From Microbulbifer sp. MI-G (GTDB taxonomy: Bacteria; Pseudomonadota; Gammaproteobacteria; Pseudomonadales; Cellvibrionaceae): a DNA stretch of 64,000 nucleotides. The stretch spans positions 2,779,501 through 2,843,500 of the forward strand of contig NZ_CP098023.1 in assembly GCF_030440425.1 (NCBI RefSeq). The letters are read 5' to 3'. The notes beneath the pieces are model-generated. The model saw nothing but the letters and a program-made list of their open reading frames with translations, made no database searches and was not told the origin of the DNA. The position numbers and the translations under genes are program-made. This document shows positions 1 to 64,000 of the stretch, one piece after another (position 1 is the first letter of the stretch; each line of letters begins with the position of its first letter).

Positions 1-25
1 GCTCCTGGTCAATGAATGCCACCAT
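1..25 (-). CDS. IS3-family transposase OrfB, first codons only (runs off the left edge)
   Basis: The start ATG lies at 25-23 and begins MVAFIDQE, the usual beginning of the DDE-type OrfB catalytic subunit in this IS group. Only eight codons are inside the window. The position immediately after the expected orfA stop (TAATG overlap after correcting the T tract) supports the call. Confidence 0.6.
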
Positions 26-344
26 TACTTCGGTTTGCGGTCGAGCTCCGCCTGGGCGAAAAAGCGGCAGCCTTGCGCAAGATCTCGTTAGCGCGTTTCA
101 GCTCGCGGACTTCGCGCTCCAGCTCTTTGAGGCGGGCTGCGTCATTGCTGGTGGTGCCGGGCCTGGTACCATTGTCGACTTCCATCTTGTTGACCCATGA
201 TCGTAGGGTCTCGGGTGTGCAGCCGATCTTGGAAGCGATAGATGTGATCGCTGCCCAGCGTGATTGGTGCTCGTGCTCGCCGGTCAATACCATGCGAACT
301 GCGCGTTCCCGTACTTCGGGAGAGTATCCAGGTCGTTTGCTCAT
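9..344 (-). CDS. IS3-family transposase OrfA (frameshifted at its 3' end)
   Basis: OrfA is the small DNA-binding subunit of the IS3-type transposase; it binds the terminal repeats and is also the N-terminal part of the OrfAB fusion. The 111-residue frame shows the usual layout: an HTH region in the first 60 residues ([13 protein letters not shown], then TPETLRSWV) and a leucine-zipper-like coiled coil at about 70-92. The family normally ends in [12 protein letters not shown] directly before the orfB start. Here the T tract corresponding to positions 59-63 has five bases, and one additional T would restore exactly that ending and a TAATG junction with orfB. The frame as it stands runs on to an aberrant tail, so this copy may be decayed. 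Confidence 0.8.
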
Positions 345-365
345 TGGCTAATTCTCTCAAGAAAG

Positions 366-393
366 TTAGCCTCCGAGAAATCCGGGGTGATTC
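366..393. repeat. Terminal inverted repeat of the IS3-family element
   Basis: This 28-bp stretch lies between the orfA start and the truncated regulator. Its minus-strand reading starts with TGA and continues with a C/G-rich then purine-rich block, typical of IS51/IS407-like ends. The identification rests on remembered family ends, because the opposite repeat is not in the window. Confidence 0.6.
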
Positions 394-667
394 ACTGGCC
401 TATGCCCTGGGTCTGTCACAGAAAACCATTGCGCATTACGAGGGTGGCAAACTAAGAGTGGTTTTCATCCTACTGCCGCAGCTGGCCAAGCTGCTCGCCG
501 TCTCCATTGAAGACATCGTCGGCGAACCCAGCAAGACCACTAAAGGCAAGCGCGGCCCAACACCGCGACTACAGCGGCAAGTCGAACTGATCGGACAGCT
601 GCCGCGCACGAAACAGAAATTTATGATGGAAATGCTTGATATCGTTATTCAGCAACAAGCTTCTTGA
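394..667 (+). pseudogene. Cro/C1-type HTH regulator truncated by the IS3 element
   Basis: The frame reads LAYALGLSQKTIAHYEGGKL, a recognition helix typical of XRE/Cro-C1 repressors, followed by a short basic linker and a helical C-terminus ending near 667. The N-terminal part of the HTH and any start codon are missing: the coding frame runs directly into the terminal repeat of the IS element at 393. The gene was probably a small stand-alone repressor of roughly 110-120 residues. Translation could start only from within IS sequence, so it is probably non-functional. It lies downstream of, and convergent with, the GspG-like gene. Confidence 0.75.
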
Positions 668-681
668 GTCGGAGAGTAAGG

Positions 682-1116
682 CTATTTTTTTGTAACATCA
701 TCACCAGCTCCACACTCATCAATGCCGTTAGGTCCCTTTGAATACAGATCAAATTTTTTACTATTTATTCCACATTTGGAAGGATATCTGTAGATCAACG
801 GATTACCCCATTGATCTATGTTTTTCATTTTCCCACCTAGATAAGGACCGTTCCAATTTTTGTGCTGAAGCTCGTTTGCATAAAGCACCCTGAAACCAAT
901 TTCATTTGATGGGTAAGAGCCAACATCCTGAAAAACCATATTAAGAGCTTCATCATATATAGATAGATCAATTAATTGTGCATCCCTTTTCCCAAGAGCC
1001 ATTTCATCTTGAGAATCCAAATTCAGCATGACAATCCCCACTATGAATATCAGCCCAAGCGAAAGAATGATAGGGTTTCTATACCAAGATTTGGATTCAT
1101 TCATTTGTGAAAGCAT
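682..1116 (-). CDS. GspG-fold membrane-anchored small protein, candidate immunity partner of the Rhs protein
   Basis: This 144-residue protein has one hydrophobic segment at about 16-32 and a C-terminal domain matching the type II secretion pseudopilin GspG fold: a YP motif, then GPYL, a DQWGNPLIYRYP block at about 100-112 and a FDLYSKGPNG segment near the end. It lacks the prepilin peptidase motif (GFTLIE) and has no other secretion genes nearby, so it is not an ordinary pseudopilin. Its start overlaps the last 20 bp of the upstream Rhs gene, which implies translational coupling. That position is where polymorphic-toxin immunity genes normally sit. The GspG-like fold is well supported; the immunity role is inference from position only. 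Confidence 0.7.
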   Translation of the reverse strand: MLSQMNESKSWYRNPIILSLGLIFIVGIVMLNLDSQDEMALGKRDAQLIDLSIYDEALNMVFQDVGSYPSNEIGFRVLYANELQHKNWNGPYLGGKMKNIDQWGNPLIYRYPSKCGINSKKFDLYSKGPNGIDECGAGDDVTKK

Positions 1117-4100
1117 TATATATATCTCTCTCTAAAGTCCCTCGTAATCCTCCAAGCTTAATATGTCTATCCAACTTATAAATTTCTTGATGCCTTGATG
1201 ACATCACACCAAACCTTGCCAGAAAACCTGTGTGAGCATTAATGTATCCGGGGTCATTGAAGTGTAAGACTTCGTGGTAGGCTGTGCTCAAGAAGTCAGT
1301 AGCTGAACGTCCAGTCTGAAGATATTGTTTTGACACAAGTATATTGTCATCGCAACCGAATAAACCACAGCTAATACCAGCTAATCTGCCGTTCAGCTCG
1401 CTGGAATCGACTACTGTAAAACCAGGAACCTCCAAGTCTGACACTTCATCAATGACACTAAGAGCTTTCTCAAAAGAAGCGAGGTTTTTGTCAAAGTTTT
1501 TCTGCTTTTGCTCTTCAGATAAACCCTCTAACTCCGAATCCACATCACCAGTATTTTTTGCTAGCTTAGATAAACCACCAACGACAATTGATTGAAAAGC
1601 CGCCGTAGCCGCCCCATTTGCGAACTTGCCACCGGTGGCCTCCGAAACCAACCCAGAAACTACCATCTTCACAGCTATATGAGTATCTTGTCCAAAACCA
1701 CCACCGACTCCTGCAGAGATGAAGCCGTGAGCAAACTTTCCTCCGCCCAGCTTTGCTAATACCCCTCCAGTTACTCCACGGATTGCAATATTGGTCGGAC
1801 TCCACCCCCCAGGCATGGCGGAGAAGGCCGCCGCAGAAACCCCTGCAAGCAAACCATTACGGAAAGCTAATCCTATATCCCCTGTTACCTGGTACGTCTG
1901 ATTCGCATTATACATGGCGAGTGCAGCCGGACAACCGGGGCCGGAGACCACGCAGATTGCAATCTGGGCGACTGTATTTAACAGCGGCTTTCCAGCTAAA
2001 TAGCGATGAATATCCCGATTATTTAAAAAAGCATCCCGAAACTTGTTCCATGAACTGTACCCAGAAGGGTCTGTATAAGTCAGCGGATTATTGTGCACAT
2101 AAGCGTAGCGGTTATAGCCCTGTACCGAGGTGATCCCATCAATCATTGGATCCGCGGAGACAAAGCGAGCCAGAGTCGGGTCGTAGACCCGTCCATTCAT
2201 ATGGATCAGGCCCACCTCATCCAGCATTTCATGGCCGGTGTAACCACGGTTGCTACTCATATGATTGAAGATACCCACCCTGAGCGTGCTAACCGTATTC
2301 GCAGGTGCACCAGCAATCTGCTGCCAGCTCAGCGCGTTACGGCGCTTGCCCCAGGCATCAAAGCTATAGACCAGCTTGTTGCCAGCAGCATCTTCGGCAA
2401 CCTGACCATTGCTATCAGTAATAACATCCAGGGAGCCCTGCAGGTCTTTATGTAAATACTGGGTGCTGGTACTGCCGATTTCATCCGCGGTATTCAGCTC
2501 TACCCGCTCGATAGCAACGCCTGCGATATTGCGACGATAAAAGCTCTTGATAGTAACCCCGGAGGTACTGCGCTCGATCACTTTCTCAACGCTGCCTATC
2601 TGCAAGGTGGTGACAGTGCCTTTGCCATTATCGTCCACCCGTTTGAAGCGGCTGCGATCGGGGCCATAGTAGAAGCGCGTATCGTGGCTGCCTTTGGTGA
2701 CCAGGCTGGGTTTATCAAAGACGGTGTAGTCCAATGTGCGGCTGCCAGAGTCGCTGCTCATATTGCCGTTATTGTCGTACTGATAGCTGGTATTGCCCGC
2801 TTTTGTTACCGCATGGGGGCGTGGGCCACTGTACTCATAGCTACCAACGCCGGTTTTATAGGTGATATTGCCGGCATCATCGTAGCGTACCTCCTGGGTG
2901 GTGGTATGACCGCCGGCCTGATAGAGACGCGCGTAGCGCAGGCGGTTAAGGCCATCGTACTCAAAGCTTTCCTGTAGATCCTTGCTGTAGCTGCCATCAC
3001 CACTGAGATCGGCTTTAGACAGAAGGTTGCCGATTGCACTCCAGTCGTAGCTCAGGTTCTGTACCTGGCCCACACCAGGATTGATATCCGTGAGGATATT
3101 GGTAAGGCGATAGTGCTGCGGGTGATATTCATAAGTAGTTGTAAGGCCATTACCCAACAATACTTCTTTTACCTGCCCACGAAGATTCATATCCTTGATG
3201 CGATAATAGTAGCCCTTCCCGGCGGCTGCCTGAATATCTCGCACACCCACCTTATAGCCATAGGGGTTGTATACCGTTTCTACACCGCGCAAGTAGCCCT
3301 CGCCCTTACCCAGCTGCTGATTACTGGCGTCGAAGCTATGGCTGACGCGGCCGTATTGGTCGTAGGTGACCTTCTCATAAAAGTCCCCTTCGCCATTAAG
3401 CAAGCCGAGCCCGGTAACAGTCTCGCCAAGGCGGCCATAAATATCATAATGCAACAGCTTGAGGTAGCTAACGTCCTCCATATTGGAATTGCAACCAGCC
3501 CCAATAGCGACGGAGGCTTGGGCTACGGCCACCAGCTTGCCATCGAACCGGATGGAATTACAGCCGGGATACCGGTCGTAGAACCAGCGGCTAAAGTTCT
3601 GCAGGGTGCCCATTTGGCTGTTGGAGTTGAAGCTGGTGTAATCGGCGCGGGTCACCATACGACCAAGGGCATCGTAGGTCATGGCTGTGCCCTGCCCCTT
3701 GGCGTCCTTCTGCCAGGCCAGTTCACCAAAGCCGGTGTAGCCATAGGTCCAGGTGCCCTTGTCCGGATCTACCATACGGTTTTTGCGACCGAGATTATCG
3801 TATTCAACACTGGTTACTGAAGTTTCACCACCGCCACTGTTGAGTACACGCACATGTCGCAGATTACCATCGGCATAGTACGCATATTTGAGTTTACCGC
3901 CGATATTGTCGGTGACCTGGGCCAGCTCGCCGAGCACATTTTTCTGGGTAACCTTGGTTTGCTGAGCACAGTTCGTTGCAGTTTCTGTCAGACCGTTATA
4001 AGTGATCGTGCTATCACACTGGCCACTGGGGCTATCCACTTTGGTAGTACGACCGAGAATATCGTAGGAATAAGTGGTCCAGCGCGGAGAACTGCCGCTG

Positions 4101-7100
4101 CCATAGGGGTCGGAGATCCTTTTAACGCGGGACTGTTCATCGTACTGAGTGTCGACAAATACCGGATTACCATGAAAGTCCTGGGTTTGCTTGCGGATCT
4201 CTCGGCCCAGGCGATCGTGGTACATCACGCTTTTGGCCTGTTCGATACCGGTAGTGATCACTTTAAAGTGAGCCGGTATGCCAGCAACTGTAGGACAGTC
4301 ACCGCTGTCGGCACAGAGTGTACTCAGAATAGTGCTATGGCTGCCTGTCTCATGATACTCAAAGTAGCGGGTTCCAAATTCGGAATAGGCGTAAACGGTG
4401 GCCACCTCACTAATATCCAACACTTCGCGCGGCTGGCCAAAGGCATCCATTCCCAGATACTGCTCTACCGTTTGGCCAAGAGCATTGGTTCGACTGATGG
4501 GGAAGCGCCCATAGTTATCATAACCAGTGCGGCTGGTACGGCTTTCACCAAGTGCATCGGTAACAATAGTTTTAATGCGATTGCCAAAGCGGTCATGCTC
4601 ATACCGGGTATGCAACTCTTGTGCGCTACCCTTGGCTACCCATTCATCGGTTAACAGGCCGGTCTGGCTATCGTAATCAAAATGTACCGTGCGTTTGATC
4701 TGCGGTGCAGCCAGGCTGGCATACCGCTGGGTAGTGATGCTACTCTCACTCAGGCGCGCCAGGTGCCAGCGGCTGCTGCTAACCTCATTATTGTACTTGT
4801 TGCTTGTGGTTTTACTCTGCACCAGGGTGTTAGAGGCATCGTAGTTTTTGACAACCACCGAGCTGGCGTTGCCGAATTTAATATCATTGGCAGCCGTATA
4901 GCTGGTAGTGGTGACCACTTTGCCCAGATAGTTACCATTCAGGCTATAGGATTTATCTTGTGCCTGGCTGATATAGGGCATCACTGTTTTGCCAGATACC
5001 GGCTCAACCGATTTGAGAGTATTGATAGAGCAACTGATCAATTTCAGGCTGGATTCACTACAGGAAGCTGGGGTTTTGATATTACTGGCATTGGGCTCTA
5101 TCACCTTGGCGGTTTGTGAAGGCATACCAATATAGGGGTAGTCCTGGCGGTAACGGGTTGTTGTCTTCACCTTGTTTTGAGGGTCATAGGTGGTGACTGA
5201 CTCAAAGCCCAGAAATCCCCTGCCGCCACTTTGCATACGCGCCCCCGCGTAATGGTAGTGGGCCTCTACAGTATTGCTGTTGTCATTGGCCGCCGGGGCA
5301 TCGGAGATCACATTTTGCACTACATACATCGGCGAGTATAAATCGAATACCGGCGAGCCGCGCCCGTAGTTGAGCGTAAAGGAGCCCTTCTTACGAGTGT
5401 AGACATTAGCGCTGTCGTCATTCAGGCGCGCGTAGCGGATTTCTGTTTTCACCCCGAAGCCATTTTCAACCTCGGTCAATACATCCACCGGTTTATCAGA
5501 ATGCTTGGGCTTAAGGACACGCACATACTTATCTGTAAGACCTGAACCAATAAAGAAGCCGCGGTTGCGCATATCATCGCAGTGGTTTTCCTTCTCATCC
5601 CGGTTCGCGCACTTCTCGACGAGTTCGGGGCGACCATCCCCTGTTAAATCCATTATGTAGTGATTGTGGTCATTCTTATCTACACCAAGTATCAGACCAG
5701 TCCTAAACCCGACTCCAAAACCGTCAGACTCGTTGGGGAGTACATATAAGTATTGATACTCATTGTTCAACTTATCGTTGGCATTGGGGTAAAGAATATC
5801 AACCAGGCCATCCATATCCCAGTCGTAAAACTGGATATTGTCATCCACGATAGTTGGAAGAAAACCAGCAGAAACAAACTTCACACCATTAAAGTGATAA
5901 ATTTCCCAGTTACTTGTATTGCTGGTTCTATAGAGTAAATCAGGTAAGCCATCGCCATTGAGATCACTCACCCTGTGTTCAGTGGAGCCTCCACTATTTG
6001 ATAGCCTGCGTGAATAGACGGCCGAGTGCCCGCCATTACTATCAGACATCAATACCACAAAGTGAGAATCAGTACTTGACGTAATACCGTTCGCACAATC
6101 AATAGAAGGTTCAGTACAATGCCAATGAGTTGATACAACCGCGGTTAAGTCCGCAACTCCATCGCCATTAAAATCGGCTACGATATCTTTATCACGTATA
6201 TTCACACTCGTACGGCCTAAATATAAGCCATTACCTCCCCCAGGGGGGGATGAACTGGGAAGAGATAGACTTCTTGCCACTTCACTATTTTTGAAAGATA
6301 GCTTCCCGGAACTGCTACGCTGCAACTCTCTAACTTTAAGCTTAGGTGGTTCACTATCAAAATAGCTGGTGCTACCTCCGGTAAAATATATGTAATCCGG
6401 CAAGCCATCTGCATTAAAATCATGCATTTGACCTACTTGACCTTTTTGAAAGGTAATGGCAGTAGGCGTATCTGTTACACTAAATGCCACACCATTCGAA
6501 TAATTCACCTCCCAATAAGCAGAACTGTCAGAGATTGGCGTATGCAGCAGGTCATCCTTGCCGTCATTATTATAATCCAACAGGTGCCACTCTTTCCGCT
6601 CATTGGAACGAATGCGCATCTGCCCCGGTTGAATGGCAAGTGAACCTTGTTCTGTACCTAGCGCAATACGAATATAGCGCTTTCCATTACTGCCATCGTA
6701 GCGAATAAATACAAAGTCAGTACGCCCATCACCATTAACATCTCCATATTTACCACCCTCAAAGCCAGAGTGAAAAATGTTAGGGTTGGCAAGACTATTA
6801 ACCAAGCCAGCACCAGCAGATTTTGCGTAAGTAAACACTGTCGGCTTGCGACAATTACTATTTACACATTCCTCCACCTCTTCGAGCAGCAAACGTCCGG
6901 TAGCGCTTTTCTGGTAGCTAAAGTTGTAACGACGCAACTCCACGGAACCTGCACTGGATGTAATGGCTGTAAGTCTACGGGTTGCGGCTATCTTCTGTCC
7001 GAAGCGGTAGCCATATCTCTTATCACTGCGGTTCGTATCGTAGTGGAACTGAATCCGATTCAATGCAACAGCGTGGTAACCGTGCGCGGAATAATCGACC

Positions 7101-8809
7101 GTCTCAATCAAGTGTTCACCGAGGGCGGTGTCTTTCAGGTAGGTGTACTCAATACGGTTGCCAACGCTGTCCTCTTGGGTATTCAAGTACCAGGTGCTTT
7201 CCTGTTGCGCATCCTCATTCATACCATAATAAGAGATTGAGCCATCCTTTCGGTACACCTCAAAGCCCTGACCGTTGCCGGTGGAACTAGAGACCAATCG
7301 TACGCGCACAAAGCTGTCGATACTGGTGCGGTACTCGCTGCCAAGGCTACCGTACTGACCCAACACTAGCTTCAGACGTTGGCCATCCAGACAGAAGCGA
7401 TCAAAGGCACTGCCATTGGCGCCGTCTTCTTCAAGCGTTTTGCGACAAGCAGTAATAGCAGACAACCCGTTGATACCCCAGCCGACCCCCAGAGGGCCAT
7501 TGCTGCCGGAACTACTGTAAGTCACACTGAGAGCCGGGGTACTGCCACCGGATGAAGGGCCCACCTGGAGCGGAATTGTGTAAGTAGCCGCGCCGGACTC
7601 ACTCACACGGAATTCCCCCGGTAATATGCCAACACGGTCGGAGGCCAATACACCGGGATCAGTGGGGGACGGTACTGTACCCACATGCGGGGGCACAGGG
7701 ACTGAAGACCTGTCTACAATTACCCAAGAAGAGGATTCAAACCCTCCGGTGGTACTACCTTTAACCGCTGCAACTCGATATTTAAACTTACCGTAACCGC
7801 GACCAGTTAAGATTGTACGATGCTCTGTTCCGCTGTAAACCTGGGTCCAGGACCCACCGTTCTTCAACTCCTGAAGAATATAATGATCTGCTCCTTCAAC
7901 CGGGAACCAATTGACAGATATTCCAACGTCGTCATCACTTATCGCAAACACTTCCAGTGGGGTTCTTACCCGTGTAATACTTTTTATATCCGTATAGCTG
8001 CTACAACCAGAATTGCAGGCGCGGGCCCGAAATTGATACGTGTCGGTTAACAGATTAGTAAAATCCTTATAGAGACCTGGGCCAGAGTACTCCATTTGCC
8101 AGCTGGTGCTTCCCTCACTTTTTCGCCAAAGTTCATATCTGTCCGGTTTTCCGGAAGCTTCACCCCAGGCCACTCTAAACTTGTCAACCGGGAAGCCCAA
8201 TTCAATGTCCTCACTAACCTCGGGAAAAGTGCTGATAGCTGGAAAATAAATAGGACCCGGGGGATTAGCGTCCGGTTCGAAAGTAACTTCAACTGTATGG
8301 CTGCCGATAGAGTTCTTCCTACTATCCCACGCTTCACAGTTGTCTCCGGGCAAACCGGGATCGGGATCGGGATCGGGCAAACCGGGATCGGGCAAACCAG
8401 GATCGGGCAAACCGGGATCGGGCAAACCAGGGCCGGGCAAACCAGGGCCGGGCAAACCGGGACCAAGATTGGAAAAGCTCAACGCGAGTGGGCCAGGCTG
8501 GGGTAGACTGAGCAAACAGAACCGCCACCAGCCCTCATACGTGTAGGTTCCTGACGATGAAACAGTGATTGATGCTGAGTTCCCGCTGACCGCAATATCT
8601 CTTACAGGAGAACCATTTTTGTATTCAGTAAGAAAATGCGGTTTAGTAATTCCAGTCCAGGTTATAGTAAATTTTCCTGTAGAACTGGAAGATGGGCCCG
8701 ATACGTTAGCCAAGGCTAGGGAAGATAAACAAAGAAAAAATAATCCTAACAACCAGGCACTGAAAAGTGCACTACAACTCTTGAACACAGCAAAAATATC
8801 CTTACTCAT
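1097..8809 (-). CDS. Secreted SpvB/VCBS/Rhs-repeat protein with C-terminal HExxH metallopeptidase domain
   Basis: A 2570-residue polymorphic-toxin-like protein. It has a Sec signal peptide (about 1-34), a proline/glycine repeat linker at about 115-154, fibronectin III-like segments at about 200-370, and an SpvB-type domain from about 395. FG-GAP/VCBS units (DxNxDGxxD pattern, e.g. GDVNGDGRTDF) follow at about 688-1060, then YD/Rhs repeats at about 1370-2200. The Rhs core hallmark (RFVSADP, then YNRYAYVHNNPL) lies at about 2210-2240. A glycine-rich hydrophobic stretch comes next. The variable tail carries HEVLH at 2512-2516 with Glu2542 as a possible third zinc ligand. The overlapping downstream gene may encode immunity. 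The tail is likely the effector; that it acts as a toxic protease is inference. No VgrG, PAAR or other T6SS gene is nearby, and the signal peptide suggests Sec-dependent export. Confidence 0.88.
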   Translation of the reverse strand: MSKDIFAVFKSCSALFSAWLLGLFFLCLSSLALANVSGPSSSSTGKFTITWTGITKPHFLTEYKNGSPVRDIAVSGNSASITVSSSGTYTYEGWWRFCLLSLPQPGPLALSFSNLGPGLPGPGLPGPGLPDPGLPDPGLPDPGLPDPDPDPGLPGDNCEAWDSRKNSIGSHTVEVTFEPDANPPGPIYFPAISTFPEVSEDIELGFPVDKFRVAWGEASGKPDRYELWRKSEGSTSWQMEYSGPGLYKDFTNLLTDTYQFRARACNSGCSSYTDIKSITRVRTPLEVFAISDDDVGISVNWFPVEGADHYILQELKNGGSWTQVYSGTEHRTILTGRGYGKFKYRVAAVKGSTTGGFESSSWVIVDRSSVPVPPHVGTVPSPTDPGVLASDRVGILPGEFRVSESGAATYTIPLQVGPSSGGSTPALSVTYSSSGSNGPLGVGWGINGLSAITACRKTLEEDGANGSAFDRFCLDGQRLKLVLGQYGSLGSEYRTSIDSFVRVRLVSSSTGNGQGFEVYRKDGSISYYGMNEDAQQESTWYLNTQEDSVGNRIEYTYLKDTALGEHLIETVDYSAHGYHAVALNRIQFHYDTNRSDKRYGYRFGQKIAATRRLTAITSSAGSVELRRYNFSYQKSATGRLLLEEVEECVNSNCRKPTVFTYAKSAGAGLVNSLANPNIFHSGFEGGKYGDVNGDGRTDFVFIRYDGSNGKRYIRIALGTEQGSLAIQPGQMRIRSNERKEWHLLDYNNDGKDDLLHTPISDSSAYWEVNYSNGVAFSVTDTPTAITFQKGQVGQMHDFNADGLPDYIYFTGGSTSYFDSEPPKLKVRELQRSSSGKLSFKNSEVARSLSLPSSSPPGGGNGLYLGRTSVNIRDKDIVADFNGDGVADLTAVVSTHWHCTEPSIDCANGITSSTDSHFVVLMSDSNGGHSAVYSRRLSNSGGSTEHRVSDLNGDGLPDLLYRTSNTSNWEIYHFNGVKFVSAGFLPTIVDDNIQFYDWDMDGLVDILYPNANDKLNNEYQYLYVLPNESDGFGVGFRTGLILGVDKNDHNHYIMDLTGDGRPELVEKCANRDEKENHCDDMRNRGFFIGSGLTDKYVRVLKPKHSDKPVDVLTEVENGFGVKTEIRYARLNDDSANVYTRKKGSFTLNYGRGSPVFDLYSPMYVVQNVISDAPAANDNSNTVEAHYHYAGARMQSGGRGFLGFESVTTYDPQNKVKTTTRYRQDYPYIGMPSQTAKVIEPNASNIKTPASCSESSLKLISCSINTLKSVEPVSGKTVMPYISQAQDKSYSLNGNYLGKVVTTTSYTAANDIKFGNASSVVVKNYDASNTLVQSKTTSNKYNNEVSSSRWHLARLSESSITTQRYASLAAPQIKRTVHFDYDSQTGLLTDEWVAKGSAQELHTRYEHDRFGNRIKTIVTDALGESRTSRTGYDNYGRFPISRTNALGQTVEQYLGMDAFGQPREVLDISEVATVYAYSEFGTRYFEYHETGSHSTILSTLCADSGDCPTVAGIPAHFKVITTGIEQAKSVMYHDRLGREIRKQTQDFHGNPVFVDTQYDEQSRVKRISDPYGSGSSPRWTTYSYDILGRTTKVDSPSGQCDSTITYNGLTETATNCAQQTKVTQKNVLGELAQVTDNIGGKLKYAYYADGNLRHVRVLNSGGGETSVTSVEYDNLGRKNRMVDPDKGTWTYGYTGFGELAWQKDAKGQGTAMTYDALGRMVTRADYTSFNSNSQMGTLQNFSRWFYDRYPGCNSIRFDGKLVAVAQASVAIGAGCNSNMEDVSYLKLLHYDIYGRLGETVTGLGLLNGEGDFYEKVTYDQYGRVSHSFDASNQQLGKGEGYLRGVETVYNPYGYKVGVRDIQAAAGKGYYYRIKDMNLRGQVKEVLLGNGLTTTYEYHPQHYRLTNILTDINPGVGQVQNLSYDWSAIGNLLSKADLSGDGSYSKDLQESFEYDGLNRLRYARLYQAGGHTTTQEVRYDDAGNITYKTGVGSYEYSGPRPHAVTKAGNTSYQYDNNGNMSSDSGSRTLDYTVFDKPSLVTKGSHDTRFYYGPDRSRFKRVDDNGKGTVTTLQIGSVEKVIERSTSGVTIKSFYRRNIAGVAIERVELNTADEIGSTSTQYLHKDLQGSLDVITDSNGQVAEDAAGNKLVYSFDAWGKRRNALSWQQIAGAPANTVSTLRVGIFNHMSSNRGYTGHEMLDEVGLIHMNGRVYDPTLARFVSADPMIDGITSVQGYNRYAYVHNNPLTYTDPSGYSSWNKFRDAFLNNRDIHRYLAGKPLLNTVAQIAICVVSGPGCPAALAMYNANQTYQVTGDIGLAFRNGLLAGVSAAAFSAMPGGWSPTNIAIRGVTGGVLAKLGGGKFAHGFISAGVGGGFGQDTHIAVKMVVSGLVSEATGGKFANGAATAAFQSIVVGGLSKLAKNTGDVDSELEGLSEEQKQKNFDKNLASFEKALSVIDEVSDLEVPGFTVVDSSELNGRLAGISCGLFGCDDNILVSKQYLQTGRSATDFLSTAYHEVLHFNDPGYINAHTGFLARFGVMSSRHQEIYKLDRHIKLGGLRGTLERDIYNAFTNE
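8348..8464 (-). repeat. 15-bp tandem repeat encoding (DPGLP/GPGLP)n linker
   Basis: Seven near-identical 15-bp units with plus-strand consensus GGGCAAACCGGGATC are interrupted by two 6-bp GGGATC insertions. In the minus-strand gene they encode a Pro/Gly/Leu repeat of the Rhs protein. Variants (GGATC, GGGCC, GGACC) change Asp to Gly. All unit lengths are multiples of three, so copy-number change by slippage keeps the frame and only alters linker length. Confidence 0.9.
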
Positions 8810-9279
8810 ACAAACTACAGCTCTCGTTCATTTATGGCGAGAACTAGGCAGACGGGCGAGTATAGTCGAGCATTAATACTTCTACAATTACGATTAATGG
8901 CAGGAGCACTTTTAGCAAAAAAACCAACCAGAAGGACAGTTTGGAATATATTGACAGGTTGGATTACAGGAAATATAACCCACTTATTTACCCTTGATGC
9001 GAAGAGTTCTGCTTGAAATTCCTGAGGTTGTTTACTGTCCAAACTTATTATTTTAAGTCGAGGGCATACAAAGTAGATTATTTTTTGTTCTGCTCGGCCA
9101 GAAAGTCCTGACGAAAGGGCAACGCGGCATCGGTCGCTCCACGGGTCCCTTTGGTCCTTCCCACTGTAAGCTCTAAAAGTCCGTAGTGTTGGCTTTGCGT
9201 GATCAATCGAATGAACCAGTCTGCGAGGGATCGAACAGCCTCGCCAGCGATACCCACTATGGCGAGGAGTGTCGACATG
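8810..9279. other. Gene-poor stretch upstream of the Rhs gene
   Basis: No convincing gene is visible. The Rhs promoter should lie here. A minus-strand open frame crosses the stretch but beyond 9300 it is only the tail of a decayed IS91 transposase, so it was not annotated as a gene. No clear terminator or operator was seen. Confidence 0.5.
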
Positions 9280-9950
9280 AGCGGCTTTCTGCCCAAGAGA
9301 TCTGGAGATGTGCTTGATTAATATCGGACTTTCAATTCCGGCACTCACCTTGACGTAACCGCGGCAATGTTCACAGACTTCATTGCTGATGCTCAAAACC
9401 CGTTCGATTCGCTGCATCCAGGTCATTGTTCCTTGCCATTCCATAGAGCGTTTAGGGAGCCAGTCATCCCTTGGAAATGCCGGCCTGACCTGTTTACTGC
9501 CAAGCATAACCGGAGTAATTAAGAATCCTGTGCTTGCTATTGGGTACAAAGATGCCGTGGAATCGGATAAGATTGACACGAGGCTTGGGTGTCCATTGGT
9601 TCAGGTAGCGAGCCAGTACAAATCGCAGTTGGAAAAGGTAACTCAGCGCCCAATGGCGAATGCGTACTTCTGAAAAACTTCATTCATCAATAGGGCGCTA
9701 CTTTCTGCCATCCACCGGGTTCCACAACTGAAGCAAAAACCCCATCGTTTGCAACTCAATGCCACCAAGCATTCATGGTGGCAATCTTCACAGCGCACGC
9801 GCAGGAAACCTTACTCTCGACAGCCGTACTGATGGAAGTCTTCAAACTCCTGTTGAATGGTGAACCCTGGGCTTCCAACGCGGTTTTGAATACCGGACAG
9901 TGCTGCTCAACGAATGGGCAGAGCAGCAACTGTTCGGGTTGGTGACGTTC
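9280..9950 (-). pseudogene. Decayed IS91-family transposase, internally deleted
   Basis: Read on the minus strand, about 9950-9660 encodes the N-terminal zinc-binding region of IS91-type Y2 transposases: RVRCEDCHHECLVALSCK followed by GFCFSCGTRWMAE, with the spacing of the CxxC pairs kept. About 9430-9290 encodes the C-terminal signature (MTWMQRIERVLSISNEVCEHC, then KVSAGIESP). The central part with the catalytic tyrosines is missing: the two ends are joined within about 250 bp. Frame changes and an in-frame stop (after QYGCRE) are visible. The element therefore cannot encode an active rolling-circle transposase. A second fragment of the same family lies at about 11.8 kb. Confidence 0.72.
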
Positions 9951-10175
9951 GCAGCTCGGCGATTGATTTGCTGTAATACCCCTTGCCAGTGAACGTGTAG
10001 TGATATTGATCCGATCAGGCTAGCCAGTTGTTTATCTGAATTCTTATGTTCGTTTTTAATGGGCCAATTAGTATCCTTAGAGAAATTGGTGGTGCCTGAA
10101 AATATTTATTTCAAGGGCATTTATTGTATAGAGAATATTTAAATATAAAAAGCCCAAAGCAAGTGGATTTTTATA

Positions 10176-10754
10176 TTACCATTGTGGATCAGGTGTACAA
10201 CAGACACCGCATTGGCAGCACCCAAAGGGATCACAGCAAACAAGTCTCCACCGCTTATCATCTCTGCATCTTTTTTCACAACAGGGCAGCGCTGTTGTTG
10301 AGTCGTTAGAACTGCACTTTTCAAAACTTTTTATCTCCGATTCGCTATTGCCAGGCTGTGTCGTTACGAACAACTCGTAGTAATCTGTATCATCATTATC
10401 CCATCGTAAATACGCTTCCTGGCCAGGGGATGTGCCCATAAATTCCGGATAACCCAGTAATTGCCAGGACCCATTAACATACTCCTCTATTTTAAAAGCG
10501 ACTGGGATATAAAGATCGTTATCCATATATTGTTGCTTTGTGGTTACACGCATCCGCCAAAGTGGATCATCATTCTCATTATAGTTCTCTATAATTTTTG
10601 GTTCGCCGTGTTGAGTATTAATATTAAAATTGTAAAAGTCACCATTGCGATTATATATCACAGAAACCTCAGAGACTTTAATAGCTTTTTCGGACGCGAG
10701 TACAAACTGCGGGACAAGCAAAATAAATGCCACTATTAAAGTTAAATATTTCAT
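10176..10754 (-). CDS. Secreted cysteine-rich hypothetical protein
   Basis: I do not recognise this 192-residue protein. It starts with a clear Sec signal peptide (residues 1-20, cleavage probably after VLA). The middle is polar and rich in Tyr, Asn and Asp, suggesting a beta-rich extracellular domain. The last 50 residues contain eleven cysteines, including CC pairs in PCCEKRC, VCCDPFGCCQCGVCC, with a Trp at the very end. This could be a disulfide-stabilised knot or a metal-binding tail; the sequence alone does not decide. The gene stands alone between two IS91 remnants. The ribosome binding site is weak (AGGA about 10 bases upstream). Confidence 0.6.
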   Translation of the reverse strand: MKYLTLIVAFILLVPQFVLASEKAIKVSEVSVIYNRNGDFYNFNINTQHGEPKIIENYNENDDPLWRMRVTTKQQYMDNDLYIPVAFKIEEYVNGSWQLLGYPEFMGTSPGQEAYLRWDNDDTDYYELFVTTQPGNSESEIKSFEKCSSNDSTTALPCCEKRCRDDKRWRLVCCDPFGCCQCGVCCTPDPQW

Positions 10755-12035
10755 TGTTATTTAATCCTATCTATAAGTTAACGTAATTATTGTGATTTCA
10801 GTACAGCATCACTCTACCCCTCCACCTCTGCTGCTACCATACCCTATCCTTTTTAGTATGGTAAGGCTGATTTTGGGGCAATGCTGTACTTGCAGCCTGC
10901 ACCTTTCTTGCCAATTCAAGCCTCTTACTTCGCTGCTACTGAGCCGCTCTGGGTATTGCAGATGCCTGTGTAGGCGTGATTTACTTTGTACGGCTGCTAA
11001 TGATCCCGATAATTACCAATAGTCAACAACAAAATAAATAATCGAACACTCTGAATAACAGGGTTTCAATGCGCTACTGTTAAAGCCAATTCTATTTTGT
11101 GCTGGATATGGTGACAAGGAATGAAGATGTAAGATCATGCCCACTTAACGATTTAGAGCTGTTATATTCAATATAGTTGTAAGAATCATTTATAAATTGA
11201 AAATCCCATCTTAAAAATACGTAATTACGAGTTTTTGGCATATTTACATGCTATAGATTGCCGCGTATTTTTTTGTGCTTTATTTTCTGTCAGGTAAGGC
11301 AGTCAACACAATGTGAATTTATTAAATTGAAAGAATTAGATTATTTATCCTCCTCCTGAATTGGTGTGAACACTCGACGGGAGGAGCTGCCTATAACCCA
11401 ATTTATTAATCATGTAAATGGTACAGATGGAGTGTATTTACACAAATGTATTTTTGTACAGAAACAATAGGATTTATTTAAAAATTCCCATCATGACGAT
11501 TATTAGTCTGCTTACTGCTGATAGATGAAAGTACATCAGTACCACATATACCCTATTTGCTAGCCGATCGGATGCATATGAATACCTCTCTCCGAGCCGC
11601 AATGTGAATACACGCGCTGTAGGCTCGTCATCGGCTTTTAAGTTTTAGACGATCCTGGGAAAGGAGTCTGCTTCCCTTCTGCCTTATCAGGATATCCCAT
11701 GTTTGAATCTGAACACGGCTTGATGAAATGATCCTACCAGGGGATAGGAATGATAATTCCCTATTTACCCTAAATTTGAACTGCTCTACTCGAACTGCCT
11801 GAAGGAAATCTCAACACCTTTTGGCAAATGGGTCCTTCTGGAAAGACTTCATCCACCATCTGGGCGGTACTTTACACCTTTCCTCGGGTACCACAGTTGG
11901 GCTCCAGCCCTCAATATGGCGTCACATACCGGAAAGATCTTATGCTAACGGGGGAAGTGTCGTGGAAGGAGTTGACTAAATGCGCAGATCGGCATTAATA
12001 TGATATCATAAAGATATCACAACTTGGAGCCTCCA
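10755..12035. other. 1.3-kb gene-free region with an IS91 relic
   Basis: AT-rich, with many stops in all frames and no convincing coding sequence. The only recognisable content is a degenerate IS91 transposase fragment near 11.78-11.94 kb. The rest is consistent with decayed mobile DNA. The promoter of the SPFH gene must lie at the right end. Confidence 0.5.
11780..11940 (-). pseudogene. Second IS91-family transposase relic
   Basis: The plus strand from about 11838 (CTGGAAAGACTTCATCCACC) aligns over about 60 bases with that at 9669 (CTGAAAAACTTCATTCATCA), i.e. the region after the zinc-finger segment of the IS91 transposase. On the minus strand the fragment reads PNCGTR, a stop, then STAQMVDEVFPEGPICQKVLRFP, closely matching the family pattern (PSCG-R-MAETAA--VDEV-P) with one in-frame stop. 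It continues into the region just beyond where the first relic breaks off, so it comes from a separate copy. Confidence 0.6.
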
Positions 12036-12905
12036 ATGATCACAGAGAAGAACGCATTTACGGTCAATGGTTACGGAATGGTCGCGGGTTTACTGTTGTC
12101 GCAGCTAGTTTCCGCAGGCATGGTGATGAGGGGAATGGCGATGGGGGACCCTGTAGCGATTGTGGGCTGGATCCTTGCATCTTTGATCGTCGCCTTCTGT
12201 TGGCACGGGTTGTTTATGGTCGCCCCGAACCAGGGCAAGGTACTGCAACTGTTCGGCAAGTATGTTGGCACCGAGCATGTTACCGGACTGCGCTGGACCA
12301 ACCCGCTGATTTTCACACGCACTCCCATCTCGTTGCGGGTGCGGAACTTCGAAAGTGGCAAACTCAAGGTCAACGACGCCAACGGCAACCCCATCGAGAT
12401 TGCGGCAGTAGTGGTATGGAAGGTGGTGGACTCGGCGGAGGCCTATTTCGAGGTGGACGATTACGAGAGTTTCGTCACCATCCAGAGCGAGGCGGCGCTG
12501 CGCAACGTGGCCAACGAATACCCCTATGACAACCACAGCGATAAGGTTCTGTCCCTGCGGGGCGATCCCGTCGCTATCGCCGGGAAAATCCGCGAGCAGG
12601 TGCAGGAACGCCTGGGCAAAGCGGGCATAGAGGTGATAGAGACACGTATCAGCCACTTGGCCTATGCGCCGGAAATCGCTCAGGCCATGTTGCGTAAGCA
12701 GCAGGCTAGCGCCGTGTTGGCGGCTCGCCAGCTGATCGTGCGCGGTGCGGTGGAAATGGTTACCGACGCGATCAGGTCCCTAGCAGAAACCCAGGAGCTT
12801 GAACTGGACGAAGAGCGCAAGGCCAATATGGTCAACAACCTGCTGGTTGTTATTTGCGGCGAGCAGCAGGCGCAACCGGTTATCAACAGTGGCAGTCTCT
12901 ATTGA
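12036..12905 (+). CDS. SPFH/band-7 domain membrane protein
   Basis: Stomatin/prohibitin/flotillin-type proteins form membrane-bound oligomers linked to microdomain organisation or protease control. The protein has two hydrophobic segments (about 12-30 and 42-65), then an SPFH domain with FMVAPNQGKVLQLFGKYVGT, the usual beginning, and a helical C-terminal region rich in Ala and Gln. The ATG at 12036 was chosen because TTGGAG lies at 12024-12029 just upstream; an in-frame TTG at 12024 is part of that site. The next gene starts 3 bp after the stop, so the two form an operon. Confidence 0.85.
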   Translation: MITEKNAFTVNGYGMVAGLLLSQLVSAGMVMRGMAMGDPVAIVGWILASLIVAFCWHGLFMVAPNQGKVLQLFGKYVGTEHVTGLRWTNPLIFTRTPISLRVRNFESGKLKVNDANGNPIEIAAVVVWKVVDSAEAYFEVDDYESFVTIQSEAALRNVANEYPYDNHSDKVLSLRGDPVAIAGKIREQVQERLGKAGIEVIETRISHLAYAPEIAQAMLRKQQASAVLAARQLIVRGAVEMVTDAIRSLAETQELELDEERKANMVNNLLVVICGEQQAQPVINSGSLY

Positions 12906-12908
12906 GCC

Positions 12909-13115
12909 ATGACGAAGAAGAAAGCCTTTCCACTGAGAATCAACGAACAGGTGTTGGCGGCCATGCAGCGCTGGGCCGACGACGACTTGCGCAGCGTGAA
13001 CGCGCAGATAGAGTATGTACTGCGCGATGCACTGGTGAAATCCGGTCGTGTCAAGTTGGTGCAGAAGGTGGTGACGGAGATTGAAGAAAAGGACGGAGAT
13101 TCCGAAAACCATTAA
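12909..13115 (+). CDS. Arc-family ribbon-helix-helix small protein
   Basis: This 68-residue protein has the FPLRINEQVLAAMQRWADDD pattern of Arc-like ribbon-helix-helix DNA-binding proteins, followed by VNAQIEYVLRDAL, the second helix. The C-terminus is charged. It follows the SPFH gene with a 3-bp gap. Such SPFH/Arc pairs are common, and the small protein may regulate its own operon; this is inference. No toxin partner is visible, so it is not called an antitoxin. Confidence 0.75.
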   Translation: MTKKKAFPLRINEQVLAAMQRWADDDLRSVNAQIEYVLRDALVKSGRVKLVQKVVTEIEEKDGDSENH

Positions 13116-13142
13116 TAACAACGAGCTGAATAAGGAAAAAGT

Positions 13143-14633
13143 ATGGTGCTCTCATATTTAAAACAAGTAACCAGGGGATCAGTGTTCGGCAGCCTTCTCA
13201 TATTGGTACCATTTGACTGCTATGCCTCTGTTACCAATGATGACCCTGTACATCAAAATGAGTCGATCACCGAATACTCTGACACTGATGACGCCGACGG
13301 CATCTTGGGAAACTGGAGCGGTCATCTTCAAACGCCAGCCGGACCTTTGGCTTTCGTACTTGAAATTGAACAAAAAGATAGACGCTTCCTAGCGCGAGCA
13401 CAAAGTCCAAGCCAAAGCCCAGAGTACTTTCCAGTGGACACCGTTGAACTCGTGAACGGAAAATTTACCTTTGCTATCGACAACCTGAATATCCGGTTTG
13501 AAGGTGGGCTCAGCCGGGATAAAAAGACTATCAGCGGAGATTTTGCCCAAGGCCCCGCGGTAATGAAGTTGAAGCTGGATCGCGAACCCATAGAGAAAAA
13601 GCTTTCTGTCAGGCCGCAAACACCGATACCGCCCTTTGATTATCTCGCCGAGGAAGTCAAAGTGCTGAATTCAAAGGCGAATATCACTTTGGCGGGCACC
13701 CTAACCAGGCCGATTGGCAGGATCAAGGCGACCGCGGTTATGATCACCGGATCAGGGCCCCAAGACCGGGATGAGACTATTTTACGCCACAGGCCTTTCG
13801 CCGTAATTGCCGACCACCTGGCAAAAAATGGATTCGCCGTTCTGAGGTTGGACGACAGAGGGGTTGGCCAGTCCACCGGCAATTTCGAAACCGCAACTTC
13901 CGAGGATTTCGCCGGTGATACGAACAGCGCCATTCAGTACCTGAAGGCTCGCAATGACATACCACCGGACACTATCGGATTAATCGGTCACAGTGAAGGT
14001 GGAATGATCGCACCGATGGTCGCCGCTCGCAGGGACGATCTTGCCTTCGCCATCCTGTTGGCAGGACCAGGCGTTGATATCGTGGATCTCTACATCGAGC
14101 AAAGGTCCAATATTTTTCTATCGATGGGCGTAAAACCGGAGAAAATCAGTGAAATAAAACAACTTGATGCCATCGTATTCGAACAGATCAATCGGCTTTC
14201 CGATGACTCTGAAATCTCAGAGGAGACACTTGCACTGATGCGAAAAGTCTCTCGGCTGGTTGGTGTGCAGGAGCGAAATGCAATTGAACTACAGGTTGAG
14301 GCATTGGCCAAAACCTATACCACGCCCTGGTTCAGGTATTTCCTAAAATTCGACCCTGAACCTTACATCCGAGAAATAAAAGTACCGGTGCTGGCGATAA
14401 ACGGTAGCCTGGATGCTCAGGTCACTGCGAAGCAGAATCTCGCTGGAATACAGAATTCACTAGCGGAAGTAAATCACAATGATTACCGGGTTGTGGAGTT
14501 GGAAGGATTGAACCATCTTTTACAGACGGCTGAGACCGGCGCAATTTCCGAATACAATCAAATTGAAGAGACGATTGCTCCGCAAGTTCTAAATCTGATC
14601 AGCGGTTGGCTCGATGAACGTTTTGGGGAATAA
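13143..14633 (+). CDS. Exported alpha/beta hydrolase (serine esterase/peptidase-like)
   Basis: A 496-residue secreted hydrolase. The N-terminus is a signal peptide (about 1-29), followed by a beta-rich N-terminal domain (about 50-150) and an alpha/beta hydrolase fold. The nucleophile motif is GHSEGG with Ser284. Asp424 in NGSLDAQV and His457 in GLNHLL fit the other triad members, and TGSGPQDRD at about 202-210 is the oxyanion region. These features match the family of lipase/peptidase-like hydrolases that contain a GSGPQDRDE block. The substrate cannot be read from sequence. The start is supported by AAGGAAAA upstream of the ATG. The gene lies 27 bp after the Arc-like gene and may be cotranscribed. 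Confidence 0.85.
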   Translation: MVLSYLKQVTRGSVFGSLLILVPFDCYASVTNDDPVHQNESITEYSDTDDADGILGNWSGHLQTPAGPLAFVLEIEQKDRRFLARAQSPSQSPEYFPVDTVELVNGKFTFAIDNLNIRFEGGLSRDKKTISGDFAQGPAVMKLKLDREPIEKKLSVRPQTPIPPFDYLAEEVKVLNSKANITLAGTLTRPIGRIKATAVMITGSGPQDRDETILRHRPFAVIADHLAKNGFAVLRLDDRGVGQSTGNFETATSEDFAGDTNSAIQYLKARNDIPPDTIGLIGHSEGGMIAPMVAARRDDLAFAILLAGPGVDIVDLYIEQRSNIFLSMGVKPEKISEIKQLDAIVFEQINRLSDDSEISEETLALMRKVSRLVGVQERNAIELQVEALAKTYTTPWFRYFLKFDPEPYIREIKVPVLAINGSLDAQVTAKQNLAGIQNSLAEVNHNDYRVVELEGLNHLLQTAETGAISEYNQIEETIAPQVLNLISGWLDERFGE

Positions 14634-15246
14634 CATTGCTCGCAAGTCTGGCCACCCTGATAAATTTCACTGTTAACCAGAGACTGGCCCAGCGCCCAAA
14701 TTTCTCTTTATGGGACAACGTCTTCCGAGACATTGAAATTGGTATTGTTAGACTGTGAAAATCATCAAATACCCCCCATTCACGACACCTTTTACTGCTT
14801 TTTAAAACACCTGAGCCACACACATCATTCGGTGGCAGAACGAATGCTGTCAAAATGGCGCAAGTTCTGCCTCTTGCTGAACACGCACTCAATTTTCTTT
14901 AATAGATACTATAAATTGGCCCTTAAGCCTGAAATAGAGGTAGGGCTTCAGGTGGAGCACAATAGACAGTTAAAGGCCCTGGGTACACAGTCTTCTCATT
15001 GTTTGGAAGAGAAAATGGACTTTGTGTCTTCACAACCACCTATACCAGAGTAGTTCATAAAGATGCTTTCTCAGATTAAATGAAGATAGCTATTCATTAA
15101 ACCTGTATCCGGGTTGTTTGAGCCAACCCCCGGATGCTAGTGTACGATGTTCAATCTAGCATTCCCTAGCGTCGCTATCATTTTTTCCACTCAGCTATTA
15201 GCCGAATAGGATTACAATCAAATTGCATCAACTACCGCATACTCGA
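14634..15246. other. Gene-free stretch between convergent genes
   Basis: No supported gene. A 106-codon plus-strand open frame (14733-15053) lacks a good ribosome binding site and any recognisable motif. No clear terminator was found for either the hydrolase or the cyclotransferase-like gene. Confidence 0.45.
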
Positions 15247-15591
15247 TCATGTATTGTCATTTTTTGCTGCATAGATCCAGCAGGTACGACCGGATTCCAA
15301 TACTGCAGAAATCCGTTGGTACTGATCAGTTTCATAGTTATCTGCCTGGGACAACTCTTTTCTGGTAATCTCAAAAACAGTACCGAGAACCCGGTCTTCT
15401 GTATTGCCGGTAAAGCGTAATATTGGATGTACGCTCTTTCCACTTTTTCTTATAACAACTTCATCAATAATGTTTATTTCTTCAACAACATACTTAGGCA
15501 GAAAGTCCCTAAATCCGCTCAACTCCCTCCCGAAATTGGCCATCTGTACATTTCGTTGTTGCAAAGTACCATAAGAAAATAAAAATTCCAT
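15247..15591 (-). CDS. Gamma-glutamylcyclotransferase (AIG2-like) family protein
   Basis: A 114-residue single-domain protein that starts FLFSYGTLQQRNVQ, the conserved substrate-binding YGTL loop of the AIG2/GGCT fold. The later segments VLGTVFEITRKELSQADNYE and the TDQYQR block supply the rest of the fold, including the usual acidic residue. Family members open gamma-glutamyl peptides to release 5-oxoproline or act on related gamma-glutamylamines; the substrate here is unknown. The ATG at 15591 was chosen over an upstream ATG because a GAGATTGGG sequence precedes it and because it puts the YGTL motif at the usual distance from the N-terminus. Confidence 0.8.
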   Translation of the reverse strand: MEFLFSYGTLQQRNVQMANFGRELSGFRDFLPKYVVEEINIIDEVVIRKSGKSVHPILRFTGNTEDRVLGTVFEITRKELSQADNYETDQYQRISAVLESGRTCWIYAAKNDNT

Positions 15592-15689
15592 CCCAATCTC
15601 TTTACGCTGGATATAAATACTGTACAGCAATCAAAGAACGACACACAAGACCGCTATTTTTCGGGTTTTATTTGTTGAGCAAAAAAACA

Positions 15690-16208
15690 TTAGAGATTGC
15701 CCTTCTCCTGATTAAACCCTGGATGAATTCTGGCCATCTGGTACAGGCCAATATAATGACCGGCTTTGAAGGATGCAAACCTGGATTCCCCTTCAATTTC
15801 AAATCCAAATTTCTTGTACAGAGATATTCCATGGGTATTATCTGTGTAAACAGACAGCTCAAGGCGAATAATATTCAGCCACTGATCCGCCAGTTCGATG
15901 GCCTCCCTTAAAAGACAACTACCCACCCCCTTTCCGTGGATTTCTGGATGCACAGCCATACCCAAGCTGGCAACATGTTTTGACCTGGGCTTGGTACACA
16001 GATCTATTCCAATATAGCCTTGCACCCTGCCCCCGACTTCAGCAACCAGCACAACTGCATTTTCAGTGCGCTCTTGAAACAGTGTGCTGACTTTATCAAT
16101 ACCGAGATAGGGATGTTGAGAGCTTTGCGCTACCACATAAGGGTGATCAAATATTTCCGATATTCTTTTATAGTCCCTGATTTCAGCTGCTCTGACTGCT
16201 ACTTCCAT
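15690..16208 (-). CDS. GNAT-family N-acetyltransferase
   Basis: A 172-residue acetyltransferase with the GNAT fold. It begins with VAVRAAEIRDYKRISEIF and has the acetyl-CoA pyrophosphate loop HPEIHGKGVGSCLL at about 107-120, followed by ALSLY-type residues in NTHGISLYKKFGFEIEGE, the standard end of the domain. The overall pattern resembles L-amino-acid or polyamine N-acetyltransferases, but the substrate cannot be assigned. GGAGATGTA precedes the ATG. It lies about 100 bp upstream of the cyclotransferase-like gene on the same strand. Confidence 0.85.
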   Translation of the reverse strand: MEVAVRAAEIRDYKRISEIFDHPYVVAQSSQHPYLGIDKVSTLFQERTENAVVLVAEVGGRVQGYIGIDLCTKPRSKHVASLGMAVHPEIHGKGVGSCLLREAIELADQWLNIIRLELSVYTDNTHGISLYKKFGFEIEGESRFASFKAGHYIGLYQMARIHPGFNQEKGNL

Positions 16209-16416
16209 TACATCTCCAACAGAAATTTAATACCGAAAATATACCTAAACAGTAAGAATCAACTGTTGTGCGGTCACTTTTTCCATGAATTTTGCTTCTT
16301 CTGGATTTTGCTAATTGCGTCACCATTAATATAACAGTAATCCTGAGCACCCTGGCTTGACTACGCTTTAAAACACAAGACACCGGATTGAATATTCCTC
16401 GTGGAAATAATAACAT

Positions 16417-16869
16417 TCAGGATTTATGCTTCTTAGCATCGTGATATTGCCATAACACATTGATAATTTTCCATTTTTTATTCTTGTCTTTATATAAATG
16501 CAGATAATCCATCCATTCATCTACAGTTAATTTTACAGATGCAACCCGTCTGTCGATATCCATAATCTGGATATCCACTCTGGGAGAAGATGGAAATTTA
16601 TTTCCATTCTTATTATAGGCTTCAGCAACCTTGAGCATAGTGTCAAAATTTGTTTCCATTATAAACTCACTGCCGTCTTTTGCTTGCCAATAAGTTCTTT
16701 TTGCTAATTTATTATCCAGGCTTCTTTTCATCATGTCTGGGCGAACCTTGTGCTGAGATTCAATATAGTCAAGCACCGCCCGGTGTATACGCTCTCTGTC
16801 ATGTGTGGCATTGGCCGATATTGTAAAAGGGAAAACCGCGAGTAAAGCAAAAATCATAACACGGCACAT
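16417..16869 (-). CDS. Exported NTF2-like protein (lumazine-binding-like family)
   Basis: After a signal peptide (MCRVMIFALL to ANA), the protein has the layout of the putative lumazine-binding NTF2-like family. An N-terminal helix (ERIHRAVLDYIESQ) is followed by RSLDNKLAKRTYW, then a central FDTMLKVAEAYN and a final beta strand W(K)IINVLWQY. The fold is a cone-shaped alpha+beta barrel often used as a binding or catalytic pocket; no active site can be named. The start at 16869 was chosen because AGGAAAGTCC lies upstream; another ATG 15 bases further upstream is also possible. The gene is read towards the GNAT gene. Confidence 0.72.
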   Translation of the reverse strand: MCRVMIFALLAVFPFTISANATHDRERIHRAVLDYIESQHKVRPDMMKRSLDNKLAKRTYWQAKDGSEFIMETNFDTMLKVAEAYNKNGNKFPSSPRVDIQIMDIDRRVASVKLTVDEWMDYLHLYKDKNKKWKIINVLWQYHDAKKHKS

Positions 16870-16975
16870 CAGGACTTTCCTCATTAGGTCAGTGAATTTA
16901 GGACAACCAAGAGCATAGTACTAGTGGCTGGAGCACTCTGAGCAGGCATTCAGCCTGCAACGTCTATCGCACTCA

Positions 16976-17743
16976 TTAAAGCTTCTTTTCCTGCTCTAGC
17001 AATTCAATCATTTCCTTTGCCACAAGTGCCGCTGATGGCAGGAACATGGTAGAGACAATCCGTTGATCAATAACCACCTCATGCTTGTCAGCAATGTTCT
17101 CTTTATTAATCACAATGGCACCATTTTTTTGAAGCTGCTCTTCAACAAGAAACGGTAACAGAGTACCCTGTTTTGCCCAGGTTTTCTTCTTTTCCGTAGA
17201 ATTCGGAAATCCGGCAATACGTTTTTCCTGAACCAGGAACCTGCCGTTAGGTAATTTTACCTTTGCAAAAGCCCCTGCGCCATGCCCACAACTGCCTATC
17301 ACGCCACCCGCCCGATAAATCTGCGCAATGATATCTAGCAACTCCTTGTTCGCCGCCACATCAAATAAAGTGCCATAACCTCCGCCAATATATAGTGCAC
17401 TATAGTCCTTCGCATGAATCTGGCCTGGTGTCAGAGAAACGTTGGCTTTATCCAGAAACCCCTCGTACTTAATCGTGTAACTGCTGATACCCAGAGGGTC
17501 CATCATAAACGGTATTTTTCCACCCATTGGAGATACAAAATCCACATCATACCCATGGGAGACAAAAATATGATATGGCGGCGCATATTCCCAGAGATTA
17601 TTTCTTGCATCGTGCTTTTCCGTATCGCCCATATTCTCAATATTAGAAGCAATGATCAGAATTTTTTTAGCCTCATCTGCGCTGACATGACAGACAGCTA
17701 CAGAGCAGCAAACACTAATCCACAGTAAGGTTTTTTTCAGCAT
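16976..17743 (-). CDS. Exported DJ-1/PfpI-family protein
   Basis: A 255-residue protein with a signal peptide (about 1-22) and a class I glutamine-amidotransferase-like fold. Motifs: KILIIASN at the first strand, YDVDFVSPMGG, then YIGGGYGTLFD at about 118-127, and the nucleophile elbow GSCGHGAGAF with Cys152 and adjacent His154. It resembles the Hsp31/glyoxalase III-like branch, which acts as chaperone, deglycase or protease depending on the member. Periplasmic location follows from the signal peptide. It lies upstream of the NTF2-like gene on the same strand with a 106-bp gap. Confidence 0.82.
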   Translation of the reverse strand: MLKKTLLWISVCCSVAVCHVSADEAKKILIIASNIENMGDTEKHDARNNLWEYAPPYHIFVSHGYDVDFVSPMGGKIPFMMDPLGISSYTIKYEGFLDKANVSLTPGQIHAKDYSALYIGGGYGTLFDVAANKELLDIIAQIYRAGGVIGSCGHGAGAFAKVKLPNGRFLVQEKRIAGFPNSTEKKKTWAKQGTLLPFLVEEQLQKNGAIVINKENIADKHEVVIDQRIVSTMFLPSAALVAKEMIELLEQEKKL

Positions 17744-18709
17744 AAGTTAACCATTGAATTTTGCTTGCTACAAAAATGCTATTTATACAGCGAACTTTAT
17801 CTACACTGCACCCTGATGGGTGTTTTCCGGGAAAACCCCAGGTTACAACTCCCGGACCAATCGGGCCTCATAGGTGTTTTATCCTGCATTTTTTCAATTT
17901 GCTTCAACACGATCCACGGATCCACTGCATCAAAAAAGTGGGATGCATACTCATGTTAACCACATCCATATTTTCTGAATGTGTATGAAGTGCTCTCTGA
18001 GACCCATTTGCCATTCCTGCACAATCATAGAAGTATATGACTTTGCGTCATGAAAGGTATTCTTATAGGTTGATTGGGCCTCTAATACTATGCCTAATCT
18101 CGTTAAAAATACCAAGTCTCCACTTCTTTTGCAAAGCTAAGCCAGTGGATTTCCATTCACCTCAACGTAGTGATAAGCATGCTCCTCAGCCAAAATTGGC
18201 ATGGAAATCAATACACTGAAAACACCTACAGGAGTGTCAAAACACGGCCTCCACTAGAAATGACACTGCCAGCAAAGGAACTCCTATAAATTGCCTCTTA
18301 GCTGGTACCTGTGTACGTACGGATCCAAACCGGCACATATGAAAAGTAAATTCACCAACAGAAGTGTAAAGTTACTCAAGCCATTTTAGCCGCGCATAAA
18401 AAGTACAGGTAAACAGGCATCCTAGCACTAGCGAGTCCCGGTTAATTTATTTGTGCAGAATTAAAAAGGCTTTTTCAGTTCAATTCATTCAGCGGCAGAT
18501 TCTCTGAGACATAGACCTGCACTCGGAAATGGCTCCAGCCGGACGCATCAGAGCGGCCCACCGCATCTGTAGATGGGGTCCACAGGCCGCACTGTATCAA
18601 TCCCATCATTCAGGTGTTCTGGCAGTACTCATCAGCGCCAGCCCTATTCAAACCCATAAACCAGATCCTACAGCCGCAGCGAATCAGAAATAGAGGCTGT
18701 ATCCCCAGG
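17744..18709. other. Gene-free 1-kb stretch
   Basis: Short open frames only, none with a ribosome binding site plus recognisable protein features. No RNA gene, repeat or terminator could be supported. The DJ-1 gene promoter should be at its left end. Confidence 0.45.
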
Positions 18710-19570
18710 TTACTGCTCAATGGGAGATAAGAGGTCTGTATTCATTACAAGGTTTCTTACACCATGCGCATGATTTTCATTGAAAACATTCTCTTCACAC
18801 CATTTCCCAACGGTCTCTATATTGACCTTGGCAACATTGGGGCGAACGCTCCAGGTTACCTGGAACGGGGAACCCACTTCATTGTAGCCAGGACCCGTTG
18901 TAGAACCACTGTACACAATGGGCGTGCCGGTATTATCGGGTATATTTAGGGCCTGGTAAAATGTATTTTTTTGACCAAGTTTGGTCAGCACCATAAAGTT
19001 CATCGCACTGCTATCATTGACTAAAACAACGACCTGGGCTTCCACACGCAATTGTGGGTTCTTGATCGAGTCACTCAGGCAGGCACCCAGTGTAGGACCG
19101 GGTTTTACCTGGGCCGAGGAATGCACATAGTGCACCTCGATAGTGTCTCCAGACTGGAGACTGCCATGCTTGCCAGGGCATATCTCCCGGCTCACAGTTA
19201 AAATCTCGCCCTGGGTTAACTTGCCTGAATAAACGTACCCGGTTTGATACCCGTTTCCGTCACCGTTGCCCGCGTATTTTGCATATTGACCGCCGGCATG
19301 CTCGGCAGACTTGTGAAAATGTATGTTGCATAAATGCATTTCGTTGTAGGCAGGCGCCGCGGCAAAAACAATCTGATTATTCCCCAATAGGGAATCGATG
19401 TTACGCGGGGACTGGGGACCAAACCCTTTACTCTGGGTATTTTTTTTGAGATTTAGCCGTTGCTCGGTAATTACTGCGTCGTCAACCACATCCGAACGAC
19501 GGGATTCAGCTGTAACACTGGGCGATAGAACCACTGCTGTCATTGATAATAAGCAGGCTAATTGCTTCAT
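18710..19570 (-). CDS. Delta-class carbonic anhydrase family protein, exported
   Basis: A 286-residue protein with a signal peptide (1-21) that matches the delta-class carbonic anhydrase family, first known from diatoms and also present in proteobacteria. The candidate zinc ligands are in CNIHFHKSAEH (His84, His86, His91) and IEVHYVH (His147, His150). Conserved cysteines Cys81, Cys131 and Cys164 flank them and may form disulfides. The enzyme would interconvert CO2 and bicarbonate in the periplasm. The start is supported by GGGAGACC before the ATG. The gene stands alone. The family call is from motif memory and should be confirmed by profile search. Confidence 0.78.
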   Translation of the reverse strand: MKQLACLLSMTAVVLSPSVTAESRRSDVVDDAVITEQRLNLKKNTQSKGFGPQSPRNIDSLLGNNQIVFAAAPAYNEMHLCNIHFHKSAEHAGGQYAKYAGNGDGNGYQTGYVYSGKLTQGEILTVSREICPGKHGSLQSGDTIEVHYVHSSAQVKPGPTLGACLSDSIKNPQLRVEAQVVVLVNDSSAMNFMVLTKLGQKNTFYQALNIPDNTGTPIVYSGSTTGPGYNEVGSPFQVTWSVRPNVAKVNIETVGKWCEENVFNENHAHGVRNLVMNTDLLSPIEQ

Positions 19571-20253
19571 AAGGTCTCCCGGGGTTTATAAAAAGATAGC
19601 CAAATTGTCTGGATTACCATCGTGCTCATACTAGCTGCTGAGACGCCTGCCATCCCGGCCGGAGTTCAAGTTCGCAGAGTGCGTTGTATAGGGTGTGTCC
19701 AGACGCCATGCACTCCAGCCTCTGTCATCCGCTACAGGTTTTCCGTGCAGCACGGGCCTATCAACAATCGCCAACACTGACATCCACACGCTGTAGCGGG
19801 TTAGTTGGCGCCGGGAATTGCCCTGTTTACACAGTCTATCGCTCTAACGGGTGCCTGTGAGAACTCTGCTCCCGCAGTCCTACTCTGCCACAAGCGTTAG
19901 CGCGTTTTTTCTTAAATTCAGGGTACCCTCCCCTTCTTTGTCTCTCTCGTTCCACACGGTTCAACGCACTGGCAGAAGACAGGAGCCCAGTTGGGCCTAC
20001 AGACCATCTCCTTTTCACCAAAATAGGTGCAGACTGCAACTAAAAGCTATCAGGCACTGGATAAATTCTATTCAAAAACCGGTATTTTCGTCCTGTCGTA
20101 GCGGGCAATTCATGCCCTGGACCGCTTCGGGTAATACATGCGCCGATAAGGCTATCTGGCTGGCAAAGAATTTTATACACTCCCAGCGCTGAATTACTGC
20201 ATTAGCGTTTGCACTCCACATAACATACAAGAAACTCAAGGAGAAGAGCACAA
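19571..20253. other. Gene-free stretch between divergent genes
   Basis: Promoters of the carbonic anhydrase (minus) and sugar dehydrogenase (plus) genes must lie here. No gene, clear operator or RNA was recognised. Confidence 0.45.
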
Positions 20254-21468
20254 ATGTCAATCACAACCCTCATCAGTGTGGCTGTATTGGGCCTGAGCAT
20301 CACGGCACTGCAGGCGTCACCATTACCGCAAGCCCCCGCCTCTCTCTCCGGCAATTCCCAACAGGAACAGATACAGCTTGTTGGAACTGGCGCCTTATCA
20401 TCTTTTGAATTCGTCAGCGGCTTGACCCGACCGGTTTTTGTAACCCATGATGGCACGAATCCCGACTGGATCTATGTGGTTGAACAGCGTTCCGGGTCCA
20501 CCGGGCGGATCAAGATCCTCGATCGGGCAAGCGGCGCCTTGGTCTCGACTTTCCTGTCAGTCAGCAACTTAAACACCAGTTCTGAACAGGGCCTGCTCGG
20601 CCTCGCATTCGACCCAGATTATGCAAACAACGGCTTTCTCTATATCAACTATACCCAAAACAATCGAACCTTTGTAACTCGCTATCAACGCTCCAGTACC
20701 AATCCGCAAACAGCGAACCCCGGTTCTGCGCAGGTTGTATTTTCTATCAGCCAACCCTTTGCCAACCACAATGGTGGCTGGATGGCCTTCGGTCCCGATG
20801 GTTACCTGTACATCGGTATGGGTGACGGCGGCTCAGGCGGTGATCCGGATAACCGCGCGCAGAATCTCAATGACCTGTTGGGAAAGATGCTGCGTATCGA
20901 TGTGAGTTCACTGCCCTATTCTATTCCCGCGAGCAATCCGTTTGGAGACGAAATCTGGAGCTACGGACTGCGCAACCCATGGCGTTCCAGTTTTGACCGC
21001 GACACTGGCGATCTCTGGATTGGTGATGTCGGCCAGAACAACTGGGAGGAAATCAATTTTCAACCAGCCTCCAGTAGTGGCGGCAACAACTGGGGTTGGC
21101 GCTGCTACGAAGGTAACAATGCGTTTAATACCAGCGGCTGCCCGAATCCCAGCACCTTGGACTTCCCAATATGGGAATACAGTCACGGTGGTTCCCCTTT
21201 CCGCTGCTCCCTCACCGGTGGCTATGTCTATCGGGGCACCAGCATACCCTGGCTGGACGGAACCTATTTCTTTGCCGATTACTGTTCCAACCAGATCTGG
21301 TCGCTGAAGTATGACGGCAACACGGTATCCGAGTACACTGACCGCACCACAGAATTGGCTCCGAGCAGCGGCAGCATCAGTAGAATTTCAAGCTTTGGTG
21401 AAGACTATTTCGGAGAACTGTATATCTGTGACATAAATGGAGATATCTACAAGATCATACAAAATTAG
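20254..21468 (+). CDS. PQQ-dependent sugar dehydrogenase (glucose/sorbosone dehydrogenase family)
   Basis: A 404-residue secreted six-bladed beta-propeller. After the signal peptide (1-21) come the family blocks: GLTRPVFVTHDG, then EQGLLGLAFDPDYANNGFLYINYT at about 111-133, His172 in FANHNGGWMAFGPDGYLYIG as the likely catalytic base, and the GDGGSGGDPDN calcium/PQQ segment. The later IWSYGLRNPWRSSFDRDTGDLW block is highly conserved in the family. Such enzymes oxidise aldoses, with PQQ as cofactor; PQQ biosynthesis genes are not in this window. AAGGAGAAG precedes the ATG. Length is normal, and the substrate is unassigned. Confidence 0.88.
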   Translation: MSITTLISVAVLGLSITALQASPLPQAPASLSGNSQQEQIQLVGTGALSSFEFVSGLTRPVFVTHDGTNPDWIYVVEQRSGSTGRIKILDRASGALVSTFLSVSNLNTSSEQGLLGLAFDPDYANNGFLYINYTQNNRTFVTRYQRSSTNPQTANPGSAQVVFSISQPFANHNGGWMAFGPDGYLYIGMGDGGSGGDPDNRAQNLNDLLGKMLRIDVSSLPYSIPASNPFGDEIWSYGLRNPWRSSFDRDTGDLWIGDVGQNNWEEINFQPASSSGGNNWGWRCYEGNNAFNTSGCPNPSTLDFPIWEYSHGGSPFRCSLTGGYVYRGTSIPWLDGTYFFADYCSNQIWSLKYDGNTVSEYTDRTTELAPSSGSISRISSFGEDYFGELYICDINGDIYKIIQN

Positions 21469-21662
21469 TCCATTAGAGATCGGGATGGTTTAAGATTGAC
21501 CGCCATTAAGCCATCTCTGTCGGTGTAAAGGGCATGGACGCTGAGAAAATACGCCGCCGTGAGTAAGACCCGCTCCCATTTGGATAAATGATCGGGGCCG
21601 GATTTTTCAACAGACTCAGTATTATTACTGCAAGCATAGTTTGATCAAAGGGTGTGACCACC

Positions 21663-22136
21663 ATGTATTTACTGAGATATGCGATATTTTTAACCATTAT
21701 TTTTGCACCACTCACCCAGGCATCGATGGATTGCCGTTCTTTGGACGCACTTGACTGGATCCTGGGCAGTTGGGTTTCCGAATCCTCCCAGCGAACCTAT
21801 AAGGAACATTGGAGTAAAGTCAGTGACGATACCTATGAGGGCTACAGTGAAGTCACTCTCAGCAGTGGCAAAAACTCCGGCTATGAGTCGCTCAGACTGG
21901 TAAATATGGCTGGAAATATCTTTTACCTTGCCAAAGTCTCAGAAAATACTCTGCCCATCGCCTTTAAATTGGTCTCCTGTTCAAAAGGCCGGCTACACTT
22001 CGAGAACATTGATCATGATTTTCCACAATCGATTCAATATTCCTATAATAGTGCAGGAAATCTCTCGGTATTAGTTGCGGGTAGTGGAAATAAAGGATTT
22101 AAGCTCAATTTTGACCGCAGTACCCTGATCAAATAA
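21663..22136 (+). CDS. Exported DUF6265-like protein
   Basis: A 157-residue protein with a signal peptide (about 1-20) and a single domain beginning LDALDWILGSWVSE, the conserved start of DUF6265 proteins, followed by HWSKVSDDTYEGYSEV and a C-terminal HFENIDHDFPQSIQYSY block. This is a lipocalin-like small beta barrel of unknown function. The ATG at 21663 was preferred to a GTG nine bases upstream because the AAAGGG sequence sits at the right distance. It follows the sugar dehydrogenase by about 195 bp on the same strand. Confidence 0.75.
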   Translation: MYLLRYAIFLTIIFAPLTQASMDCRSLDALDWILGSWVSESSQRTYKEHWSKVSDDTYEGYSEVTLSSGKNSGYESLRLVNMAGNIFYLAKVSENTLPIAFKLVSCSKGRLHFENIDHDFPQSIQYSYNSAGNLSVLVAGSGNKGFKLNFDRSTLIK

Positions 22137-22418
22137 AAAGCCACCAACACAGGAGATCTATTGTTTGAATAGGCATAATGTCACTGTTCTCCTGTTAAAG
22201 AAGCAGCCATGGGGAAACGTGAAATTCCTATTGGTGGCTTGGCTGTAAAGCAAGCATTATATGATAATGTCCATAGCGATAAATCCTCTGAAACAGTAAC
22301 AGAAATCTAAAACAGGCCTCTCCAGCTCTAACCACAAGGAAACTGCCTGGCAGCTCCCGCCCCAAGAAGCAATAGGCCAAAGCAGGGCTTGAGCCCGGGA
22401 TTGTACCGCGAGCCGGTT

Positions 22419-23417
22419 TTACTCGGCATCGATAAAATCGGCAAGCTGCTGGCGTTTGCGGTCAACCACCAGGCGGGTCACATCGGGCCTGCTGTAATGG
22501 CCGGTGGGATCGAAGTTCTGGCGCTCGCCCCTGACAACTGCGTGGTCCAACTCTGCGGTGATCAGGATTTCCTTATCCACCTGGGGCGCCACCACCCAGG
22601 CTCCATCCGGCGCGGCAATACAAGAACCCCCATTTGCCAGAAATGGGTCCGCATTCTCGAGTATTTCCGTCCGCGCCATTGTATCCTCGGGAAAATCTGC
22701 AGGGCGCATCAGGCCTGAGACCGAGATCACAAAGCTTCTGCTTTCCTTGGCAACAAATCTGGTGGTGTCTTCTGTATTGTGTAACCCACCGGGCCAAACG
22801 GCCACATGCAGGTCTTCCCCTTGAGCATAGAGCGCCGCGCGCGACAGCGGCATCCAGTTTTCGTAACAATTGAGGCCCCCCACAGTAAAGGGGCCCAGAG
22901 AGTGCACACGCAACCCATTGCCATCCCCCGGTGCCCAGGCGAGGCGCTCTTCGTAGGTCGGCTGCAGTTTGCGATGCGCAGAACCGATTACCCCCTCCTG
23001 GTTGATATAAACCAGGGTACAATAGAGGCTGTGTCCGCTTCTGTTCGCCGCGCGCTCCATAATGCCGAGATACACAGCAATACCATACTGCTTGGCAAGG
23101 CTGCAAATTGTCTCCAGATGACCATCCTCAATGACCACACCCTGTGCAAGATACTCCGCGTAGATGGCTTTTTGCTTGGGATCATTGAAGCGGGCACCAT
23201 TCGTGCGCTCAATCCAAAACGGGTACCCGGGCACCAGTGCCTCTCCAAAGGCAACCAACTGACACCCCTGTCTGCCGGCCAGTTCAACCGCCCCGGCAAC
23301 TTTATTGAGTGTTTCCCCGCGTTTCAGCCAGACCGGCGCGATCTGGGCAAGGGCGACCTTGATTTTATCCACAGCAGAAATTGTCTGCGTCTTATCCGCA
23401 ACTGAAAAAATTTCCAT
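22419..23417 (-). CDS. Nitrilase / carbon-nitrogen hydrolase family protein
   Basis: The 332-residue enzyme carries the Glu-Lys-Cys triad of the nitrilase superfamily: Glu59 in AFGEALVPGYPFW, Lys150 in HRKLQPTYEERLAW, and Cys184 in GGLNCYENWMPLSR. These three blocks closely match true nitrilases (branch 1), which convert organic nitriles to acids and ammonia. The last part has GGSCIAAPDGAWVV, also conserved. No signal peptide is present, so the enzyme is cytosolic. The gene stands alone; the physiological nitrile cannot be inferred. Confidence 0.88.
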   Translation of the reverse strand: MEIFSVADKTQTISAVDKIKVALAQIAPVWLKRGETLNKVAGAVELAGRQGCQLVAFGEALVPGYPFWIERTNGARFNDPKQKAIYAEYLAQGVVIEDGHLETICSLAKQYGIAVYLGIMERAANRSGHSLYCTLVYINQEGVIGSAHRKLQPTYEERLAWAPGDGNGLRVHSLGPFTVGGLNCYENWMPLSRAALYAQGEDLHVAVWPGGLHNTEDTTRFVAKESRSFVISVSGLMRPADFPEDTMARTEILENADPFLANGGSCIAAPDGAWVVAPQVDKEILITAELDHAVVRGERQNFDPTGHYSRPDVTRLVVDRKRQQLADFIDAE

Positions 23418-23968
23418 AGAGGTCTACCCAGGTTGCAACAGACATAGCACAAAGATGAAAGGCGGAAAAACAACCGAACTGTGATGCTTATCTTCACCAT
23501 CACTAAATTTCGGCTTTCCAACACAATAACCTGACCGAGTTCATCAGGGGCGTGATTCCCGGTTAGAGAGGACAGTGTTGATCCACAAGGTTAACATCGT
23601 CGCACCTGCCAAAACAGCCACGACCCTGGTAACAGCTTCTCCGCGGGGTTTTTCCCTGCCGCATCATAACCTTGTCAGAATGCCATTTCCACTGACTGCC
23701 AGCAAAAGGGTGCGCCGGATATAGTAACCGCGGCACTGCAGGGAAACGCCATCACAGGCTCTTCGCAAAAAATATACTGTGGATCAGAGAGCAACAAAGA
23801 GAAGTCCAGTAGACAAAACAGACATAAACCACAAGCACGCAGGGCAACAGGCGCTGTTAGATCTGGACCCTTGAGTGGATGGTCCGCGGGAGGCGGGTTA
23901 CCACACCCGAGCAGGTTGTTTTCTCCTTCGGCTGTAGAATCTGTTGTTTCGGCGAGAGGAGAGAAAAT
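23418..23968. other. Gene-free stretch downstream of tRNA-Pro
   Basis: No gene or RNA recognised. The nitrilase promoter and the 3' trailer of the tRNA transcript should be here. No intrinsic terminator for the tRNA was found. Confidence 0.45.
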
Positions 23969-24045
23969 TGGTCGGGGATAGAGGATTCGAACCTCCGACC
24001 TTACCGTCCCGAACGGTACGCGCTACCAGGCTGCGCTAATCCCCG
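23969..24045 (-). tRNA. tRNA-Pro (anticodon CGG)
   Basis: The 77-nt minus-strand sequence folds as a tRNA. The acceptor stem CGGGGAT pairs with ATCCCCG, and the D arm contains AGCGCAGCCTGGTAGCGC. The anticodon stem-loop is TACCG-TTCGGGA-CGGTA with anticodon CGG at 24011-24009. The T arm is GGAGGTTCGAATCCTC. The 3' CCA is encoded at 23971-23969. Confidence 0.97.
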
Positions 24046-24508
24046 ATAAAGGTGGCGCGGATGGTAGCGGTAAGCCTGGCCCTTGTAAAGAGGATTGTAC
24101 CGCCCTGCGCGCACCGATGCGTAATACCGGTATTACCTACTGCTTGTAAAGGGATTTTAGATGCGCTCAGCGCGTTTTTCTGCACCACATCGGGGACTGC
24201 CCCCGCCTCTAATGCAAAGGCCCCGCCTTTGGCGGGTTTTTGATGATTGAGGCTTGTTCGCGCTGTGGGGCCTTGTAAAACGCTTTGCAGGCATGTCCCC
24301 GATCTCTTCTGCATTTCACTGACCATGGGCCTTAATTGCCCTGGCCGCCTTGCAGCCTGATGCTGCAACAGCCGCGCGCCTTGGTCAGTTGAAGGGCAAC
24401 AGGGAAATTGATCTCCCGATCGACACTCGACTCCCCCTCACTATCCCAGTGTGCTTCGCAGCTACTGCTCACCATATCACCATTCAGCATCTGCAAGAGC
24501 GTTTCAGC
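24046..24508. other. Gene-free stretch upstream of tRNA-Pro
   Basis: The sequence holds an intrinsic-terminator-like hairpin on the plus strand (24222-24241) and a weaker GCGC-TCA-GCGC hairpin before a T5 run near 24163-24179. The word CTTGTAAA occurs three times (near 24081, 24143 and 24273). No protein-coding gene is supported. Confidence 0.5.
24222..24241 (+). terminator. Intrinsic terminator without a known upstream gene
   Basis: A perfect stem CCCGCC-TTT-GGCGGG is followed by five T residues, reading on the plus strand. No plus-strand gene precedes it inside the gap, and the neighbouring tRNA and kinase genes are on the minus strand. Confidence 0.7.
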
Positions 24509-25825
24509 TCAGGGCTCTAAGCCCCCGCACGGCAAAATCGACACATCCTGGCCGCAATCAGGCATTCGGATGATAAATTGGGTTCCGCTACTGCCGGAAT
24601 GCTCAATCTCCAGTTGCCAGTTCAGGCGCTCGCAGATGAGTTGCACAATAAGCAGGCCAAAACTGCTCTCCTGCAGTCCGCCGGGCGCTTTGTGGGGAAC
24701 CTGTGAAAACTGGCTGACCACACTTTGCGGCAGGCCACTGCCAAAATCGTCAATATGAATGGACTTCCTGCCCAGTTGTACTTGCACCCTCGCAGAAGTA
24801 TGCATCAGGGCATTTTTAATCAGGTTGCGCAACAACATGCGCACCAGGGCGGGGTTTGAATACACAAGCAGCTCCGCACTGCCGTAAATCACCTCAGTGC
24901 GGCCCTTGAAATTGCCACAGCTATTGCCAAGATCGGCAACAATTTCGATTGTCAGCTTTACCATGTCGAACGCGATAAAATCCTCTTTGGCGGTTTTCCC
25001 CCGTGCCAGTTGCAGCAGCATTTCAGTATCTTCCTGCATGGTGCGGGTTGCATTGCGAATCCTCTGCAGAGTTCTTTGATCGTTTTGCGAGACATCACGG
25101 CGCTGCTCCAGAATCTCTAGTGCGCCACTGATAATGGCCAATGGGGTGCGCAATTCATGGCTGGCCAGTTTGACAAAGGATTTTTCCCGCTGGATATGGG
25201 ACTCCAGCGCGGACAGAAACCGGTTAAAGGATTCAGCGATCTCTACAAACTCACTGTCGCGATAATCTCTGGTAAGGCGCTCCATGGCAATACCGGGTTG
25301 GATTTTCTGGATATCCCGGGAGAGTCTTTTGAGCGGTCTGGTCAGTAATTTCGCACTGCCCTTTGCCACCATAAAGCCCGCCGCCAGCATAATCATGGCG
25401 ATTGACACGAGCAGGATTTTTACCAGAACTTCCCGTCGTTCCAGGATGGTGAAATCCCGGGCCAGGAACAGCTTTCCAGACGGGTTGTCTATTTTCTCAA
25501 TAATAATCAGCAGCGTTTTGTTCCCCACAGTGACTTCCGCGGAAAACGGCGCAGGTCTATTGCGGAAAAATTCCGGCAGGCGGGTTTCATCCGCTCCGCT
25601 TGGCAGAAAAACTGCTTCCAGGTTTCCCGTCCTCCAGCGTTTGAACTGTCCGTTATCGATATGGGTTTTAAAAAACTCCGCATCCGCATTTAACTCAAAA
25701 TTCAATGCATTGTATTCAATATCCTCCACAAAGAGATCCACAGTGATCAGGGAAATCACTATTGTGACCGCAATCATTAAAAACAACGTCTTGTAAAGAC
25801 GACTGGAGAGTGTGCTTTTTTTCAT
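24509..25825 (-). CDS. Sensor histidine kinase (two-component)
   Basis: A 438-residue membrane kinase. Two transmembrane segments (about 13-32 and 135-154) enclose a periplasmic sensor region of about 100 residues. A HAMP-like linker follows, then the dimerisation domain with the phosphoacceptor His223 in ASHELRTPLAII. The ATPase domain has an N box (LLRNLIKNAL, about 331-340), a G1 box DDFGSGLP (about 359-366) and a G2-like SSFGLLIVQLI. The start overlaps the regulator stop by 4 bp (ATGA), so the two are translationally coupled. It is the last gene of a glycosyltransferase operon, suggesting it senses envelope state or an antimicrobial peptide; that is inference. Confidence 0.9.
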   Translation of the reverse strand: MKKSTLSSRLYKTLFLMIAVTIVISLITVDLFVEDIEYNALNFELNADAEFFKTHIDNGQFKRWRTGNLEAVFLPSGADETRLPEFFRNRPAPFSAEVTVGNKTLLIIIEKIDNPSGKLFLARDFTILERREVLVKILLVSIAMIMLAAGFMVAKGSAKLLTRPLKRLSRDIQKIQPGIAMERLTRDYRDSEFVEIAESFNRFLSALESHIQREKSFVKLASHELRTPLAIISGALEILEQRRDVSQNDQRTLQRIRNATRTMQEDTEMLLQLARGKTAKEDFIAFDMVKLTIEIVADLGNSCGNFKGRTEVIYGSAELLVYSNPALVRMLLRNLIKNALMHTSARVQVQLGRKSIHIDDFGSGLPQSVVSQFSQVPHKAPGGLQESSFGLLIVQLICERLNWQLEIEHSGSSGTQFIIRMPDCGQDVSILPCGGLEP

Positions 25826-26571
25826 TGCCGGTCTTTGTTGTGGTTCACGGCTTCCAGCCTGTAGCCACGCCCGTGTACTGTTTTGATAAGATTGATTCCA
25901 AAGGCTGTCTGAAGGGTTTTTCGCAAGGTATAGATATGCGTGCGCAGGCTGTGGCCTTCGATCTCCCTGGAATCCGCGCCCCAGATCGCCTCGTGCAGGG
26001 CACCGTGACTGAGAAAATTTGGATAGGCGCGAATCAACAGCTCAAAGATCCGGGCGGGAGTCCCCACCAATTCCACTTTTTTGTCGTGCAATCGGACTAT
26101 GAGCGTTCCCGGATCAAATGACAGGCTGCCCGCCTGCAAATCCGTTTTTTTCAGTGTGTGGCGTCTGTGTAAAGCCTCAATGCGCAACTGCAGCTCCTTC
26201 AATTCAAAGGGTTTTACCAGGTAATCATCAGCTCCGCAGGAAAAACCCTTCTCCTTGTCGGCCAGGGAGCCGAGGGCAGTTGTTAAAATAACCGGGGTGT
26301 CGCATCTAAGGTCCGAGCGAATCCGCCGGCAGATTTCAAAGCCGTTGACGCCCGGCAGCATCAGATCAAGAACGATCACATCGTAGGACTGGGTGGCCAA
26401 CAGGTGCAGGGCCGTCAGGCCATCGGGAGAAAAGTCGAGGCTGTAGCGTGCCTCCCCCAGAAATTCGAACAGGTTCTCCGCCAGATCTATTTGATCTTCC
26501 ACAATCAGCAGGCGCAGTTTCCTGCGCGCCGATGAAGGCTCAATGGAATTCGGCACGGTTCGATGACTCAC
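25822..26571 (-). CDS. OmpR-family DNA-binding response regulator
   Basis: A 249-residue regulator. The receiver domain has the acidic pair in LLIVEDQ, phosphoacceptor Asp69 in VIVLDLMLPG, Thr in VILTTAL and Lys in YLVKPF. It is followed by a winged-helix domain with TPARIFELL and SLRTHIYTLRKTL, ending at VHGRGYRLE, as in OmpR/PhoB proteins. It is cotranscribed with the kinase downstream (4-bp overlap) and overlaps the 3' end of the glycosyltransferase gene upstream by about 32 bp. It probably controls this operon and other envelope genes. Confidence 0.9.
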   Translation of the reverse strand: MSHRTVPNSIEPSSARRKLRLLIVEDQIDLAENLFEFLGEARYSLDFSPDGLTALHLLATQSYDVIVLDLMLPGVNGFEICRRIRSDLRCDTPVILTTALGSLADKEKGFSCGADDYLVKPFELKELQLRIEALHRRHTLKKTDLQAGSLSFDPGTLIVRLHDKKVELVGTPARIFELLIRAYPNFLSHGALHEAIWGADSREIEGHSLRTHIYTLRKTLQTAFGINLIKTVHGRGYRLEAVNHNKDRQ

Positions 26572-28024
26572 GATGGGAAATCGGGCTTTTTACAGACAGC
26601 AGTCTGAACCTGAGATTTTGCATCTCCGTGCTGCCGGCCTCAAGAAGGGGAGCTAGTTCGCTGTCTTTCAGTCGCTTTGCAGGAATAGCAACAAAATACT
26701 CCCGGTAGGCATTCTCCTCTCGCATGCTTTCCAATTGCTTTAAGTGTATGGATCGGGCCCTGCCGCGTGAGTAGAAACGGGCAGAAAACGGTGCTTTTCC
26801 AAGATATAATAAAGGACTGCTATCAGCTTCACTACGTTGATTATAGTAGTCCACCAAGTTTTTTTCACTCTTCACTGAATACAGACCACTGTTGCAGACC
26901 AGTGTAATAACAAGCAAAAGCAGGGGGCACACTGCCACTGAGGACGCATAGAGAAACTTAACCGTGCCCGGCCTGCCGATCCTTGAAACCTGGCGCCCTA
27001 TCAGCACAGCACAAAAGGGCAGGGATGGCAGAACATAGGTCCAGAGTGTATTGCTGGCCAATGTAAAAAACAGCAAAGGCCCAATGGCACAGAAGAGTAA
27101 AAAAACTGCGTTTTTATCTTGCCAGAAGCTGTTGAGACAACGGGCCCTGCTCCTTGTGATACAGATTCCCAGGGCCACTAGTGCCAGAATGCCCCAGGGA
27201 AAACTGGCCCAAAGCCAGAATACCCAAATCATGCCCTTAGGCTGCGAGTGTGCACGGCCGTAGAGATCACCGGACCAGCCTGGATCAATAAAGCGCAAGA
27301 TATGTTCACCAACAATGAAATAGTCGAGAAATCCCGGGGTCTTGAGTTCCGCTGACAGATACCATGGCAGGGTAAGCACTAGGGTTACCAGGCTGCCCCA
27401 AAACCATGGCAATTGGGCCAGCGCTTTCAATCTGTACAACCCAAACAGTATCCCCAGGACAATCGGTATGCCAACAAGGATGGTTGCCAGAGGCCCTTTG
27501 GCAAGGAAGCCGATAGCCAGGCCCAGGAAAAACAGCCAACCCCAACAGGCCCTGCCCCCCTGTACAGTCCGGAAAAAGCTTAGCAGTGACAGGGTGATAC
27601 CCAGCGCAAGAAATGCATCGGTCATCACGGCGCCGGCACTGGTATAAGGCAGCGCCATACTGGCAAAAATCAACACGGACCAGCGCGATGTCGTAGCGTC
27701 CCGGTACCCACGGGCAAGTCGCCAGGTAAGGAAACCGGTCAAAATCGTTGCCATCAGGGCGGGAAGACGAAAATAAAATTCGTTGAGGCCAAACACCTTT
27801 GCTGAGGCGGCTTGTGCCCAGAACGACAGCGGGGGTTTGCCCCAAAAGGGCACACCCGCTTCAAACCAGGGAGTAATCCAGTCACCGGTTTCCGCCATCA
27901 GTCGGGCAACTTCGGCATACCTTGCCTCAGTTGTATCCACAAAGGGAAACAGGGCCATACTGACCAGGCGACTTATCAGGATAGCGCCCAGCGCCAGTGC
28001 CCAGTACCTATATTGCCTTGGCAT
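26540..28024 (-). CDS. GT39/ArnT-like polytopic glycosyltransferase
   Basis: A 494-residue integral membrane enzyme with about 10-12 hydrophobic segments. The N-terminal region has RLVSMALFPFVDTTEARYAEVARLMAETGDWITPW, including the DTTEARYAE acidic motif used by ArnT and PMT-type transferases in the first periplasmic loop, then FWGKPPLSFWAQAAS. These enzymes move a sugar from an undecaprenyl or dolichyl phosphate carrier to an acceptor on the periplasmic side. With GtrA and a GT2 enzyme upstream, the three form a set that makes, flips and transfers a lipid-linked sugar. Whether the acceptor is lipid A, O-antigen or protein cannot be told. Confidence 0.85.
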   Translation of the reverse strand: MPRQYRYWALALGAILISRLVSMALFPFVDTTEARYAEVARLMAETGDWITPWFEAGVPFWGKPPLSFWAQAASAKVFGLNEFYFRLPALMATILTGFLTWRLARGYRDATTSRWSVLIFASMALPYTSAGAVMTDAFLALGITLSLLSFFRTVQGGRACWGWLFFLGLAIGFLAKGPLATILVGIPIVLGILFGLYRLKALAQLPWFWGSLVTLVLTLPWYLSAELKTPGFLDYFIVGEHILRFIDPGWSGDLYGRAHSQPKGMIWVFWLWASFPWGILALVALGICITRSRARCLNSFWQDKNAVFLLFCAIGPLLFFTLASNTLWTYVLPSLPFCAVLIGRQVSRIGRPGTVKFLYASSVAVCPLLLLVITLVCNSGLYSVKSEKNLVDYYNQRSEADSSPLLYLGKAPFSARFYSRGRARSIHLKQLESMREENAYREYFVAIPAKRLKDSELAPLLEAGSTEMQNLRFRLLSVKSPISHRESSNRAEFH

Positions 28025-29036
28025 GCTGCAGGGTTCCCTTGCGTTTGATTTCCAGATACGTGTAGCCAGGCTGGCTCTCGAAGATTTCCTCAGTCAGGTA
28101 CACCGGTCTCTGCTTTGCTTCCAGATATGCTTTGCCGACATATTCCCCAACAAGGCCGATGCTGAAAAGCTGGATGCCGCCGAGGAAAGTGATAATGGCT
28201 ATAAGGGAGGGGTAACCGGCGGTGGCATCGCCGATAAATACGGTTTTGGCCACAACCCAAATGCCAAACAGCGCACCAGTGAGGGCCGAGATAAGCCCCA
28301 CGCCCACGGCCCATCTCAAAGGGGAAACCGAAAAGGATGTCAAACCTTCCAAGGCGAGCCCGAACAACCCACAATAGCTCCATTTGGTCTTCCCGGCTGC
28401 CCGCGGTGCCCGGTCGTAGCGGATCACTTTTGTCGGCATGCCCACCCAGGCAAACAGGCCCTTCATGTACCGGTTGCGCTCCTTAAGGGTTAAGAGTGCA
28501 TCCACCGAGCGACGGCTCATCAAGCGATAATCCCCGGTATCCACGGGGATTTCTGTCTGGCTTATGCGGTTAAGCAAGCGGTAAAACAGATGTGCACTCA
28601 TGCGCTTGAACGGGCTTTCCCCTGCCCGGGATCGACGCTGCATCAGCACCACATCGGTGCCGGACAGCCAGGTATTGACCATGATTGGGATATATTCGGG
28701 AGGGTCCTGCAGGTCGGCATCCATGATCACAACCGCATCCCCGCCGGCATGTTCAAGGCCGGCTGTGATCGCGGCCTCCTTGCCAAAGTTGCGGCTGAGT
28801 TTAATCAGCTTCTGACCCGGGTATTTGTCCAGAGCCTGCCTGAGATATTCCGCACTGGTATCGGTACTGCCATCGTCAATAAAAATCAACTCCGTCCTCA
28901 AAGGTAGAGTTTTCAGGATGGGTATCACCCGCTCAAGAAAAATTGGCAGCATCGCGCTTTCGTTGAAGACCGGTACAATGATCGAAAGCAACACATCCTC
29001 AAGATGGTTTGTTACCGCGTTAAGAGTTTTTTTCAT
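28008..29036 (-). CDS. GT2-family polyprenyl-phosphate glycosyltransferase (GtrB/ArnC-like)
   Basis: A 342-residue enzyme. The N-terminal GT-A domain has LSIIVPVFNES, FIDDGSTDTS and the metal-binding DADLQD at 106-111, followed by a TGDYRLMSR block. Two C-terminal transmembrane segments lie at about 225-275. This architecture fits GtrB/DPM1-type synthases that load a sugar onto undecaprenyl phosphate at the inner leaflet. An upstream in-frame ATG exists, but the ATG at 29036 fits the family N-terminus better. It overlaps gtrA and the GT39 gene by about 17 bp each, indicating tight operon coupling. Confidence 0.88.
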   Translation of the reverse strand: MKKTLNAVTNHLEDVLLSIIVPVFNESAMLPIFLERVIPILKTLPLRTELIFIDDGSTDTSAEYLRQALDKYPGQKLIKLSRNFGKEAAITAGLEHAGGDAVVIMDADLQDPPEYIPIMVNTWLSGTDVVLMQRRSRAGESPFKRMSAHLFYRLLNRISQTEIPVDTGDYRLMSRRSVDALLTLKERNRYMKGLFAWVGMPTKVIRYDRAPRAAGKTKWSYCGLFGLALEGLTSFSVSPLRWAVGVGLISALTGALFGIWVVAKTVFIGDATAGYPSLIAIITFLGGIQLFSIGLVGEYVGKAYLEAKQRPVYLTEEIFESQPGYTYLEIKRKGTLQHAKAI

Positions 29037-29424
29037 GGAATACCAATCTTTTATAAACAACAAAATTCAAGCCGGCTACCAGTGCGGTAGTGACCACCTG
29101 TGCTGTAATGATGGGAAAATGGACAACCCGGGTTAGCAGGAAAAAGAAAGACACATTGGCACTCCATGCAAGAACACAGGAGGCGAGGTAGCGAAAAAAT
29201 GTCCGGGCATATATGTCGGCATCCGGAAACGCCAACCGGTGCTGAAGCCAATAATTAGCTACCGCACCGAAGGCAGAACCGACCAGGGTGGCAATAACAG
29301 GCCGATCAGTCAGCCCGACAAACAGTGCCATGACCGCCCAGTGCACTGTGGTAGCCAGACCTCCGGCCGCAAGGAATCCAATAAAGGGCGCTCGAAAACG
29401 GCTGAGCGGGAAATAAGCGTGCAT
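29020..29424 (-). CDS. GtrA-family putative lipid-linked sugar flippase
   Basis: A 134-residue protein with four predicted transmembrane helices. The first block (FIGFLAAGGLATTVHWAVMAL) and the NYWLQHRLAF and NFVVYKRLVF motifs are typical of GtrA proteins, proposed to flip undecaprenyl-phosphate-linked sugars to the periplasm. The start at 29424 is chosen because a CCGGAG lies about 5 bases upstream; an extended frame upstream has no such site. It is the first gene of the glycosyltransferase/two-component operon. Confidence 0.85.
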   Translation of the reverse strand: MHAYFPLSRFRAPFIGFLAAGGLATTVHWAVMALFVGLTDRPVIATLVGSAFGAVANYWLQHRLAFPDADIYARTFFRYLASCVLAWSANVSFFFLLTRVVHFPIITAQVVTTALVAGLNFVVYKRLVFHEKNS

Positions 29425-29879
29425 AGGGCTCCGGGTCTTGATACTTAGGGCGCTGGCCCATTGGCCACGATGGCTATAGGCCCGTATTCTATGAATTCGT
29501 GTGTCAGCCTGTTGTGCGGTTTTTGTCAAGAAGGTGTCAAATCATCGACGCTTGTTTATTCTGCAACGTGGGTGTCTATGGAAGCTCGCACCAAGGGTAT
29601 CTGGCTTTAGCGGGAAGATATGACTTTGGCCTTTGTGCCTGGCCTGTTAGAACACAGTACTCGCAGGCACTTTCAAAATGCGAAGACAGGCTTGAGTGTA
29701 AAACCGGTAGGTTGGTAAACCCATGCAATTCAAGTGCACCGCGCTGACTGCAGTTTGACTCAAACCACCAAAAGTGCAGCACATCCACCCACTGACCCGA
29801 ACATTTCCTCAGTGATCAATCAAGGGGGACTGGAATATCCAGTGGATCAGCGGGAGAGAGTTACCAGCACCGCGCTGGT
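29425..29879. other. Gene-free stretch with the operon promoter region
   Basis: The promoter of the gtrA operon (minus) should be here. No gene, terminator or operator was recognised. Confidence 0.45.
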
Positions 29880-30911
29880 TCAATCAGGTGTGTCCCCCTC
29901 CCGCGACAGCACAACCCGGTAATTTGCCTTACCGGATTTCAGGTGCTGAAATGCCGCTTCAATCTGGTGCATGGGGTAAACCTCCACCCGGGGTCTGATG
30001 CGGTGGCGGGCGCAGAAGTCCAGCATGGTCTCCATGGTCGCGGGGCTGCCCACCGGTGAAGCGGACATGGTGCGCTGGCCGAGGATCATGGGCAGCAGCG
30101 TGCATTGAATGGGGTCTACGACAACACCCACAAAGTGCAGACGCCCCTTTGGTTTTAACGCCTGGATGTATAAATCCCAATCCAAATTGACATTGACGGT
30201 CGATAGAATGAAATCAAAATGCGAGTCGGCCGCTTCAATCTCCGCCGGGTCAAGGGAGTTGAGGGTGTTGTGCGCACCCAGGGCCAGTGCATCCCGGCGC
30301 TTGTACACGCTGGATGTAAAAGCGGTCACTTCACAGCCCCAGGCATTCAAAAACATCACCGCCAGGTGCCCGAGCCCGCCGATGCCAATCACCGCCACCC
30401 TATCGGTTGGTTTGATATCAAACTGCAGCAGCGGATTGAAGATGGTAATGCCCCCGCACAACAGTGGACCGGCAGAGACGAGGTCAACCCCGTCCGGAAT
30501 CGCCACCAGGCTGTTCACATCCGCGCGCACTTTGTCCGCAAAACCCCCGTTGGTAAGCACGGTGAATCTGGCCTCCCTGCAGAGGTTGCGATCCCCCATC
30601 CGGCAGAGGTGACATATCTCACAATACCCCGAATTCCAGCCCAGCCCCACAATTGCCCCCGGCGCAAAGCGCTTCACCTGCCTGCCTGTGGCCGCAACCC
30701 GCCCGATCACTTCGTGCCCGGCGATCATCGGGTACTGGGACAGCCCCCATTCGTTCTCAATCATGCTGAGGTCACTGTGGCAAATGCCACAGTAGAGGAC
30801 ATCCAGTTCCACCTCAGTCGCCCCCAGCGCACCCACCCGAACCCGGTAGGGTTGAAACGGCCCGCCGGCTTGCAGAACCGCATAGGCATTGATGCCGGTC
30901 GTGTTAGACAT
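29880..30911 (-). CDS. Zinc-dependent alcohol dehydrogenase (CAD-like NAD(P)-dependent)
   Basis: A 343-residue medium-chain dehydrogenase. The catalytic zinc site is in YCGICHSDLSMIENEWG with GHEVIG, and the structural zinc site is in CEICHLCRMGDRNLC. The nucleotide-binding fold has VIGIGGLGHLAV. The set matches the cinnamyl-alcohol-dehydrogenase-like branch (YahK/AdhA), which reduces many aldehydes. The start at 30911 was chosen because a GGGAG precedes that ATG and removes an unrelated upstream extension. The gene is read after the lipoprotein gene on the same strand, with a terminator between. Confidence 0.88.
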   Translation of the reverse strand: MSNTTGINAYAVLQAGGPFQPYRVRVGALGATEVELDVLYCGICHSDLSMIENEWGLSQYPMIAGHEVIGRVAATGRQVKRFAPGAIVGLGWNSGYCEICHLCRMGDRNLCREARFTVLTNGGFADKVRADVNSLVAIPDGVDLVSAGPLLCGGITIFNPLLQFDIKPTDRVAVIGIGGLGHLAVMFLNAWGCEVTAFTSSVYKRRDALALGAHNTLNSLDPAEIEAADSHFDFILSTVNVNLDWDLYIQALKPKGRLHFVGVVVDPIQCTLLPMILGQRTMSASPVGSPATMETMLDFCARHRIRPRVEVYPMHQIEAAFQHLKSGKANYRVVLSREGDTPD

Positions 30912-31009
30912 AATGGCTCCCAGTGCTGTTGCCAGAGCGCTGTCCGGTGTTTGCCGCAATTCAATGTGCCATTGGAGGAAGCCCATCGGGCAATCGGCCG
31001 CGCGCCCCT

Positions 31010-31038
31010 AAAAAAAGGGCCGGTGTTTATCCCGGCCC
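31010..31038 (-). terminator. Intrinsic terminator of the glycine-zipper lipoprotein gene
   Basis: On the minus strand a GGGCCGG stem pairs with CCGGCCC across a short loop (31038-31017), followed by seven T residues (31016-31010). It lies about 75 bp after the lipoprotein stop and before the alcohol dehydrogenase gene. Confidence 0.85.
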
Positions 31039-31111
31039 GAACCAAGTCCTGTGAGGTTGTCGTATACCAGAGGACCTGCGGGAGAAGCTGGTCACTCCCC
31101 GGCGGGAGAAA

Positions 31112-31507
31112 TCAATTCAACACGCGATAGCCGCGGCCACGCAGACAGTTCTTGATAATCTGATTGGCTTCAGCGCCGGCACTGCCCGCGCCGGAGAGGC
31201 CGCCCACCAAAGCACCGGCACCGGCACCGGCAGCGGCCGAACGGCTGCTGTCACCGACAATGGCACCCAGCGCACCCCCAACCACAGCGCCCCCGGCAGC
31301 ACCGGCCAGGCCGCGGCGACCCTGGTCGCTGTAAGTGGAGTAGGCAATACCCTTGCACTCGGCAAGGTCAGCCTGGTACTGATTGATGTTGACACCCCAG
31401 GTGTCGATCACGATGCCCCCGGCACCGGGTACCTGCTCCGGTTGGGCGGCACAAGCCGCGATCAGTACCATGCAGAATCCAGTGGTGGCAGCAAAACCCG
31501 TTTTCAT
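31112..31507 (-). CDS. Glycine-zipper lipoprotein
   Basis: A 131-residue protein. The N-terminus is a lipoprotein signal with the cysteine in LIAACAAQ (about residue 19). A short polar region (VNINQYQADLAECKGIAY) precedes a Gly/Ala-rich glycine-zipper hairpin at about 65-110 (AGGAVVGGALGAIVG) that can insert into or associate with a membrane. The C-terminus (CLRGRGYRVLN) resembles that of outer-membrane glycine-zipper proteins. Function is unknown beyond membrane association. A ribosome binding site TAAGGGG lies before the ATG at 31507. A terminator follows, so it is a one-gene unit. Confidence 0.78.
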   Translation of the reverse strand: MKTGFAATTGFCMVLIAACAAQPEQVPGAGGIVIDTWGVNINQYQADLAECKGIAYSTYSDQGRRGLAGAAGGAVVGGALGAIVGDSSRSAAAGAGAGALVGGLSGAGSAGAEANQIIKNCLRGRGYRVLN

Positions 31508-31699
31508 CGGATACCCCTTAGAGCGACAGCCAATAGCGGAGATGTCACGCTTTTCTTCTTTAGGTGTAGCTGTTGGTTGAAGTTGACGCCAGTATCCCAG
31601 GGAAGAAAAACACGGAAAAAATGACCAATTGGCCGGGCTTGGGAGGAGACACGCCGGTGAGGGGTTGTTCCCACACACTGGCCAAAGCCAGCGGGCAGG

Positions 31700-32404
31700 T
31701 CAGGGACTGTACTGGTAGTAAATTCTTAAACGCTGGGTTTGCGCCTTGGGGTCGAGAATATTCACCACGCCGTCAAACCACAGGAGATTGCGGCTGGCCC
31801 CATCGTAAACAAGGTCGAGATTCCCCGCGAACAGGCGCAACAGCGGTTGCGCAACATCCACGCGGATACACACCGCTTGCGGCCGGGCATTAAAACAGGC
31901 CACCTTGCGCGCGCGCAGCCGGATCGCGCGGCCGTGGAGGGGTGAGGCGAAATTGAAGGTCAGGGTGTCGCCGCGCACCAATTCAGCCCAGTGCTCGCGC
32001 ACATAGACATCAAAGCCTGCATCCACCACATCGATACCGGCAAGATCGCAGCGCGCTGTTCTCCAGTCCGCATGTGCAGATTTTCGGTAGCGCATCAGCC
32101 ACTGACCCCGCTCCTGGCGCACCTCGCGGATTTCCCCATGGCGAAAGTCCCTCTGCACCACTTCCGGCACCGCCGTGCCGCCGCGGGGGCTGCCCGAGTG
32201 GTCCAGCAGGGTTTTCTCGGCAAAGCGCTGCCCATCGGCAGTAAAATACAGGACCTTGATTTGGTTCTGTGCCGAAGGCAGGTAATACTCGCAGTATTCC
32301 AGCGACTGGCTGTCGGGGTCGAACGCCAGGCCCCAGGCTGTGGACGGCCCCTGGTATCCGCAGCCTGCGGCTGTCACCGCCAGGGCGGTGAGCAGTTCAA
32401 GCAT
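31700..32404 (-). CDS. Hypothetical protein, last gene of the cfa operon
   Basis: I do not recognise a named domain in this 234-residue protein. The N-terminus is hydrophobic with a Cys at about residue 15 (TAAGC), so it may be an exported or lipidated protein. The rest is soluble and beta-rich, with repeated pairs of aromatic and charged residues. It starts inside the last codons of the DUF2878 gene (8-bp overlap), so it is part of the ECF-sigma-linked membrane lipid operon. A role in the periplasm related to membrane stress is an inference from that linkage. Confidence 0.6.
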   Translation of the reverse strand: MLELLTALAVTAAGCGYQGPSTAWGLAFDPDSQSLEYCEYYLPSAQNQIKVLYFTADGQRFAEKTLLDHSGSPRGGTAVPEVVQRDFRHGEIREVRQERGQWLMRYRKSAHADWRTARCDLAGIDVVDAGFDVYVREHWAELVRGDTLTFNFASPLHGRAIRLRARKVACFNARPQAVCIRVDVAQPLLRLFAGNLDLVYDGASRNLLWFDGVVNILDPKAQTQRLRIYYQYSP

Positions 32405-32912
32405 GTTTCCTCTCCTTCAGGTATTGGCTGCGGGCAATGCGGGCAAACCCCGGCAGCATCAGGGCCCACAGCAGCGAGAGTACCAGCAGGGACTGCCAGA
32501 GGGGCTGCTGTAATGTCACAGTGCCATTGAGGAAGGCACCGGTATAGTAGCTGAAGGGTCCGAAAATCCCGCCCAGTAACGCCGCTAGCCACAGATTGCG
32601 TTGTAGAAAAACCAGGCTGTAGCGGAGCGTCATGGCAAAATTCAACCACAGGCATATCAGCCATAGCGGAGGCCAGGGGTGTCCACTTTGATTCTGTAAC
32701 AACCCCAGGTGAAAAAGGATCGAATCCACTCCCACACCAAACAGGAAGACGCCGGCCAGCCACAGGGGCTCCCTGCGCAAATTGGCCACAAACACCAGGT
32801 GCAGGAACAGATTAATCAGGGTAAAGGGCACAACGATCCAGGGCCTGGCCACAATCACGCAGAGGGGCCAGGCAATATCGAACAACAGGGCATTGGCGAC
32901 AAATCGCCACAT
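32397..32912 (-). CDS. DUF2878-family integral membrane protein
   Basis: A 171-residue protein with about five hydrophobic segments; it begins MWRFVANALLFDIAWPLCV, the conserved start of DUF2878 proteins, and contains GVGVDSILFHLGLL. The family commonly accompanies cfa-type operons but has no assigned activity. The ATG at 32912 lies one base after the cfa stop and is preferred to an upstream ATG inside cfa; translation is probably coupled. Confidence 0.8.
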   Translation of the reverse strand: MWRFVANALLFDIAWPLCVIVARPWIVVPFTLINLFLHLVFVANLRREPLWLAGVFLFGVGVDSILFHLGLLQNQSGHPWPPLWLICLWLNFAMTLRYSLVFLQRNLWLAALLGGIFGPFSYYTGAFLNGTVTLQQPLWQSLLVLSLLWALMLPGFARIARSQYLKERKHA

Positions 32913-32913
32913 G

Positions 32914-34182
32914 TCAAAAGCCGCCGAGAAACCGCGGCTTGGCGAAGACAAATTGTGCGGTACTGATTACTCTCTGCATGAAGCCACCCTGGCAATAGCA
33001 CAAATAGAATTCCCACAGTCGGATAAAGCGCTCATCGAATCCCAGTGCCCGCACTGCGTCTGCCCGGGCCAAAAAGGCCCGGTGCCAGGCACCCAGGGTG
33101 CGCGCATAGTGTGCGGTAATATCTTCCAGGCCCACCATTTGCAGATCCGTGGCTGTGGCAATATGGTGGGCGATCACCTGATTTGATGGCAGGCAGCCGC
33201 CGGGGAAAATATAGCGCTGGATAAAGTCAACTTCTTTGCGGTAATACTGATAGCGTTGATCCTGGATAGTAATGGACTGCATGAGCATCAGCCCATCCTC
33301 CTTCAGGAGCCGGCTGCAGGTGGAGAAAAACTGCCGGTGGAATTCGTGCCCCACGGCCTCCACCATCTCAATGGAAACCAGTTTGTCATAGCGCCCGTGC
33401 AAATCGCGATAGTCCTGCAACAGCAGGGTAACGCGGTCCTGCAGCCCCTCCCTGCTCACCCACTCCTGCGCATACGCGTACTGCTCGCGGGAGATGGTTG
33501 TGGTGGTTACCCTGCAGCCGTAATGTTTTGCAGCATAGATAGCCATGGCACCCCAGCCAGTGCCGATTTCCAGCAGGTGATCGCTTACCTTTAACTGCAG
33601 CTTGCGGCAGACAAGTGCCATTTTATGGACGGAAGCTTCGTGGAGTGTGGCGGATTGCGAGGGAAATACCGCCGAGGAATACAGCATGCTGGGATCGAGA
33701 AACAACCGGAAAAAGTCATTGCCCAGATCATAGTGTGCGGCGATATTGCGACGCGAGCCGCTGCGGTTATTGGCATTGAGACGGTGCAGCCAGCGCAGTA
33801 GCTTGCGCGGCAAGTAGCTCCAGCGGCTGTCCATATTCTCGATCAACGCCATGTTGTCAACCATCAGGCGAATCACATCCACCAGGCTCTCTGAGCGCCA
33901 GGCACCCTGCATATAGGCCTCCCCGGAACCGATGGTACCGTTTGCCAGCACCTGCATATAGACACTGCTGTCCTCTATGCGGATATGCGCGCACAGGTGC
34001 GCCTGCTCCCGGGGTTCGCCAAAGCTGTAGCAGCGCCCGGCCTCTTCCAGTGCCAAGTGCCCCCGCTGGATCAGGCGCAGCTTGTTCAGCACCAGCTTGC
34101 GGGCAAACTGTATCAGCCGGGACCTGCTGGCCCGCGCCATTGGGGCCTGCGAAGTCCGCCCCGTGTCCTGCAAGGCTCTCAT
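32914..34182 (-). CDS. cfa: Cyclopropane-fatty-acyl-phospholipid synthase family protein
   Basis: A 422-residue S-adenosylmethionine-dependent enzyme that acts on unsaturated acyl chains of membrane phospholipids. The AHYDLGNDFF block (about 149-158) and the SAM-binding LLEIGTGWGAMAIYAAKHYG (about 203-222) are the CFA-synthase signatures, with SIEMVEAVGHE and QRYIFPGGCLPS further on. The start at 34182 is supported by AGGAGAG upstream. It sits inside an operon with an SDR, a flavin amine-oxidase-like protein and DUF1365, divergent from an ECF/ChrR pair. That context suggests modified lipids made during oxidative stress, rather than simple stationary-phase cyclopropanation. Confidence 0.92.
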   Translation of the reverse strand: MRALQDTGRTSQAPMARASRSRLIQFARKLVLNKLRLIQRGHLALEEAGRCYSFGEPREQAHLCAHIRIEDSSVYMQVLANGTIGSGEAYMQGAWRSESLVDVIRLMVDNMALIENMDSRWSYLPRKLLRWLHRLNANNRSGSRRNIAAHYDLGNDFFRLFLDPSMLYSSAVFPSQSATLHEASVHKMALVCRKLQLKVSDHLLEIGTGWGAMAIYAAKHYGCRVTTTTISREQYAYAQEWVSREGLQDRVTLLLQDYRDLHGRYDKLVSIEMVEAVGHEFHRQFFSTCSRLLKEDGLMLMQSITIQDQRYQYYRKEVDFIQRYIFPGGCLPSNQVIAHHIATATDLQMVGLEDITAHYARTLGAWHRAFLARADAVRALGFDERFIRLWEFYLCYCQGGFMQRVISTAQFVFAKPRFLGGF

Positions 34183-34184
34183 CA

Positions 34185-34970
34185 CTACTTCTCTCCTGTA
34201 CGAGCTCCGCGACCACCACGGGGATGTGCAAACACCGGGGTGCGCTTGAGCCACAACTTGAATGCTTGCCAGTAGATGGCAGTGATTACTTTTACGGTCA
34301 TGAGCGGGTACTGGATCAGAACCCCGTTGAGGACGCCGGGACTCGGATCCTGCCTGCGCAAACTCAAGGTGGCATCAAACAGGGGACACTCGCCCTCCCC
34401 CGCCGCATTGGAGTCGACATTCTGCAGATAGGCAGTAAGCCGCTTTCCAGGGGTGGTACTTCGCCAGCGATAGCGCTGTGCCATGGGCATAAACGGGGAG
34501 ACATGGAATGTCTTGGCAAACGCAGCCCGCTGCACCCGGGCACCCGAACGGCAGTCCAGCACATAGCTGTGGCGCTCCTGCCAGGGGGTGTTGTGGACTT
34601 CCAGCAATAACCAGTGCACCGCCTGGCCCCGCGCATCGAAACAGTAATAGATACTGATGGGGTTCATGTTATAGCCAAAGTAGCGCCAGTTGGCCAGCAG
34701 GCGCACGGGGCCCTGTGGACGCTCCCCGCAGGCTTCCCAAACCCGGCGCCGCACCGCTTCGTCCAGGCTGAGGGACGGATCACCGAAAAAATCCTCCCGG
34801 CAAAAGCGCGCCGGCGCCCAGGGTTTCCTGGACCACCAGGGAGACAGCGCACACAGGCTGTCCAGCTCCGCCAGGTCTGCGTACACCATAAACACCTTGT
34901 AGCGGAACCGGTGTGCACGGGGAGCGAATCTTCGATGCTGTACCCACCCGGTGTAGATGGCGCTCTCCAT
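34185..34970 (-). CDS. DUF1365-family protein
   Basis: A 261-residue protein of the DUF1365 family. It starts ESAIYTGWVQHRRFAPRAHRFRY and has the conserved FGYNMNPISIYYCFD block and the HNTPWQERHSYVL and KTFHVSPFMPM segments. The family is nearly always next to cfa-like and flavin-dependent amine-oxidase-like genes and is thought to act on the same lipid substrates, but its reaction is unknown. The ATG at 34970 was chosen because GAGGGGG precedes it. The start overlaps the flavoprotein stop by 15 bp. Confidence 0.88.
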   Translation of the reverse strand: MESAIYTGWVQHRRFAPRAHRFRYKVFMVYADLAELDSLCALSPWWSRKPWAPARFCREDFFGDPSLSLDEAVRRRVWEACGERPQGPVRLLANWRYFGYNMNPISIYYCFDARGQAVHWLLLEVHNTPWQERHSYVLDCRSGARVQRAAFAKTFHVSPFMPMAQRYRWRSTTPGKRLTAYLQNVDSNAAGEGECPLFDATLSLRRQDPSPGVLNGVLIQYPLMTVKVITAIYWQAFKLWLKRTPVFAHPRGGRGARTGEK

Positions 34971-34983
34971 CAATCCAACCCCC

Positions 34984-36234
34984 TCACCAGCGCACGCCCA
35001 ACTGTTCGGCAACGCGCAGGGCGCTGTTCACCCCGTCTTCATGAAACCCATCGGCCCAGTAGGCCCCGCAAAACCAGGTGCGATTCACCCCGTTAATGTG
35101 CGCCCACTGTGCCTGCGCCCGGCTGCCGGCCACGGAAAATTGCGGATGGGCATATTCGAACCGGGCAAGCACTTTGTCCGGCTCGATACGCGCTCCCGCA
35201 TTCAGGCTGACACAGTAAGTTTTGCAGGTTTTCAGCCCCTGCAGAATATTCATGTTATAGGTGAGCACCGGCAACTGGTCCCGCTCTGCGCACAAGCGAT
35301 AATTCCAACTGGACCAACTGCGCCGGTGTTTTGGCAGTAAGCAGGTATCGGTGTGCAGAACCACCTGATTGCAGGCATAGGGAATGGCGCCGAGGATCTG
35401 CCGCTCGGAATCGTTGGCATCCCCCAGGCACCTCAGGGCCTGATCCGAATGACAGGCAAATACCACCCCGTCAAAAGACACCTTTTCCCCGGCGCCGGTG
35501 ACCAAATCCACCCTTCCGGGCCGGCGCAGTACGGAGTTTACCGGCGTGGAAAGGCGTATACGGTCGGCAAAAGGCGCACTCAAGGGGCCGATATATTCCC
35601 GCGATCCCCCCTTGACCACGCGCCACTGGGGGCGCCGGAACACATTGAGCAGGCCGTGATTAAAAAAGAAACGCACAAAGAAACTGACCGAGAACTCCAG
35701 CATCTGCGCCACGCTGGCAGACCAGATAGCCGACCCCATCGGCACCAGGTAGCGATTGGCAAATTCCGCCGAATAGCCGTTGGCTGGCAGATATTCCCCC
35801 AGAGTCAGTCCCTCGTGCAGGCGCCCCTGGCGCCAGTCCCGCAGGGCCCCATGGTTGAAGCGTACAATGTCCCACAGCATGCGCCAGTGGCCGGCACTGA
35901 GCAGGTTGGCACGCTGGGAGAACAGCGCATTCAGATTGTTGCCCGCATACTCGAATCCCTCCCGCTCACAGCGCACACTAAACCCCATGGACGTGGGCTG
36001 GGATTGAATACCCAGTGTCTCCAGCAGGCGGATAAAGTTCGGGTAGGTCCAGTCGTTGTATACAATGAAACCGGTATCGATCGCCAGCGCGCGATCCCCC
36101 TCCTGCACCATCACGGTGGCGGTGTGCCCACCCAGGCGCTCGCGGGCCTCGAACACAGTGATCTCATGTTTGCGGCTCAGCAGATAGGCCGCCGTAAGCC
36201 CGGCAATACCGCTGCCGACAATGGCGATACGCAT
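34984..36234 (-). CDS. FAD-dependent amine-oxidase-like oxidoreductase
   Basis: A 416-residue flavoprotein. The N-terminus MRIAIVGSGIAGLTAAYLL and VFEARERLGGHT are the dinucleotide-binding and FAD-ribose motifs of the flavin amine-oxidase/phytoene-desaturase superfamily, and the C-terminal FCGAYWADGFHEDGV block closes the FAD site. It lies between the SDR gene (1-bp TGATG overlap) and DUF1365. The partner genes suggest oxidation or desaturation of an acyl chain or its modification product. The substrate has not been determined. Confidence 0.87.
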   Translation of the reverse strand: MRIAIVGSGIAGLTAAYLLSRKHEITVFEARERLGGHTATVMVQEGDRALAIDTGFIVYNDWTYPNFIRLLETLGIQSQPTSMGFSVRCEREGFEYAGNNLNALFSQRANLLSAGHWRMLWDIVRFNHGALRDWRQGRLHEGLTLGEYLPANGYSAEFANRYLVPMGSAIWSASVAQMLEFSVSFFVRFFFNHGLLNVFRRPQWRVVKGGSREYIGPLSAPFADRIRLSTPVNSVLRRPGRVDLVTGAGEKVSFDGVVFACHSDQALRCLGDANDSERQILGAIPYACNQVVLHTDTCLLPKHRRSWSSWNYRLCAERDQLPVLTYNMNILQGLKTCKTYCVSLNAGARIEPDKVLARFEYAHPQFSVAGSRAQAQWAHINGVNRTWFCGAYWADGFHEDGVNSALRVAEQLGVRW

Positions 36235-37013
36235 CAGTGCTTCCTTAACGTGCGAATTCTTGTCAATTTCGGCACACAGAGATGGAACCAAAGTGCCTTG
36301 CAGCTCCCCAGAAACCGCAAAGGCCAGCTCAGGCGCCGGGGAAAATCGATGGTGTTGCGCCCTTTGCACAGCCCCAGTTCGATACGCTCCGCGGCCTGTT
36401 CGGCGCTCATTAAAAAAGGCATTGCGAAATCATTGCGCGCAGTGAGTGGAGTGCGCACAAATCCGGGACGAATCAGCACCACTTTCAAGGCAGTGCGGCA
36501 GAGGTCTGCACGCACTGCACCGAGGAAGTAATCCAGCGCGGCCTTGGAGCTGCCATAGGCCTCTGCACGGGGGAAAGGCACTACCGAAGACAGGCTGCCC
36601 AACGCGGCAAAGACCGGTGCGGGACTGGCACCCAGCAGTGGCAAGGCGCTGCGCAGGGTATTGACCACGCCGAAGAAGTTGGCATCGAAGACCCGCCGGT
36701 AGCTAAGCCCATCGAGCTGCAAATCATCATCGTACTCACAGGTACCGGCACAGGCGACCACCATATCCAGATGACCGGTCAATGCCTCCAAACGCTCGGG
36801 GACAGCCGCCATGGCATCGTCATCGGCCACATCGCAATCGAGTACACGGATACGCTCGGGGCAGAGCTTTTGCAACTCGGCCAGGGCCTCGTAACGCCGC
36901 CCGGAGGCAATGACGATATTGTCATGGCGGGCAAGCCGCAGCGATAGGGCGCGACCGATACCGGAACTGGCACCGGTCACCCACAGTGTCTTGTTGCGAA
37001 TCTGCTTCACCAC
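36234..37013 (-). CDS. Short-chain dehydrogenase/reductase
   Basis: A 259-residue classical SDR: TGASSGIG at 13-20, NAG-equivalent ACAG at 87-90, and the active-site YGSSK with Tyr153 and Lys157, preceded by serines at about 139-143. The start is GTG (37013), immediately after the TGA of the NTF2-like gene, so translation is coupled to it. It belongs to the ECF-linked lipid operon; an NAD(P)H-dependent step on a lipid aldehyde or ketone would fit, but this is inference. Confidence 0.88.
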   Translation of the reverse strand: MVKQIRNKTLWVTGASSGIGRALSLRLARHDNIVIASGRRYEALAELQKLCPERIRVLDCDVADDDAMAAVPERLEALTGHLDMVVACAGTCEYDDDLQLDGLSYRRVFDANFFGVVNTLRSALPLLGASPAPVFAALGSLSSVVPFPRAEAYGSSKAALDYFLGAVRADLCRTALKVVLIRPGFVRTPLTARNDFAMPFLMSAEQAAERIELGLCKGRNTIDFPRRLSWPLRFLGSCKALWFHLCVPKLTRIRTLRKH

Positions 37014-37457
37014 TCAACACCCTCCCAGTCGCGTCTTGACAAAGCGCACCAACGAGCCCAAAAGCGGTATCTGTTCATAGGCCATGGCACCCAGGTCAAA
37101 AAAATCCTCGTGATAAAACACCTTATCGGAATATCGCAGCAGACTGCAGCCACGCAAGCGCAGCGGGCGCCCCCCGCGCAGGGACTGATGGGCGTAGTGC
37201 ATATACCAGGGCAGGCAGGCGCTGTCTCGGTCGATCGAGGCCTTGTCAAACTGAAAACGGCACTGGGTAAGCCCCCGGCTCATATCCGAAAAGTGCGCTT
37301 GCAGGGCCGGGAGGCCTTCAACACGGCGCAGCGGATCACAAAAAACCACATCCTCACTGTAGATCTCGGCCAGATCCGCCGGATCCTTGACCAGGAAATC
37401 CGTGTAGTAACTCTGCACTTCCTTTATCAGCGATTGCCCGCTCATGGTTGCTTCCAT
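37014..37457 (-). CDS. NTF2/SnoaL-like protein, first gene of the lipid operon
   Basis: A 147-residue protein with the SnoaL/NTF2 pattern: an N-terminal helix (VQSYYTDFL), DLAEIYSEDVVFCDPLRRVEGLPALQAHF at about 27-55 and a final beta segment with RYSDKVFYHEDFFD. The fold binds small hydrophobic molecules and in some members catalyses isomerisation; no reaction can be named here. The AAGGCGG sequence sits about 6 bases before the ATG at 37457. The gene leads the operon transcribed away from the sigma factor gene. Confidence 0.82.
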   Translation of the reverse strand: MEATMSGQSLIKEVQSYYTDFLVKDPADLAEIYSEDVVFCDPLRRVEGLPALQAHFSDMSRGLTQCRFQFDKASIDRDSACLPWYMHYAHQSLRGGRPLRLRGCSLLRYSDKVFYHEDFFDLGAMAYEQIPLLGSLVRFVKTRLGGC

Positions 37458-37482
37458 TTTATTCCGCCTTGCACACTCTGGT

Positions 37483-37512
37483 GAGATACGTCCCTACAGG
37501 GAGTATGGATCA
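37483..37512 (-). promoter_or_regulatory. Putative RpoE/ChrR-type ECF promoter of the lipid operon
   Basis: On the minus strand, TGATCC (37512-37507) is followed after exactly 18 bases by TATCTC (37488-37483). Known RpoE/ChrR-type group 11 ECF sites are TGATCC-N18-TAAG-like. The first coding ATG is at 37457, giving a plausible 5' leader of about 15-20 bases. The -35 match is perfect and the -10 is partial. Confidence 0.6.
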
Positions 37513-37634
37513 TCACACGACAATCGATCCCGATCACTTTTCAGACACGCGCACCAATAAAAAACTGCCCCGGCTGGATCCATTCGCATCGGTGATACGT
37601 AGTAAGGATCGACAACACCGAAAAGAACGTTAAG

Positions 37635-38252
37635 ATGGCGCAGAGATACAAACTCAACCGATCTGAAACTGCCGTGAGAGATCCCCAGGACCGCGAAAAT
37701 GACTGGTCTTCCCTCCTTACGCTTGTGGGCACAAAGCGCGACCGGCAGGCGTTTGAGCGCGTATTTCAGCATTTTGCCCCCCTGATCAAGGGGTTTCACC
37801 ACAGCCGTACCACGGCGCATCTCAATACCGAAGCGGGCGACGAGCTGGTGCAGGAAGTGATGCTCAAGGTCTGGCACAAAGCCCCCCGCTTCGATGCCAA
37901 CAGAGCCTCTGCCAGCACCTGGATCTACACCATCATGCGCAACTGCCGTATCGATATGCTGCGCCGCAGCCAGCGCCACAGGAACCGCGACGACGATATC
38001 GATGTGGCCGATATCTGGGATGAAACCCTGGAGAGCCAGCCACTGCTCTCTTTACAACACAAGCGCAACGAGCGGGACATTGCCGAAGGCCTGAAAGCCC
38101 TGCCGGCGGAACAGGGCCATATTCTAGAAAAAGCCTATATGGAGGGCAAATCCCACAGTGAGATTTCCGCGGAGTTGAAACTGCCCCTGGGCACGGTCAA
38201 ATCCCGCGTGCGCCTGGCAATGAAAAAACTCCAGGGCAGATTGAGCAGGTAG
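37635..38252 (+). CDS. ECF sigma factor, RpoE/ChrR-linked group (ECF11-like)
   Basis: A 205-residue sigma factor. Region 2 (about 43-112) includes AGDELVQEVMLKVW and FDANRASASTWIYTIMRNCRIDMLRR. Region 4 (about 148-200) has the HTH in MEGKSHSEISAELKLPLGTVKSRVRLAMKKL. The next gene, 7 bp downstream, encodes a zinc cupin anti-sigma of the ChrR type, so the pair matches the singlet-oxygen-responsive RpoE-ChrR module. It is divergent from the cfa-containing operon, a known target class of this sigma group. Confidence 0.92.
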   Translation: MAQRYKLNRSETAVRDPQDRENDWSSLLTLVGTKRDRQAFERVFQHFAPLIKGFHHSRTTAHLNTEAGDELVQEVMLKVWHKAPRFDANRASASTWIYTIMRNCRIDMLRRSQRHRNRDDDIDVADIWDETLESQPLLSLQHKRNERDIAEGLKALPAEQGHILEKAYMEGKSHSEISAELKLPLGTVKSRVRLAMKKLQGRLSR

Positions 38253-38259
38253 GTACGCT

Positions 38260-38934
38260 ATGATTCACCATCACCCAGATCAAAATCTGCTGCTGGAGTA
38301 TGCCTCAGGGAGCCTGCCGCTAGGCCCCAGCCTGGTGATCGCAGCCCATGTGCAATTGTGTGCAGAGTGTCGCCGCCAGTACCATGCACTGAACAGCCTC
38401 GGCGGTTCGATACTCAGGCAAAGCCCCGCGCAGCCTTTGCAGGCTGGCGCCTTTGAACGGGTAATGGCGCGCATTGAGCGGGCGCCCGACGGGATACCCG
38501 GCAATTGTGAAACCCCGCCGCCTTCCCCGCCCGACGCAGCCCTCGCCGATGTCCCCCCGGTTCTGGGCAGGCTGCTGGCCCAAAACCCCCCGCTGCGCTG
38601 GGAAAAAGTGACCCGCTCCCTGCAAATATGCCGGCTCAGGACTGGGCAGAAACACTACGAAGTAGCCTTCCATCGCTTGTGCAGTGGCGGCGAGATGGCC
38701 GAACACGATCATCGCGGCAACGAACTCGCGCTTGTGCTAAACGGCAGTTTCTCCGACCAGTTTGGCGTCTACAAGCGGGGGGATTTTATTCTGCGTCAGC
38801 CGGGCCAGGTGCACAAACCCATAGCCACCCAGGACCAGGCCTGTGTGTGCCTCTCCGCAGTGAGCGCGCCGGTGGCTGTCACAGGAATCAGTGGCTGGTT
38901 GCTCAATCCGCTGATCCCCTTCCGGCCCGGGTGA
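38260..38934 (+). CDS. chrR: ChrR-type zinc anti-sigma factor with cupin domain
   Basis: A 224-residue anti-sigma factor. The N-terminal zinc anti-sigma domain has the H-x3-C-x2-C motif at His30, Cys34 and Cys37 (HVQLCAEC). The C-terminal cupin has candidate metal ligands His149, His151, Glu155 and His185. Their spacing (H-x-H-x3-E and 30 residues to the next His) is the same as in the structurally known Rhodobacter ChrR (His141, His143, Glu147, His177). In that system the cupin is needed to release sigma under singlet oxygen. The gene starts 7 bp after the sigma factor, in the same operon. Confidence 0.92.
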   Translation: MIHHHPDQNLLLEYASGSLPLGPSLVIAAHVQLCAECRRQYHALNSLGGSILRQSPAQPLQAGAFERVMARIERAPDGIPGNCETPPPSPPDAALADVPPVLGRLLAQNPPLRWEKVTRSLQICRLRTGQKHYEVAFHRLCSGGEMAEHDHRGNELALVLNGSFSDQFGVYKRGDFILRQPGQVHKPIATQDQACVCLSAVSAPVAVTGISGWLLNPLIPFRPG

Positions 38935-38953
38935 CACGCCTGCACGTGCCGGG

Positions 38954-41900
38954 TCAGAGCGACACTGCCGAAACCCGACCGCTGTCTTCACCGGCGAACC
39001 CCTCAAGCAGGTGGGCCCAGCGCGCCTTTACCCGGGCAAAGTGCTGTTCGCGCACGTGACCATATCCCCGTACCTGCAGCGGGATCTCCAGCAGTTCCTG
39101 CGCTGCGGCCACCGTGTCGGGGCAGAGCCGGGCTGCCACCCTATCCACCGCCTGTGCCACCTGGCGCGACCAGGCGCGCTCGGCGCGGCGCTCGCGGGTG
39201 TAGCCGAACATGTCCAGAAAAGTCCCGCGCAGCACCTTGCCCCGCGCAAGCAGCGGCATCAACCTGCCCATCCAGGGGCCAAACTGCATTTTGCGCACGC
39301 GGCCATTGACATCGCCCCGCGCCAGTAGCGGCGGCGCCATATGAAATCTGAGGGTGAAGTTGCCACTAAAAGTCTCGCGCAGCTGGCGAGCGAATGCTTC
39401 CCCACTGTAGAGACGCGCCACCTCGTACTCATCCTTGTAGGCCATGGCCTTGAACAGACTGTTGGCAGCCGTGCGCGTGAGGGTGGTGCCAGCGCTCGGC
39501 AGGGCCTGCTCCGCCCGGCGAAGACACTCAATACGCCGGGTGAACTGGCGGGCATAGGCCGCATTCTGGTACTCGCCCAGTTCCTTTGCCAGGCGGGCTA
39601 TCAGTTGCTGCACAGACTCCTGGGGGTCGGCCAGTTGCACCGGTTGCGCCGGCACCGCCAGCTGTTTGACCAACTTAGGGTCCACCGCCAGCAGGCGCCC
39701 TGCGCGAAAGGCGCGCAGGTTGTTTTCCACCGCAACACCGTTCAACTGGATGGCGCGCTCCAAAGCCGCCTCGCCGATGGGCAGCAGGCCCTGCTGGCAG
39801 GCGAAACCCATGATCATCAGGTTGCTGGCCAGGGTATCGCCGAACAGGGCCTGCGCGGTTTGATTGGCATCGAAAGCGTAGTATTGGGCACATAGGGCCT
39901 CGATACTCTGCCGTGTTTCCTGCGCCGGGAAGGCCAGGTCGTTATCGCGCACAAAGGCCGCCACCGGCACTTCGGCAGTATTCACCAGTGCGCGCATTTT
40001 GCCTGCCGCAAACTTGGCGCGCTGCCCGGCGGCAGTCACCATATCACAGCCCAGCAACAGCTCTGCGGCACCGTCGCGGATACGCGCAGTGGTAATATCC
40101 TGCGGTCGCGCAGCCACTTTTACATGGGCCACCACTGCACCGTTTTTCTGCGACAGACCGGTGAAATAGAGCGTGGTACTACCCTTGTCTTCCAGATGCG
40201 CCGCCATGCCCAGAAGCGCCGCCACAGTGAGCACACCGCTGCCGCCGATACCGGCAACCAGGATACCCAGGGGCCGGTCCAGTGCAGCGACAGGCACAGC
40301 GGGCAAGGTGGCAATGGCCGCATCCAGGGATTCCGCCAGGCGCTCCAGCGGTGGTTTTTTCAATGTACCGCCCTCGACAGTGACAAAGCTCGGGCAAAAA
40401 CCATCGGCACAGCGCAGGTCCTTGTTACAGCTGGACTGGTTGATCTGGCGCTTGCGCCCGTAGGGGGTTTCCAGGGGCTCCACGGCGATGCAGCTGGACT
40501 GCACACTGCAGTCCCCGCAGCCCTCACACACCCGCTGGTTGATCAATAGCCGTTGCGCCGGGTCGGCCAGTTGCTGTTTCCTGCGGCGGCGGCGCTTTTC
40601 CGCCGCGCACACCTGCTCGTAGATAATTGCGGTCACACCGGAGATCTCGCGCAGGCGGCGCTGCACGCTATCCAATGCCGAGCGGGGCAGGATCTGCACC
40701 TGCGCCGGCAGCTCACTGCGGTGCTTGTGCCAGTGCTCCGGGTGCTCGCTGAGCAGCACTACTGTGCCCACCCCTTCGGCCAGCAACTGCGCCGACAGGC
40801 TGGGCGCGCTCACTTCGCCATCGGCGGGCTGGCCACCGGTCATGGCCACGGCATCGTTGAGCAGGATCTTGTAGGTGATATTCACGCCGCTGGCCACTGC
40901 CTGGCGGATAGCCAGCAGGCCGGAGTGATTGTAGGTGCCGTCGCCCATATTCTGGAAAATATGCCCGGTGCGGGTGAAGCGGTGCAGCCCCACCCATTGC
41001 GCACCCTCGCCGCCCATATGGGCGTAGGTGTCGGTGCGCAGGCCCTTGCCCAGCGCCATAATATGGCAGCCGATGCCGGCGCTGCCGAGGCTGCCTTCGG
41101 GCAGCCGGGTGGAGGTATTGTGGGGGCAGCCAGCGCAGAAGATCGGCTCCCGCACCAACAGGCCCGGGGCCTGTTCCGGCACATTGCCACCGAGCTTTTG
41201 CGCCAGTGGAATCAGTTTCGCTGCCAGTTCGGTATCCGCGAGCCAGCGCGCAATGGCCTTGGCTACCTGATCTGGTCCAAAGCCCCAGGCTGCCGGCAAC
41301 AGGTCCTCTCCGTTCAGGTCTCTCTTGCCAACCACCTTCGGGCGGCGGGTGTCATCCCAGTCGTACAACTGCGCCTTCAATTGGTCCTCCACCAGCGGGC
41401 GCTTCTCCTCCACCACCAGCAGCCGCTCCATATCCTCGGCAAATGCGCCTATGCCCCTGGGTTCCAGTGGCCAGGACATGGCCACCTTGTAAATGGAGAT
41501 GCCGGCCTCGCGCAGGTCGGACTCATCCAGGTTGAGCAACTGCAGGGCCTCGAGCAAATCGCCGTGGGCCTTGCCCACGGTCACAATGCCAAAGCGCTTG
41601 CGCCGGGCTTCACAGGTGACCTTGTCCAGGCGGTTGGCATAGGCGAACGCCTGCGCCGCCGGCAGCCGCTCTTCCAGCAGCCGGCGTTCGTATTCCAGGC
41701 GCTGCGCCGGCCAGTTGAGGGTGGGATCGTAATTGAGGCCGTGGGCCGGAAGGGGGAAGTCAGCGGGCAGCGCAAACTGCGGTAACTCGGGCACAACCAG
41801 GGAGGCCCCGGCCTCTACCGTCTCGGTGACCGTCTTAAAACCCACCCACAGGCCGGAGAAGCGCGACAGGGCGATACCGGCGAGACCGAGGCTCAGGTAC

Positions 41901-42466
41901 TCTTCAATAGTGGCGGGAAACAGCAGCGGCATCATTACCGACTCGAAAATCTGGTCGGTGTTGTGGGAAAACATGGAGGATTCCGCAGTGTGGTCATCAC
42001 CGCACAGGGCCAGGACCCCACCGCACTTCGAGGTGCCCTGAATATTGGCCTGGCGGAACACATCTGCGCTGCGGTCCACCCCGTGGCCCTTGCCATACCA
42101 GATCGCAAAGACCCCGTCGCGGGTGGCCTGCTGGCGATAGTGGTCGAGCAGTTGGGTACCCCAGATATTGGTGGCCCCCAAATCTTCGTTGATGCCCGGC
42201 TCAAAGTGGATATCCCGCCCGGCAAGCAGCTTTTTGTGGCGCCACAGCGCCTGATCATAGCCGCCCAGTGGCGATCCGCGATAGCCGGAGATAAAGCCGG
42301 CGGTGTTGAGGCCCGCCTGTTCATCCAACCGTTTTTGCATCAGGGGCAGGCGAACCAGGGCGTCGATACCCGTTAAAAAGACCCGGCCGGATTCACGGGT
42401 GAATGCGGCTTTGAGGGAATACGCTGTATCAAAGCCCAGCTCCTGATCGCCTTCAACCATTGCCAT
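38954..42466 (-). CDS. Indolepyruvate:ferredoxin oxidoreductase family protein (fused alpha-beta subunits)
   Basis: A 1170-residue enzyme in which the two subunits of indolepyruvate/2-ketoacid:ferredoxin oxidoreductase are fused. The N-terminal half has the pyruvate-ferredoxin-type domain (ISGYRGSPLGGYD) and a TPP-binding core (CAGCPHNTSTRLPEGS, then GGEGAQWVG, MGDGTYNHSG). A ferredoxin-like segment follows (QRVCEGCGDCSVQSSC). The C-terminal half carries the gamma-type domain from GILVAGIGGSGVLTVAALLG. It oxidatively decarboxylates aryl pyruvates to acyl-CoA, reducing ferredoxin. The ATG at 42466 is chosen because AGGTGG lies just before it. It is divergent from an Lrp-family regulator. Confidence 0.9.
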   Translation of the reverse strand: MAMVEGDQELGFDTAYSLKAAFTRESGRVFLTGIDALVRLPLMQKRLDEQAGLNTAGFISGYRGSPLGGYDQALWRHKKLLAGRDIHFEPGINEDLGATNIWGTQLLDHYRQQATRDGVFAIWYGKGHGVDRSADVFRQANIQGTSKCGGVLALCGDDHTAESSMFSHNTDQIFESVMMPLLFPATIEEYLSLGLAGIALSRFSGLWVGFKTVTETVEAGASLVVPELPQFALPADFPLPAHGLNYDPTLNWPAQRLEYERRLLEERLPAAQAFAYANRLDKVTCEARRKRFGIVTVGKAHGDLLEALQLLNLDESDLREAGISIYKVAMSWPLEPRGIGAFAEDMERLLVVEEKRPLVEDQLKAQLYDWDDTRRPKVVGKRDLNGEDLLPAAWGFGPDQVAKAIARWLADTELAAKLIPLAQKLGGNVPEQAPGLLVREPIFCAGCPHNTSTRLPEGSLGSAGIGCHIMALGKGLRTDTYAHMGGEGAQWVGLHRFTRTGHIFQNMGDGTYNHSGLLAIRQAVASGVNITYKILLNDAVAMTGGQPADGEVSAPSLSAQLLAEGVGTVVLLSEHPEHWHKHRSELPAQVQILPRSALDSVQRRLREISGVTAIIYEQVCAAEKRRRRRKQQLADPAQRLLINQRVCEGCGDCSVQSSCIAVEPLETPYGRKRQINQSSCNKDLRCADGFCPSFVTVEGGTLKKPPLERLAESLDAAIATLPAVPVAALDRPLGILVAGIGGSGVLTVAALLGMAAHLEDKGSTTLYFTGLSQKNGAVVAHVKVAARPQDITTARIRDGAAELLLGCDMVTAAGQRAKFAAGKMRALVNTAEVPVAAFVRDNDLAFPAQETRQSIEALCAQYYAFDANQTAQALFGDTLASNLMIMGFACQQGLLPIGEAALERAIQLNGVAVENNLRAFRAGRLLAVDPKLVKQLAVPAQPVQLADPQESVQQLIARLAKELGEYQNAAYARQFTRRIECLRRAEQALPSAGTTLTRTAANSLFKAMAYKDEYEVARLYSGEAFARQLRETFSGNFTLRFHMAPPLLARGDVNGRVRKMQFGPWMGRLMPLLARGKVLRGTFLDMFGYTRERRAERAWSRQVAQAVDRVAARLCPDTVAAAQELLEIPLQVRGYGHVREQHFARVKARWAHLLEGFAGEDSGRVSAVSL

Positions 42467-42988
42467 GGGTACCACCTATTGATTCGTTTTTGCTCTTCTC
42501 GCTCGCCGGCAGCGGCCGGCGGACGCCGCCAGTGCCTGCAACACCGATTCAGGCCTGTGTGAATAGCGGTTAAAATTACCATCGCCCGACCAGGCAGGTC
42601 ATACCAAAATAAACCCAGCTAAGGCATAATACGGCCATAAATCGCTAAAGGGTGCCCGCTGGTGGCAACAAATCACCCAGATTGCGGGGTTTTGAGGGAT
42701 ATAACATTTAAGAGCCCTCACTGCAGCACGCTGCCGGAAGGCAGGGCCCGGGCTCACCTGGCAGAGGTACCAAAAGCGCGGAAAGGTGCCGGTGGAACCT
42801 GGGTAAAACCCAGGCAGGGCACAAACAGAGACCCTTTTAACAGCGATGCCCCGACAGGGGGGGATAATCCGGCATGCACCTACAGCCTGCCCAACGGCAC
42901 ATCGCCTGCTGGCACTGGCGAGTTTGATCGAACGGATGCAGCAAAAACGCCGGTGGGGATTCAGAACCTTGACATACGGGAAAAAACC
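42467..42988. other. Divergent intergenic region with a hairpin-rich Lrp leader
   Basis: This 520-bp region separates two divergent genes. It contains a perfect CCTGGG-TAAAA-CCCAGG hairpin near 42802 and other G/C-rich inverted repeats, with short open frames that look non-coding. No riboswitch family could be assigned. Promoters for both genes and Lrp binding sites are expected here. Confidence 0.45.
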
Positions 42989-43480
42989 ATGGCCTATTTA
43001 CTGGATGCCATCGATAAAAAGATCCTGGAAATTCTGCAACGGGACGCCACCATTGCAAATATTGAACTGGCAGAGAAGGTTTGCCTCTCGCCCTCCCCCT
43101 GCTCGCGGCGGGTAAAAAATCTGCACGAGCAGGGCTTTATCAAACGCGCTGTCACTCTGCTTGAACCGGAGAAAGTGGGCCTGCCGGTGAGCGTATTTAT
43201 TCAGGTCACCCTGAATCACCAGGTGAAAAAGGAGCTGCAGGATTTCGAATCCGTAATCGGTCAATGGCCGGAAGTCATGGAGTGCTACCTGATGACCGGC
43301 GATTTCGACTACCTGCTGCGTGTTGTGGTACCCAACCTGCAGGCCTACCAGGAGTTCCTCGATCAAAAACTCACCGAGTTGCCGGGCATTGACCATATCA
43401 AGAGCAGTTTCTCCCTCAAGCAGGTGCGCTATCACACCGAACTGCCGCTGGACCAGTTGCTGGAGAATCGGGGGCAGTGA
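42989..43480 (+). CDS. Lrp/AsnC-family transcriptional regulator
   Basis: A 163-residue regulator with an N-terminal winged helix (AIDKKILEILQRDATIANIELAEKVCLSPSPCSRRVKNLHEQGFI, about 6-50) and a C-terminal AsnC/RAM effector domain with the GDFDYLLRVVV and IDHIKSSFSLK motifs. The start at 42989 is chosen since it puts the HTH at the family N-terminal position; a longer frame upstream is non-conserved. It is likely to regulate the divergent indolepyruvate oxidoreductase in response to an amino acid. Confidence 0.9.
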   Translation: MAYLLDAIDKKILEILQRDATIANIELAEKVCLSPSPCSRRVKNLHEQGFIKRAVTLLEPEKVGLPVSVFIQVTLNHQVKKELQDFESVIGQWPEVMECYLMTGDFDYLLRVVVPNLQAYQEFLDQKLTELPGIDHIKSSFSLKQVRYHTELPLDQLLENRGQ

Positions 43481-43642
43481 CAGAGAGCCAAGCGAGCCCT
43501 GTATGTTGATCCGGCAAGCGGACAACGCCGTACCCGCGGCACAGCGATGACAGGGGCGAACATCCAGGAGAGCCTGCAACTGGTGGGCAGCGGGCCTCTC
43601 TGCAAACCCTTTTGCCAACAAAAAAATCGGGAGTGACCGGTA

Positions 43643-44017
43643 ATGGAAGAATACAAACCCTGGGGCTTAAAAAGAAACACCTTTTTAATGCTGCTGCATT
43701 TGAGTCAATTGGCCTGGATCATTATCCCCGGCGCAGGATTTGTACTACCCGTTATTATGTGGGCGACAACCAGGGACCACTGTACAGAAGTCGACAGGCA
43801 CGGAAAAATGATTTTCAACTGGATGCTGAGCCTGTTTCTCTACTCTATTGCCTGCACCATTTTAATATTGATCGGTATAGGCCTGTTGGGACTGCTGGTA
43901 CTGGCCCTGCTCAATATTGTGTTTATCCTTATCGGCGCAGTCAGAGCCAGCGACGGGATATTTTGGCGCTATCCCCTCAGCATTGGCTTTTTTCACTCCG
44001 GTAACCCGGCGGCTTGA
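43643..44017 (+). CDS. DUF4870-family small membrane protein
   Basis: A 124-residue protein with the DUF4870 layout: an N-terminal amphipathic start (LLHLSQLAWIIIPGAGFVLPVIMW), a polar stretch RDHCTEVDRHGKMIFNWMLS and a final pair of hydrophobic helices ending in GIFWRYPLSIGFF. Three to four membrane segments are predicted. Function is unknown. GGGAGTGACC lies upstream of the ATG. It follows the Lrp gene by about 160 bp. Confidence 0.78.
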   Translation: MEEYKPWGLKRNTFLMLLHLSQLAWIIIPGAGFVLPVIMWATTRDHCTEVDRHGKMIFNWMLSLFLYSIACTILILIGIGLLGLLVLALLNIVFILIGAVRASDGIFWRYPLSIGFFHSGNPAA

Positions 44018-44209
44018 CATTTCAGAGCCGGTTTGCGACTTGTATCGCTGCTTGGTTTTCAACGCCTTCCCCAGCCGGTGCAGTGACGCCACCTCCCTGT
44101 GCCGCCTTGATGCCACAACCTACTGGTTAACCGGATCAATAGTGGTGCCCGCCAGCGGGGCCTGCGGTTCTATTTTCCCCTAACTTTCCAGTAGGCCCAG
44201 CCCGTTGCC

Positions 44210-44980
44210 TTAATAATAGGATGCAATGTCATCCACGATCGGACCAAGGGCCCGATAGGCGTTGGAAATGTCCACACCATTTCTGCGCTCGCCGCACGGC
44301 AGGCCGCCACACTCATTCCAGTCCGGGTCGGAGAACCAGTCATACTGGGTGACATTGGCACCGTACCGCCAGGGATACGCCATGATCGTGGAGAACCGGT
44401 TGTCAACACCGTGTCCCAGACCGTAGGAGTAAACTCCGCCTGTGGTATCCCCCTGCTTGGTGGAATGTGTCAGCCCCATATTGTGGCCAAGCTCATGCAC
44501 GAAAGTGTTGTAACCGCAGTCGACCCCGGTAACGCTGTAGGCGCGATCACGGGCACTCGTATACATTCTGCCGTTCGCACCCTGGCCAACCCAGGCGATA
44601 CCACAAGTGATATAGGTGCTGCCGCCAATCACCTGCTCCTCCGCCTTGCCCAGCATAACCACCATGTCGGCATTTTCCGATGCGCGCCAGTTATTGACGG
44701 TTCTGTGGAAGGTAATCAAGTCCAGGGTGTCTTCATTCACCCGCAAATCCGAACTGGTGGCACGCCAGGAATCCACCAGACGAAGCTGGATATCCACACC
44801 ATTTCTTCGGTAAGAGTTATTCGCATAACTGATATAGTTGTCGATTTTTGCAGAGATATCACCGGTATGCTGCGCCGCAGGCGCAGTGTACATAATAGCA
44901 ATGTCAACCGTGTCTGCCGTTGCGACACTGGAAACAGTCAAGGCCGCAATAGCCACTGCCAGGCTTTTTTTGAAATCCAT
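44210..44980 (-). CDS. M12-type (reprolysin-like) secreted zinc metallopeptidase
   Basis: A 256-residue metzincin. After the signal peptide (1-22) the catalytic domain follows directly, with no propeptide. The zinc motif is HELGHNMGLTH (His162, His166, His172; Glu163 catalytic). The Met-turn is in STIMAYPW (Met200). Cysteines in TCGIAW, DCGYN and NECGGLPCG probably form disulfides. The enzyme likely acts outside the cell or in the periplasm. Lacking a fused prosequence, it may depend on the upstream gene, whose product resembles the propeptide region of related proteases. Confidence 0.86.
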   Translation of the reverse strand: MDFKKSLAVAIAALTVSSVATADTVDIAIMYTAPAAQHTGDISAKIDNYISYANNSYRRNGVDIQLRLVDSWRATSSDLRVNEDTLDLITFHRTVNNWRASENADMVVMLGKAEEQVIGGSTYITCGIAWVGQGANGRMYTSARDRAYSVTGVDCGYNTFVHELGHNMGLTHSTKQGDTTGGVYSYGLGHGVDNRFSTIMAYPWRYGANVTQYDWFSDPDWNECGGLPCGERRNGVDISNAYRALGPIVDDIASYY

Positions 44981-45217
44981 TATAAACTCCCATTATTATT
45001 ACTCGTGCATACCCTAATCCCCACAACCGACAGGGCACTGCCGGTTGTCGGTCAGTATATGTGCGATACACTTTTTCATACCCTGACTCGATAAAACGCG
45101 CATCCATCCCGTTTAATCGCCTGTGAAGATAAACTTCCGGTATCCGCAGGATTTACACCGATCCCTCCCTTGCCCGATGATCAATCCGAAGCCAATCACC
45201 CCGGACCAATTCTTGCC

Positions 45218-45901
45218 CTAGTCAAAATCATTCAGAGGTAAGTCCTGTTCCCCAAACGATTTCTCACGGGGCGCTTCCGATGACAGATCCTGATCATGTT
45301 TCTCTACGTGATTTTGAATCAGTGCACCGTTGGGGGCGATCCACGCATAGCCACCCTGGGCTTCCAGCGTGTAAGAGCCCGAAGGCAAATTCAGTTGTGC
45401 GTACACGGTATCCTTCCCGAGGGTAAAGGTAGCCCCATGCAGGCGGGTCAAACCGGGAAAGTTCATTTGCAGGCTTTTATTGCCACTGGCATGTTCCTCA
45501 ATATCCCCCACCTGGGCGTCATAGCTGCCTCCCACCCCCGGCAAAGTGATATCCAGGTAATCCCCGATCGCCAGGTTCCTCAAGGTTGCCACATCAATTT
45601 CCAGGTAGGTTTCCCCATTCAGATCAACCGGTAAGCGGCCGGATTCCTGCAGCACTTGCCGTGCCAGCTCCGATTCTGTCCATAAATTCTTTTCGACATC
45701 TTCGACACTTTCTACAGGTTCGTCACTAACGGAAGTTGGTGTCGTTTTTTCTGCAGAATTGTTTTCAGGCAATGTCTTATCCAAAGGGGCCACGGGCGCG
45801 CGTTGCTGCGCAGTGGGCCCGTGGGTATCGGATTGACTTTTCACCCAGAAGAAGTAACCCCCAGCCAGGAGGAGGGCAACGAGAGGAATTATTTTTTTCA
45901 C
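45218..45901 (-). CDS. Exported propeptide-like protein upstream of the M12 peptidase
   Basis: A 227-residue protein with a hydrophobic N-terminus (signal anchor or signal peptide, about 1-20) and a low-complexity linker rich in Pro, Glu and Ser. The C-terminal domain is at about 90-205 (LEIDVATLRNLAIGDYLDITLPG to YTLEAQGGYAWIAPNG). That domain resembles the beta-rich propeptides fused to other bacterial M12/reprolysin-like peptidases. The protease gene lies next, about 240 bp downstream on the same strand. A chaperone or inhibitor role is inference. The start is taken as GTG at 45901 behind a purine-rich GAGAAAAAG; an upstream start is possible. Confidence 0.62.
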   Translation of the reverse strand: MKKIIPLVALLLAGGYFFWVKSQSDTHGPTAQQRAPVAPLDKTLPENNSAEKTTPTSVSDEPVESVEDVEKNLWTESELARQVLQESGRLPVDLNGETYLEIDVATLRNLAIGDYLDITLPGVGGSYDAQVGDIEEHASGNKSLQMNFPGLTRLHGATFTLGKDTVYAQLNLPSGSYTLEAQGGYAWIAPNGALIQNHVEKHDQDLSSEAPREKSFGEQDLPLNDFD

Positions 45902-46237
45902 AATCTTTTTCTCGTAAAAATAACGCAAAATACTGCTTAAAGAACCAGCCAGTGGCCTGTACCAAAAACACTGCCGTGTCAAGACTGAACCCACCGCAGC
46001 AGCAGATACTTAACTGAGACGCTTAATGGTAATTTTCACGCAAAAAAAATTTAGGGAATGCTTCACAGAAGCTTCACAAAGCTGAAAAACCGGTGAACTT
46101 CCCTGTGGTTTTGTGGGCTGCGGCACAGGGTGGGAGGAGCGCAATAGTCTTCGGGAAAACCGCCCGCACACTGCCGGCGGCTCTTTTTGTGCTGTATTAA
46201 GCCGGCAGTGGGCTGGATGGGAAATCGGGTAATGCAC
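45902..46237. other. Gene-free stretch between the protease pair and the CobN-like gene
   Basis: Contains the presumed promoter of the propeptide-like gene. No gene or clear terminator was recognised. Confidence 0.45.
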
Positions 46238-49200
46238 TCACAGCGCCGAGGCCGTGCGGCGATAGCGGGAGTGCATAAGAGATTCAAAAAAGCTACTGCC
46301 AAAACCAATGAACACTATGCCCAGAAGCAACAACCACACCAGCGCGTGGGGGTTGTTCTGGGAACTGGGCTTTTCAACCTGTTCCAGCTTCTGGCCGCTG
46401 ACTTCTGAAGTTGCAGCCGTACTGGCAGAGACAGGGTCGGGTGCCTGTCCGTTCAACAGGGGAGTCAGGCCAAAGCCGAGCGCCTGGGTATTGACATACT
46501 CGGTGAATGTTTCATTGTCCGTCGCAATATCATGCCGGTTCGCCAGCTCCGTATAGGTCTCCAGCATTTTTTTCAGGGTTTGCGCATCTGCGGGCCAGTA
46601 GCCCTTGCGCACCGCCTCCAGCATCCGCTCCAGCATCTGCGCCAGGGCTTCGGCATTGTGCGTTTCAAAAAACGCGCGCATCTCCATCTGGTATTTGTCA
46701 TCCACATAGACTTCAAACATCTCCTGCCACTGGTCATCGCGGATGGTTTCCGGGGTCATCACCTCCCAGCCCCACATATTATTCACACGATCGAGAATGG
46801 CCGTGGCACCGGCGTAGCCAGACGCCTGCATAGCTTCAATCCAACGGGGGTGAAAGTAACGGCTGCGCATTTCCTGATTGATAAACGCCGCCAGTGTCTG
46901 GGTTTTCACCGAGTCCTTGCGGCGCAAGTTGGCAACGTACATCTCCGGTGTTTGTCCGTCCAGATTGCGCACCGCAAGCCCCATACCGCCGAAGTACTGA
47001 AAGGGATCGTCATTGGTCATCATCGCGTAGAGATTGGTGGAGCGCGAGAAAATCACCCCTTCGGTGCCGGACAATACCTTGCCATACAGCGCGATATTGC
47101 GCTGGTCCTCACCCCATCGGGATTCATCCCTGCCGTAGGCAAAGCCCATACGGCGCAGATACAGGTCTGCCAGCTTGTCATCCGTCTCCCAGCTATCGGA
47201 AGCCAGGCTGGCGCCATTCAGTCCAGTGCCGTAATTGCCACTCTCATTGGAGAAGATCCGCACTGAGGAAAGATAGCGGGCGTCTTCCTCGGAACTGCCC
47301 TCCTCCAGTAACTGTTGCTGCAAGGCCTGGCTGTGGCGGTAGACAAAGTTATTGTCCTCCTTCATCTGTGCCACCTTATCGATCGCCTCTGCCAGCCACA
47401 ACATCACATTGGGGAAGGCATCCCGGTACAGACCCGTTGCAGAGATCACGACATCGATTCGCGGGCGCTTCAGCTCTGAGTAGGGAATCACCTCGGTCCC
47501 GGCCACATTGCCCTGCTGGTTCCATTGTGGCCTGAGACCCAGTGCATGCAGTATCTGCGCTTCCAGTGCCCCCTGATGGCGCATGGTTTCCAGTGACCAG
47601 AGGGAAAAGGCCAGCTTGTTCGGGAATCGGCCGTGCTTTTCGCGATAATCGGCAATGGTCTGCTCCATCAGGTGCACACCGGCTGCGTAAGCTTCCCTGG
47701 AAGGCACCTTGGCCGGGTTGAACCCGATCAGGTTGCGCCCTGTGGGTACGGCCTGCGGATTGCGAATGGGGTCCCCCCCATGGCTCACCGGAATATACTT
47801 GCCGTCGAGTGCAGACATCAGGTTTGGCAGCTCGGCGATATGGGCGAAATTGTCCGCGTACATCCGGCCCTGCTGCAGATGGTTTTGCAGCTCTTCGGAC
47901 AATTCAGGCAGCTTGCGCCCGGCCAGATAGGCATCCAGTAGCTGGTAGCCCGGCTGGGCTTGCAGCGCCATGACATTGCGTGCATCAAGCACCTGCTCCT
48001 GCGGCAGGCTCAACTGCTGCTCCACTTCGTATTGCCCGGCAGCTGCAATGAAATCCTCACCCAGCATTTGCAGCATGGTGCTGGTAAGATGCTCAGGCTT
48101 GGGCAACTGGCCAAAACGGTGGATGCCGAGGGGCTGGCTCATTTCTGCCAACTGACCCAGGTGATCCTGCAGGCGACTGAGCTGGCTATCAAAATCCGCC
48201 CGCAAATTTTCAGCGCTGATTTCCAGGTCCTTGAGCATATTCAGCTTTTCCGCCAGAGCGACAATGCGCTCCCGGGTATTCAGCCGGGTCTGCCCTTCCT
48301 CCAAAATCAGGTAGTTGCCAATCAGCTCGGAAAGCTCTGCCACTTCTGCATAGAGGCCCGCTTTGGCAAAGCCCGGTGTCAGGTGGCTGATCATGGTGGC
48401 GCGGCCACGGCGTTTGGCCTGCATGGCCTCGCCCACATTGTCGATAATATAGGGATAGAACACCGGGATATTACCCAGGGCCAGATTGGGTGCATCGTAG
48501 ACGGACAACCCGCGCTCCTTGCCGGTGAGCCACTCCTGGGACCCGTGGGTACCCAGGTGGATATAGGCATCGGCCCCGAACGTCTCGCGCGCATAGAGAT
48601 AAACCGCCAGGTAGGCGTGGTTCACCGGGGTTTTCATATCGTGATACAGGGATGAATGATCCTTGGCATTCTCCGCCCGCACGCCCTGGGGCAGGACAAT
48701 CAGGTTGCCCAGCGTCATGCGCGGAATCACAAACGCCCGCTCACCCTTGTGCTCTGCCAGCATGGCACTGTCTTCCGGCTTGCCCCAGCGCGTCACAATG
48801 GGATCGCGCACCGCGGATGGCAGAGTATTGAACCAGTCGACATAGGTGGAAAGTGGCATCCAGTCTGCCAGGCCCTTGTCAATCAGCGCGGCACTGTCTT
48901 CGCGGCGATAATAAGGGCGCAGCAACTGGCCAGCCCAGTCGATCAGGGTATTGGAATCCCGCTGGTCTATTTGATAGCCGCGCTCCGCCATGGCCCTGGC
49001 GATTGATTCTATGGATGAGGGTACATCGAGAAAGGCCGCACCAATATTCTTTTCCCCCGGGGGATAATTCCAGATAAAGGTGGCGACTTTTTTCCGGGCA
49101 TTCGGTTTATATCCCAGTGAGGCCTGGCTCCAGGCGCGCTCCACCAACGCATTGAGTGGGTCTGCCATCACCACCTTATTGCCACCTTCGCTGGCGGCGA

Positions 49201-50191
49201 TGATGACCGGGTCAATACTGCCGGTATCCTCGGGCATCACCAGAAAGAAGGGCGTTAATGACGGGGACACACCACTGTTATCGGCGAGGTAATCCGCTTC
49301 GCTACCCTCTGTGTAATTCAAAGCGTGAATAACCGGCACCCCCAGTTTCTCGAACTCTGCGCGGCGCTTACTCACATAATGCAGGGAGCGATAGTTGATC
49401 ATCAGGTCGATACGGGTTTGCCCCGCTTCATCCTGCAACAGGTCCGGGTAAGCAAGTGGCAAGTCCTCACCCTCAAAGAAAAACCCAAAGGCTCTTGCCC
49501 CTTTTCCCTCCAGGCCACTCAGAAGGGCATCGACTACCTGCTGCTGTTCGTAATCCACCACCGAGCGGTGAATAGCCAGGGCAATGACCGGTTGCTCACC
49601 GGAGGCCTGCAACCACTTAAAGAAATTCTCTTCATTATCGGTCACCAGCTGTGGCAGGCGTGGATGATAGAACCCCACTTTCGGCACTGTGATGGGATCC
49701 GCCACAGCAAGCTCGGAGAGAGCGAAGACCTCAGCGGAAAGAAACTGCAACAAGTGCCGGTAATTCTGACGCCCGGCATTGTTGAAGTATGCAGCGATGG
49801 CCTTGTGCTGCCTGGCGGACAGTCCCTGATTCATGGATTCGTTATCCGCATCCCCGAGGGAAATCACCGGCACTTTGGGATATTGAGCCAGCATTGGCTG
49901 GAATTTTCCAAACATAAACTGCGACAGCGGCGGATTGATACCATCGAGCATCACCAGGCTTGAGGAGGCCCAGGCCTGTGCTATTTGTTCTTCACTCTTC
50001 CCCTTGCTGTTAAAAATCTCCAGGGTAAACGGCTGGTCCGCGGCCAGATCAGTTAACAGGTCTCCCTTGGCTTTGGCAGTGTGACTGGACATCATCAGCA
50101 ATACACTGGGTGTATCGCCGGCCTCTACCGTCAAAGCACAAAGAGCGATCAGAGCCATACCTGCCAGGCGCAGACTATAGTTCTTCAGCAT
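46238..50191 (-). CDS. Exported CobN-like (HmuS-like) chelatase-family protein
   Basis: A 1317-residue protein of the CobN/magnesium-chelatase H family, recognised from blocks such as ERGYQIDQRDSNTLIDWAGQ, HLGTHGSQEWLTGKERGLS, PVFYPYIIDNVGEAMQAKRRG and DVVISATGLYRDAFPN. Unlike cytosolic CobN it has an N-terminal signal peptide (about 1-24) and a single C-terminal transmembrane segment (about 1283-1302), so the body should face the periplasm. It follows TolQ/ExbB-like and DUF2149 genes and is divergent from a heme-type TonB receptor. This is the context of HmuS, a heme dechelatase of the Bacteroides hmu operon, rather than of cobalamin synthesis. No cobalamin gene is nearby. Confidence 0.85.
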   Translation of the reverse strand: MLKNYSLRLAGMALIALCALTVEAGDTPSVLLMMSSHTAKAKGDLLTDLAADQPFTLEIFNSKGKSEEQIAQAWASSSLVMLDGINPPLSQFMFGKFQPMLAQYPKVPVISLGDADNESMNQGLSARQHKAIAAYFNNAGRQNYRHLLQFLSAEVFALSELAVADPITVPKVGFYHPRLPQLVTDNEENFFKWLQASGEQPVIALAIHRSVVDYEQQQVVDALLSGLEGKGARAFGFFFEGEDLPLAYPDLLQDEAGQTRIDLMINYRSLHYVSKRRAEFEKLGVPVIHALNYTEGSEADYLADNSGVSPSLTPFFLVMPEDTGSIDPVIIAASEGGNKVVMADPLNALVERAWSQASLGYKPNARKKVATFIWNYPPGEKNIGAAFLDVPSSIESIARAMAERGYQIDQRDSNTLIDWAGQLLRPYYRREDSAALIDKGLADWMPLSTYVDWFNTLPSAVRDPIVTRWGKPEDSAMLAEHKGERAFVIPRMTLGNLIVLPQGVRAENAKDHSSLYHDMKTPVNHAYLAVYLYARETFGADAYIHLGTHGSQEWLTGKERGLSVYDAPNLALGNIPVFYPYIIDNVGEAMQAKRRGRATMISHLTPGFAKAGLYAEVAELSELIGNYLILEEGQTRLNTRERIVALAEKLNMLKDLEISAENLRADFDSQLSRLQDHLGQLAEMSQPLGIHRFGQLPKPEHLTSTMLQMLGEDFIAAAGQYEVEQQLSLPQEQVLDARNVMALQAQPGYQLLDAYLAGRKLPELSEELQNHLQQGRMYADNFAHIAELPNLMSALDGKYIPVSHGGDPIRNPQAVPTGRNLIGFNPAKVPSREAYAAGVHLMEQTIADYREKHGRFPNKLAFSLWSLETMRHQGALEAQILHALGLRPQWNQQGNVAGTEVIPYSELKRPRIDVVISATGLYRDAFPNVMLWLAEAIDKVAQMKEDNNFVYRHSQALQQQLLEEGSSEEDARYLSSVRIFSNESGNYGTGLNGASLASDSWETDDKLADLYLRRMGFAYGRDESRWGEDQRNIALYGKVLSGTEGVIFSRSTNLYAMMTNDDPFQYFGGMGLAVRNLDGQTPEMYVANLRRKDSVKTQTLAAFINQEMRSRYFHPRWIEAMQASGYAGATAILDRVNNMWGWEVMTPETIRDDQWQEMFEVYVDDKYQMEMRAFFETHNAEALAQMLERMLEAVRKGYWPADAQTLKKMLETYTELANRHDIATDNETFTEYVNTQALGFGLTPLLNGQAPDPVSASTAATSEVSGQKLEQVEKPSSQNNPHALVWLLLLGIVFIGFGSSFFESLMHSRYRRTASAL

Positions 50192-50193
50192 GG

Positions 50194-50541
50194 CTATTTA
50201 CCCCCTGCAGCTTTGTTGAGTGAAGGCGCTTCCTTTTCTTCCGGTACATACACCAGGCTGCCATCGGCCATCTGGTAGGCAACCCCCGCACGAGTGCCCT
50301 CGCCTGAACCAATTTCACCGCTGGACTTGTACTGCCGGATCTCCCGGCCATCTTTTACGATCACTTCCATATTGGGTTCGCCGGCATTCTTGATTACCGT
50401 GACCTTTTCACTGGAAAAAACATTGAGAGGGTTTTGCGCGATGGCGATCAGGAGTGCAGCGATGATCACCAGGAAGACATCAATCAGGTTGACCGCACTC
50501 AGAATTGGATTGAGTTCTTCATCTTCATCCAGAAAGCGCAT
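50194..50541 (-). CDS. DUF2149-family membrane protein (HmuU-like)
   Basis: A 115-residue protein with one transmembrane helix (about 18-38) after a short acidic N-terminus (RFLDEDEELNPILSAVNLIDVF), the hallmark of DUF2149. The periplasmic C-terminal part has VTVIKNAGEPNMEVIVKDGREI and GEGTRAGVAYQMADGSLVYVPE. The family is found with CobN-like chelatases and ExbB-like proteins in archaea and in hmu operons; it may replace ExbD in an energy-coupling complex. The ATG overlaps the TGA of the upstream gene (TGATG). Confidence 0.82.
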   Translation of the reverse strand: MRFLDEDEELNPILSAVNLIDVFLVIIAALLIAIAQNPLNVFSSEKVTVIKNAGEPNMEVIVKDGREIRQYKSSGEIGSGEGTRAGVAYQMADGSLVYVPEEKEAPSLNKAAGGK

Positions 50542-51071
50542 CAGGCCAACTCCTTCAACTTGCGGATATTGATCAGCTCAGCGGCAAACCAGCGCTTTTT
50601 CACCGAGGCGGGCCAGAAGGTGAGTGTGGCAATCACCAGCCCCCAGATCACCGCGGCAAAGGCAATGATCAGGTTTTCGCTGATGCCCTGGATATTGCCA
50701 TCGGCCAGGGCACGCAGCGCCGGTCCCATGGGGATCATGGTGGCAATCAATCCCAGCATGGGGGCGATGCGGGTGGCCATACGCAGCGTTTCCAGTTTCT
50801 TCAATGCGAACACCTCCAGTTCGTCCTCACAGGCCGTGGGGTGACGCACAAAGTAGTTATGCACCTGGTACCCAGGCAGCCACTCGGCCCGCCCCTGTCT
50901 CAGTGCCAGCCGATAGGCAACGGTGTTGCGGCGGCGCAGCAGCCACAGGGCAACAAAGCGCCCCGCGGCGTAGAGGGCATAGACAAACATGGCCAGGATC
51001 ATGAGCAGCACCGGGGTCATCAGCACATCGGCCACATTCGCCATCAGGTTTTCAATCGTCGCAATAATCAC
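50541..51071 (-). CDS. MotA/TolQ/ExbB-like proton channel family protein (HmuT-like)
   Basis: A 176-residue membrane protein with the three-helix ExbB/TolQ layout: a first helix (about 19-40), a long cytoplasmic loop with KKLETLRMATRIAPMLGLIATMIPMGPAL (third-helix start with the conserved glycine/proline motif), and IIAFAAVIWGLVIATLTFWPA. It probably pairs with the DUF2149 protein and energises the CobN-like protein or the receptor. A GTG start at 51071 is used because GGGGAGG lies 6 bases upstream. It is the first gene of the minus-strand operon. Confidence 0.82.
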   Translation of the reverse strand: MIIATIENLMANVADVLMTPVLLMILAMFVYALYAAGRFVALWLLRRRNTVAYRLALRQGRAEWLPGYQVHNYFVRHPTACEDELEVFALKKLETLRMATRIAPMLGLIATMIPMGPALRALADGNIQGISENLIIAFAAVIWGLVIATLTFWPASVKKRWFAAELINIRKLKELA

Positions 51072-51459
51072 CGCAAGCCTCCCCAGCCCGGCTGTTGTCG
51101 TTGTGTAGCAAAGGCCGCGAAAAGTACCCGAACAATTCGGTAGGGTCAAATTTAATCTAATTAAAATTGATTATCATTTAGCTTTACATTTGTTGTCCAC
51201 TCCCTATAATCCGCTTCCGGTAACCCGGCAACCAAAAAGGTCGCGGGGTTGCTGCGGCACAGGGAGCTGCCGCTGCCGGCTTGCCGCCGGCACGGGCCCC
51301 GAAACACCAGTGATTCCTCGCAGTTGCGCAGAGTTCGGGAGCGGCCCCCAACAGGTCACGGAAGGCCTGTTGGGGACCGGGCTGACACCGGGCCAACGCG
51401 GTGGACACTGTGCCGGCGCACCACCCTGGCAAGCGCAAAAACAACGCAAGGACAACACC
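51072..51459. other. Divergent intergenic region and receptor mRNA leader
   Basis: It contains a Fur-box-like element at 51163-51181 and a receptor leader of roughly 250-280 bases. Several G/C-rich stem-loops are present, including a perfect 10-bp stem with a 10-base loop (51346-51355 with 51366-51375) and GCCGGC-TTGCC-GCCGGC near 51278. No cobalamin riboswitch core was recognised. Confidence 0.5.
51163..51181 (+). promoter_or_regulatory. Fur-box-like operator in the receptor/CobN-like intergenic region
   Basis: The sequence AAAATTGATTATCATTTAG matches 12 of 19 bases of the Fur consensus, and the core GATTATCATT differs from GATAATCATT at only one base. It lies between the divergent receptor and chelatase operons, so it could repress both under iron-replete conditions. 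A position-weight scan is needed to score it properly. Confidence 0.6.
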
Positions 51460-53628
51460 ATGCAACTTCGCCCACTCGCAGCGGCCTTTCTGGGCCTGGC
51501 TTCCTCCTCCAACCTCTTTGCAGAGACTGCGCCCGCTCCCTCCGCCGATGACCTGGAGCTGATTGTTGTCAGCGGCCGCGCGGAAAAACCGCTGAAAGAC
51601 GTTACCGGCAGTATTTCCGTGGTAACCAGTGATGAAATCGAACAGCTGCAGCTCAACGATATGAACCAGCTGTTTCAATACGAGCCGGGCGTCGACGTCA
51701 CCGGAGTGGTGGGCGGTGCGCAGAATATCCTGGTGCGCGGTATGGGCGGAGACCGCGTGCTGATTATCAAGGACGGTATGCGGGTCAATGAGGGCTATGG
51801 CGCAAATGGCCTGAACGATATTGTGGGCCGCGGCTTTATTGAGGTGGACACCCTGAAACAGGTGGAAGTGGCCAAGGGCGCCGCATCCTCCCTGTATGGC
51901 TCCGATGCCCTGGCGGGCATTGTGGTCTTTGTCACCAAGGACGCCAGCGACTACCTGGAGGATGGGGCGCAGTTCGGCGGCACCCTGAAAACCGGTTACA
52001 CCGGCATTACCCACCAGACACATCTCTCCCCCACCCTGGCCCATCGCGCGGGCAATTTTGAACAGCTGCTGCAGATGGCTTACCGCGACGGCGAGGAACA
52101 GCAAAATTACCATGAGACCCGGATCCCCTTCCAGATTGAATCCGAAAGTCTGCTGTACAAGGCCAGGTACAATCTGGGCGGCGAGGATTTTATCGGCTTC
52201 AGTATCGACCACTGGCAGCAGGAAACCGAGGGTGGGCGTGCCAATGGTCTGTTGAGTAACTTCCGTCACTTAGCCAGTTTCGGCTACAACATCGTTGAGG
52301 AACACACTGTCTCCAACAGGGAAACCCGCGCGTATCAGCTGCGCTATCACAGTGCAACCCCCACTGGCGTCTACGACCAGTTGAACATCAGCCTGTACCG
52401 CAACGAGTCAGAGCAGGAAGACGAGCAGTATGCACGCCTGGATATCAATGCGCCCCAATTCGGCGTATTCGAAATCCGCGACATGTGGGAAACCGGTCTC
52501 TACCGCCAGGATACCCTCGGCCTGCTGTCCAATGCCAGCATCACCCTCAACGACACCCATACCCTGGGCTACGGCCTGGACCTGGAGCGCACCGAGAGCC
52601 GCCGCACCGTTCACCAGTACCGGGAAGTGGAAACGACTACCACCCGGGATTTGACCACGGATAAATTCCCGCAAAACGAGGTAAGCCGTGCCGGCCTGTT
52701 CCTGAACGACGAGATGACCCTTGCCGCCGACCGGCTTACGATCACGCCGGGACTCCGGTACGACTGGTACGACATGGATCCCGGTGGTGCCCTGAAATCG
52801 GACGGCACCCCCTACACCACCATTGAGGAAAGTAACCTCTCCCTCAACCTCGGCGCCCTGTACAGAATCAATACGCACCTGTCCGCCTTTGCCCAGTACG
52901 GCCAGGGGTTCAGGGTGCCGGCTTACGATCTGGCCTATATCGAGCATGAGCAGCGCTTCTCGGACTACATTTACCAGATACTGCCCGCCGATGACCTGGC
53001 ACCGGAAACCAGCGATACCTTCGAACTGGGCTTGCGCGGGCACTGGGGCTCCCTGACCTTCAGCAGCGCTGCTTTCTATACAAAGTACGACGATTTCCTG
53101 CAGGCCGCCCTGGTCCACAGTGAGCGGATATTCGACGACGCAGGCAATTTCTCCCACGACCTGGATCAGTACCAGTACCAGAACATCGAGTCCGTCACTA
53201 TCAAGGGGGTGGAACTCGCTGCCAGCTGGTCCCTGTCTGCGGCCATCGAGTTGTTTGCCAACGCCAGCTACCAGCACGGCAAGGACGACGCTACCGGCGA
53301 TTACCTCACCAGTATCAGCCCGCTCTCCGGGGTGGTCGGGGCCAGCTACAGCGGCACCAGGCTCTCCAGCCAATTGCTGCTGCGCTGGGCAAACCGCATG
53401 CACCTGGTCAATGACAACGAGACGGAAACCGCCGGCTTTGGCACCGTGGACTGGGTGATGGGCTACCAGCTGTTGGATCAATTGTCTGTGAATCTGGCGG
53501 TCAACAACCTGTTCGACAAATACTATGTGCCCTATTTGAATGTGGCGGGCCGCGACGCGGTCAGCGATCTGTCGGTCAATGCCGCGCCGGGGCGCACCTT
53601 CTCCGCATCGCTCCGGTACACTTTTTAA
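51460..53628 (+). CDS. TonB-dependent heme/hemoglobin-family outer-membrane receptor
   Basis: A 722-residue receptor. Signal peptide about 1-21, TonB-box-like DDLELIVVSGR at about 30-40, plug about 43-162 (SISVVTSDEIEQL, NILVRGMGGDRVLIIKDGMRV, AKGAASSLYGSDALAG), then a 22-strand-type barrel ending in LRYTF. The hemoglobin/transferrin/lactoferrin receptor pattern includes QYGQGFRVPAYDLAYIEHEQ at about 480-500. It is transcribed away from the CobN-like operon, with a Fur-box-like site between, so heme or iron-porphyrin uptake is the best reading. The ATG at 51460 is chosen because it starts the signal peptide; a longer upstream frame lacks one. Confidence 0.9.
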   Translation: MQLRPLAAAFLGLASSSNLFAETAPAPSADDLELIVVSGRAEKPLKDVTGSISVVTSDEIEQLQLNDMNQLFQYEPGVDVTGVVGGAQNILVRGMGGDRVLIIKDGMRVNEGYGANGLNDIVGRGFIEVDTLKQVEVAKGAASSLYGSDALAGIVVFVTKDASDYLEDGAQFGGTLKTGYTGITHQTHLSPTLAHRAGNFEQLLQMAYRDGEEQQNYHETRIPFQIESESLLYKARYNLGGEDFIGFSIDHWQQETEGGRANGLLSNFRHLASFGYNIVEEHTVSNRETRAYQLRYHSATPTGVYDQLNISLYRNESEQEDEQYARLDINAPQFGVFEIRDMWETGLYRQDTLGLLSNASITLNDTHTLGYGLDLERTESRRTVHQYREVETTTTRDLTTDKFPQNEVSRAGLFLNDEMTLAADRLTITPGLRYDWYDMDPGGALKSDGTPYTTIEESNLSLNLGALYRINTHLSAFAQYGQGFRVPAYDLAYIEHEQRFSDYIYQILPADDLAPETSDTFELGLRGHWGSLTFSSAAFYTKYDDFLQAALVHSERIFDDAGNFSHDLDQYQYQNIESVTIKGVELAASWSLSAAIELFANASYQHGKDDATGDYLTSISPLSGVVGASYSGTRLSSQLLLRWANRMHLVNDNETETAGFGTVDWVMGYQLLDQLSVNLAVNNLFDKYYVPYLNVAGRDAVSDLSVNAAPGRTFSASLRYTF

Positions 53629-53660
53629 TTACCCCTCCCACGTTTTATTCAGTCTCTTTC

Positions 53661-53684
53661 GGCCGCCCCCATGCGGCCTTTTTT
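53661..53684 (+). terminator. Intrinsic terminator after the TonB receptor gene
   Basis: The stem GGCCGC (53661-53666) pairs with GCGGCC (53673-53678) around the loop CCCCAT, followed by six T residues. It lies 32 bp after the receptor stop. Confidence 0.9.
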
Positions 53685-53834
53685 ATTTGTTGGTCAGCAA
53701 GTTTTCAAAGCCCTCCTGTGGGAGCCGGCGAGCCCGGAAAAACCCGCGCGCCCCTGTGCCGAGGACAGAGGCGGCACACAGCCCATGAAACAGATACAAT
53801 ACGCACAAAAAGACCAACAGAAAGGCAAATCACC

Positions 53835-55487
53835 ATGCAGATTCTCCGCACACTGGCAGCCGCACTGGTGGCCGCCGCTTCCATGGGTGCCCAGGCCACC
53901 ACGCTGATACACAACGTTTCCGGGTACCAGACAACGGACAGGGCCCTGGTCCGCTTCAACGCCCTGGCCTTTGACCGCGGCAAGGTGCTGGCAAGCGGTG
54001 ATTTTCAGCAGCTCAACCGGCAGTATCCCCAGGCACAGAAAATCGATGCGGGGGGCAAAACCCTGTTGCCCGGGCTCATCGACGCCCACGGGCATATGCT
54101 GGGGCTCGGTCAGTTGAACCGGATGCTGGATTTGCGCGACCAATCGCTCGACAGCGCCCGGGTATCCATCAAGCAGTATGCCAAACAGCTGGCACCCGGC
54201 GAGTGGCTGCTCGGGCGCGGCTGGAACCAGGTCACCTGGCCCGGCAAACAATTTCCCACCCGCACACAACTGGATACCCTGGACATCGACCATCCCATCT
54301 GGCTGCGACGCGTCGACGGCCATGCGGGCTGGGCCAACTCCAAGACCCTGCGCCTCGCCGGTATCGACCGGCATACCGCGGCTCCGGAGGGCGGGGAAAT
54401 CCTGCGCGATGCCAGCGGCGAACCCACCGGCATACTGATCGACAATGCCATGGGCCTGTTGCAGCGGGTGATCCCCAAACCCACCCTGGCCCAGGATAAA
54501 AAATCCCTGCAGGATGCATTTGCGCAGGCGCTGGCTGTGGGACTGACCAGCGTGCACGATGCCGGCATTAACGAGCAGACCCTGCAGGCCTACCGGGAAC
54601 TCGCGCGGGAAAACGCGATCCCCCTGCGGATGTACCCCATGCTCTCGGTTAACAGCCACAACTACGCCAAACTTCTGCGTGCCGGGCATATCGGCAGTCC
54701 CTCCGAGCGGCTCTATATGCGCAGTATCAAACTATCCGCCGATGGCGCCCTCGGCAGCCGCGGTGCCGCGCTGCTGGAACCCTACCACGACCGCCCGCAG
54801 GAGAAAGGGCTGCTGCTCTACCCGGAAGCAGAGATGCTATCGCTGCTAAAACTTGCCAGCGATAACCAGTTTCAGATCAATGTGCACGCCATTGGCGACC
54901 GCGCCAACCATATCGTGCTGAACCACCTGGAAACCCTGCACAAGGCCAGCAGCCAGAAAGACCACCGCCACCGCGTAGAGCATGCCCAGGTCCTCCAGGT
55001 GAAGGATATCCCCCGTTTCCAGCGCCTCAACCTGATCGCCTCCATGCAGCCCACCCACGCCACCAGCGATAAAAATATGGCCGGCGCGCGCCTCGGCGAG
55101 GCGCGCCTGACCGGGGCCTATGCCTGGCAGACCCTGCTGAAGCAGGGCACCCCCATTGCCGCCGGTTCGGACTTTCCGGTGGAGCCGGCCAATCCGCTCT
55201 TCGGCCTGCACGCCGCGGTCACCCGCCGCGACCGCCAGGGCGCACCCGAGCGGGGCTGGCGCGCGGCGGAGGCCATGAGCCTCGAACAGGCCCTGCGCGC
55301 CTTCACCCTGGACGCCGCCTATGCGAGCCACCAGGAAATGGTGATCGGCAACCTCACGCCGGGGAAATTTGCCGACTTTATCCTTCTGGATCGGGATATT
55401 TTTGCCATAGACCCACAGGCAATCTGGCGCGCGCAGGTGCTGGAAACCTGGGTGGAAGGGGAAAAGGTGTACACCAGGGACCACTGA
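53835..55487 (+). CDS. Exported amidohydrolase (YtcJ-like, metal-dependent)
   Basis: A 550-residue amidohydrolase. A signal peptide (about 1-21) precedes a domain with the metal-binding LPGLIDAHGHMLGLG motif at about 75-89, then HVEHAQVL-type ligands (INVHAIGDRANHIV and HRHRVEHAQVLQ) and the catalytic SDFPVEPANPLFGLHAAVTR block, ending with GKFADFILLDRDIF. The pattern is that of the YtcJ/DUF amidohydrolase family, usually active on amides, esters or carbamates; the substrate is unknown. The ATG at 53835 is taken because the signal peptide begins there. It follows the receptor by about 200 bp, beyond its terminator. Confidence 0.86.
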   Translation: MQILRTLAAALVAAASMGAQATTLIHNVSGYQTTDRALVRFNALAFDRGKVLASGDFQQLNRQYPQAQKIDAGGKTLLPGLIDAHGHMLGLGQLNRMLDLRDQSLDSARVSIKQYAKQLAPGEWLLGRGWNQVTWPGKQFPTRTQLDTLDIDHPIWLRRVDGHAGWANSKTLRLAGIDRHTAAPEGGEILRDASGEPTGILIDNAMGLLQRVIPKPTLAQDKKSLQDAFAQALAVGLTSVHDAGINEQTLQAYRELARENAIPLRMYPMLSVNSHNYAKLLRAGHIGSPSERLYMRSIKLSADGALGSRGAALLEPYHDRPQEKGLLLYPEAEMLSLLKLASDNQFQINVHAIGDRANHIVLNHLETLHKASSQKDHRHRVEHAQVLQVKDIPRFQRLNLIASMQPTHATSDKNMAGARLGEARLTGAYAWQTLLKQGTPIAAGSDFPVEPANPLFGLHAAVTRRDRQGAPERGWRAAEAMSLEQALRAFTLDAAYASHQEMVIGNLTPGKFADFILLDRDIFAIDPQAIWRAQVLETWVEGEKVYTRDH

Positions 55488-56000
55488 GTGCGCGGCCTGC
55501 ATTAGGGTACGGTGGGCACAGACCCGCCGTAAGGCAGCAGTGCCGAAAATGGGACGGGGAAATTCAGTGCAGGGATCAAATCATCCGGTAAAAAATAATT
55601 TGCGGCCGAATTCATTTCGACCGCTCCCTCTTTAAGCTGACTGGCTCTACTCCCGCTGTCACCTCGCTGAAATCATTCAGACCAGTGGTCACCCGCTGTG
55701 GGCGTATTTCCGGGTTAGTCCAGTCTCCATTACGGCCCGCTTTTTATTGGGCTTTGCTCCGCAAAGCACGCCTCGGCAGTTGAATAATAGTCTCGCCACA
55801 TCCCTATTCCCAATTTCATCAACCCGCTGGTATCGGGCGGCCGTGAACCCTCCTCTGCCCGGCTCGTATTTTGTACTCCAACAGGCCCTGGATTGAGCAC
55901 AATTTGTTGCTGCAACGGCCCCACCCTACACTGGCTGCGACATTGTTCGGCCCTATCCGCCGACACCATAACCCTCAATCAACTTATGCCAGAGGTGTCT
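55488..56000. other. Gene-free stretch
   Basis: No gene recognised. A 7-bp hairpin GCTTTGC-TCC-GCAAAGC lies at 55751-55767 without a T tail. The promoter of the glycine-zipper gene is expected at the right end. Confidence 0.45.
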
Positions 56001-56270
56001 ATGCGACGCAAAGTGATCAAACATCTCAGCCTGGCCGCGGTATTGGCTGCGGGCCTCGGGGGCCAGGGCTGTGCCAATGTGAGCGATACGGACCGCCGTA
56101 TCGGTACCGGGGTCGGCATCGGTGCCGTAACGGGCGCGCTGATCAGCGGCGGGCGCCCCGGAGGTACCGCTGCAGGTGCTGTGATCGGCGCCGGCGCCGG
56201 CTACCTGTACGACCGCGAGAGAAAGCGCAGGGATTACTACCGCTATCGCGGCCGTTACTACCGCTATTAG
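56001..56270 (+). CDS. Small glycine-zipper protein with signal sequence
   Basis: An 89-residue protein. The N-terminal stretch HLSLAAVLAAGLGGQGC is a signal peptide with a Cys that may be lipidated, though the lipobox is atypical. A Gly-rich hairpin (GVGIGAVTGALISGG, then GAVIGAGAGYLYD) forms the zipper, and the C-terminus is rich in Arg and Tyr (RYRGRYYRY). Such proteins are outer-membrane or envelope stress components. The ATG at 56001 follows GAGGTG by 3-4 bases; the longer upstream frame has no good site. Confidence 0.78.
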   Translation: MRRKVIKHLSLAAVLAAGLGGQGCANVSDTDRRIGTGVGIGAVTGALISGGRPGGTAAGAVIGAGAGYLYDRERKRRDYYRYRGRYYRY

Positions 56271-56357
56271 GTTGAAATGGCCGGGGGCCGGCAGGTGCGC
56301 CGGGCCCCGCTGGGCAGGCGACCGCATCGCGGACCCTGAACCCGGTAGAGCCGGGCC

Positions 56358-56927
56358 TCAGGTGCGCGGCAGGGTAACGCCCCGCTGGCCCTGGTACTTG
56401 CCGCCGCGGTCTGCGTAGGAAACGTCACACACTTCGTCGGACTCGAAGAACAACATCTGCGCCACACCCTCGTTGGCGTAGATCTTGGCCGGCAGGTTGG
56501 TGGTGTTGGAAAATTCCAGGGTGACATGCCCCTCCCACTCCGGCTCCAGCGGGGTCACATTGACAATGATACCGCAGCGGGCGTAGGTGGACTTGCCCAG
56601 GCAGATGGTGAGCACCGAGCGCGGGATACGGAAATATTCCACCGTGCGTGCCAGTGCGAAAGAGTTTGGCGGGATCACGCAGTGATCCCCCTCCACATCC
56701 ACAAAACTGTTTTCGTCAAAGGTCTTCGGGTCCACCGTGGCGGAGTGCACATTGGTAAAGATCTTGAACTCCCCCGCACAGCGCACATCGTAGCCGTAAC
56801 TGGAGGTTCCGTAGGAGATCAGCCGCTCGCCCGCCTTTCCCTGGCGCACCTGCCCCCCCTCAAAAGGCGCGATCATGCCGTACTGCTCGGCCATCCGGCG
56901 AATCCACTTGTCGGACTTGATACTCAC
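56358..56927 (-). CDS. dcd: dCTP deaminase
   Basis: A 189-residue enzyme (family length about 190) that converts dCTP to dUTP plus ammonia for thymidylate synthesis. The conserved motifs include [13 protein letters not shown] at about 37-49, [20 protein letters not shown] with the catalytic region, [30 protein letters not shown] at about 112-141, and the nucleotide-binding C-terminus ([13 protein letters not shown]). It is convergent with the glycine-zipper gene and divergent from the imuAB operon. Confidence 0.95.
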
Positions 56928-57045
56928 TGCACCCCCTTAGATAGAAGCATCCGCAATCGGTAAAGGAGGCGGAATCATAGCGGGTTTGCTCTGGGCAAAA
57001 AAGTGGTGATCCACCCTGCCGGCACTTGCGGCCAATCGACGATTA

Positions 57046-57103
57046 TTGTATAAATTCACAGTATTACTGTATAAATTCACAGTACTACTGTATAAAAACA
57101 CAA
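57046..57103 (+). promoter_or_regulatory. Three tandem LexA (SOS) boxes of the imuAB operon
   Basis: Box 1 is 57046-57061 (TTG-N10-CAG), box 2 is 57067-57082 (CTG-N10-CAG, TATAAATTCA core) and box 3 is 57088-57103 (CTG-N10-CAA). The starts are exactly 21 bp apart, two helical turns. Box 2 matches the CTG-N10-CAG consensus fully and boxes 1 and 3 each lack one base. The position, about 45-100 bp before the imuA start, fits LexA repression of the cassette. Confidence 0.85.
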
Positions 57104-57148
57104 CCCACCTCCTGCATTGGGACGGGGGCCGGGATTGAGGAGGGAAAC

Positions 57149-57835
57149 TTGGACAGCGCAATCACTCTACAGCAGGGCTGCAACCTGAACAGCCAGCCGG
57201 CATACCGAGCCATGGACGGGGATAGCCCTCTGACAACTAATGTGCGCGAACGCACCGCTGTCCCGACCGGCTACGCCAGCCTGGATGCCCTGCTCCCGCA
57301 GTGCGGCTGGCCCCTCGGTACTAGCACCGAACTGCTGCCGGGGGAAGCCGGGATTGGTGAATTCTCCCTGCTGCTGCCCACCCTCGCCCGGCTGACCCGA
57401 CGCGGTGAACAGGTACTGCTGGTCAACCCGCCCTGGACCCCTTTTGCCCCCGCCCTTGCCCGCAGCGGCATTGCGCTGGACAAACTGTGGCTGGTGCACC
57501 CCCGCGGGCCGCAAGACACCCGCTGGGCGATCGAGCAATCCCTCTGCTCCGGCAGTTGCGCGGCCCTGGTCAGCTGGCAGGGCCACCACACCTTCACGGT
57601 CAAACACCTGCAGCGCCTGCAACTGGCCGCCCGCAGTGGAAACTGCCTGCACTTTCATTTCCGCCCCCACACTGAATCGCTCAGCCCCTCCCCTGCCGGG
57701 CTGCGCCTGCAACTGCACAGCGACGGCGAGCGGCTGGTCCTGGAACAGCTGCAACAACCCGGTGCTGCCAGTGGCCAGCGCCTGTATTTGGCCCGCGCCG
57801 CCCACCCGGCGGGGCCGGCCCAGTCGTTGCACTGA
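57149..57835 (+). CDS. imuA: ImuA-like SOS mutagenesis protein
   Basis: A 228-residue RecA-like fold protein that belongs to the ImuA-ImuB-DnaE2 translesion synthesis system. After a variable N-terminus come YASLDALLPQCGWPLGTSTELLPGEAGIGEFSLLLPTLARL and LLVNPPWTPFAPALARSGIALDKLWLVHP, the typical beginning of the family; the P-loop is degenerate. A TTG start at 57149 is selected because AGGAGGG lies upstream; ATG at 57212 is an alternative. It is SOS-controlled (three LexA boxes) and followed by imuB 24 bp downstream. Confidence 0.82.
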   Translation: MDSAITLQQGCNLNSQPAYRAMDGDSPLTTNVRERTAVPTGYASLDALLPQCGWPLGTSTELLPGEAGIGEFSLLLPTLARLTRRGEQVLLVNPPWTPFAPALARSGIALDKLWLVHPRGPQDTRWAIEQSLCSGSCAALVSWQGHHTFTVKHLQRLQLAARSGNCLHFHFRPHTESLSPSPAGLRLQLHSDGERLVLEQLQQPGAASGQRLYLARAAHPAGPAQSLH

Positions 57836-57859
57836 GCTGGCAACAACGCGGGCGCTGTC

Positions 57860-59226
57860 ATGCTCTGGCTCTGTATTCAATTGCCCACACTGCCCCTGGA
57901 AGCCCGCAATCCCATCCCCACAAAGGGGGAACAGAGCGGGGCTCTGGCGGTGGGCGAACAGCAGCGGATTGTTGCCCGCATCCACCCCGCCGCTGAGGGC
58001 GTTGTGGCCGTGGGGCTCAGTAGCGCCACCATCTGCGCGCGCACTAGCAGTCTTCCGCTGCTGCAACGGGACCGGGCACAGGAGCAGCAGCAGTTGGCGC
58101 AACTGGCCCAGTGGGGCTGCCGCCCGGCCTGCCTGCTGCTGGATTTAAGTGGCTGCCTGAAAACCTGTGGCGGACTCAGGGTCCTGCTGGATCAAGTGCA
58201 ACAGGCACTGGAACAGATGAACCTCAACGGGCTCATGGGCCTCGGCCACAACCCCAGTGCCGCACGCCTGCTCAGCCAGTTGCCATCGCATCGGCGGTGG
58301 CTGACACACACCCATAGCGCGCCCAGCCCGCAACAGCGGCAACAGTGGATCGATAGCGCCCCGAGTAAACTCCTCGACTGCGACCATCGCACCATTACCC
58401 AACTCCATGCCTGTGGTATCCGGCGGGTGCATCAGTTACGCACCATGCCCCTGTCCGAGCTGAATTCCCGCTTTGGCCGCTCCTTTGTGGAGTATCTCAC
58501 CCGTCTAAACGGCAGCCGGCATTATTCGGCCTACGGCGATCACCCCTCTGCCCGGTGCCATAGTGTGCTGGGTCTTCGCACACCGCTGGAAAACCGCGAG
58601 CAATTGCCGTTTCCTGCCAGCCGCCTGCTCAGAGCAGTGTGCGAGTCACTGCAGCGCCACCCGTGCTTTCCCCGCGCTCCGCTGGCACCCCAGCGCCTGT
58701 TGACATTAACCAGGCTGCAACTGACAAAGGCAGCGCCCGCCCACCCGGTGCGCACACTGCGCCTGGTGTGCAGCCAGCCAGAGCCCCTGGCACGGGAAAC
58801 AGAAGCACTGCTTGATAAAGGCGGCCAGGCGCTGCTGGACAAACTCAAAGCCCGCCTGGGTCACCAGGCCCTGTCCACGATTGCCTTGAAGGACGGCGAC
58901 CTGCCCGAGCGGGCCTGGCAGCGCGCCGGCATACCGCCCCTGCCTGGCAGTTGCGCGCAAAAGCGCCCCCCACCTCCGCCTTGTCATCCCCCCGCCCCAA
59001 CTGGCTGCTGCCCCGTCCCAGCCCATTAGTGCACCGCGGCCACAAGCTGTTTTACCGCGGAGAGTTGCACCTGCTGCAGGGCCCCGAGCGGATCGATGGT
59101 AACTGGTGGCAACACGGCCATCACGGGCGGAATTACTATATGGCGAAAGGCGAAAACGGCGGGCTCTACTGGGTCTTTCAGGATCTGACTTCCAAGGCGT
59201 GGTTTTTACAGGGGATTTTTTCTTGA
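57860..59226 (+). pseudogene. imuB: ImuB Y-family polymerase-like protein, frameshifted near the 3' end
   Basis: ImuB is a Y-family polymerase-like protein lacking catalytic acids, which links ImuA and DnaE2 to the beta clamp in damage-induced mutagenesis. The frame from 57860 begins MLWLCIQLPTLPLEA and is typical up to ALKDGDLPERAWQRAG. After about 58965 it slides into a stop at 59029 with a Pro/Cys-rich, atypical tail. The expected ImuB C-terminus (NWLLPRPSPL, LLQGPERIDGNWWQ, YWVFQDL) is in another frame ending at 59226. One additional C in the six-C run at 58966-58971 would join the two frames, giving a protein of about 455 residues. Either a real mutation or an assembly error is possible. 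No dnaE2 follows. Confidence 0.82.
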
Positions 59227-59543
59227 TTTTGTGTTTTTTAAAGACTTATTCCTATATTCGCTGTAGCACTTTGGCATGCGTGCTCAATCTTAAAAGAGGA
59301 ACACTTTTGACATCACTTCGCTTTTCTACACTCACCCAATAACTCTCCCTACAAATTCGCTACCTTTGCCAGATCTCAATTGAAAACAAAATATTTAAAA
59401 TTGTATAAACACAATCAAGAGCGTGCATCTTGGGCTAATCAGTCCTTCTCACGAGTTTAATTTATCTAGACCACTGCTAAACAAGTAGAACTTGATAAAT
59501 AAGATTTGCCAGAAAAATATTGGCGGAAAAGTTATCTGTTCAT
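59227..59543. other. AT-rich gene-free stretch after imuB
   Basis: No gene is recognised; where dnaE2 would be expected there is AT-rich sequence. It contains no recognisable insertion element end. Confidence 0.5.
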
Positions 59544-60512
59544 TTACAGAATAGCCTTCCTTGTAGCAACTAACGTTTTTCCTCTCCCATTTTCAAGAAA
59601 TCTTGATTCTAAAAAGTGATAAGATAGCATAGCCCCACCTATACCTATAACGGCCCCCACCAACAATAAAACAGGCCAAGTCGCATTAAATTCCTGAGCG
59701 ATACGAATTGCTGGATAATGCCACAAATAAATACCGTAAGAAATCCTCCCAAAATAAATCAAGAAGCGATTCAAAAGCCATCCTGGAGGCAGAAAAATAA
59801 TAGTCAGGGCTGAGGATATCTCTACAATCATCACACCCCAATCCTGAAAAAAAGGATCTTTACTATAATAGTGGAAACAACAAAGCCCAAGCAAAATCAA
59901 TGGCAGCCAAGAGGTTGCCAATGGTTTAATTTTCCAATGTGCAAGGGCGCACCCCAACAACAAAGCTGAAAGACGAGTATCAAAACTATAATAGGTAACT
60001 ACCCAGTCATTTTGGACCCACCTCCATGCAGAAAAAAAAACATAGGCAAATATAATATGCCACAATTTTGGCTTTAAGTATAAAAACAATAACGGCCATA
60101 TTAAATAAAATTGCTCTTCAACTGATAGGCTCCAGGTATGCTTTAGATAGTCTGGAATATCTCCATAAGCTGCCGCATAGTCGGAAAGATAAAAAAAAGC
60201 AATGGCAGCATCCCGCAAATGGGGATAGTTCGGTCTTATAGAATAAAAGACCAATAGATAAACCATTAGCATTAGTGAAAGAGCAGGCATTAGACGTCTT
60301 GCCCTTTTTTTATAGAATTCAAGAAGTTTTGGTTCACGCTGAAGACTCCGCGTTACCAAATATCCAGAGAGAACAAAAAAAATATCAACCCCGACAAACC
60401 CACCAGAAAATCCAGGAACACCCGCATGGAAAAGTACAACCATTGCAATTGCTATGGCTCTTAATCCATCCAAATGTGGAAAATAAGATTTAAGCTTGAC
60501 TGGCTCATTCAT
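59544..60512 (-). CDS. Acyltransferase 3 family (OafA/YrhL-like) membrane protein
   Basis: A 322-residue integral membrane acyltransferase. The N-terminal motif YFPHLDGLRAIAIAMVVLFHAG with the catalytic-type His, then GFVGVDIFFVLSGYLVTRSL and FYKKRARRLMPAL, matches the OafA family, which acetylates sugars of O-antigen, peptidoglycan or exopolysaccharide. About ten transmembrane helices are predicted; the large C-terminal SGNH domain of some members is absent. It is cotranscribed with the serine hydrolase upstream (2-bp gap). The coding sequence is AT-rich relative to its neighbours. Confidence 0.87.
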   Translation of the reverse strand: MNEPVKLKSYFPHLDGLRAIAIAMVVLFHAGVPGFSGGFVGVDIFFVLSGYLVTRSLQREPKLLEFYKKRARRLMPALSLMLMVYLLVFYSIRPNYPHLRDAAIAFFYLSDYAAAYGDIPDYLKHTWSLSVEEQFYLIWPLLFLYLKPKLWHIIFAYVFFSAWRWVQNDWVVTYYSFDTRLSALLLGCALAHWKIKPLATSWLPLILLGLCCFHYYSKDPFFQDWGVMIVEISSALTIIFLPPGWLLNRFLIYFGRISYGIYLWHYPAIRIAQEFNATWPVLLLVGAVIGIGGAMLSYHFLESRFLENGRGKTLVATRKAIL

Positions 60513-60514
60513 TG

Positions 60515-61687
60515 TTAATACTGGTTATAATAGTTAGCCAGTGTCTTATACAGAAATTTATTCATACCATCATTTGCAGGACCATTTGGCGCTCCATTCC
60601 CCAGCCGAACTGTCACTCCTCCAAACTCATCAATTACCACAGAACCCGCCATCCCGAACAAATGACCTGATTGTATATAAACAGAAAAGGATTGATCATC
60701 GAGTCGATATTCAAATAAACCGTACCCAAAGCAATTCTCTAGGAGCCCAACATCGCAATTTTTAACAGGAAATCCGGAAAGCAAATTCAAAGGCTTTCTT
60801 GATAGCATAATATTCACTTTATCGGCAAGCGCAGATGCATTCCCGCTTAGTCCCGCCGATGAAGATAAGGCATGAAAATCGAAACTACTTGTATACTCTC
60901 TACCAAAAAAATTACTATTGCGAAAATCGTACTCCACTTCATCAGGGAAGTATTCATTCTCTACAAACTTAACGCGCTTACTTTTGAGCGCATATCTAGT
61001 TGATATTAAGTCTTTAAATTCTTGTCCCGATACTTGCTCTACTACAATACCAAGAAAACAGTATCCCAGGTTAGAGTATACAAAGCGTTCACCAGGATAA
61101 AAATCTAACGTAAGACTTGCTAATCTTTCGGGCTGATATGGACACCATGGTTTTCTCCAAGGTGTGAACATTGGATCGCCACTTCTCTCTCGGTCAAAAC
61201 CGGCCGAGTGCGTAAGAAGTTGTTCCACCTTAATTTGCTCTACACGTCGATCTTGAACCTCATTCAAAGCAGGGAGAAATTTAATTAAATCATCATCCAA
61301 TTTTAAAAGTTCATCATTAATGAATTCTAGCGCGGTATCTGCGACAAATAACTTAGACATACTTGCAAAACGGAAGCGCGTATTTTTATCAATTTTTGAA
61401 GAGAATATTACTGGCCCTAACCAGCCACTTTCACAATGATGCAATTCGCCTTCGGGTGAAACATATGCCAGCTGATTGGCAAGGGCCCACCCTTCAAAAA
61501 TTGCATACTCCAAAGCTTCATACATCCAGCCTGGCGCAACTTCAGAGCACTGAATAGTAAAATAAGCTGCTGCAGACTCTATGGGATAAAAAGCCCTCTT
61601 GACCTCCAATCTATATGTAACCCAAAAAAAAGTTGGCAGGCCCATAAAAAATAAAATTAAAGTATAAATTACGATCCTTTTTAGCAC
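60515..61687 (-). CDS. Beta-lactamase-family serine hydrolase (class C/esterase-like)
   Basis: A 390-residue protein with an N-terminal membrane anchor or signal (about 5-25) and a penicillin-binding/beta-lactamase fold. The catalytic SxxK is in FRFASMSKLFVAD (Ser109, Lys112), the YxN motif is FVYSNLGYCF (about Tyr204), and a KTG-like loop is in IQSGHLFGMAG. The GTG start at 61687 is selected because TGGAG precedes it; an upstream frame runs through the pilA terminator. With the acyltransferase it may remodel acyl groups on a cell-surface glycan. AT-rich composition suggests transfer. Confidence 0.82.
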   Translation of the reverse strand: MLKRIVIYTLILFFMGLPTFFWVTYRLEVKRAFYPIESAAAYFTIQCSEVAPGWMYEALEYAIFEGWALANQLAYVSPEGELHHCESGWLGPVIFSSKIDKNTRFRFASMSKLFVADTALEFINDELLKLDDDLIKFLPALNEVQDRRVEQIKVEQLLTHSAGFDRERSGDPMFTPWRKPWCPYQPERLASLTLDFYPGERFVYSNLGYCFLGIVVEQVSGQEFKDLISTRYALKSKRVKFVENEYFPDEVEYDFRNSNFFGREYTSSFDFHALSSSAGLSGNASALADKVNIMLSRKPLNLLSGFPVKNCDVGLLENCFGYGLFEYRLDDQSFSVYIQSGHLFGMAGSVVIDEFGGVTVRLGNGAPNGPANDGMNKFLYKTLANYYNQY

Positions 61688-61709
61688 TTTTGCTCCATTT
61701 TTACCCAAG

Positions 61710-61731
61710 AAAAAGGGCACCAAAGGTGCCC
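61710..61731 (-). terminator. Intrinsic terminator downstream of pilA
   Basis: On the minus strand GGGCACC pairs with GGTGCCC (61731-61715) around a TTT loop, followed by five T residues. It lies 55-75 bp after the pilA stop and separates pilA from the serine hydrolase gene. Confidence 0.88.
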
Positions 61732-61785
61732 TTCTTGTATGCAGTATTAAATACTATCTGTACTGCAAACTTTGGCTTTTATCAC

Positions 61786-62253
61786 TTAACCTGACTTTTC
61801 ATCACAGCTTGAAGGTCGATATTCATCATCAACATCAGTAGCGCAGCTCCAAACTCCTTTATTGGTACGAGTCCAGATTAGCTCTTTGCCACTTAGAGCG
61901 GTTGCAGCTTGCTGGCCAAATTTTGCTGTAATAGTGGTATCAGCTGTGGAACTAAATGCAATTACTAATCCTGTTGTGTTGGCTCGGGTTGAACCAGAGC
62001 CGCTACCACCACCAGTACCGAGCAACAGATTACTCTCGGTCCAACCAAGCGCACAATTGGCCTCAGTGGTAATCCCCTCCAGTAAACAGGTTTCAATCGC
62101 TGTTTTCAAAGCTGCTGTCTCCTGCATAACACGGCTAACCTGGGACTTAGCCACATAATTTTGGTATTGCGGAATGGCCACCGCAGCAAGAATGCCGATA
62201 ATCGCTACGACAATCATTAATTCAATAAGAGTAAAACCCTGTTGCTTTTTCAT
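61786..62253 (-). CDS. pilA: Type IV pilin
   Basis: A 155-residue type IVa major pilin precursor. The leader MKKQQG is cut before Phe7, and the mature N-terminus is [29 protein letters not shown] with Glu at position 5 of the mature protein. Cysteines at about 56 and 67 lie in the globular domain and a pair near the C-terminus ([15 protein letters not shown]) probably forms the D-loop disulfide. The ATG at 62253 has GGAGACGG upstream. Transcription is probably sigma-54-dependent (see promoter). It is divergent from pilB. Confidence 0.93.
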
Positions 62254-62632
62254 TGTAACCGTCTCCATACACTTGTCTTGTAAGGTGAATCCCGTGAGGA
62301 AGTCGTAAAACAATATACAAGGATTGTGCCAATTCTGACAAGCAAAAGCCTAGGGCCTTTGGCATAAATGGGATCTGTATCACTTATCCTGTCTGCGGCC
62401 GTTTCTCGGTAAGCAAGAGCTGACCAGAATCAGCCGTCAGTGACAAAATTTGTCAATATTTAACGAATTGATTTTATATTTTTATCTGACGGCCAATACA
62501 GCTTGGTTTGGCTGATAGGGGTTCTTTCGTTATATTTGGCCCTGACCCTTGGCCTTTTTACCCAGAAGTAGTGGGGTAAAATAGCACTCCTCTTTGTCAA
62601 GGGTTCGGTAACTTTTTGCGGCGGTGTATTCC
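62254..62632. other. Divergent pilA-pilB intergenic region
   Basis: Holds the pilA sigma-54 promoter and, towards 62.4-62.6 kb, the pilB promoter. A possible PilR site would be upstream of the sigma-54 promoter, but I cannot define it. Confidence 0.5.
62316..62331 (-). promoter_or_regulatory. Sigma-54 promoter of pilA
   Basis: On the minus strand TGGCAC (62331-62326), five bases, then TTGTA (62320-62316) fits the -24/-12 sigma-54 consensus TGGCAC-N5-TTGCW except for the C at -12. It lies about 60-75 bp upstream of the pilA start, as for RpoN/PilR-controlled pilins. Confidence 0.85.
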
Positions 62633-64000
62633 ATGACAGCTCCCCCCCTCAGCGGCCTGGCCAAACGCCTGGTGGCAGACCAGATTCTCGACGCAACCAC
62701 GGCTGCTGCTGCCACCCAGGCGGCGCGGCGGGAAAACCAGACCTTTGCCCAGCACGCGGTGGAGGCCAAACTGGTCAAGGCCCGCGAGCTTGCCGGGATT
62801 GCCGCCCAAGCCTTTGGCACCCCCTTGTTTGAGCTTGGCAGTTACAACTTCGAGCTGATCCCCAGGGAAGTCGTCGATGAAAAACTGATCGCCAAACATT
62901 TTGCCCTGCCCCTTTACCAGCGGGGCAACCGCCTGTTTGTGGCCGTGGCAGACCCCACCAACCTGGCGGGGCTGGATGAAATCAATTTCAACACCGGCCT
63001 CAGTACCGACGCGGTGCTGGTGGAGGCGGACAAGCTGGCGAAAGCCATCGAGAGTTACCTGTCCCATAACAGCGATATGGGTGCGGGCCTGGAGGGCATG
63101 GACGACGAAGCGCTGGACGCCCTGGAGGTGGGCAGCGACGAGCCGGCACAAGATGACGAAGAACCCGGCGGTGACGAGGCCCCTGTTGTACGCTTTGTGA
63201 ACAAGGTGCTTCTGGATGCGATACGCAGCGGCGCCTCGGATATTCACTTCGAGCCCTACGAAAAAACCTACCGGGTCCGCTTCCGCACCGATGGCGTACT
63301 GCACGAAGTGGCCAAACCCCCCATCCAGTTGGCACCCCGCCTCTCCGCGCGCCTGAAGGTGATGTCGAAAATGGATATCTCCGAACGGCGCGTACCCCAA
63401 GATGGGCGCATCAAGATGAAGCTGTCAAAAACCAAGGCCATCGATTTCCGCGTCAACAGCCTGCCCACCCTGTGGGGGGAAAAGATCGTGCTGCGGATTC
63501 TGGACCCCTCTTCCGCCCAGTTGGGTATCGATGCACTGGGCTATGAAGAGGAGCAAAAACAACTGTATATGGACGCCCTGGCCCAGCCCCAGGGCATGAT
63601 CCTGGTGACCGGCCCCACCGGTTCCGGCAAAACCGTGTCCCTCTACACCGGGCTCAATATTCTCAACACCCCGGAACGCAATATCTCCACCGCGGAAGAC
63701 CCGGTGGAAATCAACCTGGAGGGGGTCAACCAGGTGAATGTCTCCGCCAAGGTGGGACTGGACTTTGCCGAGGCCCTGCGCTCCTTCCTGCGCCAGGACC
63801 CGGACATCGTGATGGTAGGGGAGATCCGCGACCTGGAGACCGCCGAGATTGCCATCAAGGCCGCACAGACCGGGCACCTGGTGTTGTCCACCCTGCACAC
63901 CAACTCGGCCCCGGAAACCCTCACGCGCTTGATGAATATGGGTGTGCCCACCTTTAATATCGCCACCTCGGTGAGTGTGATTATCGCCCAGCGATTGGCA
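62633..64000 (+). CDS. pilB: Type IV pilus assembly ATPase PilB (runs off the right edge)
   Basis: The first 456 codons of the pilus extension motor, normally about 570 residues. The N-terminal T2SSE/MshEN domain (about 1-160) is followed by VRFVNKVLLDAIRSGASDIHFEPYE. The Walker A motif GPTGSGKT is at 327-334, with the aspartate box ISTAEDPVEI, Walker B IVMVGEIRDLETAEIA and His box LVLSTLHTNSAPET. The ATG at 62633 is the only start giving the conserved N-terminus. It is divergent from pilA; pilC and pilD probably follow outside the window. Confidence 0.95.
   Translation, partial: MTAPPLSGLAKRLVADQILDATTAAAATQAARRENQTFAQHAVEAKLVKARELAGIAAQAFGTPLFELGSYNFELIPREVVDEKLIAKHFALPLYQRGNRLFVAVADPTNLAGLDEINFNTGLSTDAVLVEADKLAKAIESYLSHNSDMGAGLEGMDDEALDALEVGSDEPAQDDEEPGGDEAPVVRFVNKVLLDAIRSGASDIHFEPYEKTYRVRFRTDGVLHEVAKPPIQLAPRLSARLKVMSKMDISERRVPQDGRIKMKLSKTKAIDFRVNSLPTLWGEKIVLRILDPSSAQLGIDALGYEEEQKQLYMDALAQPQGMILVTGPTGSGKTVSLYTGLNILNTPERNISTAEDPVEINLEGVNQVNVSAKVGLDFAEALRSFLRQDPDIVMVGEIRDLETAEIAIKAAQTGHLVLSTLHTNSAPETLTRLMNMGVPTFNIATSVSVIIAQRLA

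Follow-up and report, generated by a model that had tools for sequence, protein, structure and literature searches.

A Fur-box-linked module in Microbulbifer pairs a heme-type receptor with an exported, HmuS-related CobN-like protein

Analysis of 64,000 nucleotides of Microbulbifer sp. MI-G (the window; contig NZ_CP098023.1) revealed a locus at 46238-53628 in which a TonB-dependent receptor gene on the forward strand diverges from an ExbB-DUF2149-CobN-like operon on the reverse strand, and a Fur-type box lies in the region that separates them. Its best reading, in which our confidence is evenly balanced, is an iron-regulated module that removes iron from heme in the periplasm. Profile matches and hydropathy confirmed all four gene types named in a preliminary description made from the DNA alone, including the heme type of the receptor and the signal-type and anchor segments of the CobN-like product. 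That description took the set for hmuR-S-T-U, but the Bacteroidota counterparts are hmuR, S, U and V. HmuS and the hmuYRSTUV operon are described in PMC12583661, PMC10100974 and PMC13227078, and BtuS1 and BtuS2 of B. fragilis in PMC6460266. The window locus resembles hmuYRSTUV in combining a receptor, a CobN-like protein hydrophobic at both ends, ExbB and DUF2149, in carrying the His538 motif and in falling on the same side of the tree, and its Fur-type box parallels the low-iron induction reported for Bacteroidota hmu; unlike hmuYRSTUV, it has four of the six gene types, without HmuY and HmuT, and a divergent receptor.

The receptor (51460-53628, forward strand, 722 amino acids, HmuR/PhuR-like) exceeds both heme-receptor cut-offs, scoring 400.2 against 323.75 for TIGR01786, a family that also takes in transferrin-type receptors, and 384.6 against 316.85 for TIGR01785, as do all four orthologues tested. 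Its nearest solved chain is the heme receptor PhuR (8the, E 5.6e-60), and all 43 rows of the receptor alignment have a tyrosine where, by inspection of the pairwise alignment, PhuR has its heme ligand Tyr519. Unlike PhuR and HmuR, with which it shares these features, the window receptor has glycine at the position of PhuR His124, and a histidine three residues past the tyrosine is kept in 41 of 43 rows. The gene is preceded by a GC-rich, strongly folding leader (51180-51459, forward strand; for 51185-51459, z is -5.41 relative to 200 shuffles), which has a full-length match only in locus L062 (82%) among the loci compared.

The Fur-box-like site noticed at the outset proved sound: AATGATAATCAATTTTAAT, on the reverse strand at 51160-51178, agrees at 14 of 18 positions with the Fur consensus, a score reached by none of 200 Markov resamples and by none of the 39 other 470-bp tiles of a 20-kb stretch (first registers of the scan gave weaker results, and the 19-bp form was used afterwards). 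The box recurs in most close relatives; besides the window, 29 of 39 reach Markov p<=0.01, and in 29 of the 39 no other tile does as well, with weak scores in 10 of 39, counts that are not independent because the loci are kin. Divergent layout and box recur in Pseudoalteromonas, Colwellia, Thalassotalea and some Shewanella; neither cobN nor cobaltochelatase is named in the available text of studies of Fur from Shewanella piezotolerans and P. pseudoalcaligenes.

Within the operon, the MotA/TolQ/ExbB-family proton channel (HmuU-like; 50541-51074, reverse strand; PF01618, 33.8 bits) probably starts at a GTG at 51074 behind GGGGAGG, as read from the sequence, which gives 177 amino acids, although the open frame reaches 51149; frames of 175-181 amino acids occur in many relatives, and homologue matches begin near the proposed start. 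The DUF2149 protein (HmuV-like; 50194-50541, reverse strand, 115 amino acids; PF09919, 102.1 bits) has one membrane segment with Asp21, which hhalign aligned with the membrane aspartate of ExbD at P 0.002 over 27 columns but with a probability of only 13.9%, and DUF2149 gave no hhalign alignment with the periplasmic domain of ExbD. We tentatively suggest, as something possible rather than expected, that ExbB and DUF2149 form a proton-motive-force motor of the chelatase and do not energize the receptor: an extracytoplasmic CobN-type enzyme could not use the ATP-driven AAA+ partners of CobN and BchH, so this branch, HmuS included, may have been re-motored by a proton channel, while its lineages swapped receptors for heme, zinc, nickel or corrinoid chelates.

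The CobN-like protein (46238-50191, reverse strand, 1317 amino acids; PF02514, 1035.5 bits) carries a signal-type N-terminus (residues 1-24, 50120-50191, reverse strand; hydropathy 1.66 at residue 7, cleavage site placed by eye) and a C-terminal membrane anchor (residues 1284-1302, 46286-46342, reverse strand; hydropathy 2.31). The hydrophobic segments at both ends agree with the definition of HmuS, and from hydropathy the body would lie in the periplasm. C-terminal hydropathy maxima were 1.26-3.04 in HmuS and the other rows outside CobN/BchH, except for the incomplete protein of L081 (0.67), and 0.07-1.04 in eight CobN/BchH rows. The best score in a search of solved structures was HmuS (9d26, E 5.4e-125), with CobN (7c6o) close behind.

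HmuS is defined by the six-gene hmuYRSTUV operon, the HFG(T/A)HG and LSLDHxxEFMGG motifs, Met79 and His254, a methionine-rich insertion, two membrane ends and the conversion of heme to PPIX, and its His538Ala substitution abolishes turnover (PMC12583661). The first motif appears in the window protein as HLGTHG (residues 545-550, 48542-48559, reverse strand), its H549 aligning with His538, which is a weak marker because the motif is conserved across the superfamily; the counterparts of His538 and Glu577 (His549 and Glu588) are strictly kept, though likewise superfamily-wide. In place of LSLDHxxEFMGG the window has MTNDDPFQYFGG, and within it DDPFQYFGG (residues 1061-1069, 46985-47011, reverse strand) aligns Asp1062 and Gln1065 with His1209 and Glu1212. 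At the site-1 heme ligands Met79 is replaced by Ile and His254 by Ser269; His271 (49379-49381, reverse strand), two residues past the latter, is conserved in all 11 close rows, the window among them, and Met79 is also absent from the Aureibacter HmuS of L139, encoded in an operon with HmuY. The methionine-rich domain IV insertion is missing: between aligned blocks HmuS 9d26 has 188 residues (745-932) and the window protein 28 (758-785), with no methionine-rich stretch at that place, whereas L138 has 18 methionines in 60 residues and L027 only 7. This comparison with 9d26 is a better insertion test than H538-H1209 spacing alone, a poor one because CobN rows also reach 546-606. The window protein shares Trp-Ser at HmuS Ser1014 with HmuS, where CobN/BchH rows have Trp-Gly. 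Of the 179 columns specific to HmuS, however, it shares only 33, and it also shares 33 of the 100 specific to CobN. The proposed HmuS-like identity thus stands on gene set, box, receptor, anchor and tree grouping and falls for HmuS proper, for which four published markers fail; from its sequence, we conclude that the window protein appears to be of a sister family of HmuS and, by these markers, is not HmuS itself.

A grouping with cobalamin or chlorophyll chelatases, named in the preliminary description as an outcome contrary to its reading, was tested by tree. In a 35-row tree HmuS and 24 ExbB/DUF2149-linked proteins fell on one side (SH-aLRT 99.6), and AU tests rejected placement of the window protein with CobN (p-AU 0.0072) and with BchH (p-AU 0.00036); these results rest on a set reduced from 51 rows by 16, including L025 and all L112-type rows, and on groups named after inspection of earlier trees. 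The first tree held 95 of 112 rows, 17 near-copies having been dropped, with HmuS on a long branch (1.98). The 51-row tree, with three HmuS sequences and a mixture model, separated HmuS and linked proteins from CobN and BchH with support 90. Two placements speak against a single, tidy linked clade: L112-type proteins (four of nine in the tree), which also adjoin ExbB and a distant DUF2149, fell with CobN and BchH, while L025, a locus without an ExbB/DUF2149 match, fell with HmuS. These nine gammaproteobacterial proteins (open frames of 1436-1511 amino acids) had been considered as HmuS with the insertion and were rejected: they have HLGRHST and NNDAFDYLGG-type motifs, form a separate clade and show H538-H1209 spacings of 485-505, against 517 in the window. 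Methanosarcina acetivorans, a control genome, matches both the HmuS- and HmuV-type families, and Methanomicrobia are listed among the HmuS and HmuV clusters (PMC10100974).

Of 47 close loci, the window included, 40 have a receptor that shares 45% identity or more with that of the window, and the ExbB proteins of 46 cluster. Five (L053, L054, L059, L060, L069) have another receptor; of the two tested, L053 fails the heme cut-offs and L060, from Nitrosomonas, passes, its CobN being 60% identical and its receptor a different gene (25%) that is yet heme-type (546.7 against 316.85 bits). Other related modules differ, and the gene set alone is therefore no proof of heme: the Pseudomonadaceae loci L098 and L104 (the two tested) have CirA-like receptors, in Trichlorobacter L024 the receptor follows two cobalamin riboswitches and bzaF is nearby, Runella L026 sits among hyp (hydrogenase-maturation) genes, and P. 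aeruginosa PA1922-PA1925 (receptor, CobN-like, 'ExbD', DUF2149) is a published Zur/zinc operon, raised 44.7-147.3 fold in a znuA mutant and with a Zur site (PMC4542158). That operon combines the four gene types of the window, so that a set of this kind was already known from a gammaproteobacterium; the Pseudomonadaceae relatives examined, L098, L104 and L109, fall in a neighboring clade. PA1922-25, L024 and L026, with the CobN-like Asp1062 and Gln1065, favor a chelatase whose substrate is a different metal-tetrapyrrole or metal chelate (of zinc, cobalt or nickel, or a corrinoid) in metal salvage like that of PA1922-25, a reading that we consider rather unlikely for the window. The window has a heme-type receptor and a Fur-type box, unlike PA1922-25 with its Zur control and CirA-named receptor, and Zur control of PA1922 is seemingly unique to P. 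aeruginosa, according to a zinc review. Fur-type sites (13-15 of 18) also lie upstream of the receptor in L098, L109, L102, L096, L108 and L095, where the tile ranking counts the tested region itself and so has a minimum of 1. The Zur consensus did not score above the shuffle 95% level in 38 of 39 relatives or in the window, which only reached it, and the Zur box GWWAYWNNNTWHCR had no match in 51051-51470. No Rfam family, cobalamin riboswitches included, matched at E<=1 in 45000-54000, and no cobalamin riboswitch reached the gathering score in any of six close loci scanned; seven other loci scanned had two, both in L024.

The genome also encodes a heme oxygenase elsewhere, beside ExbB, ExbD, TonB and an STN-type receptor, with FecI/FecR-like and Dpp-like permease frames, named by eye, at or near it; the module is therefore an addition and not a replacement, and the 'alternative to heme-oxygenase uptake' of the preliminary description was too strong. 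This, with the loss of the second cleft histidine, Met79 and His254, would suit a CobN-like protein that carries or delivers heme or porphyrin without dechelatase activity while heme oxygenase frees the iron; we think this unlikely, as the His538 and Glu577 counterparts are strictly kept and no FecCD-type heme permease was found in the genome beyond the one strong match, which adjoins B12-uptake-type genes and CobO, notwithstanding the Dpp-like frames. Known cytoplasmic superfamily members insert Mg or Co, HmuS being described as working in reverse (PMC12583661), and the protein might work forward in the periplasm, metallating scavenged porphyrin that lacks a metal, but Fur-type control, the heme-type receptor and the lack of any use known to us here for a periplasmic metalloporphyrin make this distinctly improbable. 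The window protein shares PF02514 and its conserved histidine motif with CobN and BchH. Its score above the cut-off of NF004644, 'cobaltochelatase subunit CobN' (1309.7 against 1248 bits), would make it a cobaltochelatase for B12 synthesis, an assignment already contradicted and scarcely credible: the protein has a signal-type N-terminus and an anchor, and the top NF004644 scores belong to exported proteins (L022 1918, L098 1455), whereas a CobN whose neighbors include CobW and an ATPase reaches only 617 (TIGR02257 1608). CobN and BchH lack the anchor and have cobalamin or bacteriochlorophyll gene neighbors and, in L028, L029 and L031, ATPase, VWA or 'putative cobaltochelatase' neighbors. No AAA+ protein occurs among the scanned neighbors of the window locus, one of which (45218-45994) has no family. 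The remark that cobalamin genes are lacking holds for the locus, the B12-uptake-type genes being elsewhere; the genome has no match to CbiC, the one corrin-pathway family searched, and a single PF02514 gene, hence no second CobN.

We favor heme acquisition because receptor co-inheritance, Fur-type boxes, heme-type receptors, grouping with HmuS, the anchor, the His538/Glu577 counterparts, the lack of CbiC or a second PF02514 gene and the presence of FTR1 all accord with it; the missing HmuS ligands and insertion, the weaker Fur scores, the breadth of TIGR01786, the heme oxygenase and the lack of FeoB weaken it. In low iron, heme would enter the periplasm through the receptor, for which one of the cell's TonB systems would supply the energy. 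There the CobN-like protein, tethered to the inner membrane with its body in the periplasm, would hold the porphyrin within the central cleft and strip the iron using His549 and Glu588, with an acidic Asp1061/Asp1062 face replacing the second HmuS histidine. The ExbB/DUF2149 channel may energize the receptor or, as we judge likelier, the chelatase itself. B. fragilis needs FeoB for heme iron, according to PMC6460266; unlike the Bacteroidota hmu setting, the Microbulbifer genome has no FeoB match and also has heme oxygenase, and iron might enter the cytoplasm by another route, for which the FTR1-type permease is a candidate.

In the literature that we found, removal of iron from heme with the ring left intact is published for Bacteroidota HmuS only. 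If our reading is true, this chemistry would extend to another phylum, in a gammaproteobacterial genome that also has heme oxygenase, and HmuS-type chemistry would need neither the second histidine of the cleft nor the heme site between head and neck. Members of the putative sister family, which occur with receptors that are heme-type, CirA-like or under riboswitch control, carry the name 'CobN' in databases, and the cobaltochelatase name of NF004644 would then need correction. The zinc operon PA1922-25 would be seen in a new light, and the power source of an extracytoplasmic chelatase becomes directly testable.

The gene set at this locus is as originally described: a heme-type TonB receptor (51460-53628, plus strand) diverges across an intergenic region (51075-51459) from three tightly spaced minus-strand genes encoding ExbB (50541-51074, with a proposed GTG start), DUF2149 (50194-50541) and a CobN-like protein (46238-50191). 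The preliminary description had named the set hmuR-S-T-U; judged by the Bacteroides finegoldii order (HmuY, receptor, CobN, a hypothetical protein in the place of HmuT, MotA/TolQ/ExbB, DUF2149), the correct form is hmuR-S-U-V, and HmuY and HmuT are therefore the genes absent from the window. A pattern without HmuY and HmuT is recorded for 140 species in PMC10100974, about 99% of whose genomes are Bacteroidetes, and among the matches listed from the open-licence literature we found no description of a Fur/heme version of the module in Gammaproteobacteria.

The CobN-like protein of the window represents a sister family of the HmuS kind. Among solved relatives, phmmer scored HmuS (9d26) best at 421.6 bits and CobN (7c6o) next at 407, a gap too small to choose HmuS over CobN. 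In a 35-row tree under a mixture model, HmuS and 24 ExbB/DUF2149-linked proteins lay on one side of a branch with SH-aLRT support of 99.6, and AU tests on this tree rejected, for the linked proteins, the grouping with cobalamin or chlorophyll chelatases against which the preliminary description had staked its reading (CobN, p-AU 0.0072; BchH, p-AU 0.00036). A 51-row tree gave the same split from CobN/BchH with support of 90. HmuS and the linked proteins also share, in contrast to CobN/BchH, a C-terminal anchor (L081, one of the loci compared, is truncated) and Trp-Ser at HmuS Ser1014, where CobN/BchH carry Trp-Gly (exceptions being Ala in L024 and Cys in L026). A separate gammaproteobacterial CobN-like clade (L112-L120; about 1430-1500 amino acids, with HLGRHSTYEFL and NNDAFDYLGGL-type motifs) stands with ExbB and a distant, divergent DUF2149; its proteins group with CobN/BchH in the 51-row tree, which is evidence against one single re-motored branch.

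The interpretation as an HmuS-like heme module holds only in part, as ancestry (within limits) and a Fur-type site favor it, whereas the published HmuS markers do not. These are absent from the window protein save His538 and Glu577, which are superfamily-wide, and it shares 33 of 179 HmuS-only columns. The HmuS of Aureibacter, from an operon with HmuY, also lacks Met79 and the Met-rich stretch despite its long domain IV, and some HmuS markers are therefore not universal. The His1209/Glu1212 pair (DHPFEYLGG) is retained in three proteobacterial members, L022 (6911-10831, plus strand), L123 (9362-13441, minus strand) and L124 (9257-13519, minus strand), whose sequences make them better candidates than the window for classical HmuS chemistry. 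The NCBIfam model NF004644 ('cobaltochelatase') is passed by L020, L098, L102, L022 and the window but not by HmuS (L027), Trichlorobacter L024 or true CobN (L028), thus behaving as a model of the exported proteobacterial family.

The window receptor passed both heme-receptor cut-offs, as did all four orthologues tested (L020, L048, L067, L061). Nitrosomonas L060 carries a CobN 60% identical to the window's, yet an unlike receptor (25% to the window's) that scored 546.7 bits, over the heme cut-off, and is thus an independent pairing of a close CobN with a heme-type receptor. The receptor of Cupriavidus L102 also passed, and those of L075, L083, L090, L098, L104, L024, L026 and L053 missed the cut-off; 7 of the 16 receptors examined beside such modules gave a heme-type pass. 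Since HmuR of a complete hmu operon (L027) also misses it, a failing score does not exclude heme.

A Fur-type palindrome lies between the divergent transcription units. Scored against the classical 19-bp Fur consensus, the site reached Markov p ≤ 0.01 in the window and 29 of 39 relatives and exceeded every other tile of its own locus in the window and 29 of 39, counts over related loci and not independent trials; scores fell short of these marks in 10 relatives, with L057 and L064 at chance level. Zur-type scores did not exceed the 95% level of shuffles in the window and 38 of 39 relatives (L062 being the one above). In a set of 13 loci further removed from the window's, the receptor is preceded by a Fur-type site unmatched by other tiles in eight (L098, L104, L109, L102, L096, L108, L094 and L095; L104 and L094 at only 12 of 18 positions) and is absent there in L099, L103, L090, L088 and L021. 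A zinc review regards Zur control of P. aeruginosa PA1922 as seemingly unique to that species, and iron control would be the common state of these modules. The receptor leader (51180-51459, plus strand) folds far more strongly than shuffles (z -5.41), has no Rfam match and finds a full-length match only in L062 (82%) among the loci compared; between the Fur-type site and the called start of the receptor frame there are 76-123 bp in L033-L036 and L074, versus 281 in the window.

Conservation was assessed from a genome-contig scan that gave 418 relatives, the best 80 of which were retrieved, yielding a close set of 47 loci that counts the window and excludes near-copies L037 and L045, plasmid-collection L020 and truncated L073 and L080. 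Neighbor clusters comprised CobN-like proteins in 47/47, ExbB in 46/47 and TonB receptors in 45/47 (a loose cluster of 52 frames), with any other neighbor in at most five; DUF2149, mostly under the length limit of this clustering, was detected by other comparisons. Receptors with 45% or more identity to that of the window, placed divergently as there, occur in 40 of 47 (43 aligned receptor rows minus L020, L037 and L045); in L072 such a receptor is broken into two frames, the L041 contig stops before the receptor position, and a different receptor stands beside the CobN-like gene in L053, L054, L059, L060 and L069. In 274 Gammaproteobacteria genomes, the window's own counted, DUF2149 occurs in 18 and PF02514, the CobN family, in 35; the two lie within 2 kb in 16 of the 18 and within 5 kb in two (G066, G192). 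DUF2149 occurs in 17 of 48 genomes of the window's genus, and the module's distribution is therefore patchy.

Downstream of the window's cobN-like gene, a reprolysin-like metallopeptidase (44210-44980) and a protein of no family (45218-45994), both on the minus strand, form a pair common to only five of the 47 close loci, all Microbulbifer, the window among them; an Amidohydrolase-3 family protein (53718-55487, plus strand) directly 3' of the receptor is kept in L034, L035 and L062. Catenovulum maritimum (L054, 8866-17433, plus strand) has two tandem CobN-like paralogues, which belong to two sub-clades. On a Trichlorobacter plasmid (L024), two cobalamin riboswitches (2185-2651, plus strand) precede a receptor-DUF2162-ExbB-DUF2149-CobN-ExbB-ExbD-TonB cluster, and a Runella plasmid (L026, 1-16763) has a receptor, a urease-accessory-like protein, ExbB, DUF2149 and a CobN-like gene amid hypF, hypC-type, hypD and hypE, possibly a nickel version of the module.

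PMC10100974 regards HmuU and HmuV as ExbB and ExbD components that assist the receptor, while PMC13227078 gives HmuV no homology to any known family. The DUF2149 membrane segment matches that of ExbD, Asp included, with hhalign P 0.002 but a probability of only 13.9%; the aligned residue is acidic in every row displayed (Glu in Runella L026). We hypothesize that the ExbB/DUF2149 pair instead serves the chelatase, because DUF2149 occurs only in genomes with PF02514 (18/18 in the 274-genome sample) and because eight CobN/BchH loci compared (L028-L031, L128-L131) have no match to the window's ExbB or DUF2149, with ATPase, VWA or 'putative cobaltochelatase' neighbors in their place in L028, L029 and L031. 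The same reading is suggested by Trichlorobacter, which has the pair plus an adjoining separate ExbB-ExbD-TonB set, and by the presence of both families in the genome of a methanogen, as methanogens have no outer membrane.

The 4.48 Mb genome that holds the window has one PF02514 gene, whose CobN-like product shares up to 90% identity with named Microbulbifer homologues, no match to CbiC, and B12-uptake-type genes (a BtuB-like receptor at 272 bits, under its cut-off, a periplasmic binding protein, a FecCD permease and CobO). Searches of it found FTR1 and none of HemS, FeoB, ZIP or NRAMP. It also carries a heme oxygenase locus (L135, C1:382000-399000) with its own ExbB, ExbD, TonB and STN-type receptor (307 against a heme cut-off of 317), adjoined by FecI/FecR-like frames named by eye. 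Gene content, conservation, the Fur-type site and, within limits, ancestry are established for the module; its substrate, reaction direction and energy coupling are inferred. To call it an alternative to heme oxygenase was too strong: with that locus in the same genome, the module is an addition and not a replacement.
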